DNA of 35,367 bases. It comes from Paracoccaceae bacterium (GTDB lineage: Bacteria > Pseudomonadota > Alphaproteobacteria > Rhodobacterales > Rhodobacteraceae). Location of the stretch: positions 1 to 35,367 of the forward strand of contig SKRW01000275.1 of the NCBI GenBank assembly GCA_007118295.1, written 5' to 3'. The translations under genes were made by a program, and so were the position numbers. The notes under the pieces are model-generated. The model saw nothing but the letters and a program-made list of their open reading frames with translations. It had not been told where the DNA came from and did not search any database. Shown here one piece after another: positions 1 through 35,367 of the stretch (its first letter is position 1; each line of letters opens with the position of its first letter).

Positions 1-896
1 AGGATCGTGGCATAGAGCCCGATGATGAACAGCACAAGGATCAGGCCATATTCCTCGGCGGCGACCGCGATGATGAAATCGGTATGCGCATCGGGCAATG
101 ACCATTTCACCCGCCCCTCGCCCACGCCCGCACCAAAGAAACCACCTTCGGAAATGGCGTTCTGCGCAAAGCCCATCTGTGTGCGCGGATCGACATCTGC
201 GGCCAGAAACCCGTCGATGCGGCGCGCGAAATGTTCGGAATTCTGATAGGCGGCATACCCGCCCAGCAGCACAAGGCTGGCCAGTCCCAACAACAGCGCC
301 ATCGGTGCGCCCGCCACGAAATACATCGCCATCCAGCCTGCGGCGACCAGTGCCGCCTGCCCGAAATCGGGCTGGATGACCAGCAGGCCCAGCACCAGCA
401 TCGTGAACCCCAGTGACAGCGCCTTGCCCGGTGGTCCGCTTGGTTCCTGCCCCGACGCCAGCAGCCATGCCGCAAATACGGCCAGCATCGGCTTGAGAAA
501 CTCGGACGGCTGCATCGAGGCAAACCCGAAGCTGAACCAGCGCACAGCCCCCTTGCCGAAATCGGTGCCGAAGAACGGCAGCAGCATCAGCGACAGCAAA
601 CTGACGAAGAACCCCAGCACCGCCAGACGCCGGATACGCTCGGGTGACATCATGGAGACCAGAACCATCGCTGTGACCCCCATCAGCCCGAACACGACCT
701 GACGCTGCACATAGAAAAACGGGGGCAGTCCGTTGCGTGACGCCAAGGGGGGCGACGCGGCAAGACCGACCAGCAACCCGACTGCCATCAGCAGCAGAAT
801 GGCGGTCAGCGTAACCTTGTCAATTGTGCGCCACCAGCGCGACAGCACCGGATCTTCCACGCGCACAGGCGTGGTGCCATACACCATTTCCGTCAT
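1..896 (-). CDS. ftsW: Cell division protein FtsW (C-terminus cut by window edge)
   Basis: SEDS-family glycosyltransferase of the division septum. It polymerises lipid II with its partner class-B penicillin-binding protein in the inner membrane. I translated this frame by hand; about 298 residues are present and it runs off the left edge without a stop. It has a short cytoplasmic N-terminus (MTEMVYGTTPVR), repeated hydrophobic helices, the family stretches FGFASMQPSEF and QPDFGQAA, and near the edge the FtsW signature LPDAHTDFI. The start ATG (896-894) has a GAGG about seven bases upstream. FtsW is preferred over RodA because of the DAHTDF wording and the probable division-cluster setting, but murG and murD are not visible to confirm it. 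Confidence 0.93.
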   Translation of the reverse strand, partial: MTEMVYGTTPVRVEDPVLSRWWRTIDKVTLTAILLLMAVGLLVGLAASPPLASRNGLPPFFYVQRQVVFGLMGVTAMVLVSMMSPERIRRLAVLGFFVSLLSLMLLPFFGTDFGKGAVRWFSFGFASMQPSEFLKPMLAVFAAWLLASGQEPSGPPGKALSLGFTMLVLGLLVIQPDFGQAALVAAGWMAMYFVAGAPMALLLGLASLVLLGGYAAYQNSEHFARRIDGFLAADVDPRTQMGFAQNAISEGGFFGAGVGEGRVKWSLPDAHTDFIIAVAAEEYGLILVLFIIGLYATI

Positions 897-963
897 GTTA
901 CTGCCTCGATCGTCCCGCCTGTGACTTTCAAGCGTCCTGTTTGTGAAAGCATGCCTGTCATTT

Positions 964-990
964 CCCGTTTTCCGGGGCCCGTTTTCCGGG
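964..990. repeat. Tandem 13-bp hairpin repeat between pdeM and ftsW
   Basis: CCCGTTTTCCGGG occurs at 964-976 and again at 978-990, separated by one G. Each copy is itself an inverted repeat (CCCG, five-base loop, CGGG), so the pair could fold as two small hairpins. It lies 3' of pdeM and 5' of ftsW, both on the minus strand. There is no T-tract, so a role as a terminator or mRNA stability element is only inferred. Confidence 0.5.
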
Positions 991-1039
991 TCTGAGAGGC
1001 AGACTAACCCGAAAGCGCCGTTCATTCCAGAAGAAATGC

Positions 1040-1714
1040 TCAGATCGGCAAGGCTCTGCGCGCAGGGCGCGCGCGGCGGCGCGGCGGCAGCGGAAACGGC
1101 ACCATACGCGCCGCCCTGCCCGTCAGGATGGCGCAGCCCTGCGGCACCAAAGCCGTCAGCACTGGATCACTGCAGTCCAGCCCACCGGTATAGGTGCCGA
1201 ATGCTGGCAGGATCAGATGCTGTGCGCCTGCAAGAAACACCGCGACACGCTGACCTGCGAACATCAGCTTCGGGTGGTAATGACCTGAAATATCGGGATT
1301 ATCCTGCGCAATATGGCGAAAGGCGATACCCGCTATCTGCCGCTCGGGCAGCGTCCTGCCCGGCAGACCCTGCGCCTGCGGGTCATGATTGCCCGCGATC
1401 CAAGTCACATCGCAGCGGGCTGCCAGCCGCAAAAGCGCAGGCATCAGGGCAGGCGCGGCCAGATCATCATCAAAACTGTCGCCCAGGGCGATCAGCCGCC
1501 GCGCACCGGTGGCAGATAACTCGCCCTCCAGCCGCGCCAGAGTCTCGATCACGTCATAGGGAGGCAACAACGCGCCCCCGCGCCGCGCCATACGCTCGGA
1601 TTTGCCCAGATGCAGGTCGGCCACGATCAGCGCATCCTGCGCAGGCCAGAACAGCGCGCCCGAGGCGCGCGCGACAAAATGCTGATTGGCAAAGGTCAGC
1701 GGGCAATCGGTCAT
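1040..1714 (-). CDS. pdeM: Ligase-associated DNA damage response endonuclease PdeM
   Basis: Calcineurin-like metallophosphoesterase of the bacterial group that travels with an Lhr-type helicase and often with an ATP-dependent DNA ligase and a metallo-beta-lactamase exonuclease in a putative repair module. The 224-residue protein shows the metal-binding motifs in order: ADLHLGKS (about 32-39), LGDSFDD, AGNHD and SGHYHPK. The C-terminus is Arg/Pro-rich and basic. It lies 48 bases downstream of the helicase on the same strand, so the two are probably co-transcribed. No ligase or exonuclease partner is in the window. The metallophosphoesterase fold is certain; the repair role follows from the family and the neighbour. 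Confidence 0.9.
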   Translation of the reverse strand: MTDCPLTFANQHFVARASGALFWPAQDALIVADLHLGKSERMARRGGALLPPYDVIETLARLEGELSATGARRLIALGDSFDDDLAAPALMPALLRLAARCDVTWIAGNHDPQAQGLPGRTLPERQIAGIAFRHIAQDNPDISGHYHPKLMFAGQRVAVFLAGAQHLILPAFGTYTGGLDCSDPVLTALVPQGCAILTGRAARMVPFPLPPRRRARPARRALPI

Positions 1715-1762
1715 GCCCTGTTATGCGCGGCGCGGTCGCCCAAGTTCAAGCCCGCGCGACAC

Positions 1763-4180
1763 TCAGCCCGCATTGCCCATCTGCAAGCCGGCCTCGCGCA
1801 TCATGGCCTCGGCCTCTTGCTCGATCAGGCGTGCCGCACCCGACGCCCGGATCGGCACGCGCCCGGCCTCCAGCATCAGGGGGGCCGCAAAGGGGGTGAC
1901 ATGGGGCGGCAGGACATGAACAATCTCGGGGCGGGTCCGCAGCATTTCCTCAACCCGGCCAAAATCGGCCAGCCCGCGCATGGCAGCGTCGCGGGTGACG
2001 CGCAGCAACAGGTGGTCAGGGTCGTATTTGCGCAAGGTGTCATACAGGATGTCACTGGAAAACGTCGCCTGCTTGCCCGATTTGCGCGCGCCCGGCAGGT
2101 TGCGCTGCAACAATCCCGCCACTGTGGCCACAGCGCGAAAGCTGCGCTTCATCACGGCGTTTTCGGCCAACCAGTCGCCAAGCCCCTCGCGCAGCCCCTC
2201 GGGGTTCAGCAGGGGCGCAGGGTCGCGCACAGGCTCCAGCGACCAGATCAGCAGCGCGTAATCAGTCGCGACAAACCCCAGCGGGTCCAGCCCCGCCCCC
2301 TCCATCCGGTGAGTCAGCAACAGGCCCAGTGTCTGGTTGGCATTGCGCCCCGCAAACGAGTAAATCGCGAAATACCACCGCCCCGCACGCGCGAAGCTTT
2401 CGCAGGTCATGGTGCCGGGGCACGGCAGGACCGAAATCTCGGATTGCAGTACCAGCCATTCGCGTGTGTGATCCGGCAATGCGCCCCAGTCATCCGGCGC
2501 GCCGATCAGCGCCAGCAGACGCGCCGACAATTCGGTCGAGGTGGCCATTTTCAGCCCGTTGAAGACAGCAATCTTCGGCTGACGCGCGGGCTGGGGCGTG
2601 ACCTCGACCACCATGTCGCGCAGGCGGTCATAGCGCACGGTCTGCCCGCCGATCAGAAAGGTATCGCCCGGCATCAGGCTGGCGGCAAAGGACTCCTCGA
2701 TCTGGCCAAGGGGTGCGCCGCCGCGAGGGCCGCGCCGCACAGACAGCAACTCGGGGGCAACGATGGTGCCGATGTTCATGCGAATGGCCTTGGCCGCGCG
2801 CGGGTCGCGCAGATGCCACAGCCCGCCACGCTGGACCAGTCTCTGCCAGCGGTCATACGCGCGCAGCGCATAGCCGCCTGTTGCCACGAAATCCAGACAA
2901 TCGTCAAACGCCGCGCGGCTGAGGTTTGCATAGGGGCCCGCTGTCCTGATCTCGTGAAACAGGGGCACCGGGTCCAGCGGTCCGGCGCACGCCAGGAGCA
3001 GCAGGTGCTGGCACAGCACGTCCAGCCCGCCCGCGCCGCGCGCATCACCATCCAACTCACCCGCCGCGACCGCTTGCAGCGCGGCGACACATTCGATCAC
3101 CTCGAACCGGTTCGCAGGCACGATGCGCGCGCGAGAGGGCGCGTCATAGCGGTGGTTTGCCCGACCGATGCGCTGCACCAGCCGTTTGACATTCTTTGGC
3201 GCGCCAATCTGGATGACCAGATCGACATCCCCCCAGTCCAGACCCAGATCCAGACTGCCGGTCGCCACGACTGCGCGCAAATCACCTGCGGCCATCGCCC
3301 CCTCGACCTTGCGGCGCGCATCGCGTGACAGGCTGCCATGATGCAGCGCAATGGGCAGGTTCGCGTCATTCACGGCCCAGAGCGCCTGAAAGAACAACTC
3401 CGCCTGCGCGCGGGTGTTGATGAACACCAGCGTCAGCCGCGCCGCTGCGATGGCGTCGATCACATCGCGCGCGGCATAAGCCCCGCCTGCGCCCGACCAG
3501 GGCGGGGTCAGCGTGGTCGGCAGCATCGCAATATCGGGTGCTGGGCCGGGGTCGGCCCGGATGATCTGCGCGCCGCCCATGAAACCCGCAAGTGCCGCCG
3601 GGTCCTCGACCGTCGCCGACAGGCCCGCAACCTGCAGCCCCGGCGCAAGGCGACGCAGCCGCGCAAGGCCCAGCATCAACTGCTCGCCGCGTTGCGATTC
3701 TGCCAGCGCGTGAATCTCGTCGATCACAACATGGCGCAACTGGCCGAAAATGCGCGGGGCCTCGGAATAGGACAGCATCAGCGCAAGGGATTCGGGCGTG
3801 GTCAGCAGGATATGCGGCGGGTCCACGCGCTGACGCGCGCGGGTCGTCGCCCCGGTATCGCCTGTGCGATCCTCGATCCGCACCTCCAGCCCCAGATCGG
3901 CCACAGGCCGCGCAAGATTGCGGCCAATATCATGCGTCAACGCCTTGAGCGGCGAGGCATAGAGCGTATGCAGCCCCGGCCCCAACCCGCCGCAGGCCGC
4001 CGCCAATGTGGGCAGGAACCCCGCCAGCGTCTTGCCGCCCCCCGTCGGTGCGATCAGCAGGCGGTCGCCCGGTGTCGCCATCATGGCCAACTGATGCGAA
4101 TGCGGTGCCCAGCCTTGCGCTGCGAACCAACCGGTCAGGCGGTCCGGCAACTGGGCGGCAGGATGGTGCGTGTCGGGCAT
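1763..4180 (-). CDS. Ligase-associated DNA damage response DEXH-box helicase (Lhr-like)
   Basis: Superfamily 2 helicase of the short Lhr (Lhr-Core) type, 805 residues, the usual size for the ligase-associated group. Visible motifs: Q-like HSHQ near 28, Walker A APTGGGKT (44-51), TTPES (127-131), DEIH box (154-157), SAT (188-190), and a motif VI stretch VQRIGRANHR in the second RecA domain. The long C-terminal part carries the Lhr winged-helix and DUF4145-like region. It probably translocates on single-stranded DNA 3' to 5' and unwinds duplexes or hybrids during repair, as known for Lhr proteins. pdeM follows directly. The divergent YcgN-type gene starts about 100 bases away, so 4181-4281 must hold both promoters. 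Confidence 0.92.
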   Translation of the reverse strand: MPDTHHPAAQLPDRLTGWFAAQGWAPHSHQLAMMATPGDRLLIAPTGGGKTLAGFLPTLAAACGGLGPGLHTLYASPLKALTHDIGRNLARPVADLGLEVRIEDRTGDTGATTRARQRVDPPHILLTTPESLALMLSYSEAPRIFGQLRHVVIDEIHALAESQRGEQLMLGLARLRRLAPGLQVAGLSATVEDPAALAGFMGGAQIIRADPGPAPDIAMLPTTLTPPWSGAGGAYAARDVIDAIAAARLTLVFINTRAQAELFFQALWAVNDANLPIALHHGSLSRDARRKVEGAMAAGDLRAVVATGSLDLGLDWGDVDLVIQIGAPKNVKRLVQRIGRANHRYDAPSRARIVPANRFEVIECVAALQAVAAGELDGDARGAGGLDVLCQHLLLLACAGPLDPVPLFHEIRTAGPYANLSRAAFDDCLDFVATGGYALRAYDRWQRLVQRGGLWHLRDPRAAKAIRMNIGTIVAPELLSVRRGPRGGAPLGQIEESFAASLMPGDTFLIGGQTVRYDRLRDMVVEVTPQPARQPKIAVFNGLKMATSTELSARLLALIGAPDDWGALPDHTREWLVLQSEISVLPCPGTMTCESFARAGRWYFAIYSFAGRNANQTLGLLLTHRMEGAGLDPLGFVATDYALLIWSLEPVRDPAPLLNPEGLREGLGDWLAENAVMKRSFRAVATVAGLLQRNLPGARKSGKQATFSSDILYDTLRKYDPDHLLLRVTRDAAMRGLADFGRVEEMLRTRPEIVHVLPPHVTPFAAPLMLEAGRVPIRASGAARLIEQEAEAMMREAGLQMGNAG

Positions 4181-4281
4181 GGTGTCTCGCGCTGGCTGTC
4201 GGTCAATGGTATTCTGCGCACGCGCGAAAACAAGCGCGACAGGGGCTTTCCCCCGAGGCCAGAGAGGCGTATCTGCCCGGC

Positions 4282-4746
4282 ATGAGTGCGCGTGACCGAT
4301 ACTGGGAAACCGTCCCCCTGCCCCGCATGACCCCCGAGGAATGGGAGGGTCTGTGCGATGGCTGCGGTAAATGCTGCCTGAACAAGCTGGAAGATATTGA
4401 CACGGGCGAGTTGATATTCACCCGCGTCGCCTGCCGCCTGTTCGACGATGAAACCTGCCGCTGCGCCAATTATGCCGAACGCAAGCGCCATGTCCCCGAA
4501 TGCGTGGTCCTGACGCCCCGGACGCTGGACGAGATCGCCTACTGGATGCCGGAAACCTGCGCGTATCGGCGGCTGCACGAAGGGCACCGCCTGCCCGACT
4601 GGCACCCGTTGCTGACCGGCGACCCGGACTCGACCCACAAGGCGGGTATGTCTATGCAGGGCGCGACTGTGTCCGAAGCTGTCATCCCGCTGGATGACTG
4701 GGAAGATTACGCGCTGGATGATGCGCCGGAAGACCGCCGGGACTGA
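4282..4746 (+). CDS. YcgN family cysteine cluster protein (UPF0260)
   Basis: Small soluble protein of 154 residues in the YcgN/UPF0260 family, whose biochemical role is unknown. The sequence is rich in conserved cysteines: C25, C28, C31 and C32 in CDGCGKCC, then C51, C59, C61, C74 and C93. This is the pattern of the Fe-S/zinc cysteine-cluster (CxxCxxCC) superfamily. The open frame extends upstream to 4006, inside the opposite-strand helicase gene. I start at ATG 4282 because MSARDRYWETVPL is the typical family N-terminus. It is monocistronic and converges on the PopZ-like gene, with a palindrome between them. Confidence 0.9.
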   Translation: MSARDRYWETVPLPRMTPEEWEGLCDGCGKCCLNKLEDIDTGELIFTRVACRLFDDETCRCANYAERKRHVPECVVLTPRTLDEIAYWMPETCAYRRLHEGHRLPDWHPLLTGDPDSTHKAGMSMQGATVSEAVIPLDDWEDYALDDAPEDRRD

Positions 4747-4773
4747 CGCACGGGAACAGGGCGCATCTTGTAG

Positions 4774-4794
4774 GGTGGGTGCTGTGCACCCACC
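4774..4794. repeat. Perfect 9-bp stem palindrome between convergent genes
   Basis: GGTGGGTGC (4774-4782), loop TGT, GCACCCACC (4786-4794). It sits between the ends of the convergent YcgN-type and PopZ-like genes, so it may end transcription from both sides, although neither side has a T-tract. GTAGGGTGGGTG-type palindromes resemble the REP-like elements seen in many proteobacterial genomes. That link is from memory, and only one copy is visible here. Confidence 0.55.
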
Positions 4795-4840
4795 GTCCCT
4801 GAACGTATAGGACCCGTCCGAAGCTGGATTGACGACAAGA

Positions 4841-5572
4841 CTAAAGCTTGCGCAGGGCCAGTTCGCGCGCGACCTCTGAACGGACAAGCTTGCGGATGTT
4901 GCGCGTGATCTTCTCGCCCAACTCGCCCTGCAATTCCTGACGCACGATCTGGGCCACAAGCTGGTAGAGCATCCGTTCATCAATGACCTGATCAAGTGCA
5001 GCGTCGCTCTGTGCCGCCGCGACAGGGCTACTGGACTGATGCGGCGCGGCAGACTCGGTCGCGGCGGGTGCGGCAGCCAGCATCGCTTCGAGCCGCGACA
5101 GCGTGGCTTCAAGTGCGGCATCCTCGACTGATTCCAGCGGCTCTTGCGCGGGCAACTCCGCCTCCGGGGATTGCGGGAGGTCATCAGCGACCGGCGACGC
5201 CTCCGCTGCAGGCACATCCTCAACCGCAAGGACGGGTTCAGCGTCGGGCACCGATCTGACAGCGGGCTCTGGCGTGCGCGCAGCACCTGCGCTCTGGATC
5301 CGCGACAGCAGCGAAGACGCCGCAGGCGCTTCCGGCACCCCTGCTTCCGTATCGGCGGGTGCTATGCCTTGCGCGGAGGTGTCCGGTTGCGGCGGGTGGT
5401 CCGCGCCATCGTCGATCCGCAGCGCCGATGTCAGGACCAGCTTTTCCACTGGCGCAGGTCCCGGTGCCGTGCTGCCCTGCCGGGGCCGCTTGTCTTTCGG
5501 GTCCTGCGAGACCAGCCTGCGGATCGATGTCAGCACATCCTCGATCTCGTGCCGAGACATTGCTTCTGTCAT
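4841..5572 (-). CDS. PopZ-like / DUF2497 protein (polar organiser family)
   Basis: Acidic, low-complexity protein of 243 residues. A short N-terminal helix, HEIEDVLTSIRRLVSQD (about 8-24), resembles the PopZ N-terminus (EEILASIRRIIS). A long Ala/Pro/Glu-rich spacer follows, then a conserved C-terminal helical block from about 200 to the end (LVAQIVRQELQGELG and RNIRKLVRSEVARE). This three-part layout is that of Caulobacter PopZ, which forms polar condensates that tether the chromosome origin. The start ATG has GAAGGG six bases upstream. It lies downstream of tolC and the PCMT-like gene on the same strand. Homology is suggested by the termini only; the middle is too variable to judge. Confidence 0.62.
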   Translation of the reverse strand: MTEAMSRHEIEDVLTSIRRLVSQDPKDKRPRQGSTAPGPAPVEKLVLTSALRIDDGADHPPQPDTSAQGIAPADTEAGVPEAPAASSLLSRIQSAGAARTPEPAVRSVPDAEPVLAVEDVPAAEASPVADDLPQSPEAELPAQEPLESVEDAALEATLSRLEAMLAAAPAATESAAPHQSSSPVAAAQSDAALDQVIDERMLYQLVAQIVRQELQGELGEKITRNIRKLVRSEVARELALRKL

Positions 5573-5740
5573 GCGCTTGCCCTTCTGCCCATCCTGCCCG
5601 GTAGCCCAGCGCCCCTGTCTTGCCGGTCCTTCTGACGGGGCCGGGCCGGAGTTGAGCGGCTATCGAGCGAAGTGTAGCGCGCGCGAGGAATCAAGACAAT
5701 CGCCGAGTGCGATTCTGGTTCACAACGCGCAGGACAGGTG

Positions 5741-7105
5741 TCAGTCGCGCCCCAGCGCCCGCAAGACGCGGTCCAGCGCCTCGCCTTGCTGCGAGGTAAC
5801 GGGCGCGCTGCGCACGGCGTTGTAATACGCTTCGGCGTCATAGGTCGGAATGCCCAGCCCCAGATGTTCGACTGTCAAAAGCCCCATTGCCGCCAGGACG
5901 TTATAGGCCGCCGCCTGTTCAGATGCCTGCGCCTGCAACAGATTGGTGCGCGCTTCCAGCAGATCCGTCTCGGCGTTCAGTACGTCCAGCGTGGTGCGTG
6001 CGCCAAGGCGCGCTTCCTCGCGCGTGCCCTCGAACGCGCTTTGAGAAGCACGAACCTGTTGCTGGCTGGCCGCGATCCGCGCGCGGGCAACATCGACATT
6101 AGCCCATGCCACGGCCACGTTCTGCAAAACCTGCGCGACTGTCTGGTGCAAGCCCGAGCGCGTCGCATCGCGCCGGGCATTGGCCTGACGATGCAACGCG
6201 TTCAACTGGCCGCCCTGATAGATCGGCCGCGCATAGCGGACCCCTGCCGAAAAGGACGACGAGTCGCCCAGATTGGTGAAATTCTGACCCACGCCCGCGC
6301 TGCCCGTGACCGACCCGTGACGCTGCGCAAAGACGCGCTCGGCATTCAGTTCGGCCGCTGTCACCTCGTGCTGTGACTGCAGGACGCGCGGATGCGTGCG
6401 GCGCGCAATGTCCTGCGCGACATTCAGAGAGGCCGCCGCCCGTGGCAGTGCCGGGGGGGGCCGCAACTGTCCGGGTGTGTTGCCGGTGGCCAGCTTGTAG
6501 CCTTCGCGCGCGGCGGTCAACTCGCCCTCGGCGGCTGCCAGCATCGAGCGCGCCGCCGCCAGCCGTGCCTCGGCCAATGACACATCGGTGCGGGTGATCT
6601 CGCTCAACTCAAACCGCTGACGGGCTGCGTCCAGTTCCTGCGTGATGACGCGCACTGTCGCCCGGCGCAGCGCGACGGCCTCGGTTGCGGTGCGCACATC
6701 CAGATAGGCAGAGATCGCGCCTTGCAGCACTTGCTGTTCCACGTCGATCAGCGCCTGACGGGTGGCCAGCACCTGTGCCTTGGCCGCGTCGCGCGCAAGC
6801 TGGCCACGCCCGAAATCAATAAGTGTCACTTCGGCTGCCAGACTGAAGGACAGCGAAATCGAATCCGCGCCGCCGGGCTGATACCGATACTGAGCATCCG
6901 TGATGAAATTCAGCACCGGGCGCATGCTGGCCACGGCAATCGCCACATCCTCGTCCGCAGCCCGCAGCAAGGCGCGGTTCTGTTCCAGCAGGTTGGAATT
7001 GCGATACGCCGCGATCAGCGTATCCGCGAGGGATTGCGCAGAGGCAGGGGTAGCTGCCATAAACGCAGCGACTGTCAGACCCGCGATAAAATGTTTGCAG
7101 CCCAT
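5741..7105 (-). CDS. tolC: TolC family outer membrane efflux/secretion channel
   Basis: Outer-membrane channel component of type I secretion or RND efflux, 454 residues, typical for TolC. A Sec signal peptide is visible (hydrophobic core from about 7, ASA cleavage site near 23), followed by SLADTLIAAYRNSN, a standard TolC start, and two repeated coiled-coil halves of long helices. The C-terminal half has ARLGARTTLDVLNAETDLLEA-like wording typical of the family. An in-frame upstream ATG at 7144 exists, but ATG 7105 is chosen because AGAGG lies about eight bases upstream and the signal peptide starts there. The PCMT-like gene ends 54 bases upstream on the same strand. No inner-membrane pump partner is in the window. 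Confidence 0.92.
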   Translation of the reverse strand: MGCKHFIAGLTVAAFMAATPASAQSLADTLIAAYRNSNLLEQNRALLRAADEDVAIAVASMRPVLNFITDAQYRYQPGGADSISLSFSLAAEVTLIDFGRGQLARDAAKAQVLATRQALIDVEQQVLQGAISAYLDVRTATEAVALRRATVRVITQELDAARQRFELSEITRTDVSLAEARLAAARSMLAAAEGELTAAREGYKLATGNTPGQLRPPPALPRAAASLNVAQDIARRTHPRVLQSQHEVTAAELNAERVFAQRHGSVTGSAGVGQNFTNLGDSSSFSAGVRYARPIYQGGQLNALHRQANARRDATRSGLHQTVAQVLQNVAVAWANVDVARARIAASQQQVRASQSAFEGTREEARLGARTTLDVLNAETDLLEARTNLLQAQASEQAAAYNVLAAMGLLTVEHLGLGIPTYDAEAYYNAVRSAPVTSQQGEALDRVLRALGRD

Positions 7106-7159
7106 AGGTTTGCCTCTTTTCCTTGCCCTGTCCCTATACGCCACAGACAGCGCAACGGT

Positions 7160-7813
7160 TCACAAGCTGAATGCCTGTGCTTTCTCGAACCCCGGCAGAA
7201 CCGGTGCCGCAGCATTGAATATGTCACGCCACGTGATCGTGTCACCCTGTCGCCAGCCCAGACGCACCACGCCCAGCGCACCGTCCATGAACAGCGCTGT
7301 CACGCGTCCGCCTTCGCGCAACTGGCCCAGAAGCGCTGCCGGGAACTCTACAATGCCCCCTTGCAGGATCATTGCGTCATAGGGCGCATGCGCGGCCGCA
7401 CCTTCGGCCAGCGGCCCCTTGTGCAGCACCACCGGTTCCGAGTTCGTGCGTGCAAGCGATGCCTCGGCCAGTTCGGCAAGCGCGGGGTCTTCCTCGACCG
7501 CGACAACGGCCTGCGCCATGCGCAGCATCAGCGCGCTGGAATAGCCGGACGCACAGCCGATATCGAGCACAAGGTCCTTGCGCGTCAGCGAGAGTGCATC
7601 CAGCATCTTGGCCAATGTCCGGGGATCAAGCAGAACGCGGCCCTGAGCAAGGGTCAGGTTCTCGCCGATATAGGCGGCCTCGACCAATGCTTCGGGGACA
7701 AATGCCTCGCGCGGGACACGCAGCATCGCGTCGATGATCGGGAACTTCGTGACATCCGACGGGCGCACCTGCGAGTCGACCATCATCCTGCGGCGCATCT
7801 CGAAATCGATCAT
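7160..7813 (-). CDS. Divergent protein-L-isoaspartate O-methyltransferase-like protein
   Basis: Rossmann-fold SAM-dependent methyltransferase related to PCMT, 217 residues. The start MRRRMMVDSQVRPSDV and the SAM motif VLDIGCASGYSSALM (about 102-116) are clear. Compared with the true Pcm encoded at 21311, the substrate-site segment QTISQPSVV is replaced by GRVLLDPRT, the DGSYG loop by KGPLAEG, and the VTAA segment by LQGG. It may therefore bind SAM but not repair isoaspartate. It is the first gene of the minus-strand run leading into tolC and the PopZ-like gene. The family assignment is firm; the activity is not known. Confidence 0.85.
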   Translation of the reverse strand: MIDFEMRRRMMVDSQVRPSDVTKFPIIDAMLRVPREAFVPEALVEAAYIGENLTLAQGRVLLDPRTLAKMLDALSLTRKDLVLDIGCASGYSSALMLRMAQAVVAVEEDPALAELAEASLARTNSEPVVLHKGPLAEGAAAHAPYDAMILQGGIVEFPAALLGQLREGGRVTALFMDGALGVVRLGWRQGDTITWRDIFNAAAPVLPGFEKAQAFSL

Positions 7814-7965
7814 GAACTGAACTCTTCGGTTTAGTTGTTGCTGCTTATGTCATTGCCACAGAACACCGCGCCTCGCAACACAAGAGCGCAGTTGGCCCGC
7901 ACGCAAGGGTGTCACGCGCGGCTTTAGATGTTATCTGAGGCACACAGCACAGAAAGGACATGACC

Positions 7966-8412
7966 ATGCATCTGACAGTGTATCTGGCAGGCGAAATTCA
8001 CACGGACTGGCGTGAACGGATCATCGCGGGCGCAGGCGATCTGCCAGTGATATTTACCGGGCCGGTGACGGACCATGCAGCATCTGACGATTGCGGCGTA
8101 CGCATTCTGGGGGCCGAAGACCGCAAATTCTGGCACGACCACAAGGGCGCGCAACTCAACGCGATCCGCACGCGCAAGGCTCTGGCCGATGCCGATATCG
8201 TGGTCGTGCGCTTTGGTGACAAATACCGCCAGTGGAACGCCGCCTTTGATGCGGGCTATGCCGCAGCGCTGGGCAAGTCGCTTGTCGTGATGCACGGCGA
8301 TGACCATCAGCACGCGCTGAAAGAAGTGGATGCCGCCGCCCTTGCCGTCGCCGAAACACCCGAACAGGTGGTAGCGATATTACGATACACGCTGACAGGT
8401 GAATTGCCCTGA
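7966..8412 (+). CDS. YtoQ family protein
   Basis: Small soluble protein of 148 residues in the YtoQ family, which has a fold related to nucleoside 2-deoxyribosyltransferases but no established reaction. Visible family wording: VYLAGEIHTDWRERI at the N-terminus, FTGPVTDHAASDDCG, DADIVVVRFGDKYRQWNAAFDAGYA in the middle, and GKSLVVMH. Two ATGs compete, at 7960 and 7966. I take 7966 because AAAGGA is then about nine bases away, whereas it would be only about three from the first. The gene stands alone, divergent from the PCMT-like gene, with mscL 96 bases downstream. Confidence 0.88.
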   Translation: MHLTVYLAGEIHTDWRERIIAGAGDLPVIFTGPVTDHAASDDCGVRILGAEDRKFWHDHKGAQLNAIRTRKALADADIVVVRFGDKYRQWNAAFDAGYAAALGKSLVVMHGDDHQHALKEVDAAALAVAETPEQVVAILRYTLTGELP

Positions 8413-8508
8413 AACGCACCAAGGCAGGCGTGTCGCGTGTAAAAACGGGTTCCCATGCCCCCGCTTTGACGGCATAACTCCTGGCGTCGTAAACAAAGGG
8501 ACAACGTC

Positions 8509-8892
8509 ATGCTTAAAGAGTTCAGAGACTTCATCGCGCGCGGCAATGCCATGGACATGGCCGTCGGGATCATCATAGGTGCGGCCTTTACGGCCATTGT
8601 CACCTCGCTGGTCGATGATCTGGTCAACCCGCTGATCGGTATTTTTGTCGGCGGAATCGATTTCAGCGCCATCAGCTTTGGCCTGGGCGAGGCACAATTC
8701 ATGATCGGTAATTTCATCAATGCCGTGATCAAGTTCCTGATCATTGCCTTTGTCGTTTTCATGCTGGTGCGCACGGTCAACAACTTCGCAAAAATGGGCA
8801 AGGCAGCAGAAAAAGCCGAACCCGAAGCGCCCAAGGGCCCCACTTCGGAAGAATTGCTTGTCGAAATTCGCGACGCCCTGAAGGCGCGCTAA
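8509..8892 (+). CDS. mscL: Large-conductance mechanosensitive channel MscL
   Basis: Homopentameric inner-membrane channel that opens under membrane tension to release solutes on osmotic downshock. Its 127 residues are close to the usual 130-145. The N-terminal amphipathic helix [20 protein letters not shown] runs into TM1 ([19 protein letters not shown]). A periplasmic loop follows, then TM2 (about 66-90) and a C-terminal helix [18 protein letters not shown] lies seven bases before the ATG. The gene ends just before a strong hairpin that it shares with the convergent lrp-type gene. Confidence 0.96.
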
Positions 8893-8900
8893 ACCAGTTG

Positions 8901-8932
8901 CGACCGCTGTCAGATATCGACAGCGGTCGTTT
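8901..8932 (+). terminator. Terminator of mscL, overlapping the end of the Lrp gene
   Basis: Perfect 11-bp stem: CGACCGCTGTC (8901-8911), seven-base loop, GACAGCGGTCG (8919-8929), then TTT on the plus strand. The right arm encodes the last residues of the convergent Lrp-type regulator, and that gene's stop codon (8912-8910) falls at the loop edge. A single sequence therefore serves as coding 3' end on one strand and terminator on the other. Confidence 0.75.
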
Positions 8933-9368
8933 CTACCACAGTGCGCAGCGCAAAGGATGATTGCATCTGCGTGACCCCCGGCAACCGGCTGAGATAGCGG
9001 CGGTGAATACGGGCGAAATCTTCGGTATCGGCGGCAACGATCTTGAGCAGGTAATCCGCACTGCCCGCCATCAGATGACATTCCAGCACATCGGGCACGC
9101 GCGCCACCTCGCGCTCGAACGCATCAAGTATCTCGTCGCTTTGCCCCGAAAGCGTGATTTCCACGAATACGACCGTCGAACGCCCGATGCGCCGCAAATC
9201 CAACCGCGCATGGTATCCCGCGACAAACCCTTCGCTTTCCAGTCGCTGCACCCGCCGATGACAGGCCGAGGGCGACAGATGGATCATCTCTGCCAGTTCG
9301 GCATTGGTGACGCGGCCCTGCTGTTGCAGAACCCGCAGGATGCGGCGGTCTGTCGCGTCTAGCTGCAT
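8910..9368 (-). CDS. Lrp/AsnC family transcriptional regulator (AldR-like)
   Basis: DNA-binding feast/famine regulator of 152 residues. An N-terminal winged helix-turn-helix (LDATDRRILRVLQQQGRVT to about 60, with recognition helix SPSACHRRVQRLE) is followed by the C-terminal RAM effector-binding domain (about 65-145; VVFVEITLSGQ, HLMAGSADYLLKI). Divergent transcription from ald strongly suggests it is the alanine-responsive activator of ald, as described for AldR/Lrp-type regulators. A 9-bp inverted repeat in the shared intergenic region is a candidate operator. Octameric wrapping, usual in the family, would fit the wide spacing of the arms. Confidence 0.93.
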   Translation of the reverse strand: MQLDATDRRILRVLQQQGRVTNAELAEMIHLSPSACHRRVQRLESEGFVAGYHARLDLRRIGRSTVVFVEITLSGQSDEILDAFEREVARVPDVLECHLMAGSADYLLKIVAADTEDFARIHRRYLSRLPGVTQMQSSFALRTVVETTAVDI

Positions 9369-9380
9369 TGCAGCGCAATC

Positions 9381-9423
9381 CTCTTCGCAAAAACCTGTGT
9401 TTTAGCTGCATTTCTGCGAAGAG
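9381..9423. promoter_or_regulatory. Inverted repeat in the lrp-ald divergent intergenic region
   Basis: CTCTTCGCA (9381-9389) is exactly complementary to TGCGAAGAG (9415-9423), with a 25-base spacer. The arms are 34 bases apart centre to centre, about three helical turns, so they lie on the same face of the DNA. The repeat begins 12 bases upstream of the regulator start and ends 81 bases upstream of the ald start. Binding by the adjacent Lrp-type protein is inferred from position only. Confidence 0.55.
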
Positions 9424-9504
9424 ATCACCTGATAAAGCCCAAACTGTCAAGGAAATCCCCCGCCGCGCAGGATAGTCTGCACCCAGAAATCTACGGAGGA
9501 CGCG

Positions 9505-10623
9505 ATGCTTATCGGATGCGTAAGGGAGATCAAGCCACAGGAATTTCGCGTGGGCCTGACGCCCAATGCCGCGCTGGAGGCCATCCACCGCGGCCATCAG
9601 GTCATGATCGAGGCAGGCGCCGGGGCCGGGGCCGGGTTTGACGATACCGCCTATTCGGCCATCGGCGCGCAGGTCGTGGACACCGCCGAAGAAATCTTTG
9701 CCCGCGCCGAAATGATCGTCAAGGTCAAGGAACCGCAAGCCAGCGAGCGCAAGCAATTGCGCGCAGGTCAGGTGCTTTTCACCTATCTGCACCTTGCCCC
9801 CGACCCTGCCCAGACGCGTGACCTGCTCGACAGTGGCGTCACCGCCATCGCCTATGAAACCGTGACCGACCGCAATGGCGGCCTGCCCCTGCTGGCCCCC
9901 ATGTCCGAGGTTGCGGGCCGACTGGCCCCGCAGGCAGGCTCATGGGCATTGCAAAAGGCCAATGGCGGGCGCGGTGTGCTGATGGGCGGTGTGCCGGGGG
10001 TGCGACCTGCCAATGTCATCATCATCGGTGGCGGGGTGGTCGGCACGGCGGCAGCGCGCGTGGCGGTCGGAATGGGCGCGAATGTCACGATTCTGGACCG
10101 GTCCATCCCGCGCCTGTCCTATCTGGATGACATCTTTCATGGCCGCCTGACCACGCAATTTTCCGACGCCGCCGCGATCGAAGACCTGCTTGCGCGCGCC
10201 GATATGGTGATTGGCGCAGTGCTGATCCCCGGTGCCGCCGCCCCCAAACTGATCCGGCGCGACCAGTTGGCCAGTATGCAACCCGGTGCCGTGCTGGTGG
10301 ATGTGGCCATCGATCAGGGCGGTTGCTTCGAGACATCGCGCACCACGACCCATGCCAACCCGATCTATGACGTGGATGGCATCGTGCATTATTGCGTGGC
10401 CAACATGCCCGGCGCAGTTGCCCGCACGTCAACCATCGCGCTGGGCAATGCAACCATGCCCTATATGCTGGCACTGGCCGACAAGGGCTGGCGCAAGGCC
10501 TGCGAGGATGACCCCCATCTGCTGGAGGGCTTGAACACCCATGCCGGGCACCTGACCTACTACGCCGTCGGCAAGGCACTGGAGATTGACGTCATGTCAC
10601 CGAGCCTTGCCCTGAAGCTGTAA
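9505..10623 (+). CDS. ald: Alanine dehydrogenase
   Basis: Catalyses reversible oxidative deamination of L-alanine to pyruvate and ammonia with NAD. The 372 residues match the family length. K75 (KVKEP) and H96 (YLHLA) correspond to the known catalytic residues. The Rossmann nucleotide site IIGGGVVGTAAA lies near 172-183, and DVAIDQGG near 268-275 matches the conserved active-site aspartate segment. GGAGG lies seven bases before the ATG. It is divergent from the Lrp-type regulator and ends 19 bases before a perfect hairpin, so it appears monocistronic. Confidence 0.97.
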   Translation: MLIGCVREIKPQEFRVGLTPNAALEAIHRGHQVMIEAGAGAGAGFDDTAYSAIGAQVVDTAEEIFARAEMIVKVKEPQASERKQLRAGQVLFTYLHLAPDPAQTRDLLDSGVTAIAYETVTDRNGGLPLLAPMSEVAGRLAPQAGSWALQKANGGRGVLMGGVPGVRPANVIIIGGGVVGTAAARVAVGMGANVTILDRSIPRLSYLDDIFHGRLTTQFSDAAAIEDLLARADMVIGAVLIPGAAAPKLIRRDQLASMQPGAVLVDVAIDQGGCFETSRTTTHANPIYDVDGIVHYCVANMPGAVARTSTIALGNATMPYMLALADKGWRKACEDDPHLLEGLNTHAGHLTYYAVGKALEIDVMSPSLALKL

Positions 10624-10641
10624 ACTTTGCCTCTGAACTGG

Positions 10642-10662
10642 GCGCGCGCGGAACGCGCGCGC
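10642..10662 (+). terminator. GC hairpin after ald
   Basis: A perfect 9-bp GC stem with a GAA loop: left arm 10642-10650, right arm 10654-10662. It lies directly after ald. No T-tract follows on the plus strand, so it may be a weak or Rho-assisted terminator. It separates ald from the sulfur operon promoter region. Confidence 0.55.
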
Positions 10663-10689
10663 TGATCCAAAAAATTGGCCTTACTTAAC

Positions 10690-10726
10690 ATTCAAAACTT
10701 GCAATATGTATTAATGTGGTTATATC
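10690..10726 (+). promoter_or_regulatory. Promoter and possible SqrR/BigR-type site of the sulfur operon
   Basis: A candidate -35 TTGCAA (10699-10704) is followed after 16 bases by TATATC (10721-10726), in a markedly AT-rich patch within GC-rich DNA. Overlapping the -35 is ATTC-N8-CAAT (10690-10705), one base from the ATTC-N8-GAAT pattern I recall for the persulfide-responsive ArsR-family repressor SqrR of Rhodobacter. The promoter is plausible. The operator is a weak, memory-based match, and no ArsR gene lies in the window. Confidence 0.4.
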
Positions 10727-10754
10727 CTGTTCCAGACAGCTACAGGAGACAATC

Positions 10755-11618
10755 ATGAAACCCGAAGTCACCGCCTTTTTCGACCCCGATACCTTCACCA
10801 TCACCTATGTGGTGCGCGACCCGCAAGGTACGTCCTGCGCCATCGTGGATTCTGTGCTGGATTTCGATTACGCCTCGGGGCGTACCTCGACCAAATCCGC
10901 AGATGAAGTCATCGCCTTTGTGCAGGACAAAGGCTACCGCGTCGAATGGCTGCTGGAAACGCATGTCCATGCAGACCACCTGTCGGCAGCCCCCTATCTG
11001 CAGGAAAAGCTGGGCGGCAAGATCGGCATCGGCCATAACATCACGATCGTGCAGGACACGTTCGGCAAGGTGTTTAACGAAGGCACCAAATTCCAGCGCG
11101 ATGGCAGCCAGTTCGACAAGCTGTTTGTCGAGGGCGACTCGATCCATATCGGCCAGTTGCGCGTCGATGTGCTGCATACCCCCGGCCACACCCCGGCCTG
11201 CCTGACCTATGTGATCGGCGATGCGGCCTTTGTGGGCGATACACTGTTCATGCCCGATTTCGGCACCGCGCGCTGCGACTTTCCAGGCGGTTCCGCCGAG
11301 ACCATGTGGGATTCGGTTCAGAAAATTCTGACCCTGCCCGAAGAGACCCGCATCTTCGTCGGCCATGACTACAAGGCCGAAGGCCGCGATCACTACGCAT
11401 GGGAAACCACCGTGGACGAGCAGAAAGCCGCGAACAAGCATGTGGGGGCCGGTGCCTCGAAAGAAGAATTCGTCAAGGCCCGGACCGAACGCGACGCCCA
11501 GTTGGGCATGCCGCGCCTGATCGTGCCGTCGCTGCAGGTGAACATGCGCGCAGGCCAGATGCCCGAAGCCGAAGAAAACGGCACGGTCTATCTGAAAGTG
11601 CCAGTCAACACGCTCTGA
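10755..11618 (+). CDS. MBL-fold metallo-hydrolase, persulfide dioxygenase-like (BLH catalytic half)
   Basis: Metallo-beta-lactamase-fold protein of 287 residues in the ETHE1/BLH group, which oxidises glutathione persulfide to sulfite. Metal ligands are visible: H70, H72, D74 and H75 in THVHADH, H145 in HTPGHT, D162 in GDT and H204 in GHD. The family signature FGTARCDFPGGSAE is at 169-182. The start ATG is preceded by AGGAGA. It is the first gene of an operon with pmpA, pmpB and a DUF442 gene. In Agrobacterium and Xylella, DUF442 and this domain are fused in one BLH protein; here they are split. Sulfide or persulfide detoxification is inferred from family and neighbours. Confidence 0.88.
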   Translation: MKPEVTAFFDPDTFTITYVVRDPQGTSCAIVDSVLDFDYASGRTSTKSADEVIAFVQDKGYRVEWLLETHVHADHLSAAPYLQEKLGGKIGIGHNITIVQDTFGKVFNEGTKFQRDGSQFDKLFVEGDSIHIGQLRVDVLHTPGHTPACLTYVIGDAAFVGDTLFMPDFGTARCDFPGGSAETMWDSVQKILTLPEETRIFVGHDYKAEGRDHYAWETTVDEQKAANKHVGAGASKEEFVKARTERDAQLGMPRLIVPSLQVNMRAGQMPEAEENGTVYLKVPVNTL

Positions 11619-11683
11619 GCCACAAACCCTATCGCGGGCAGGATGCACAGCGCCCTGCCCGCCCCTGAACAGGACATGAAAAC

Positions 11684-12115
11684 ATGATTCCCATGGATTG
11701 GATTTGGGGCCTCGTCGGGGGCCTGATGATTGGCACGGCGGCGGCCATCTTTCTGCTTGGCAACGGGCGGATCATGGGTGCAAGCGGGCTGATCGGCGGG
11801 CTGGTGGACCGCACCGGGCTTGGCAACTGGCAAGAGCGCGTGGCCTTTCTGGCCGCGCTTGTCGTTGTTCCCGCGCTGATGCTGCCCTTTTACACTGTTG
11901 AGGTCAGCACGCATATCACCTCGAACCTTGGCATCGTGATCGCAGGCGGGCTTCTGGTCGGGATTGGCACGCGGCTGGCCAATGGCTGCACCTCTGGTCA
12001 CGGGGTCTGCGGTATCTCGCGCTTCTCGCTGCGCGGCATGGTGGCGACTGTATTCTATCTGCTGGCTGGTGGCATCGCGATGGTGCTGTTCCGCCATGTG
12101 CTGGGAGTGATCTGA
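11684..12115 (+). CDS. YeeE/YedE-type sulfur transport half, PmpA-like
   Basis: Integral membrane protein of 143 residues with about four hydrophobic helices (8-26, 53-70, 82-97, 118-137). The family signature ANGCTSGHGVCG (about 99-110) places C102 and C109 on the transport path, as in YeeE/YedE thiosulfate or sulfur-compound importers. AGGA lies nine bases before the ATG. The following gene starts inside this stop codon (TGATG), so the two halves are translationally coupled and probably form one heteromeric channel. The exact substrate (thiosulfate, sulfide, polysulfide) cannot be read from the sequence. Confidence 0.88.
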   Translation: MIPMDWIWGLVGGLMIGTAAAIFLLGNGRIMGASGLIGGLVDRTGLGNWQERVAFLAALVVVPALMLPFYTVEVSTHITSNLGIVIAGGLLVGIGTRLANGCTSGHGVCGISRFSLRGMVATVFYLLAGGIAMVLFRHVLGVI

Positions 12116-12549
12116 TGAAACGCAATATCATCGCGGCCCTGTCGGGCGGGCTGTTCGGGGCGGGGCTGCTTGTGTCCGGCATGACCGACACCACCAAGGT
12201 CCAAGGCTGGCTGGACATCTTCGGCGCATGGGACCCGACGCTGGCCTTTGTGCTGGGCGGGGCGATCCTGCCGATGCTGCTGGCCTGGAACATGACCACG
12301 CGGCGCGCGCAATCGCTGGCAGGCACCCCCTTTCCGGCCAAGCCCGACCCGCGTCTGGGTCATAACCTTGTGGTTGGTTCAGTGTTGTTCGGGGCGGGTT
12401 GGGGGCTGGTGGGGCTGTGCCCCGGCCCGGCCATTGCCTCGCTCAGTTGGGGCGGCACGGGGGGCATCACCTTTCTTCTGGCGATGATCGCCGGTATGCT
12501 GGTCGCTCAACCCATCCGTCTGCGCATCGACCGTATCGCAGCCGCCTGA
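12115..12549 (+). CDS. YeeE/YedE-type sulfur transport half, PmpB-like (DUF6691)
   Basis: Second membrane half of the transporter, 144 residues, with hydrophobic segments near 5-23, 42-60, 85-101 and 115-132 and the signature GLCPGPA (C102) facing the equivalent motif of PmpA. Its ATG overlaps the pmpA stop by one base. It is followed 12 bases later by the DUF442 gene. In characterised bigR operons, pmpA/pmpB-type genes accompany the BLH enzyme and take part in sulfide export or sulfur-compound handling. That role is inferred here. Confidence 0.86.
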   Translation: MKRNIIAALSGGLFGAGLLVSGMTDTTKVQGWLDIFGAWDPTLAFVLGGAILPMLLAWNMTTRRAQSLAGTPFPAKPDPRLGHNLVVGSVLFGAGWGLVGLCPGPAIASLSWGGTGGITFLLAMIAGMLVAQPIRLRIDRIAAA

Positions 12550-12561
12550 CCGGAGCCCGCC

Positions 12562-12987
12562 ATGGACATTCGCCCCCTGACCGACGTTTACGCCGTGTCA
12601 CCCCAGATCACCCCCGAAGATGTCGCGGCAATCGTCGCGGCAGGGTTCACGACAGTGGTCTGCAACCGCCCCGACGGCGAAATCCCGCCAGACTTGCAGG
12701 CAACCGAAATCCGCAAGTCGGTCGAGGCTGCAGGGCTGAAATTTGTCGACAACCCGGTGATTGGCGGGGCGATCACGCTGGACAATATCAGCGCCCAGAG
12801 CCGCGCCATGACCGAAAGCGGGGGGCCTGTGCTGGCCTATTGCGCCTCGGGGAACCGGTCGTCGATTGTCTGGGCGCTGGCCCATGCAGGACAGCGCCCT
12901 ACCGATGAACTGATTGCGATCCCGGCGCGATATGGCTATGCGCTGGAACCCTTCCGCCCGACCATCGACCAGCTTGCCGCAGGCTGA
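12562..12987 (+). CDS. TIGR01244/DUF442 family sulfurtransferase
   Basis: Protein of 141 residues with a phosphatase/rhodanese-like fold. It starts MDIRPLTDVYAVSPQI and has the family stretch TVVCNRPDGE (31-40) and the active loop YCASGNRS, with C94 and R99 in a CX4R arrangement as in rhodaneses. In BLH proteins this domain is the N-terminal part fused to the persulfide dioxygenase; here it is a separate last gene of the operon. It would move sulfane sulfur onto a thiol to feed the dioxygenase. GGAG lies about seven bases before the start. Its stop codon lies in the loop of a small hairpin. Confidence 0.88.
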   Translation: MDIRPLTDVYAVSPQITPEDVAAIVAAGFTTVVCNRPDGEIPPDLQATEIRKSVEAAGLKFVDNPVIGGAITLDNISAQSRAMTESGGPVLAYCASGNRSSIVWALAHAGQRPTDELIAIPARYGYALEPFRPTIDQLAAG

Positions 12988-12993
12988 GCCTGC
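12979..12993 (+). terminator. Small hairpin over the stop codon of the DUF442 gene
   Basis: GCAGGC (12979-12984), loop TGA (the stop codon), GCCTGC (12988-12993). There is no T-tract. A second GCCCCG/CGGGGC hairpin lies at 13061-13079. The 277 bases from 12988 to 13264 otherwise hold no gene I can support, and either hairpin may end the operon transcript. Confidence 0.35.
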
Positions 12994-13264
12994 ACCGATA
13001 CCCCGCAGGCAGGCCAACGGTCACGCAACACCGACAGCGCGTCATATCTGTCGCCACGCGGCCCCGTTTCCTGCGGGGCTGCGTTTGATATTCTGCTCCC
13101 GCCCGACCTTTGCCCGCAGATAGCCGATGCTGGCATCACGTCAGCGCGCCGCAAACCCTATGCCACCTGTGCCCGCTGACCACTCGCCATAGCCATCAGC
13201 GCCCAGGTGCCCCCGAACCGCGCGGCCCGGCCAGATGCGCCCGTCACCGAGATTCCGCATTGCC

Positions 13265-14338
13265 TTACATGGGGCGCGCGCCTGATGACTCCGCCTGCCC
13301 CTGCGCGCCCGGGCCCCCTTGCCGGTCCTCGGGAACGAATGCCGCGTGCGGTGGTCGGAAGGGCAGGATCGAAGCAGGCAAGGCCACAGGCGAGATCGAC
13401 ACGCCCATCGCATCGGTCAGCACGCCGGGCTCTGCTGTCAACCGGACGGCACGCTGGCCGCGCGCCTGCCCCAACCGCCCGATTCCCAGCGCCGCGTGAC
13501 CTATCGTTTCGACTGACAGCGATTCAAGCGCCGCTTCCGGCAGGCGCAGCATATCGCCCGGCCGCAGGCGTAGCGCCTCGGTCAGGCTGATCTGAACCCG
13601 GCACAGCACCGCATCAATCTGCACCGGACTTGCCGTGACCGTAGCCTCAAGCCGCGCCGCCCAGTCTTTGGCCTCTTGGTCCGCGTCGGGCTGCGTGTCC
13701 GGGTTTCGCCCGGACGTGTCCGCGATGGGCAGGATCAGCATCCAGTCGCCCTGTCTGGCACCGAACCCCAGCGCCACGCGCAGATGATGGACCTGATAGG
13801 CCCCCTCTTCCAGCATCAGCCCAAGCGGGCGCGGGTCTTCAAGGAACGAGCCATAGACAAAGTCGCTGACCAGCACGGCCTCTGGCAGCCCGGCGCAGCG
13901 CTGCTCGACCAACCGCAAAAATGCGTCGATCATGGGGGCCAGCAGCGCTGCGTCAGTGCGGGTGGGTTTGCGCATGGGCGGTGGGGTGGTGCTTACGCGC
14001 CCGGTTGCCTGCGCCTCGACCATACCGGCCAGAACGCTGGGGCAGGCCATCAGCAGGCCCATCCGCTCGCCCTGCCCTTCCAGCAGCGACAGGAACATGC
14101 CGGGTTCGGCCATGTCGATAATCTCGGCCAGGCTGGCCTGCCGGACCCGGACATCCTGCACCACCGCTTCCAGCCCCCGACACTCTGCGCCCATGCGCCC
14201 GAAGGCCACGCGCAGCGCTGCGGCAAATTTCGCGCGCGCCTCGGCTTCGGCGACGCGGTGCCGCGTGGCCATCTGCCCAAGCGCGCCAGCCCGTTGCCCG
14301 GTGTCGTTTTGCGTGTCCGCTTTTATCTGTTCCGTCAT
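13265..14338 (-). CDS. FliM/FliN-family flagellar motor C-terminal domain protein
   Basis: Protein of about 357 residues. The C-terminal part (about 235-300; SPVQIDAVLCRVQISL, LRPGDMLRLPE, RAVRLT) matches the SpoA/FliMN domain of the flagellar C-ring. The middle (about 60-200) resembles the FliM CheC-like domain. The N-terminal CheY-binding motif of true FliM (LSQxEIDxL) is absent, and the last 40 residues are Pro/Gly-rich. No flagellar gene is nearby. The frame opens at GTG 14350; I choose ATG 14338, but no strong ribosome site decides between them. It may be a diverged FliM serving a distant flagellar cluster. Confidence 0.75.
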   Translation of the reverse strand: MTEQIKADTQNDTGQRAGALGQMATRHRVAEAEARAKFAAALRVAFGRMGAECRGLEAVVQDVRVRQASLAEIIDMAEPGMFLSLLEGQGERMGLLMACPSVLAGMVEAQATGRVSTTPPPMRKPTRTDAALLAPMIDAFLRLVEQRCAGLPEAVLVSDFVYGSFLEDPRPLGLMLEEGAYQVHHLRVALGFGARQGDWMLILPIADTSGRNPDTQPDADQEAKDWAARLEATVTASPVQIDAVLCRVQISLTEALRLRPGDMLRLPEAALESLSVETIGHAALGIGRLGQARGQRAVRLTAEPGVLTDAMGVSISPVALPASILPFRPPHAAFVPEDRQGGPGAQGQAESSGARPM

Positions 14339-14433
14339 CGCATCGACCACCCGTCCTGCGCCCCAAACTGCCGCAAAAGGGTTATCAAAGCCTGAATGCG
14401 CGTTCGGAATTCGGGCTGGTCAGGTGCGACGCG

Positions 14434-15048
14434 TCAGACCTGGCAAACCGGCAGCGTGCGGGTAAAGCCTGCAATGTCGCTGCGTTTGCGCGCATTGCGC
14501 AAAGGCGGCCAGTCCTTGGCGACCCCGCCCCAGGCGCCCGGTCCTCCGGCAACGACCTGATCGCGCTCGACCGCCTGCGCGGCAATTCGCGCGGCACAGC
14601 GCAAGTTGGTCGGCCCGTCATACAGGCCGTTGGGATGGGACAGGTCGCACCCGTAGAACCGCGCCGAGGTCGGCCAGATCTGCAACAGCCCCCGGTAGCG
14701 CCCGCCTGCGCCCGCAGCCTCGGGGCGCCATGTGCTTTCATAGCCTGCAAGCCCCGAGAACAGGGCCGTCCAGAACGCCTTGCGCCCGTCGGCATCCGCA
14801 CTCTCATAGCCCGGACAGAATGTGTCGATGTCACGGGGAACAGTCGTGATCAGGGCGTGGCCCTCATTCTCCAGCGCAGTGAACTTGGCGGTGGTCCAGA
14901 GTTGCGCCTCGGGGCGGTGGTCCCAGCGAGTCGTGATCTCAAGCGGCGATTTGCGCGAGACGACCTCGGGGGCCGACAGGGTGCAGCCGGCAGATAGCGC
15001 AACAACAACAGACGCGGCAAGCGCGCGCAGAGGCATGTAGCGGGTCAT
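14434..15048 (-). CDS. Transglycosylase SLT-domain lipoprotein
   Basis: Secreted lipoprotein of 204 residues. The N-terminus [22 protein letters not shown] gives a signal peptide with lipobox LSAG-C22. The lytic-transglycosylase-like part has YESTWRPEA with candidate catalytic E104, then [19 protein letters not shown] (117-134), as in SLT-domain proteins where Gly-Leu-Leu-Gln-Ile follows the catalytic Glu. Further Cys pairs (78, 134, 151, 202) could form disulfides. ATG 15048 is chosen over an upstream in-frame start at 15069 because the signal peptide begins there. It would act on peptidoglycan in the periplasm. It is diverged from classical Slt enzymes. Confidence 0.8.
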
Positions 15049-15137
15049 TATATGTCCGAATGGTGGCACAACCCCTGAATCAGGCTGCGTCGCGGCCTAT
15101 GCCCTGCGCCGCGCAACTTGGCAAATCGCACCCCGAT

Positions 15138-15163
15138 GAAAGCCCGTTTTTGGGCGGGCTTTC
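15138..15163. terminator. Strong hairpin upstream of gatB
   Basis: GAAAGCCCG (15138-15146), eight-base loop TTTTTGGG, CGGGCTTTC (15155-15163): a perfect 9-bp stem of terminator type. It lies 77 bases before gatB and 90 bases upstream of the divergent lipoprotein gene, where no annotated gene ends. It could end a short unannotated RNA, attenuate gatB, or block read-through. Confidence 0.55.
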
Positions 15164-15239
15164 GCCTATGGCCCTCTTGCTGCGCCGGGGTCGCAAGGCT
15201 AGAAGGCAGCGAGCACCCACAGCGCAGGAGGCCCCGACA

Positions 15240-16754
15240 ATGCTGGATCTGACCTATGAGACCCCGACCCCAAAGGTCATTTCGGGCGCGACCGGCGATT
15301 GGGAACTGGTGATCGGTATGGAAATCCATGCGCAGGTCGCAAGTGAGGCCAAACTGTTCTCGGGCGCGTCAACCCGGTTCGGCGCAGAGCCCAATTCCAA
15401 TGTCGCCTTTGTCGATGCGGCGATGCCGGGCATGCTGCCAGTGGTCAATGAATACTGCATTGAACAGGCGGTGCGCACCGGGCTGGGGCTGAAGGCGCAG
15501 ATCAACCTTGTCTCGGCCTTTGACCGCAAGAATTACTTTTACCCCGATCTGCCGCAGGGCTATCAGATCAGCCAGCTTTACCATCCGCTGGTGGGCGAAG
15601 GCGAAGTGCTGGTGGACATGGGGCCGGGTGTCGCGCGGCTGGTGCGGATCGAGCGTATTCATGTGGAACAGGACGCAGGCAAGTCGATCCATGACATGGA
15701 CCCGAACATGAGCTTTGTGGACCTGAACCGCACCGGCGTCGCGCTGATGGAAATCGTCAGCCGCCCCGACATTCGCGGCCCCGAGGAAGCGGCGGCCTTT
15801 GTTACCAAGCTGCGCCAGATCCTGCGCTACCTCGGCACCTGCGACGGAAACATGCAGAACGGCAACCTGCGCGCGGATGTGAACGTGTCGGTCTGTCGCC
15901 CCGGTCAGTACGAGAAATATCAGGAAAGTCAGGATTTCGGCCATCTGGGCACGCGCTGCGAGATCAAGAACATGAACTCGATGCGCTTTATCCAGGCGGC
16001 TATCGAGTATGAGGCCCGCCGCCAGATCGCGATTCTGGAAGACGGGGGCAAGGTGGTGCAGGAAACGCGCCTGTTTGACCCGGACAAGGGCGAGACCCGG
16101 TCCATGCGGTCCAAGGAAGAAGCGCATGATTACCGCTACTTCCCCTGCCCCGACCTGCTGCCGCTGGAGATTGAACAGGCTTGGGTCGATGATATCGAAG
16201 CCACCCTGCCGGAACTGCCCGACGCCAAGAAAGCGCGCTTCATGGGCGATTTCGGGCTGACCGATTATGACGCCAGTGTGCTGACCGCCGATGTGGCACA
16301 TGCAGCCTTTTTCGAGGCCGTGGCGGCAGAAGCGGGCGATGGCAAGCTGGCAGCCAACTGGGTGATCAACGAGTTGTTCGGACGGCTGAAGAAAGATGCG
16401 CGCGAGATTGGCGGCAGCCCGGTTTCGGCGGGGCAAGTCGCGGGCATCATCCGGCTGATCCGCGCAGGCGATATTTCCGGCAAGATCGCCAAGGACCTGT
16501 TCGAGATCGTCTATACCGAAGGCGGCGACCCGGCGCAGATTGTTGAATCGCGCGGCATGAAGCAGGTCACCGACACTGGCGCGATTGAAGCGGCGGTGGA
16601 TGAGATCATCGCCGCCAACCCTGCGCAGGTGGAAAAGGCCAAGGCCAATCCCAAACTGGCAGGCTGGTTTGTGGGTCAGGTGATGAAGGCCACGGGCGGC
16701 AAGGCCAACCCCGCAGCCGTCAACCAGATGGTGAGTGCGAAACTGGGCTTGTGA
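15240..16754 (+). CDS. gatB: Asp-tRNA(Asn)/Glu-tRNA(Gln) amidotransferase subunit B
   Basis: Subunit B of the GatCAB amidotransferase. It phosphorylates and amidates mischarged Glu-tRNA(Gln) (and often Asp-tRNA(Asn)) in organisms lacking the matching synthetases. The 504 residues are full length. It shows the signature [28 protein letters not shown] near the start and EDAGKSIHD-like wording ([11 protein letters not shown]), with the helical and YqeY-like tail domains at the C-terminus ([18 protein letters not shown]). The frame opens at 15060, but ATG 15240 has a perfect AGGAGG eight bases upstream and the conserved N-terminus. gatA and gatC are not in the window. Confidence 0.97.
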
Positions 16755-16804
16755 CAGCCGCAAGGCGAGGCATCTGGCGGGGTTCCCTGGTCTGCCGGCG
16801 CGCA

Positions 16805-16828
16805 GTGAGTATTTGGGGCAAGATGAAG
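16805..16828 (+). repeat. 3' dispersed element, copy A (after gatB)
   Basis: The 24-nt element begins GTGAGTATTT and ends GGCAAGATGAAG, with GG between. It lies 50 bases after gatB on the sense strand. Copy B at 25552-25575 differs only in those two middle bases. A looser copy follows truA. There is no coding potential; the function is unknown. Confidence 0.7.
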
Positions 16829-16933
16829 CCCTGAGCGTGCGCGCGGGTCTGCTGCGCGTGACGCTGGTCTTGAAGAGCTGAAAGGATTCCCAAGGCACGG
16901 CTGATCTGCTGGATCGCCTCGTATGTCACAACA

Positions 16934-16964
16934 AAAAGCCGCGCTTGATGCAAGCGCGGCTTTT
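16934..16964 (-). terminator. Intrinsic terminator of rpmG
   Basis: A perfect 14-bp stem: AAAAGCCGCGCTTG (16934-16947), loop ATG, CAAGCGCGGCTTTT (16951-16964). On the minus strand the hairpin is followed by TTTTTGTTGT, a good T-tract. It lies 23 bases after the rpmG stop. Confidence 0.88.
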
Positions 16965-16986
16965 GAGTCGCTGAATGCGGGCAAGA

Positions 16987-17154
16987 TTACTTGATCTTGC
17001 CTTCCTTGTATTCAACATGCTTGCGCACGACCGGGTCGTATTTGCGGACCGACATCTTTTCGGTCATGGTGCGGGCGTTTTTCTTGGTGACGTAGAAATG
17101 CCCGGTGCCTGCGGTCGAGTTCAGGCGGATCTTGATGGTGGTTGGCTTCGCCAT
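16987..17154 (-). CDS. rpmG: 50S ribosomal protein L33
   Basis: Small basic ribosomal protein of 55 residues: [48 protein letters not shown]. It is of the cysteine-free L33 type usual in alphaproteobacteria, so it lacks the zinc ribbon. The open frame extends upstream to 17289, but ATG 17154 has AGGAGAG at the right distance and gives the canonical N-terminus. It is monocistronic, with its own promoter and a strong terminator. Confidence 0.97.
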
Positions 17155-17219
17155 GGGTGTCTCTCCTGCGTCGGGCAGTGCGCGCGAGTGACGCCCGGAC
17201 CCGTGAATTCTGAACCCGC

Positions 17220-17247
17220 CTTCTACGCGTCTGGTGCGGCGTGTCAA
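17220..17247 (-). promoter_or_regulatory. Promoter of rpmG
   Basis: On the minus strand, -35 TTGACA (17247-17242) matches the consensus fully. A 16-base spacer follows, then -10 TAGAAG (17225-17220), four of six. The leader to the rpmG start would be about 60 bases. Confidence 0.55.
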
Positions 17248-17272
17248 CTGCAAAGGGGCAGGTTTCTGGCGC

Positions 17273-18718
17273 TCAGACCGCGTTTTCACCGCGCAGGACT
17301 GTGGGTAGCGTCAGCGCGAGGATGCGCAGATCGAACAACAGCGACCAGCGGTCGATATAGTCCAGGTCAAGTGCGACGCGGCCCGATATCTGTTCAGGCG
17401 TCTGGATGGGCCCGCGCAGACCGCGCACCTGCGCCCAGCCGGTCATGCCGGGCCGGACGCGGTGGCGCGCGCCGTAACTGCGCACGACGCGGGCGAAGTC
17501 AATCTCGGAACTGCGCGCGCCGACCGCATGGGGGCGCGGGCCGACCAGCGACATGCTGCCATCGATCACATTGAAAAGCTGTGGCAATTCATCCAGCGAA
17601 CTGCGCCGCAGCATGCGGCCCAGCCGGGTCACGCGAGAATCCCCCTGTGTCACCGGGCGCAGGGCCGTTGCATCGGCCTGCGCATGATGTAGCGTGCGGA
17701 ACTTCCAGACCAGAAAGGGGCGTCCGGCGTACCCTTCGCGCCACTGGCGAAACATCACCGGGCCGGGACTGTCAATGCGGATGGCGAGCGCCAGCAGCGC
17801 CAGCAATGGCGCGAGCGCGGTCAGGATCAGCAACCCGGCACACAGGTCAAAGCCGCGTTTCAGCGCGGCGTCAACCGGGCGCAGGGGCCGGTCAAAGAGG
17901 GCCAGCAGCGGTACAGCGCCCAGCCAGCGATAGGTGCGGGGCCGGAACAGCAGCGTGGTGCTGACCGGCGCGAGGCGGATATCCACTGGCAAGTGCCACA
18001 GGGAGTCCAGCAACTGGGTGATTCGGGCCTCGGCGCTTGGGGGCATGATGACGATGACCAGATCCAGCCTTGTGTGGTGCAGGATCTCTGGCAGATCCGC
18101 CACACGGCCAAGTTTCGGCACCCCCATCTGCACGGCGGGAGAGCGCGCGGCCTCGCGGTCATCGAACAGCCCCAGCACGCGGACCCCCTGCTGTCGCATC
18201 GCGATCAGCGGGGCAAGGATCGTGCAGGCTGCGGCCCCGCCGCCGATGAGGGCCACATGCAACCCGAGATGGTTGCGTGCAACCAGATACGGGACCAGTG
18301 CCTCGACCCCCTGGCGCCACAGCAGCGACAGCAATGCCGCAGGCAGCAGTGCCGATGCCATGGCCAGTGCAAGCGCAGAGCCAAGCCACAGATAGCCGGT
18401 GCCAAGCACCAGCACCAGCAGGCCCAGCCATACTCTTGCGGCGAGGCGCAGTGCCGCGCCACGCTGGTCGAACTGCGCCAGAAGCTCGGTGCGCCCCGGC
18501 GCTGTCAGCCCGCGATAGGCCGCCACCAGAACACCCCCCGCCACGACCCAGCCGATCCCTTGCCAGAGCGGCAGGGTCAGCCCGCCAGCATGCCAGAACC
18601 CGGCCAGCAGGCAGGCAAGGACAAACCCCGCCTCGCCCCAGCGAACCAGACGCAGAAATGCAACAGGCGTCAGATGCAGTGCGGGCCGCTGTGGGACCAC
18701 ATGCAGGGCGGTTGTCAT
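17273..18718 (-). CDS. Exopolysaccharide polyprenyl-phosphate sugar transferase (WcaJ-type)
   Basis: Membrane enzyme of 481 residues that would transfer a sugar-1-phosphate to undecaprenyl phosphate, the first step of exopolysaccharide or O-unit synthesis. The N-terminal third has about four membrane helices (29-47, 52-68, 98-115, 118-135). A Rossmann-like region follows ([13 protein letters not shown], 155-167), then a fifth membrane helix and the bacterial sugar-transferase domain from [11 protein letters not shown] (287) to the end. Key stretches are [25 protein letters not shown] and LVGPRP. ATG 18718 is preferred, but an in-frame ATG at 18742 is possible. No other polysaccharide gene is nearby. 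Confidence 0.88.
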
Positions 18719-18811
18719 GTCGTGTGCGCGCGTCTCTCGCATCTCGTGCCCGGTCTGTCTGTCAGGTGGACAGTATCTCAGGGCACATTGAAAATTAGCT
18801 TAATGAGAAAA

Positions 18812-19212
18812 CAGGATGCGGATGGTCTGTAAGCCGGGTTCTGTTCCGGGGGCCAAGGCCCCCTTCGATGACCATTCATCTGGCCCTGCTGCTTGCGCGC
18901 AGGGTCTAGCTGCCAACCCGGACTTCGGGCCAAGGCAGCCCTGCGGGGATATCCATGTCGGATCACACCCGCGCGAAGTCCCTATTCGGCATTGCTCCGG
19001 GTGGGGCTTGCCGTGCCGGTCCGGTTGCCCGGTCCGCGGTGGGCTCTTACTCCACCGTTTCACCCTTGCCATGCGTGCATGGCGGTCTGTTTTCTGTGGC
19101 GCTTTCCCTCGGGTTTCCCCGGCCGGGCGTTACCCGGCACCCTTGCCTTGTGGAGCCCGGACTTTCCTCGCGGACCAGATGGCCCACGCGGCCATCCGAC
19201 CATCCGCATCAC
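18812..19212 (-). ncRNA. rnpB: RNase P RNA (class A)
   Basis: Catalytic RNA that removes 5' leaders from tRNA precursors. On the minus strand the conserved 5' block GAGGAAAGTCCGGGCTCCAC lies at 19169-19150. The CR V-region block, with GGGTGAAACGG and GTAAGAGCCCACCG, lies at 19070-19034. The 3' block CGGCTTACAGACC lies near 18840-18827. The P1 helix is perfect over 13 bp: GATGCGGATGGTC (19210-19198) pairs with GACCATCCGCATC (18827-18815). Length is about 400 nt, normal for the class. A GTTTTCTC stretch after P1 may end transcription. All open frames across this stretch are spurious. Confidence 0.97.
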
Positions 19213-19216
19213 TTCC

Positions 19217-19245
19217 GACATAAGCAGCCGCAACAGATGACGCAA
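19217..19245 (-). promoter_or_regulatory. Promoter of rnpB
   Basis: On the minus strand, -35 TTGCGT (19245-19240), a 17-base spacer and -10 TATGTC (19222-19217) would start transcription near 19210, exactly at the base of the P1 helix. The hexamers are imperfect, but the position fits the RNA end well. It lies between rnpB and the divergent DUF2235 gene. Confidence 0.5.
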
Positions 19246-19285
19246 GCCATGTTCCGGGCTATTCTGCATCTCGGGAGGTGATGCC

Positions 19286-20467
19286 ATGACCAAGACGATC
19301 ATCCTGCTGTTCGACGGCACGGCCAATACGGTCAGGGCCAATCGAAGCAACATCCTGCGCCTTTACGGCTGTCTGGAAAAGTCAGAGCGGCAACTTGTCT
19401 GGTACAGCCCCGGTGTGGGCACCTTTGGCGGCGAGGGGTCGCTGTTCCATTACCGCCAGCGTCTGCGCGAATGGCTGGACCGTGCGACCGGCTGGGGGCT
19501 GGATGCCAATGTCAAGGAAGCCTATCGCTTTCTCGTCCACAATTACGACAACGGCAAACGCGCGGGCAAGCGCGTGCAACCGCGCGACCGGGTCGTGATG
19601 TTCGGCTTTTCGCGGGGGGCCTATACCGCGCGGGTGCTGACAGGGTTTCTCAATGCGTTTGGATTGATGGAGCCGCGCCATCTGAACCTGCTGGATCAGG
19701 CCTATCGCGCCTACAAGGGCGTGGCCGAACGGCCCGATGCCAAGGGCGACTGGGACGAGATGAACCTGTGGTACCGGGTCCTGCGCCCTGACATCGTGCC
19801 CGTCACTGCGCTGGGGTTGTTCGATACTGTCAGTTCAGTGTTCGAATGGGGGCGGGCCGGGCCGCGTTTCCGGGCCCATGCGAATACCAGCCTGAACCCG
19901 TCGGTCGCGGCGGTGCGCCATGCCGTGGCGCTGGACGAGCGGCGCGCGTTGTATCAGCCGCTGCTCTGGCCTGCGGGGCAAAGCTATTTCGGCAACCGGT
20001 TCCGGCGCGGGGGCGGACAGGCGCAGGACCTGCGCGAGATGTGGTTTGCAGGCGTGCATTCGGATGTGGGCGGTGGGTATCCCGAACGCAATGCGGCGCT
20101 GGGCAAGGTCGCACTGGACTGGATGATCCATGAGACGCGCGGGCTGGGCGTGCAATACCGGCAGGCGACCGTCAACCGGCTGGTGCTGGGGCGACAGGGC
20201 GATGCCCCCTCGGAGCGCTATGTCGCCCCTGACCCGATGGCGCGCGCGCAGGAATCGCTGACGCTGGGCTGGCTGCTGACGGGCCTTGTCCCGCGCAGGG
20301 TTCCGCGCGGAATGGCGGCAACGGCGCTGTATGGCCTGTATCTGCCGCTTTGGCGCAGGCGCTATGTGCCACAGGACGCATGGGTGCATGAAAGCGTGGC
20401 CGCTCGGCAGGGCAAAGCCAGCCTCGCCTCGCCCAACCTGCCGCGCGACCCCAACTATACGACCTGA
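19286..20467 (+). CDS. DUF2235 / Tle1-like alpha/beta hydrolase
   Basis: Protein of 393 residues with the DUF2235 domain, which also forms the catalytic part of Tle1 phospholipases of type VI secretion. It starts MTKTIILLFDGTANTV. The nucleophile elbow GFSRGAYTAR places S109. LGLFDTVSSV (about 177-186) supplies a candidate acid, D180. FAGVHSDVGGGYPE (254-267) gives H258 and the GGGY signature. GGAGGTGAT lies just upstream of the ATG. It lacks a signal peptide and a Tle1-type C-terminal membrane module, and no VgrG, PAAR or other secretion gene is nearby. A housekeeping esterase is as likely as an effector. Confidence 0.88.
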   Translation: MTKTIILLFDGTANTVRANRSNILRLYGCLEKSERQLVWYSPGVGTFGGEGSLFHYRQRLREWLDRATGWGLDANVKEAYRFLVHNYDNGKRAGKRVQPRDRVVMFGFSRGAYTARVLTGFLNAFGLMEPRHLNLLDQAYRAYKGVAERPDAKGDWDEMNLWYRVLRPDIVPVTALGLFDTVSSVFEWGRAGPRFRAHANTSLNPSVAAVRHAVALDERRALYQPLLWPAGQSYFGNRFRRGGGQAQDLREMWFAGVHSDVGGGYPERNAALGKVALDWMIHETRGLGVQYRQATVNRLVLGRQGDAPSERYVAPDPMARAQESLTLGWLLTGLVPRRVPRGMAATALYGLYLPLWRRRYVPQDAWVHESVAARQGKASLASPNLPRDPNYTT

Positions 20468-20528
20468 CGCCCTTGTTCCCTGCCTGCGCCTGCACTAAGC
20501 AGATAAGTGACGGCAGGCAGGGGGTTTC

Positions 20529-21314
20529 ATGCGTATTCTGATAACCAATGACGATGGGATCAACGCTCCGGGCCTGGCCGTGCTGGAAGAGATCGCGCGC
20601 AATGTCGCTGGCCCAGATGGCGAGGTCTGGATCGTCGCCCCGGCGTTCGAGCAATCAGGCGTGGCGCATTGCATCAGCTACACGCACCCGATGATGATCG
20701 CGAAACTGGACACGCGGCGCTATGCCGCCGAAGGTTCGCCCGCCGATTGCGTGCTGGCGGGGCTGTATGACGTGTTGCAGGGCGCGCGCCCAGATCTGGT
20801 GCTGTCAGGGGTCAACCGCGGCAACAATTCAGCCGAGAATGTGCTGTATTCCGGCACAGTTGGCGGCGCGATGGAAGCCGCCCTGCAAGGCCTGCCCGCG
20901 ATTGCGCTGTCGCAATATATGGGACCGCAGACCGAAGATCTGCCCTCGGCCTTTGACGCGGCCATCGGGCATGGCGAAGCCGTAATACGCAAACTGCTGG
21001 ACAAGGCCATCTGGGATCAGGGGGATTACCGCCTGTTCTATAACGTGAACTTCCCCCCGATCGGGCGCGAGGCAGTCAAGGGCATGAAGGTCGCGCCGCA
21101 AGGCTATAGAAAAGATACGTTTTTCGGCGTCGAGGCCCAGACATCCCCGACCGGGCGCAAGTTCCTGTGGATCAAGGGCGGGCCGCAGCACCTGCCAACC
21201 GCGCCCGGCACGGATGCGGCTGTCAATCTGGATGGCTATGTTTCGATAACGCCCATGCGCGCCGACCTGTCAGCACATGACGCCATGGACGCCGTGCGAA
21301 AGGCGCTGGAATGA
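20529..21314 (+). CDS. surE: 5'/3'-nucleotidase SurE
   Basis: Metal-dependent survival-protein phosphatase acting on nucleoside 5'- and 3'-monophosphates. 261 residues. The N-terminal [15 protein letters not shown] gives the DD metal site (D8, D9). [13 protein letters not shown] and [22 protein letters not shown] (about 92-114) complete the site. AGGGGG precedes the ATG. It is the first gene of surE-pcm-nlpD-like. The pcm start overlaps its stop by four bases (ATGA), so the two are translationally coupled. Confidence 0.97.
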
Positions 21315-21952
21315 GCGACGACCTGACCGAGGCCCGCATGCGCTTCATCTACACGCTACGTTCGCGCGGTGTGACGGATGCGCGCGTGCTGCAGGCCATG
21401 GAACGGATCGACCGGCGCGCCTTTGTGACCGGCGTCTTTGCCGACCGCGCCTATGAGGACATGCCCCTGCCGATTGCCTGCGGCCAGACGATCAGCCAGC
21501 CCTCTGTCGTGGCGCTGATGACCGAGGCGCTGCAAGTCGGCCCGCGTGACAAGGTGCTCGAAGTGGGCACCGGGTCGGGCTATCAGGCGGCCATCCTCAG
21601 CCAGCTTGCCCGCCGTGTCTACACGGTCGAACGTCACCGCTCGCTTGCACAGGGCGCGCAGGCGCTGTTTGACCGGCTGGGACTGACGAATATCACGGCG
21701 ATGGTCTCGGATGGCAGCTATGGTTTGCCGGATCTGGCGCCGTTTGATCGCATTATCGTGACCGCCGCAGCCGAGGACCCGCCCGGCCCCCTCTTGGCGC
21801 AGTTGCGCATTGGGGGTATCATGATCGTGCCAGTGGGGCAGTCGGATACCGTGCAGACACTGATCCGCGCCATCCGGCACGAAGATGGGTATGAGTATGA
21901 GGAATTGCGCGCCGTGCGCTTTGTGCCGCTGGTCGAAGGCTTGGGCCAATAG
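21311..21952 (+). CDS. pcm: Protein-L-isoaspartate(D-aspartate) O-methyltransferase
   Basis: Repair enzyme that methylates the abnormal L-isoaspartyl carboxylate of damaged proteins using SAM. 213 residues. It shows [14 protein letters not shown], the substrate-site motif [16 protein letters not shown] motif [16 protein letters not shown] (about 77-91), [14 protein letters not shown], the VTAAAEDPP segment and the C-terminal FVPLVEGLG. It overlaps surE by four bases. Unlike the paralogue at 7160-7813, it keeps all the catalytic motifs. Confidence 0.97.
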
Positions 21953-22021
21953 CAGGATGCGCGGACCAGATGGCGGATCAACCGCCGCACCAGGGCGACG
22001 CAAAGGCAAGGGGCAGACAAG

Positions 22022-23197
22022 ATGATGAGCGGACACCGGATTACGTTGCTGTGCAGCGCAGCAGTTCTGGCCTTGGGCGCCTGCAGCGATTTCGATTTCG
22101 ACATGCGCCGCGCCGACAATGGCTTTGCCACCACCGAGGCAGCACGTCAGGCCACCGCCGCGCGTCCGCGCCCGGATGGGCGTGGTGTCATTTCCTACCC
22201 GGATTATCCGGTTGTTGTCGCCCGCAGCGGTGACAGTGTTGCCGCTGTCGCGCAGCGCATCGGGATGAGCGAACGCGAGCTTGCCAGCTTCAACGCGCTG
22301 ACGCCGGAAACCGCGTTGCGCCCCGGCGAAGTGCTGGCCCTTCCGCGCAGGGTTGACGGCGACAGCTCGGCCCCTTCCTCGGGGTCAATCGAGATTTCCA
22401 CCCTCGCGGATTCGGCCATCGCCCGCGCCGAGGGCCGCGAGCCAACACCCGCGCCCACAGCCACCCAGCCTGCCAGCCAGCAACCCACACGACACCGCGT
22501 CGAGCGGGGTGAAACCGCCTTCCAGATCGCGCGGCTGTACAATGTCGCACCGCGCGCGCTGGCCGAATGGAACGGGCTGGACCCTGAAATGCGCGTGCGT
22601 GAAGGTCAGGTCCTGTTGATCCCGGTGGCGGCACAGGCAGCCCCCACCCGCAGCGAGCCGGAACCATCGCGCCAACCTGAGCCTGCCTCGGTGCCGCAGC
22701 CCGGCTCTGGCAGTTCGACCCCGCTCCCCCCAAGTGCGAGCGCGCCCCTGCCCGAGCCTGAACCGCCCGCAGAAGAGGCAGCCACCGCCGCACAGGAAGC
22801 GCGGCCCCCCTCGCCCGCGCTGTCCGAAGAACGCACCGAGGCGACGCGCCCGCGTTTCGTCATGCCTGTGGACGGGCGGATCATCCGCGCCTACTCGCCG
22901 CCTCGCTCTGACGGGATCGGCATTGCAGCCCCGGCGGGCACGACGGTCAAGGCCGCCGCAGCAGGCACTGTCTCACGGATCGTGCGCACGACAAACAACA
23001 TCACCTTCATCATCCTGTCGCATGGCGACCAGTTGTCCTCTGTCTATGCCAATATCGACAATGTCGCGGTCAGCGAGGGTGCGCGCGTGACCCAGGGCCA
23101 GACCATCGCGCGGGTCGCCGCGGGCGAGTCCAGCAACCTGCATTTCGAGGTCCGGCGCGGAACCGAGAGTCAGGATCCGATGCGCTTCCTGCAATAA
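22022..23197 (+). CDS. NlpD-like lipoprotein: two LysM domains and degenerate LytM/M23 domain
   Basis: Periplasmic lipoprotein of 391 residues. The lipobox is ALGA-C21. LysM 1 is near 60-107 and LysM 2 near 156-201 (HRVERGETAFQIARLYNV). A Pro/Ser/Glu-rich spacer follows, then a LytM domain from about 280. The metal ligands of active M23 enzymes are largely missing: the HxxxD position reads DGIGIAAP and the HxH pair is reduced to one His in LHFEVRR. This matches NlpD/EnvC-type activators of cell-wall amidases. The surE-pcm-nlpD order supports the assignment. The two adjacent in-frame ATGs cannot be separated. Confidence 0.88.
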   Translation: MMSGHRITLLCSAAVLALGACSDFDFDMRRADNGFATTEAARQATAARPRPDGRGVISYPDYPVVVARSGDSVAAVAQRIGMSERELASFNALTPETALRPGEVLALPRRVDGDSSAPSSGSIEISTLADSAIARAEGREPTPAPTATQPASQQPTRHRVERGETAFQIARLYNVAPRALAEWNGLDPEMRVREGQVLLIPVAAQAAPTRSEPEPSRQPEPASVPQPGSGSSTPLPPSASAPLPEPEPPAEEAATAAQEARPPSPALSEERTEATRPRFVMPVDGRIIRAYSPPRSDGIGIAAPAGTTVKAAAAGTVSRIVRTTNNITFIILSHGDQLSSVYANIDNVAVSEGARVTQGQTIARVAAGESSNLHFEVRRGTESQDPMRFLQ

Positions 23198-23242
23198 TGC
23201 GGCGGTCCGGGCTTGCATGATGGTATGATCCCGCAGTAAACC

Positions 23243-23254
23243 GTTAGCGCTAAC
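23243..23254. promoter_or_regulatory. LacI-family-type operator upstream of eda
   Basis: GTTAGCGCTAAC is a perfect 12-bp palindrome with the central GCGC typical of LacI/GalR-family operators. It lies 30 bases before the eda start codon, where a repressor would block transcription. No LacI-family gene lies in the window, so the regulator must be encoded elsewhere. Confidence 0.65.
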
Positions 23255-23284
23255 CACACCAGATCCTCTGACCGGAGCCCGCCC

Positions 23285-23926
23285 ATGACCCCAAACGAGC
23301 AAAGCCAGCACGCGCTTGCCCTCTGCCAGCTTGCCCCGGTCATTCCGGTTCTGGTGATTGACGATCTTGCCCAAGCCCGCCCATTGGCCGAGGCGCTGGT
23401 GGCCGGTGGTCTGCCCGTGCTGGAAGTCACGTTGCGCACCGATTGTGCGCTCGACGCCATCGCCGCCATGGCGCAGGTTGACGGGGCGGTGGTCGGTGCG
23501 GGTACTGTGCTGACCCCGGACCAGATGGAAGCCGCAAAAGCCGCAGGCGCGCGTTTCGCGGTCTCGCCCGGTGCGACATCTGCCCTGATCGACGCCGCGC
23601 GGATGCAAGGGGTGCCGCTCCTGCCCGGCGCGCAGACCTGTTCGGAAGTGATGCATTTGCTGGAACAGGGATATGTGGTCCAGAAATTCTTTCCGGCAGA
23701 GGCCATTGGCGCGGCAAACGTGCTCAAATCCATTGCCGGCCCCTTGCCGCAGGTGAGCTTTTGCCCGACGGGCGGCATCAGCCTGTCGCGCGCACCCGAT
23801 TACCTTGGCCTGCCCAATGTGGTCTGCGTCGGCGGTAGCTGGGTCGCACCGAAAGACGCAATGGCGCGCGGCGACTGGGCCGCGATCACCGCACTGGCGC
23901 GGGGGGCCAGCGCACTGCCGCGCTAG
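23285..23926 (+). CDS. eda: KDPG aldolase (2-dehydro-3-deoxy-phosphogluconate aldolase)
   Basis: Class I aldolase of the Entner-Doudoroff pathway that splits KDPG to pyruvate and glyceraldehyde 3-phosphate. 213 residues. E47 lies in LEVTLRT, the glycine-rich VGAGTVL is at 70-76, SPGATS at 94-99, and the Schiff-base lysine K134 in QKFFPAE. The phosphate-binding CPTGG segment is also present. GGAG lies seven bases before the ATG. The usual partner edd is not here; a LacI-type operator precedes the gene. Confidence 0.96.
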
Positions 23927-24046
23927 GCCGGTGGCGCATGCGCAACAGATGGCCCAGCATGGCCCGAACGCGGCTGGACCGGCGGCGATCCTTCGACTAG
24001 CATGAATCCGAGGCAGTAAAAACAGGCAACCACAACAGGTTGCATC

Positions 24047-24766
24047 ATGACGTTAATCAACAGACGTGGCTTTCTGGCCTCTGCCTCCGCAGCCTCGCTG
24101 CTGGGGCTGTCAGCTTGCGAAACCACCCAGATCGCGGGAACCCCGGACGCGCCCCGCTTTACCGACGATGGCCGCCCCATCGCCACCACCCGCGCCGAGC
24201 CGCTGTCGCCGCTGGCCGAACGCTTCGACATCACGCCCATATCCTATGAGGAACGCTCCGACGGGGCCCATACACTCCCCGCGACCGGTATGAGCCTGAT
24301 CCCGCCGCAGTTTCACCGGCAGGTGGTCGAATATCCCTCGACGCATCGCCCCGGTACGATTCTGGTGCAGAACAGCGCCCGCCACCTGTTTCTGATCCTC
24401 GATGAGAGCCATGCGTTGCGCTATGGCATTTCGGTCGGACGCGAAGGGCGCACATGGCGCGGGCGCGGGCGGATCTATCGCCGCGCCGAATGGCCGACCT
24501 GGACCCCCACCGCCCGCATGATCCGCGAAGACCCCAGCCTGTCGCGCTTTGCAGGCGGTATGCCGGGTGGTCCACGCAACCCATTGGGCGCCCGTGCGTT
24601 ATACTTGCAGTCAGGCGGGCGCGATCAGGGATACCGGATACATGGCACACCGGAATACTGGCTGATCGGACAATATGTCTCGTCGGGCTGCATCCGGATG
24701 GTCAATCAGGATGCTCTGGATCTGTATGGCCGGGTACCGAATGGCACACAGGTCCTCACCATCTGA
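24047..24766 (+). CDS. L,D-transpeptidase (YkuD) lipoprotein, first of a tandem pair
   Basis: Cell-wall cross-linking enzyme of 239 residues. The N-terminus has a twin-arginine-like NRRGFLASASAASLLG followed by lipobox LSA-C24, so it may be exported by Tat as a lipoprotein. The YkuD domain (about 100-239) carries H199 in HGTPE and catalytic C215 in SSGCIRM. LYL (185-187) and NPLGARAL are family wording. It forms 3-3 (or Braun-type protein) links in peptidoglycan, exact role unknown. The next gene is a paralogue, 72 bases downstream. Both follow the nlpD-like and eda genes on the same strand. Confidence 0.9.
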   Translation: MTLINRRGFLASASAASLLGLSACETTQIAGTPDAPRFTDDGRPIATTRAEPLSPLAERFDITPISYEERSDGAHTLPATGMSLIPPQFHRQVVEYPSTHRPGTILVQNSARHLFLILDESHALRYGISVGREGRTWRGRGRIYRRAEWPTWTPTARMIREDPSLSRFAGGMPGGPRNPLGARALYLQSGGRDQGYRIHGTPEYWLIGQYVSSGCIRMVNQDALDLYGRVPNGTQVLTI

Positions 24767-24838
24767 GGTGCGGGTCCGCGTGTGACATGCAGACCGGTGC
24801 CCCCATACGAACAGGCGCGTACGAAAAGGCAATGCAGC

Positions 24839-25486
24839 ATGACCCGGAAATCGCACATCCTCCGCCGCAGCTTTCTTGCCATGTCGGGCAGCGCGCTGGC
24901 GCTCGGGGCCTGTGTCCCTGCGCTGACCCCGGCCCCGCCACCACCCGAGTTTGAACCCATCGACTATGCGTCACGGCGCGATGGCGGGCATACCCTGCGG
25001 GCGGTCAATCTGCAGGAGATTCCCGAGTTCCTGCACCGTCAGGTTGTCCCCTACCAGACCGAGGAAGCGCCGGGGACCATCGTGATCGAGAACCAGAACC
25101 GTCTGCTCTACTTGATTCTGGAGAATGGCTATGCCCTGCGCTACGGGCTGTCGGTCGGGCGCGAGGGGTTCGACTGGACCGGCGAGGCGACAGTTTATCG
25201 CAAGGCGCAATGGCCGACATGGACGCCGCCGCCCGAGATGATCGAGCGCGAGCCGCATCTGGAACGCTGGAAAGACGGCCAGCCCGGCGGGCCGACCAAC
25301 CCGCTCGGCGCGCGTGCGCTCTATCTCGAAAGCAATGGCCGCGACGAGGGATACCGCATTCACGGCACACCGGAATGGCGCTCGATCGGGCGCTTTGCCT
25401 CATCCGGTTGTTTTCGCATGCTGCAACAGGATGTGATCGACCTCTATGACCGCGTGCCGATCGGCACCCGCGTCGTCGTGGTATAA
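24839..25486 (+). CDS. L,D-transpeptidase (YkuD) lipoprotein, second of a tandem pair
   Basis: Paralogue of the preceding gene, 215 residues, sharing REGxxWxGxxxxYRxAxWPTWTP, PGGPxNPLGARALYL and HGTPE stretches. The signal is LRRSFLAMSGSALALGA-C25, again twin-arginine-like with a lipobox. H175 and catalytic C191 (SSGCFRM) are intact, so the copy should be active. The frame opens at GTG 24782; ATG 24839 is taken because AAAGG lies nine bases upstream and the signal starts there. The pair probably arose by local duplication. Confidence 0.9.
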   Translation: MTRKSHILRRSFLAMSGSALALGACVPALTPAPPPPEFEPIDYASRRDGGHTLRAVNLQEIPEFLHRQVVPYQTEEAPGTIVIENQNRLLYLILENGYALRYGLSVGREGFDWTGEATVYRKAQWPTWTPPPEMIEREPHLERWKDGQPGGPTNPLGARALYLESNGRDEGYRIHGTPEWRSIGRFASSGCFRMLQQDVIDLYDRVPIGTRVVVV

Positions 25487-25551
25487 CGCGGCCCCTTGGC
25501 CCGGTTGCGCGCGCCCAAGGCCTCGGACAGACCGAAGGCACCCGATCACGG

Positions 25552-25575
25552 CTTCATCTTGCCAGAAATACTCAC
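25552..25575 (-). repeat. 3' dispersed element, copy B (after the C26 peptidase gene)
   Basis: On the minus strand it begins GTGAGTATTT and ends GGCAAGATGAAG with CT between, so 22 of 24 bases match copy A. It starts 13 bases after the stop codon of the peptidase gene, in that gene's sense direction. Confidence 0.7.
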
Positions 25576-25588
25576 TTGCAGCGACGGC

Positions 25589-26362
25589 TCACGCGCTCAA
25601 CGCCCAAGGGGTGCGCCCGTCTGCCCAGGCCCGGACAGCCGCACCAAACGCCTCGAATAACGGGCGCGAGACCGGGTCCTGCCCGGCGCGCCATTCGGGG
25701 TGCCACTGCACCGACAGCGTGAACCCGCGCGCGCCCTCGACATACAGCGCCTCGGGGGTGCCGTCCGGCGCGTGGCCGTCGATCACGATGCGCGCGCCGG
25801 GGGTCTTGATCCCCTGCCCATGCAGCGTGTTGGTCATCACTTCGGGCGCCCCCATCAGGCGATGAAACACCCCGCCCTCGCTGAACCGCACCGGGTGACG
25901 CAGGGCGAATTTCTCTTCCAGCGTACCATCGGGTGGCATGCGGTGGTTCATCCGGCCCGGCAGATCGCGGATTTCCGGGTAGAGCGTGCCGCCAAGTGCG
26001 ACATTGACCTCCTGAAAGCCACGGCACACCCCGAAAAAGGGCTGGCCGCGCTCTACGCAGGCGCGCACCAGCGGCAGGGTGATGGCATCGCGCGCACGGT
26101 CAAAGGCCCCGTGGGCGGGGGTCTCGGGCTCGCCATATTCCTCGGGGTGGACATTGGGGCGTCCGCCCGTCAGCAGGAACCCGTCGCAGACATCCAGCAA
26201 CTCCTCGACCGACACCAGACGTGGGTCCGATGGGACCAGCAGCGGCAGGCATCCAGACACCTGCGACACCGCTTCGGAATTCATGGTGCCCCCGGCATGG
26301 GCCGGGTACTGGTCATTGATCAGGTGGGAATTGCCGATAATTCCGACAGTTGGTCTACGCAT
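25589..26362 (-). CDS. Gamma-glutamyl-gamma-aminobutyrate hydrolase family protein (peptidase C26)
   Basis: Class I glutamine-amidotransferase-like hydrolase of 257 residues, related to PuuD, which hydrolyses gamma-glutamyl-GABA. The catalytic triad is visible: C113 in GVCRGFQ, with H221 and E223 in QWHPEW. The N-terminal RPTVGIIGNSHLINDQ and GFLLTGGRPNVHPEEYG are typical of the family. No putrescine-pathway genes are adjacent, so the substrate is uncertain; other family members act on different gamma-glutamyl compounds. It lies downstream of the GNAT pair on the same strand. It is followed by copy B of the 3' element. Confidence 0.9.
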   Translation of the reverse strand: MRRPTVGIIGNSHLINDQYPAHAGGTMNSEAVSQVSGCLPLLVPSDPRLVSVEELLDVCDGFLLTGGRPNVHPEEYGEPETPAHGAFDRARDAITLPLVRACVERGQPFFGVCRGFQEVNVALGGTLYPEIRDLPGRMNHRMPPDGTLEEKFALRHPVRFSEGGVFHRLMGAPEVMTNTLHGQGIKTPGARIVIDGHAPDGTPEALYVEGARGFTLSVQWHPEWRAGQDPVSRPLFEAFGAAVRAWADGRTPWALSA

Positions 26363-26480
26363 ACGTCATACATGCCCTTGGTTCGACACAAGTGTAGCAG
26401 AGATATGCAGAAGGTCGAGAGCCTCGGGCAACCACCGGGCTTATTGCCCGAAAATCAGGCGCGTCCCGGCCCTGCCGTCA

Positions 26481-26522
26481 CCGAGTCAGGCAGACCGAGT
26501 CACGCAGACCGAGTCAGGCAGA
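26481..26522. repeat. Three 14-bp tandem repeats at the end of a GNAT gene
   Basis: CCGAGTCAGGCAGA (26481-26494), CCGAGTCACGCAGA (26495-26508) and CCGAGTCAGGCAGA (26509-26522): three units, the middle differing by one base. The last codons of the minus-strand GNAT gene are in the third unit and its stop codon (26502-26500) is in the second. A 14-bp unit shifts the frame, so the reading frame closes one unit further on. Confidence 0.85.
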
Positions 26523-27042
26523 ATGCGTGCTGCCACTCCGGCCCCGGACGCTGCGCGGAACAGGTGCCCAACACGCTGCCGGTTTCCACAAAGCCCAGTT
26601 TGCGCAACAGGGCCATCGAGGCCGGGTTGTCGTGATACACCTGTGCGCGCAATGCGGGCAGGTCGAACTGCGCAAAGACCATTGCGACAAACACATCCAG
26701 AACCGCGCGCATGATCCCCTGTCCCTGCGCGGCGGGCGTCAGGAAATAGGCGAGTTCGGCGGGTTCGGCAGTCACCAGCCCGACACTGCCCAGAAACCCG
26801 CCATCGGCTGCGGAAATGGCCAGCCGAAAAGGCGGTGTATCGCGCGGGGCAATCTCTGCGATCAGGGTCTCGGCCTCGGCCAGTGGCCAGTCCGCCGGGA
26901 ACCTGAACAGCATGCGCCCGATCTCGGGCGTGGTGACGGCGGCGCGAAACGCCGCCGCGTCCGAAGCGTGCAGACGACGCAAGTGCAGCCCCGGCAGCCC
27001 CGCATGCGGGGCTGCAAGCGGTAACGGCAAAGGCCCCGCCAT
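26500..27042 (-). CDS. GNAT family N-acetyltransferase (second of a coupled pair)
   Basis: Acetyl-CoA-dependent acetyltransferase of 180 residues in the RimJ/RimL-like group. Visible are GLHLRRLHASDAAAFRAAV at the N-terminus, AELAYFLTPAAQGQGIMRAVL (the acetyl-CoA pyrophosphate loop with the QGQGI core, about 115-135) and NPASMALLRKLGFVETGS. The ATG shares a base with the stop of the upstream GNAT gene (TGATG); a GTG one codon earlier is also open. The substrate cannot be predicted. The C-terminus runs into a 14-bp tandem repeat. It is the last gene before the peptidase. Confidence 0.88.
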   Translation of the reverse strand: MAGPLPLPLAAPHAGLPGLHLRRLHASDAAAFRAAVTTPEIGRMLFRFPADWPLAEAETLIAEIAPRDTPPFRLAISAADGGFLGSVGLVTAEPAELAYFLTPAAQGQGIMRAVLDVFVAMVFAQFDLPALRAQVYHDNPASMALLRKLGFVETGSVLGTCSAQRPGPEWQHAFCLTRSA

Positions 27043-27584
27043 CACATCCGCCGGATATAGGTCCAGGTCGGGACATTCGCGCGGCGGGCCACGGAATATG
27101 CCTCTGCATCGCCCAGATAGTCAAAGCCCGCATTGGTCAGCACATGGGCCGATGCTGCGTTGTCCTGAAACACCTCGGCGAAGAGCGTGCGCGCCTTGTG
27201 GGGGTTGGCCTTGATAACCGTGCGCACGGCTTCGGACGCAAAGCCTGCATTCCAGAAGGCAGGGGCCACCCAGAACCCGATCTGGCTTTGCGCACGGTCC
27301 AGCGGTTTGAGCGACAAAAGACCAAGAACCGTGCTTGACCCGACACCGGACCCGTCCAGCACCCAGACATCCTCTTCGCGCTTGTCCGAGAGGGTGCGGG
27401 CGATGAACTGCTCGGTCGCGCCGGGTGGCAAGGGGTGCGGTATGGACCGCGTCCCTTCTGCCACGCGCTTGTCGCCCGTGTAGAGCGCCAGCAATCCGGC
27501 ATCCGAGGGCTGCAAGGGGCGCAGGATCAGCCGCGCGCTGGTCAGAATCGGCTGATCGGCGGTGATATTCTCGGTCTTGCTCAT
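27042..27584 (-). CDS. GNAT family N-acetyltransferase (first of a coupled pair)
   Basis: RimJ/RimL-like acetyltransferase of 180 residues: LTSARLILRPLQPSDA at the N-terminus, QIGFWVAPAFWNAGFASEAV (acetyl-CoA loop, here NAGFA instead of the usual GxGxA) and DNAASAHVLTNAGFDYLG. AGGAGG lies seven bases before the ATG. It follows rplU-rpmA by 150 bases with a hairpin between, an order I recall from other Rhodobacteraceae, where obgE often comes next but does not here. A ribosomal or translation-factor substrate is conceivable from the context but is only inferred. Confidence 0.9.
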   Translation of the reverse strand: MSKTENITADQPILTSARLILRPLQPSDAGLLALYTGDKRVAEGTRSIPHPLPPGATEQFIARTLSDKREEDVWVLDGSGVGSSTVLGLLSLKPLDRAQSQIGFWVAPAFWNAGFASEAVRTVIKANPHKARTLFAEVFQDNAASAHVLTNAGFDYLGDAEAYSVARRANVPTWTYIRRM

Positions 27585-27683
27585 GGTACTCCTCCTGTCG
27601 CGCGCAATGCGCGACTCCCTTGGTCTGTCTTGATCGCGCCGTCTCCACTCCCCCGACGCGCATCAGCGATAGAAATGGGGAAA

Positions 27684-27705
27684 GGGCCGGCATCTCTGCC
27701 GACCC
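27684..27705 (-). terminator. Hairpin after rpmA
   Basis: A stem with one mismatch: GGG and CGGCA (27684-27692) pair with TGCCG and CCC (27697-27705) around a TCTC loop. On the minus strand TTTCCCCATTTC follows, a weak T-tract. It probably ends the rplU-rpmA transcript partially before the GNAT genes. Confidence 0.55.
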
Positions 27706-27734
27706 TGTCCTACATCTGTAATGTAAAGGTTCGG

Positions 27735-28004
27735 CTACTCGGCAGCTTGCTCCAACGGCATCACGGACACGAAACTGCGCCCCTTGAAACCCTTGGTGAA
27801 CACAATGTGCCCTTCAGTCAGTGCAAACAGCGTATGGTCGCGGCCAATGCCCACGCCCGTGCCCGGCCAATGCTTGGTCCCACGCTGGCGCACGATGATA
27901 TTCCCCGGAATGGCGTGCTGGCCGCCATAGAGTTTCACACCAAGGCGACGACCTGCAGAGTCGCGCCCGTTACGGGATGAACCGCCTGCTTTCTTGTGTG
28001 CCAT
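27735..28004 (-). CDS. rpmA: 50S ribosomal protein L27
   Basis: Ribosomal protein of 89 residues whose N-terminus reaches the peptidyl transferase centre. It starts [16 protein letters not shown] and contains [22 protein letters not shown], all canonical. There is no cleavable N-terminal extension of the Firmicutes type. The start is six bases after the rplU stop, and its AAGGAG ribosome site is formed by the last codons of rplU, so the two are coupled. Confidence 0.98.
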
Positions 28005-28010
28005 GAGGGG

Positions 28011-28730
28011 TTACTCCTTCTCGGCTGCGAATTGTTTGGCCTGATCGATCCAGCCATCACGCTCGATGCGACCTTTGAACGACAGTTGATCATCCATATA
28101 GGCAATCTCTGACGGAGTCCAAGCGGCGATCTGGTCAAAATGGAACACACCGTTGGTATGCAGCAGACCTTCCAGCTTGGGACCAACGCCCGAGATCTTT
28201 TTCAGATCATCCGGCTGGCCGTCGCGGGCCTCGGTCAAGAGGTTGGCAGGCTTGGTGCCTTCAATCGCCGGAGCATCGGCAGCATCGCCCTTGGGGGCTT
28301 TGGCGGCCTTTGCCGCTTTCGCGGGCTTTTCGGCTTTGGCAGGGGCCGCAGCCTCGATGGCGAAACCCGAAACCGAACCCGTACCGATTGCCGCTTTCAC
28401 TCCCGATGCATCCGCGCCAGAGGCAAGGATGTCGGTCACGCGCACAAGCGTCAGCTTCTGGCGGTGGCCCTTGGTGCGCTGCGAGCTGTGCTTGCGGCGA
28501 CGCTTGACGAAGTGGATGACCTTGTCGGCCTTGATCTGATCGACCACTTCTGCCTGCACGCCGGCACCGTCGATGGTGGGTGTGCCGATCACGGGCGTAT
28601 CGCCACCGATCATCAGAATGTCGTTGAACTGGACGGTTTCACCCGCCTGTGCGGCAATGCGCTCGACGCGCAGCAGGTCACCTGCCTGCACGCGGTATTG
28701 CTTGCCACCGGTTTTGAGGACCGCAAACAT
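28011..28730 (-). CDS. rplU: 50S ribosomal protein L21 with C-terminal helix-hairpin-helix extension
   Basis: Residues 1-103 are a complete L21 (MFAVLKTGGKQYRV, VIHFVKRRRKHSSQRTKGHRQ, LTLVRVTDI). The protein then continues to 239 residues, more than double the usual length. A linker rich in Ala, Lys and Pro (125-150) leads to a compact domain from about 170 with DDLKKISGVGPKLEGLLHT, a helix-hairpin-helix-type stretch, and FDQIAAWTPSEIAYMD. A similar tail occurs in NuoE and L21 proteins of Rhodobacterales. ATG 28730 is chosen over an upstream in-frame start because AAGGAAC lies in place and the N-terminus is canonical. It is coupled to rpmA. Confidence 0.96.
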   Translation of the reverse strand: MFAVLKTGGKQYRVQAGDLLRVERIAAQAGETVQFNDILMIGGDTPVIGTPTIDGAGVQAEVVDQIKADKVIHFVKRRRKHSSQRTKGHRQKLTLVRVTDILASGADASGVKAAIGTGSVSGFAIEAAAPAKAEKPAKAAKAAKAPKGDAADAPAIEGTKPANLLTEARDGQPDDLKKISGVGPKLEGLLHTNGVFHFDQIAAWTPSEIAYMDDQLSFKGRIERDGWIDQAKQFAAEKE

Positions 28731-28873
28731 CGGTCTGTTCCTTTTCTCTCTCTGCCGCGCCCTGTGGCCCCCGGACATGTGCCGGTCGTTTTCTCTGCCT
28801 CGGACAGCGTGCCCGGCATCTGGCCGGACAATAGCTGACTGCCGCGCGGACCGGATGCCCGAACGGAAGCTGT

Positions 28874-28902
28874 CCTATGGGGGATAGGCGAACGGCTGTC
28901 AA
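28874..28902 (-). promoter_or_regulatory. Candidate promoter of rplU-rpmA
   Basis: On the minus strand, a perfect -35 TTGACA (28902-28897), a 17-base spacer and a poor -10 CATAGG (28879-28874). The leader to rplU would be about 140 bases. The strength of the -35 and its position between ppk2 and rplU favour it; the -10 is the weak point. Confidence 0.4.
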
Positions 28903-28991
28903 GCCGAAGCAAGGCCCGTTCAGCGCAAACTCTCGCCCCCAAAGACCAGCCCCGGCCGATCAGGCCCGCGCAGGCCGCCCCCGTCAGGTGC

Positions 28992-30026
28992 TCAGTCCTG
29001 CGAAGCGCCCATCAGATGGCCCAGTTCAGCCCCCGACAGCACCACATGACGCGCACGACCAACAATCAGCGGATCAGGTGTACGCACGATCGCCGGATCC
29101 TTGTCGGGGTAATCCACGCTTGAGAGGAAATGCTTCATGCATTCCAGCCGCGCGCGCTTCTTGTCCTTGGACTTGATGACCGTCCAGGGCGCATCTGCCG
29201 TGTCGGTATAGAAAAACATTGCCTCTTTCGCTTCGGTATATTCATCCCATTTGTCAAGCGATGCCTTGTCGATCGGCGAGAGTTTCCAGCGTTTCAGCGG
29301 GTCTGTCTCGCGCGAGGCAAAGCGGCGGCGCTGTTCCTGAGGCGTGACCGAGAACCAGAACTTGAACAGACGGATACCCGAGCGCACCAGCATACGCTCA
29401 AACTCGGGGGCCTGACGCATGAATTCCAGATATTCGCCCGGTTTGCAGAAGCCCATCACCCGCTCGACACCCGCGCGGTTATACCAGGACCGGTCATAGA
29501 ACACCATTTCACCAGCAGTTGGCAGATGCTCGATATAACGCTGGAAATACCATTGGCCGAGTTCCTTCTCGGATGGCTTGTTCAGGGCCACGACGCGCGC
29601 GAAACGCGGGTTGAGATGCTCGGTGAAACGCTTGATCGTTCCACCCTTGCCCGCTGCATCGCGCCCCTCGAACAGAAAGACGAAACGCTCGCCGGTCTCG
29701 ATGGCCCATTTCTGCACCTTGAGGAGTTCGGCCTGCAACAGCGCCTTTTCGGTCTCATAGGGCGCGCGCGCCATCTTGTAACGGTAGGGATAGCGGTCGG
29801 ATTCGAAAAACGAGCGTATCTCTTCGCTGGTCAATGTTGCCGGGTCCGGCTGCCATGTGTGATTCTTGGGCGCGGTCTTGAGCTTTCTTGCACTTGGCTG
29901 GTGCAGTGGCGCGACACTTTCCTCTTGCGCAGGGGCCGATGGATCGGGCGCAGGGGCGGATTGCTCGGGCGCAGGGGCCGGGCTGGAAGGGGTAATCGAC
30001 TCTGGTTTAATGACAGCTTCGGCCAT
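28992..30026 (-). CDS. ppk2: Polyphosphate kinase 2
   Basis: PPK2-family enzyme of 344 residues that transfers phosphate between polyphosphate and nucleoside mono- or diphosphates. The first 55 residues are a Pro/Ala/Ser-rich disordered tail. The kinase core follows: YPYRYKMARAPYE, Walker A GRDAAGKGGTIKR (121-133), LNPRFARVVALNKPSEKE, Walker B-like FYDRSWYNRAGVERVMGF (176-193), a lid with Arg-rich PQEQRRRFASRETDP, and KRWKLSPID. GAGGAG lies six bases before the ATG. An FNR-type box 67 bases upstream of the start suggests control by low oxygen. Class I, single-domain architecture. Confidence 0.96.
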   Translation of the reverse strand: MAEAVIKPESITPSSPAPAPEQSAPAPDPSAPAQEESVAPLHQPSARKLKTAPKNHTWQPDPATLTSEEIRSFFESDRYPYRYKMARAPYETEKALLQAELLKVQKWAIETGERFVFLFEGRDAAGKGGTIKRFTEHLNPRFARVVALNKPSEKELGQWYFQRYIEHLPTAGEMVFYDRSWYNRAGVERVMGFCKPGEYLEFMRQAPEFERMLVRSGIRLFKFWFSVTPQEQRRRFASRETDPLKRWKLSPIDKASLDKWDEYTEAKEAMFFYTDTADAPWTVIKSKDKKRARLECMKHFLSSVDYPDKDPAIVRTPDPLIVGRARHVVLSGAELGHLMGASQD

Positions 30027-30092
30027 GCAGCACTCCTCAACGGGTTAGATGTCTATCACGGCAAAAGCTATGATGGGCATGAAAACCTGTCT

Positions 30093-30106
30093 TTGACATT
30101 GATCAA
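30093..30106 (-). promoter_or_regulatory. FNR/FnrL-type box upstream of ppk2
   Basis: On the minus strand the sequence is TTGATCAATGTCAA, nine of ten defined positions of the FNR consensus TTGAT-N4-ATCAA. Its centre is 73 bases from the ppk2 start codon. For a class II promoter (-41.5) transcription would start near 30058. The upstream neighbour ydcZ ends here, so only ppk2 can be the target. Confidence 0.6.
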
Positions 30107-30125
30107 TCCCCGGAAAAATATGGCG

Positions 30126-30578
30126 TCAGGGTGCAGGACGTTGCGCAAGTATCACGCCCAGCGACATCAGCACGATGCCTGCACTGCGCGTCAGGTCCAT
30201 CGGGCGCAGGCGCGCACCGAACAGGCCGAAATGGTCGATCACCGAAATGGCCACGATCTGCCCCAGCAGCACGAACATCACCGCATTGCCAACCCCGAAC
30301 CGGGGCGCAACCCACGAGATCGACAAGAGATAGAACGCAATCAGCAACCCTGCTAGAAACAGATGCTTCGGCTGCGCGCCCAATTGCGCAAAGGCCTGCC
30401 CCTCGCCCACCGCAGCGGCGACCAGCGTGGCGGCAACGCAGGCGATCAGGAACATCATTGCCCCTGCAGCGGCAGGCGATGCGATCCGCCCGCCCAGTTG
30501 CGCGTTCAGCGCGGCCAGAACCGGCACGCCCACCCCGGCGGCCAGCATGATCAGCGCATATTTCACAGTCTCTGACAT
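30126..30578 (-). CDS. DMT-superfamily small membrane protein (YdcZ/DUF606)
   Basis: Integral membrane protein of 150 residues with about five hydrophobic helices and the family wording AAGVGVPVLAALNAQLGGRI near the start. DUF606/YdcZ proteins belong to the drug/metabolite transporter superfamily and usually work as small paired or dimeric units; the substrate is unknown. The frame opens at 30683, but MSETVKYAL at 30578 is the canonical start, with AAGGAC about nine bases upstream. It is divergent from the epimerase-like gene, whose start is 97 bases away. ppk2 follows downstream on the same strand. Confidence 0.85.
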   Translation of the reverse strand: MSETVKYALIMLAAGVGVPVLAALNAQLGGRIASPAAAGAMMFLIACVAATLVAAAVGEGQAFAQLGAQPKHLFLAGLLIAFYLLSISWVAPRFGVGNAVMFVLLGQIVAISVIDHFGLFGARLRPMDLTRSAGIVLMSLGVILAQRPAP

Positions 30579-30675
30579 GATTGGGTGTCCTTGCATGGAA
30601 GCGCGACATTGCCCGGATTTGCGCAGCCATACCAGCCCCTTGCACCGCCCCGCCACAGCAGGGATACTACGCGCC

Positions 30676-31530
30676 ATGAGCAAGACACTTCTATCACTGG
30701 GGCATGGCTACAGCGCCGAAGGGCTGGAAACGCGGCTATTGCCGCGCGACTGGCAGATCATCGGCACCACCCGCAGCCCCGACAAGGCCCGCGCCATGCG
30801 GGCGCGCGGCGTCACCCCGCTGATCTGGCCGGGGTCGCCCCTGCCGCTGGACAGGGCAACCCATGTGCTGAGTTCCATCGCCCCGCGCGAGGGGGATGAC
30901 CCGGTGCTGGCCCTGCATGGCGCAGAAATCGCAGCGGCCCGCCATCTGGAATGGGTGGGCTATCTGTCCACCATCGGCGTTTACGGTGACCGGCAGGGCG
31001 GCTGGGTGGATGAAGAGACAGACCCCGATGCCACGTCTGACCGCGCGCGCGCCCGCATCCATGCCGAGGCAGCATGGCAGGATGTCTGTGACCGTGCGGG
31101 TGTGCCGCTGCAGGTGTTCCGGCTGGGGGGCATCTATGGCCCCGGTCGCGGTCCGTTTGCAAAACTGCGCGCCGGGCGGGCCGAGCGGGTGGTCAAGCCC
31201 GGACAGGTGTTTTCACGCATCCATCAGGACGATATCGCGCAGGCGCTGGATCTGGCGATGCACGCGGCCCTTGGCAGCCGCATCTTCAACCTGTGCGATG
31301 ACACCCCTGCCCCGCCGCAGGATGTGCTGGCCCATGCCGCGCGTTTGCTGGGCATCAAGGTTCCGCCGGAAGTGCCCTTCGATCAGGCCGACCTCTCGCC
31401 GATGGCGCGCAGTTTCTATGCCGACAACAAGCGCGTGCGCAATGACCGGGTCAAGCGCGAACTGGGGCTGGAATTGCGCTATCCGGATTATCAGAGCGGG
31501 CTGGCGGCGATTCTGGCCGCCGAGGGGTGA
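30676..31530 (+). CDS. SDR/NAD-dependent epimerase-like protein (YeeZ-like)
   Basis: Extended short-chain dehydrogenase-like protein of 284 residues. A Rossmann start LLSLGHGYSAEGL is followed by IGTTRSPDKA. YLSTIGVYGDRQGGWVDEET (97-116) holds the usual SDR active region with tyrosine, and FRLGGIYGPGRGPF (about 144-157) is the epimerase-like substrate segment. Rossmann dinucleotide binding is expected; the substrate is unknown. ATG 30676 is taken over the long upstream opening at 30427 because the Rossmann fold begins there. It is followed by truA 36 bases downstream on the same strand. Confidence 0.85.
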   Translation: MSKTLLSLGHGYSAEGLETRLLPRDWQIIGTTRSPDKARAMRARGVTPLIWPGSPLPLDRATHVLSSIAPREGDDPVLALHGAEIAAARHLEWVGYLSTIGVYGDRQGGWVDEETDPDATSDRARARIHAEAAWQDVCDRAGVPLQVFRLGGIYGPGRGPFAKLRAGRAERVVKPGQVFSRIHQDDIAQALDLAMHAALGSRIFNLCDDTPAPPQDVLAHAARLLGIKVPPEVPFDQADLSPMARSFYADNKRVRNDRVKRELGLELRYPDYQSGLAAILAAEG

Positions 31531-31566
31531 TTGCCAAACGCATGACTTCGCGCTACCTCGCGCGCC

Positions 31567-32400
31567 ATGCCACGCTATGCACTGAAAATCGAATATGACG
31601 GCAGGCCGTTTTGCGGCTGGCAGGCGCAGGCTGGCCAGCCCTCCGTGCAAGAGGCCATCGAACGCGCCCTTGCCCGGCTGGAGCCGGACCTGCCCCGCAT
31701 CGCCGCAGCAGGGCGCACGGACACAGGCGTGCATGCCTCGGGACAGGTTGCGCATTGTGACATGATGCGCGACTGGGACCCGTTCCGCCTGAGTGCGGCA
31801 CTGAACCACCATCTGCGCCCCCTGCCCGTGGCGATTGTCGCCTGCGCGCGGGCCGAGGACAGGTTCCATGCGCGGTTTTCGGCGATCGAGCGGCGGTATC
31901 TGTTCCGGCTGATCAGCCGCCGCGCCCCCCCCGTGCTGGAGGCAGGGCGCGTCTGGCATGTGCGCCAGACGCTGGATCTGGCCGCGATGCAGGACGCCGC
32001 GCGCCATCTGCTGGGCCAGCATGATTTCACGACCTTCCGGGCCAGCCAGTGTCAGGCCGGCTCACCCGTCAAGACGCTGGACATGCTGCAGATCGAGGCG
32101 TTCGCCCTCCCGCATGGACAAGAGTTCCACTTTACCTTGCGCGCGCGGTCTTTCCTGCACAATCAGGTGCGCAGCGTCGTGGGAACACTGGAGCGGGTCG
32201 GCGCGGGGGCATGGCGTCCCGAGCAGGTGAAAGCGGCCCTCGATGCGCGCGACCGGACGGCCTGCGGACCCGTCAGCCCGCCTGACGGGTTGTATCTGAC
32301 TGGTGTCGGGTATGCGCAAGACCCCTTCGCTGTGCCCTTGGAAAAGGTGGGGGGGGCTGTCTGCCCCCCCCACTCCCCCACGATATTTGAGCAAAGATGA
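31567..32400 (+). CDS. truA: tRNA pseudouridine(38-40) synthase TruA, with extended C-terminus
   Basis: Converts uridines 38-40 of the tRNA anticodon stem to pseudouridine. It starts [19 protein letters not shown]; the catalytic aspartate is D52 in [24 protein letters not shown] and [15 protein letters not shown] are family stretches. A normal TruA ends at about GLYLTGVGY, residue 249. Here the frame runs 28 residues further, through a G/C hairpin (32347-32373) and a copy of the 3' dispersed element that supplies the TGA stop. The tail therefore looks like non-coding 3' DNA read as protein. It converges closely on the DUF1330 gene. Confidence 0.95.
32347..32373 (+). terminator. G/C hairpin at the 3' end of truA
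   Basis: A perfect 10-bp stem: GTGGGGGGGG (32347-32356), seven-base loop CTGTCTG, CCCCCCCCAC (32364-32373). It lies inside the truA reading frame's extra tail and just before the third copy of the dispersed element. No T-tract follows. It would form in the truA mRNA 3' end. Confidence 0.6.
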
Positions 32401-32404
32401 AAGA
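32380..32404 (+). repeat. 3' dispersed element, degenerate copy C (end of truA)
   Basis: The core GATATTTGAGCAAAGATGAAAG, spaced as 32382-32403, shares TATTTG, a G two bases on, and AAGATGAA with copies A and B but differs at several positions. The TGA inside GATGAA is the truA stop codon. It is again 3' of a gene in the sense direction. Confidence 0.45.
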
Positions 32405-32410
32405 CGCGCC

Positions 32411-32698
32411 TCAGGTGCTTTCTTCGACCACGACCAGATCGCGCTCGGCGGCGTCTTTCGCAAAACTCAGCGCTTCCTGATATTCGGGCGAATTATAGCA
32501 GGCCAGCGCGGCCTCGACCGATGGAAAGCGTGCCACGACATTGCGCGCGCGGTCACGCCCTTCGAGTTGTACATAGCGACCAGCGCGGGCGATGAACACA
32601 CCACCATGTGCCGCGATGGCACCCGTGGCGCGTTTGGCGTATTCGCCGTAAGCGTCGGGGTCGGTCACCTCGACATGGGCAATCCAAAGGGCTGTCAT
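32411..32698 (-). CDS. DUF1330 domain-containing protein
   Basis: Small soluble protein of 95 residues with the DUF1330 ferredoxin-like fold: [38 protein letters not shown] and [21 protein letters not shown]. The family has no settled biochemical function; it is related to dimeric alpha-beta barrel (ABM-like) proteins. Its ATG overlaps the alaS stop by four bases (ATGA), so it is translated together with alaS. It ends 10 bases from the convergent truA stop. Confidence 0.92.
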
Positions 32699-35352
32699 GC
32701 ATTCACTCCTTCGATAAATTCGACAACAGCATCAATCGCGGCATCGGCCAGCGCGACATCGGCACCGCCGCCCTGCGCCATGTCAGGCCGCCCGCCACCG
32801 CCCTTGCCACCCAGGGCTGCGACGGCTGTGCGCACAAGATCCACAGCCGAGAGCCGCGCGGTCAGATCCGGCGTGACACCTGCGGCCACGGCCGGTTTCG
32901 CGCCCGTATCGGCGATCAGGACAACCGCGCCCGACCCGAGTTTTTCCTTCATCGCGTCGATCAGCCCGGGCAGATCCTTGCCGCTGACCCCGTCGAGTTT
33001 GCGCGCGATCAATCTGATGCCTGCGATCTCGCGCGGCTCATCCGTGGCCTCGCCCCCGCCCATCGCGATCTGGCGCTTGAGTTGGGTGATCTCATTCGCG
33101 AGCGCGCGGCGTTCGTCCATCAGCGCCCTGACGCGGTCCGGCACGTCCTGCGCGGGCGCCTTGAGCAAGCCCGCAACAGCAGCCAGACGGGCATCCTGCG
33201 CGCGCAGATGATCAAGCGCGGCCTGTCCGGTCAGCGCCTCGACCCGGCGCACCCCGGCGGAAGAGGCCGAATCACCCAGCAGCACGAAGGCCCCGATATC
33301 GCCCGTGCGCGTGACATGGGTGCCGCCGCAGAGTTCCAGCGAGTAGGTGTCACCCTCGGCCCCCTTGCCCGACCCCGGCTGGCGGCCCATAGAGACCACA
33401 CGCACCTCATCGCCATATTTCTCGCCAAACAGCGCCTGTGCACCAAGCGCGCGGGCGTCGTCAGGCGTCATGATGCGGGTATCGACCGGGGCATTCTGGC
33501 GGATATAGCTGTTCACCTCGGCCTCGACCTGCACCATCTCCGTGCCCGACAGACCGGCCCCGTGGCTGAAATCAAAGCGCAGACGGTCAGGCGCGTTGAG
33601 CGAGCCTTTCTGCGCCACATGCGCGCCCAGAGCAAGGCGCAGTGCCTCGTGCAGCAGATGCGTGGCCGAATGATTCGCGCGGATGGCCGCGCGGCGGCGG
33701 TGATCGACCTCCAGCTTGACCGGCTGGCCTGTCTTGATCTCGCCCGTTGTCACACGGGCGAGATGGATGAACACACCTGCCGTCTTGCGCGTATCGGTCA
33801 CTTCGGCGGTGCCCGTCGCGGAGCGGATGAAACCGGTATCGCCCACCTGACCGCCTGATTCGGCGTAGAAAGGCGTCTGGTTGGTGACAATCTGGATCTC
33901 ACCACCCGCACTCGGCACTTCGACGCCTGCGCTGACCAGTGCCAGCACCTGCCCCTCGGCCACTTCCATGTCATACCCCAGAAACTCGGTCGCGCCGAAA
34001 CGGTCGGCGATATCGAACCAGATGGTGGCATCCGCCGCCTCGCCCGAGCCTGCCCAACTGGCACGGGCGCGCATCTTCTGTTCCGCCATGGCCGCATCGA
34101 AACCGGTCACATCCACCTTGCGGCCCCGTTCGCGCAGCGCGTCCTGCGTCAGGTCCAGCGGAAAGCCGAATGTATCATAGAGCTTGAACGCCGCCTCGCC
34201 CGGCAGGGTCGCACCCTCGGGCAGCCCCTCCAACTCGGCATCGAGCAGCTTGAGGCCGCGATCAAGCGTCTGGCGAAAGCGGGTTTCCTCGGCGCGCAGG
34301 GTCTCGGCGATCAGCGCCTGTGCTTCGCGCAACTCGGCATAATGCCCGCCCATCTGGGACACGAGCACGGGCACGAGCTTGTGCATGACCGGGTCCTGCG
34401 CGCCCAGCATATGCGCGTGGCGCATGGCGCGGCGCATGATCCGGCGCAGCACATAGCCACGCCCGTCATTGCCGGGCAGAACGCCGTCGGCGATCAGAAA
34501 GGATGTCGCGCGCAGATGGTCGGCGATCACGCGATGATGGGTCTTGCCGGGGCCATCGGGGTCGGAACTGGTGGCATGCGCAGACGCCTCGATCAGCGCG
34601 CGCATCAGGTCGGTATCGTAATTGTCATGCTTGCCCTGCAACAGCGCGCCAATCCGTTCCAGCCCCATCCCGGTGTCGATGGACTGGCGCGGCAACTCGG
34701 TCAGGCGGCCATCTTCGTGCTGTTCGTTCTGCATGAAGACGAGGTTCCAGATCTCGATGAAGCGGTCGCCATCCTCATCGGGCGAACCGGGCGGGCCGCC
34801 CCAGATGCTGGGGCCGTGGTCAAAGAATATCTCGGTGCAGGGGCCGCAGGGGCCAGTCGGACCCATACGCCAGAAATTGTCATCTGTCGGAATGCGGATG
34901 ATCCGGTCATCTGACAGACCTGCTACTTTCTTCCAGATATCCGCCGCCTCGTCATCGGTATGGTAGACCGTGACCAGCAGGCGGTCCTTGGGGATGTCGA
35001 AATCGCGGGTCAGCAATTCCCATGCGAACGGGATCGCGTCGGATTTGAAATAATCGCCAAAGCTGAAATTCCCCAGCATTTCAAAGAAAGTATGGTGCCG
35101 CGCCGTGTAGCCGACATTGTCGAGGTCATTATGCTTGCCGCCTGCACGCACGCATTTCTGCGACGTGGTGGCGCGGTTGTAGTCGCGGTGTTCCAGCCCG
35201 GTAAAGACATTCTTGAACTGCACCATGCCCGAATTGGTGAACATCAGGGTCGGGTCATTGCGCGGCACGAGGGGCGAACTGTCCACCACGGCATGCCCCT
35301 GTCGGGCAAAATAGTTCAGGAAAGTCGAGCGGATATCGTTGAGGCTGGCCAT
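32695..35352 (-). CDS. alaS: Alanyl-tRNA synthetase
   Basis: Class II synthetase that charges tRNA(Ala), 885 residues, full length. The catalytic core starts [20 protein letters not shown] and has motif 1 region [18 protein letters not shown] (about 86-103). The editing domain carries [11 protein letters not shown] (metal-binding His pair) and CGGTHV. The C-Ala domain ends with [20 protein letters not shown] lies seven bases before the ATG, which is 15 bases from the right edge; the upstream promoter is mostly outside the window. It is coupled with the downstream DUF1330 gene. Confidence 0.98.
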
Positions 35353-35367
35353 CTGTCGTCTCCGGCG

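What the first reader, a model, noticed from the sequence alone, without database searches (positions are those of the whole stretch)
16805..16828. A 24-nt element repeated 3' of three unrelated genes, always in the sense direction
Two copies, after gatB (16805-16828, plus) and after the C26 peptidase gene (25552-25575, minus), match at 22 of 24 bases: GTGAGTATTT, two variable bases, then GGCAAGATGAAG. A looser third copy ends truA (32380-32404). All three lie 0 to 50 bases past a stop codon on the sense strand. This points to a dispersed 3'-UTR element rather than chance. I recall similar GAGTATTT...GCAAGATGAA strings between genes in other Rhodobacteraceae, but cannot verify it. A role in mRNA 3' processing, decay or termination is inference.
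Basis: partly seen in the sequence, partly recalled or inferred. Interest (0 to 1): 0.58.

Follow-up and report, generated by a model that had tools for sequence, protein, structure and literature searches.

The report
Guide RNAs marking bacterial gene ends
A short DNA tag repeated at about a hundred gene ends in this bacterium matches a small, apparently undescribed RNA encoded by the same genome, and tag and RNA change together from species to species, which suggests an unrecognised RNA-guided system that marks where genes end.

Summary
The genome holds 82 copies of GAGTATTTNNGGCAAGATGAAG (up to 3 mismatches; reversed control 0). The truA copy belongs to a second dialect, GGATATTTNNNCAAAGATGAA, with about 32 copies. 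Copies lie at gene 3' ends but not only in sense: 32 convergent, 28 sense, 18 antisense, 1 divergent, 3 other of 82.

Each dialect has a cognate small-RNA gene, without Rfam match in 17 loci, usually between two inverted copies. Its tetraloop is G plus the site's first three bases; an 11-nt segment repeats the site's last 11 bases with G for the central A. This fits within one mismatch in 47 of 52 distinct combinations (0 of 10,000 permutations as good), and a prediction written beforehand largely held. The RNA is in 197 of 246 family genomes, some other alphaproteobacteria and plasmids, including gammaproteobacterial ones.

Best reading: a guide RNA recognising, by bipartite pairing, the strand complementary to the site, probably in DNA, since conservation does not depend on orientation. 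A terminator or boundary role is inferred. Protein partner and expression are unknown.

The parts
16807..16828 (+). A-dialect site GAG-TATTT-GGG-GCAAGATGAAG, 3' of gatB, between convergent gatB and rpmG
   Evidence: the same place holds an A site in G001, G006, G013 and an A' site in G004, G010, G021
25552..25573 (-). A-dialect site GAG-TATTT-CTG-GCAAGATGAAG, 3' of the peptidase C26 gene, between convergent genes
32381..32401 (+). B-dialect site (c)GATATTT-GAG-CAAAGATGAA; contains the stop codon of the truA reading frame
32349..32371 (+). G/C-run hairpin 5' of the B site, as at many B sites
   Evidence: seen in the sequence; folding of the B sites as a group
15240..16754 (+). gatB, gene upstream of the first site
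16987..17154 (-). rpmG (ribosomal protein L33), convergent with gatB
25589..26362 (-). peptidase C26 family gene
24839..25486 (+). L,D-transpeptidase (YkuD) gene, convergent with the C26 gene
31567..32400 (+). truA; its last codons run through the hairpin and the B site
32411..32698 (-). DUF1330 gene, convergent with truA

Best explanation
The element is the target site of a small guide RNA. SHOWN by comparison: the site is a directional unit, 5'-hairpin, XYZ, TATTT, NNN, 11-nt target, at gene 3' ends. The genome carries one RNA gene for each of its two dialects (predicted about 85 nt: stem P1, stem P2 with tetraloop GXYZ, an 11-nt segment, stem P3), usually flanked by two sites whose target ends face it. 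Tetraloop triplet and 11-nt segment co-vary with the site across 52 combinations, with a near-constant G (RNA) opposite what would be T/U (complement of the site's central A). INFERRED: the RNA recognises the strand complementary to the site by bipartite pairing (3 + 11 bp with a central G.U/G.T wobble), while TATTT is read by something constant, as a protein reads a TAM/PAM. Because sense-only, antisense and convergent copies are equally intact, the target is more likely DNA than one transcript. Most likely role (inferred): a boundary at gene ends; hairpin plus U-rich XYZ-TATTT pauses polymerase coming from the hairpin side, and the RNA on the template strand just downstream stops read-through. 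The sites flanking the RNA gene would then insulate it and let it regulate itself. My estimates: pairing 0.8, DNA level 0.5, boundary role 0.35.
For: 82 A copies, control 0; near-invariant at 18 positions, no graded decay, unrelated flanks. 110 RNA records (some collected because they lie between inverted copies), 52 distinct triplet+guide combinations: summed mismatch to own flanking sites 61, permuted mean 255, minimum 215, 0 of 10,000 as good; 47 of 52 within one mismatch. Of 220 flanks 190 hold a site within 3 mismatches, 119 perfect and 63 off by one guide base; loop first base G in 110 of 110; RNA central base G in 109 of 110, site central base A in 180 of 190. Trans test with prediction noted first: predicted site found 52, 41 and 113 times in G041, G042, G247 and 60 and 97 times in G204, G080. 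RNAs read afterwards fit the copies seen in G257, G266, G094, G058, G232, G062. Co-decay: in G016 the B RNA's flanking sites are degenerate and 2 of 37 B-like copies are exact, while its A' RNA and 61 A' hits persist; in G017 only a C-type RNA was found and 7 of 28 A copies are exact. In-place dialect switch behind gatB: A in G000, G001, G006, G013, A' in G004, G010, G021. Stems: 96.8% of cells paired, covariation 0.437 against 0.187 shuffled (0/500) and at most 0.068 slid. Hairpin on the XYZ side: -19.9 against -15.1 kcal/mol, p = 5e-7, also in the antisense class; B sites -25.1 against -13.9. Perfect at all 18 positions in 27/28 sense, 17/18 antisense, 31/32 convergent A copies.
Against: No expression, binding or termination data; no protein partner found; neighbours of the RNA gene differ between its locations. 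The prediction was not clean: G205 and G241 gave 6 hits each, and 3 of 22 genomes expected to have 0-2 had more (G094 4, G266 26, G049 8); second RNAs fit in G094 and G266, G049 is unexplained. The RNAs read in G087, G220 and G048 do not fit the 44, 38 and 12 copies found there; each has RNA matches that I could not read. A RNAs were not found in G001 (75 A copies, 440 contigs) or G015 (40 copies, 85% complete), and G004 has 43 A copies but only an A' RNA. 3 of 110 records have no matching flank. The GAGTTTTT dialects (G119, G143, G216, G279) are not explained by loop or guide. The central G/A difference is absent or one base off in L426, L433, L418. Outside the family a site within 2 mismatches lies near 7 of 16 RNA matches, and G395 shows no copies apart from those flanking its RNA genes in 236,518 bases. 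The 27 exact C-type copies of G017 do not prove that C is intact: at that threshold decayed ones could not be listed. 5 of 30 B copies and 4 of 82 A copies are divergent, in CDS or at a contig edge. By eye many P3 stems lack a U-run, so the RNA's 3' end is uncertain.
Confidence: 0.55

Rival explanations
1. RNA-level antisense regulation: the small RNA pairs with transcripts carrying the reverse complement of the site, which begins 0-15 nt after the stop codon in many antisense or convergent arrangements, and trims, terminates or stabilises them.
For: Same covariation; order and polarity of the two pairing segments fit an mRNA 3' UTR; 22 of 32 convergent and 16 of 18 antisense copies lie within 15 nt of the opposing gene's stop. 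Bacterial sRNAs commonly act on RNA.
Against: 28 of 82 copies are sense to both neighbours, so no called gene transcribes the pairing strand; these are as perfect as the rest. The gatB copies, present in 7 of 8 congeners with the same arrangement, are sense to gatB, although rpmG read-through could transcribe the other strand.
Confidence: 0.25
2. A selfish, protein-less mobile unit: site-RNA-site is the autonomous form, solo sites are copies or landing scars, and the RNA guides a host or transposon enzyme to matching DNA. The 3' position reflects tolerated insertion points.
For: Sites flank the RNA on both sides in 83 of 110 records (partly selected so); RNA cassettes on plasmids of alpha- and gammaproteobacteria; 1-7 RNA matches per genome; no solo sites in the G395 stretches.
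Against: Most of 25 RNA loci fall at two syntenic places across genera. Solo sites show purifying conservation and shared positions within the genus. Insertion footprints were not tested.
Confidence: 0.15
3. One protein binds both the site (in sense RNA or DNA) and the small RNA, which imitates it as a sponge; no base pairing is involved.
For: The RNA repeats the site in the same sense.
Against: Two dialects with two RNAs coexist in one genome, so dialect-specific proteins would be needed; the loop holds only the site's first triplet and the stretch between differs; the near-constant G for A is natural as G.U but unexplained here.
Confidence: 0.05
4. A purely cis 3'-end element (terminator variant or processing site) with no trans RNA; the RNA match is a by-product.
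For: Hairpin and U-rich stretch 5' of the site.
Against: Covariation of low-copy RNA genes with dispersed sites, co-decay and the prediction test.
Confidence: 0.03
5. A DNA uptake sequence with species dialects.
For: Species dialects, and uptake sequences near terminators in Neisseria (recalled).
Against: 82 copies in 3.46 Mb, 2 in coding sequence, and an RNA with matching segments, which uptake sequences are not known to have (recalled).
Confidence: 0.02

Closest known systems
TnpB-derived repressors TldR and other TnpB/Cas12-type guide RNAs
   Same: Short guide identical to the strand that carries a constant 5' motif (TATTT here, TAM there); sites in the host's own DNA; short guides work (guides of 6 nt sufficed for TldR: PMC13418256, passages).
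   Different: Guide is internal, between stems; a second 3-nt recognition in a tetraloop; many sites per genome; NNN between constant motif and guide; no tnpB-like gene annotated beside the RNA in the plasmid stretches that carry gene tables.
IS110 bridge RNA (recalled)
   Same: RNA with two separate recognition segments; matching sites beside its own gene.
   Different: Bridge RNA lies in a transposon with a recombinase and binds two different DNAs; here both segments match one site. Recombinase or transposase genes occur near some plasmid copies but none is constant.
REP elements and their RAYT transposases (RAYT recalled; REP paper PMC12306157, passages)
   Same: Dispersed extragenic hairpin units at gene ends; several families per genome.
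   Different: Conserved part is not palindromic; families are matched by an RNA; hairpin sequence varies between copies.
DNA uptake sequence dialects (recalled)
   Same: Short motif with species dialects kept uniform genome-wide.
   Different: Confined to gene ends, far rarer, partnered with an RNA.
Intrinsic terminators
   Same: Hairpin then U-rich stretch at gene ends.
   Different: A conserved, dialect-specific 11-nt segment lies beyond the U-rich stretch.

Membership tests
Known Rfam RNA family | Match to a covariance model at or near gathering score | tested here: not met
   17 loci holding the RNA in three cmscan calls (E up to 5; E up to 1): no match at the RNA; hits lay elsewhere (cobalamin riboswitch, weak CcsR1 and others)
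Guide-RNA system (general) | Variable RNA segment matching its targets, co-varying between lineages | tested here: met
   with the exceptions listed under evidence against
Guide-RNA system (general) | Effector protein bound to the RNA | not tested
   Neighbours of the RNA gene read, none constant; no genome-wide search for a partner was made
TnpB/TldR | Constant motif (TAM) 5' of the target on the guide-identical strand | tested here: met
   TATTT, 3 nt before the target, in the flanks counted (TTTTT also admitted there); GAGTTTTT dialects depart
TnpB/TldR | Linked tnpB-like gene, guide at the RNA 3' end | tested here: not met
   Segment lies between predicted stems; no such gene annotated in the plasmid stretches with gene tables
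REP/RAYT | Palindromic conserved core | tested here: not met
   Core is non-palindromic; hairpin bias lies only on its 5' side
REP/RAYT | Y1 transposase gene in the genome | not tested
Intrinsic terminator | G+C hairpin followed by a U-rich stretch | tested here: inconclusive
   Hairpin energy bias and T before the site; no 3'-end data
DNA uptake sequence | High density, also in genes | tested here: not met
   82 copies in 3.46 Mb, 2 in CDS

The most novel reading that the evidence does not exclude
A genome-wide RNA-guided DNA-recognition system, widespread in Rhodobacteraceae and carried on plasmids of alpha- and gammaproteobacteria, in which an about 85-nt RNA with a 3-nt loop and an 11-nt guide occupies tens to over a hundred self sites at gene ends and acts as a programmable transcription boundary, using a protein not yet identified.
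Probability: 0.33. Interest if true: 0.95.

Novelty: categorically new. Interest (0 to 1): 0.85.

Why it matters
If the RNA guides recognition of the sites, bacteria have an RNA-guided, genome-wide self-marking system outside CRISPR, TnpB and bridge RNAs, apparently unnoticed in a well-studied family that includes Paracoccus, Phaeobacter and Cereibacter. It would make testable how transcription units end in GC-rich alphaproteobacteria, how about a hundred dispersed sites switch dialect together with one RNA, and which protein reads a bipartite 3 + 11 nt guide. The code is simple enough that a loop or guide swap is a clean experiment.

Tried and rejected
Tried without result: Rfam scans of the window and of 17 RNA loci. 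A short reading frame in the RNA (ATG-ACC-GCG-CAA-GGT-GAA): rejected because the start codon is missing in L284, L291 and L269 while P1/P2 covary. Conserved partner gene beside the RNA: none seen. Replication polarity: the A' sites listed for the 3.77-Mb G021 contig lie on both strands throughout (by eye). RNA core pattern in viral contigs: 0; phage records: in the ten rows listed only the P3 part matches, E 0.08; E. coli genomes: no match to a Thiothrix copy. Protein-mimic, uptake-sequence and cis-only models: see rivals. Literature: ten searches answered (listings) and passages of PMC5107571, PMC2864571, PMC8632094, PMC13418256, PMC12306157; no description of this RNA or motif was seen there. 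Only open-licence papers are held and supplements were not read.

Dropped or unread: ten reverse-strand gatB loci were not read correctly; reread all 22 (two cut by contig ends). In one search gene sharing was counted by eye. One search printed duplicates; counts use. In one search sites fitting both patterns are printed twice. Further RNA matches listed were not all read. The four viral contigs were not examined.

Full report
1. Observation. The window is contig C59 of a 3.46-Mb draft genome in 344 contigs. The whole genome has 82 copies of GAGTATTTNNGGCAAGATGAAG at up to 3 mismatches (44 forward, 38 reverse; reversed control 0). Across 81 copies with full flanks the core is near-invariant at 18 positions and the flanks share no sequence, apart from a T before it in 48. 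In 509,392 bases a weight matrix gives 82 scores of 32 bits or more and nothing between 17 and 32: no decaying intermediates. The truA copy is a second dialect, GGATATTTNNNCAAAGATGAA: 24 exact and 8 one-mismatch copies of the 40 rows found.

2. Position. With a hexamer gene caller trained on the fetched stretches: 32 convergent, 28 sense codirectional, 18 antisense codirectional, 1 divergent, 2 in CDS, 1 contig edge, of 82. So the 3'-end claim holds and the sense-only claim does not. B copies: 12 convergent, 7 sense, 6 antisense, 3 divergent, 1 in CDS, 1 edge, of 30 examined. The unit is directional in itself: the 50 nt on the GAG/GGA side fold better than those on the other side (A: -19.9 against -15.1 kcal/mol, p = 5e-7; B: -25.1 against -13.9), also in antisense A copies. 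In several copies a hairpin and a T-run end directly at the site. Pairs of opposed copies about 140 nt apart led to the RNA.

3. The RNA. Between opposed copies lies a conserved RNA-like sequence, one per dialect in this genome: A-type in L076 (C78), B-type in L235 (C95). A search for opposed AAGATGAA copies with 128-158 nt between them hit 46 of 246 family genomes, reversed control 1; some hits look like coding sequence. From the loci then held, 25 with RNA and both sites were extracted (26 rows, one locus twice). The RNA folds as P1 (5 bp), P2 (4 bp, tetraloop), an exposed segment and a strong P3 in three of four folded examples; L290 folds otherwise. P1/P2 are supported by covariation in 28 distinct sequences. 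A covariance model finds it in 197 of 246 family genomes, 1-7 matches each, in 22 of 25 genomes of the genus and 0 of 9 from other families, and in 13 of 241 class-wide, 9 of them outside the family with best E between 3e-8 and 9e-4; of these G405 and G285 were not convincing on reading. The 25 loci fall mostly at two syntenic places, beside a GST-like gene (14 of 25) and beside cobO (7 of 25; cobQ on the other side in 5) (names from representatives).

4. The code. Site = XYZ-TATTT-NNN-g1..g5-A-g7..g11; RNA = tetraloop G-XYZ and segment g1..g5-G-g7..g11. 110 records give 52 distinct combinations with eight triplets; own-flank mismatches sum to 61 against a permuted mean of 255 and minimum of 215 (0 of 10,000 as good); 33 combinations fit perfectly, 14 with one mismatch, 2 with two or three, 3 not at all. 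83 of 110 records have both flanks within 3 mismatches of 14, 3 have neither (L261, L388, L425). The records are partly selected, since some came from searches for inverted copies.

5. Trans tests. A prediction was written before searching: AGGTATTTNNNSCAAGAAGAA. It was found in 39 of 246 genomes: G247 113, G080 97, G204 60, G041 52, G042 41, but only 6 each in G205 and G241; of 22 genomes expected to have 0-2, 19 did, and G094 had 4, G266 26, G049 8. RNAs read afterwards fit the copies in G094 (AGG/GCAAGGGGAAG), G266 (AGG/GCGAGGAGAAG), G257, G058, G232 and G062; those read in G087 (1 of 2 matches), G220 (1 of 4) and G048 (3 of 4) do not fit the 44, 38 and 12 copies there. G049 stays unexplained. 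Decay: in G016, whose B RNA has degenerate flanking sites, B-like copies have 0, 1, 2 and 3 mismatches in 2, 14, 16 and 5 of 37; in G017, where no A RNA was found, A copies have 0, 1 and 2 mismatches in 7, 10 and 11 of 28. Counter-cases: G001 and G015 carry 75 and 40 A copies without an A RNA found, and G004 43 A copies with only an A' RNA; these assemblies have 250-440 contigs.

6. Same place, new dialect. Behind gatB, 8 congeners show the convergent gatB-rpmG arrangement: 4 have an A site (G000, G001, G006, G013), 3 an A' site (G004, G010, G021), and G007 none. G004, G010 and G021 have A' RNAs, G006 and G013 A RNAs, and G007 only GGA-type RNAs. A' (GCAAGAAAATG) differs from A by what looks like an inserted AAA. 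So sites can switch dialect in place, which any model must explain. 19 of 113 sites in named records share both flanking genes with a G000 site, nearly all in close relatives (counted by eye).

7. Reach. Copies of the RNA core lie on plasmids of Paracoccus, Phaeobacter, Thalassococcus, Roseovarius, Azospirillum, Thiothrix and Nitrosococcus and of Cereibacter, Leisingera, Sulfitobacter, Acuticoccus and Legionella. In 8 of 19 plasmid loci read, a site within 2 mismatches lies 40-103 nt upstream. Two 50-kb stretches of the Paracoccus pantotrophus pPAN3 replicon hold 11 sites, 4 flanking the two RNAs and 7 solo, of which 6 are convergent and 1 sense; reversed control 0. In another family (G395) sites flank the RNA genes but no further copies appear in 236,518 bases. 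So wide dispersal of solo sites is shown only for Rhodobacteraceae; one solo site was seen on a Thiothrix plasmid.

8. Mechanism. Shown: co-variation of two separate RNA segments with one DNA site, in an order and polarity that allow pairing with the strand complementary to the site. Inferred: pairing itself; DNA rather than RNA as partner, because A copies are perfect in 27 of 28 sense, 17 of 18 antisense and 31 of 32 convergent cases; a boundary function from position, hairpin and U-rich stretch. The RNA gene lies between two sites whose hairpin sides point outward, which would shield it from transcription on both sides; this would give feedback but is inference. Unknown: protein, expression, how sites spread and switch.

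9. Novelty. No Rfam match and no description in the open-licence papers searched. It works most like a guide RNA with a TAM-like motif, but does not meet the defining features of any named system tested. I file it as categorically new, with the caution that paywalled literature was not available.

Noticed in passing
window 18814-19207 (-): Bacterial RNase P class A RNA, E 1.4e-96.
   Followed up: no
window 32349-32400: The truA reading frame runs through the G/C hairpin and the B site and stops inside it; about 20-30 residues lie beyond the TruA models.
   Followed up: partly
G119, G143, G216, G279; L269, L284, L291: Dialects with GAGTTTTT instead of GAGTATTT; RNAs read in G119, G129 and G216 have GAGC or GACC in place of GATG after P2: perhaps a contact between the internal loop and the constant TATTT.
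   Followed up: no
L235 577-798 (-): Cobalamin riboswitch near the cobO-RNA-cobQ locus.
   Followed up: no
L063 4037-4089: Two opposed A sites only 9 bp apart form a near-perfect palindrome between genes; similar close pairs in L205 and G016 C96.
   Followed up: no
RNA loci: A TTAACC/GTTAAC-like motif upstream of the RNA recurs across genera (by eye), perhaps its promoter or a CtrA-like site (recalled).
   Followed up: no
G007 C15:27227 and C15:32784: Two RNAs with the same triplet and guide 5.5 kb apart, with no A-type RNA and no A sites found in that genome.
   Followed up: no
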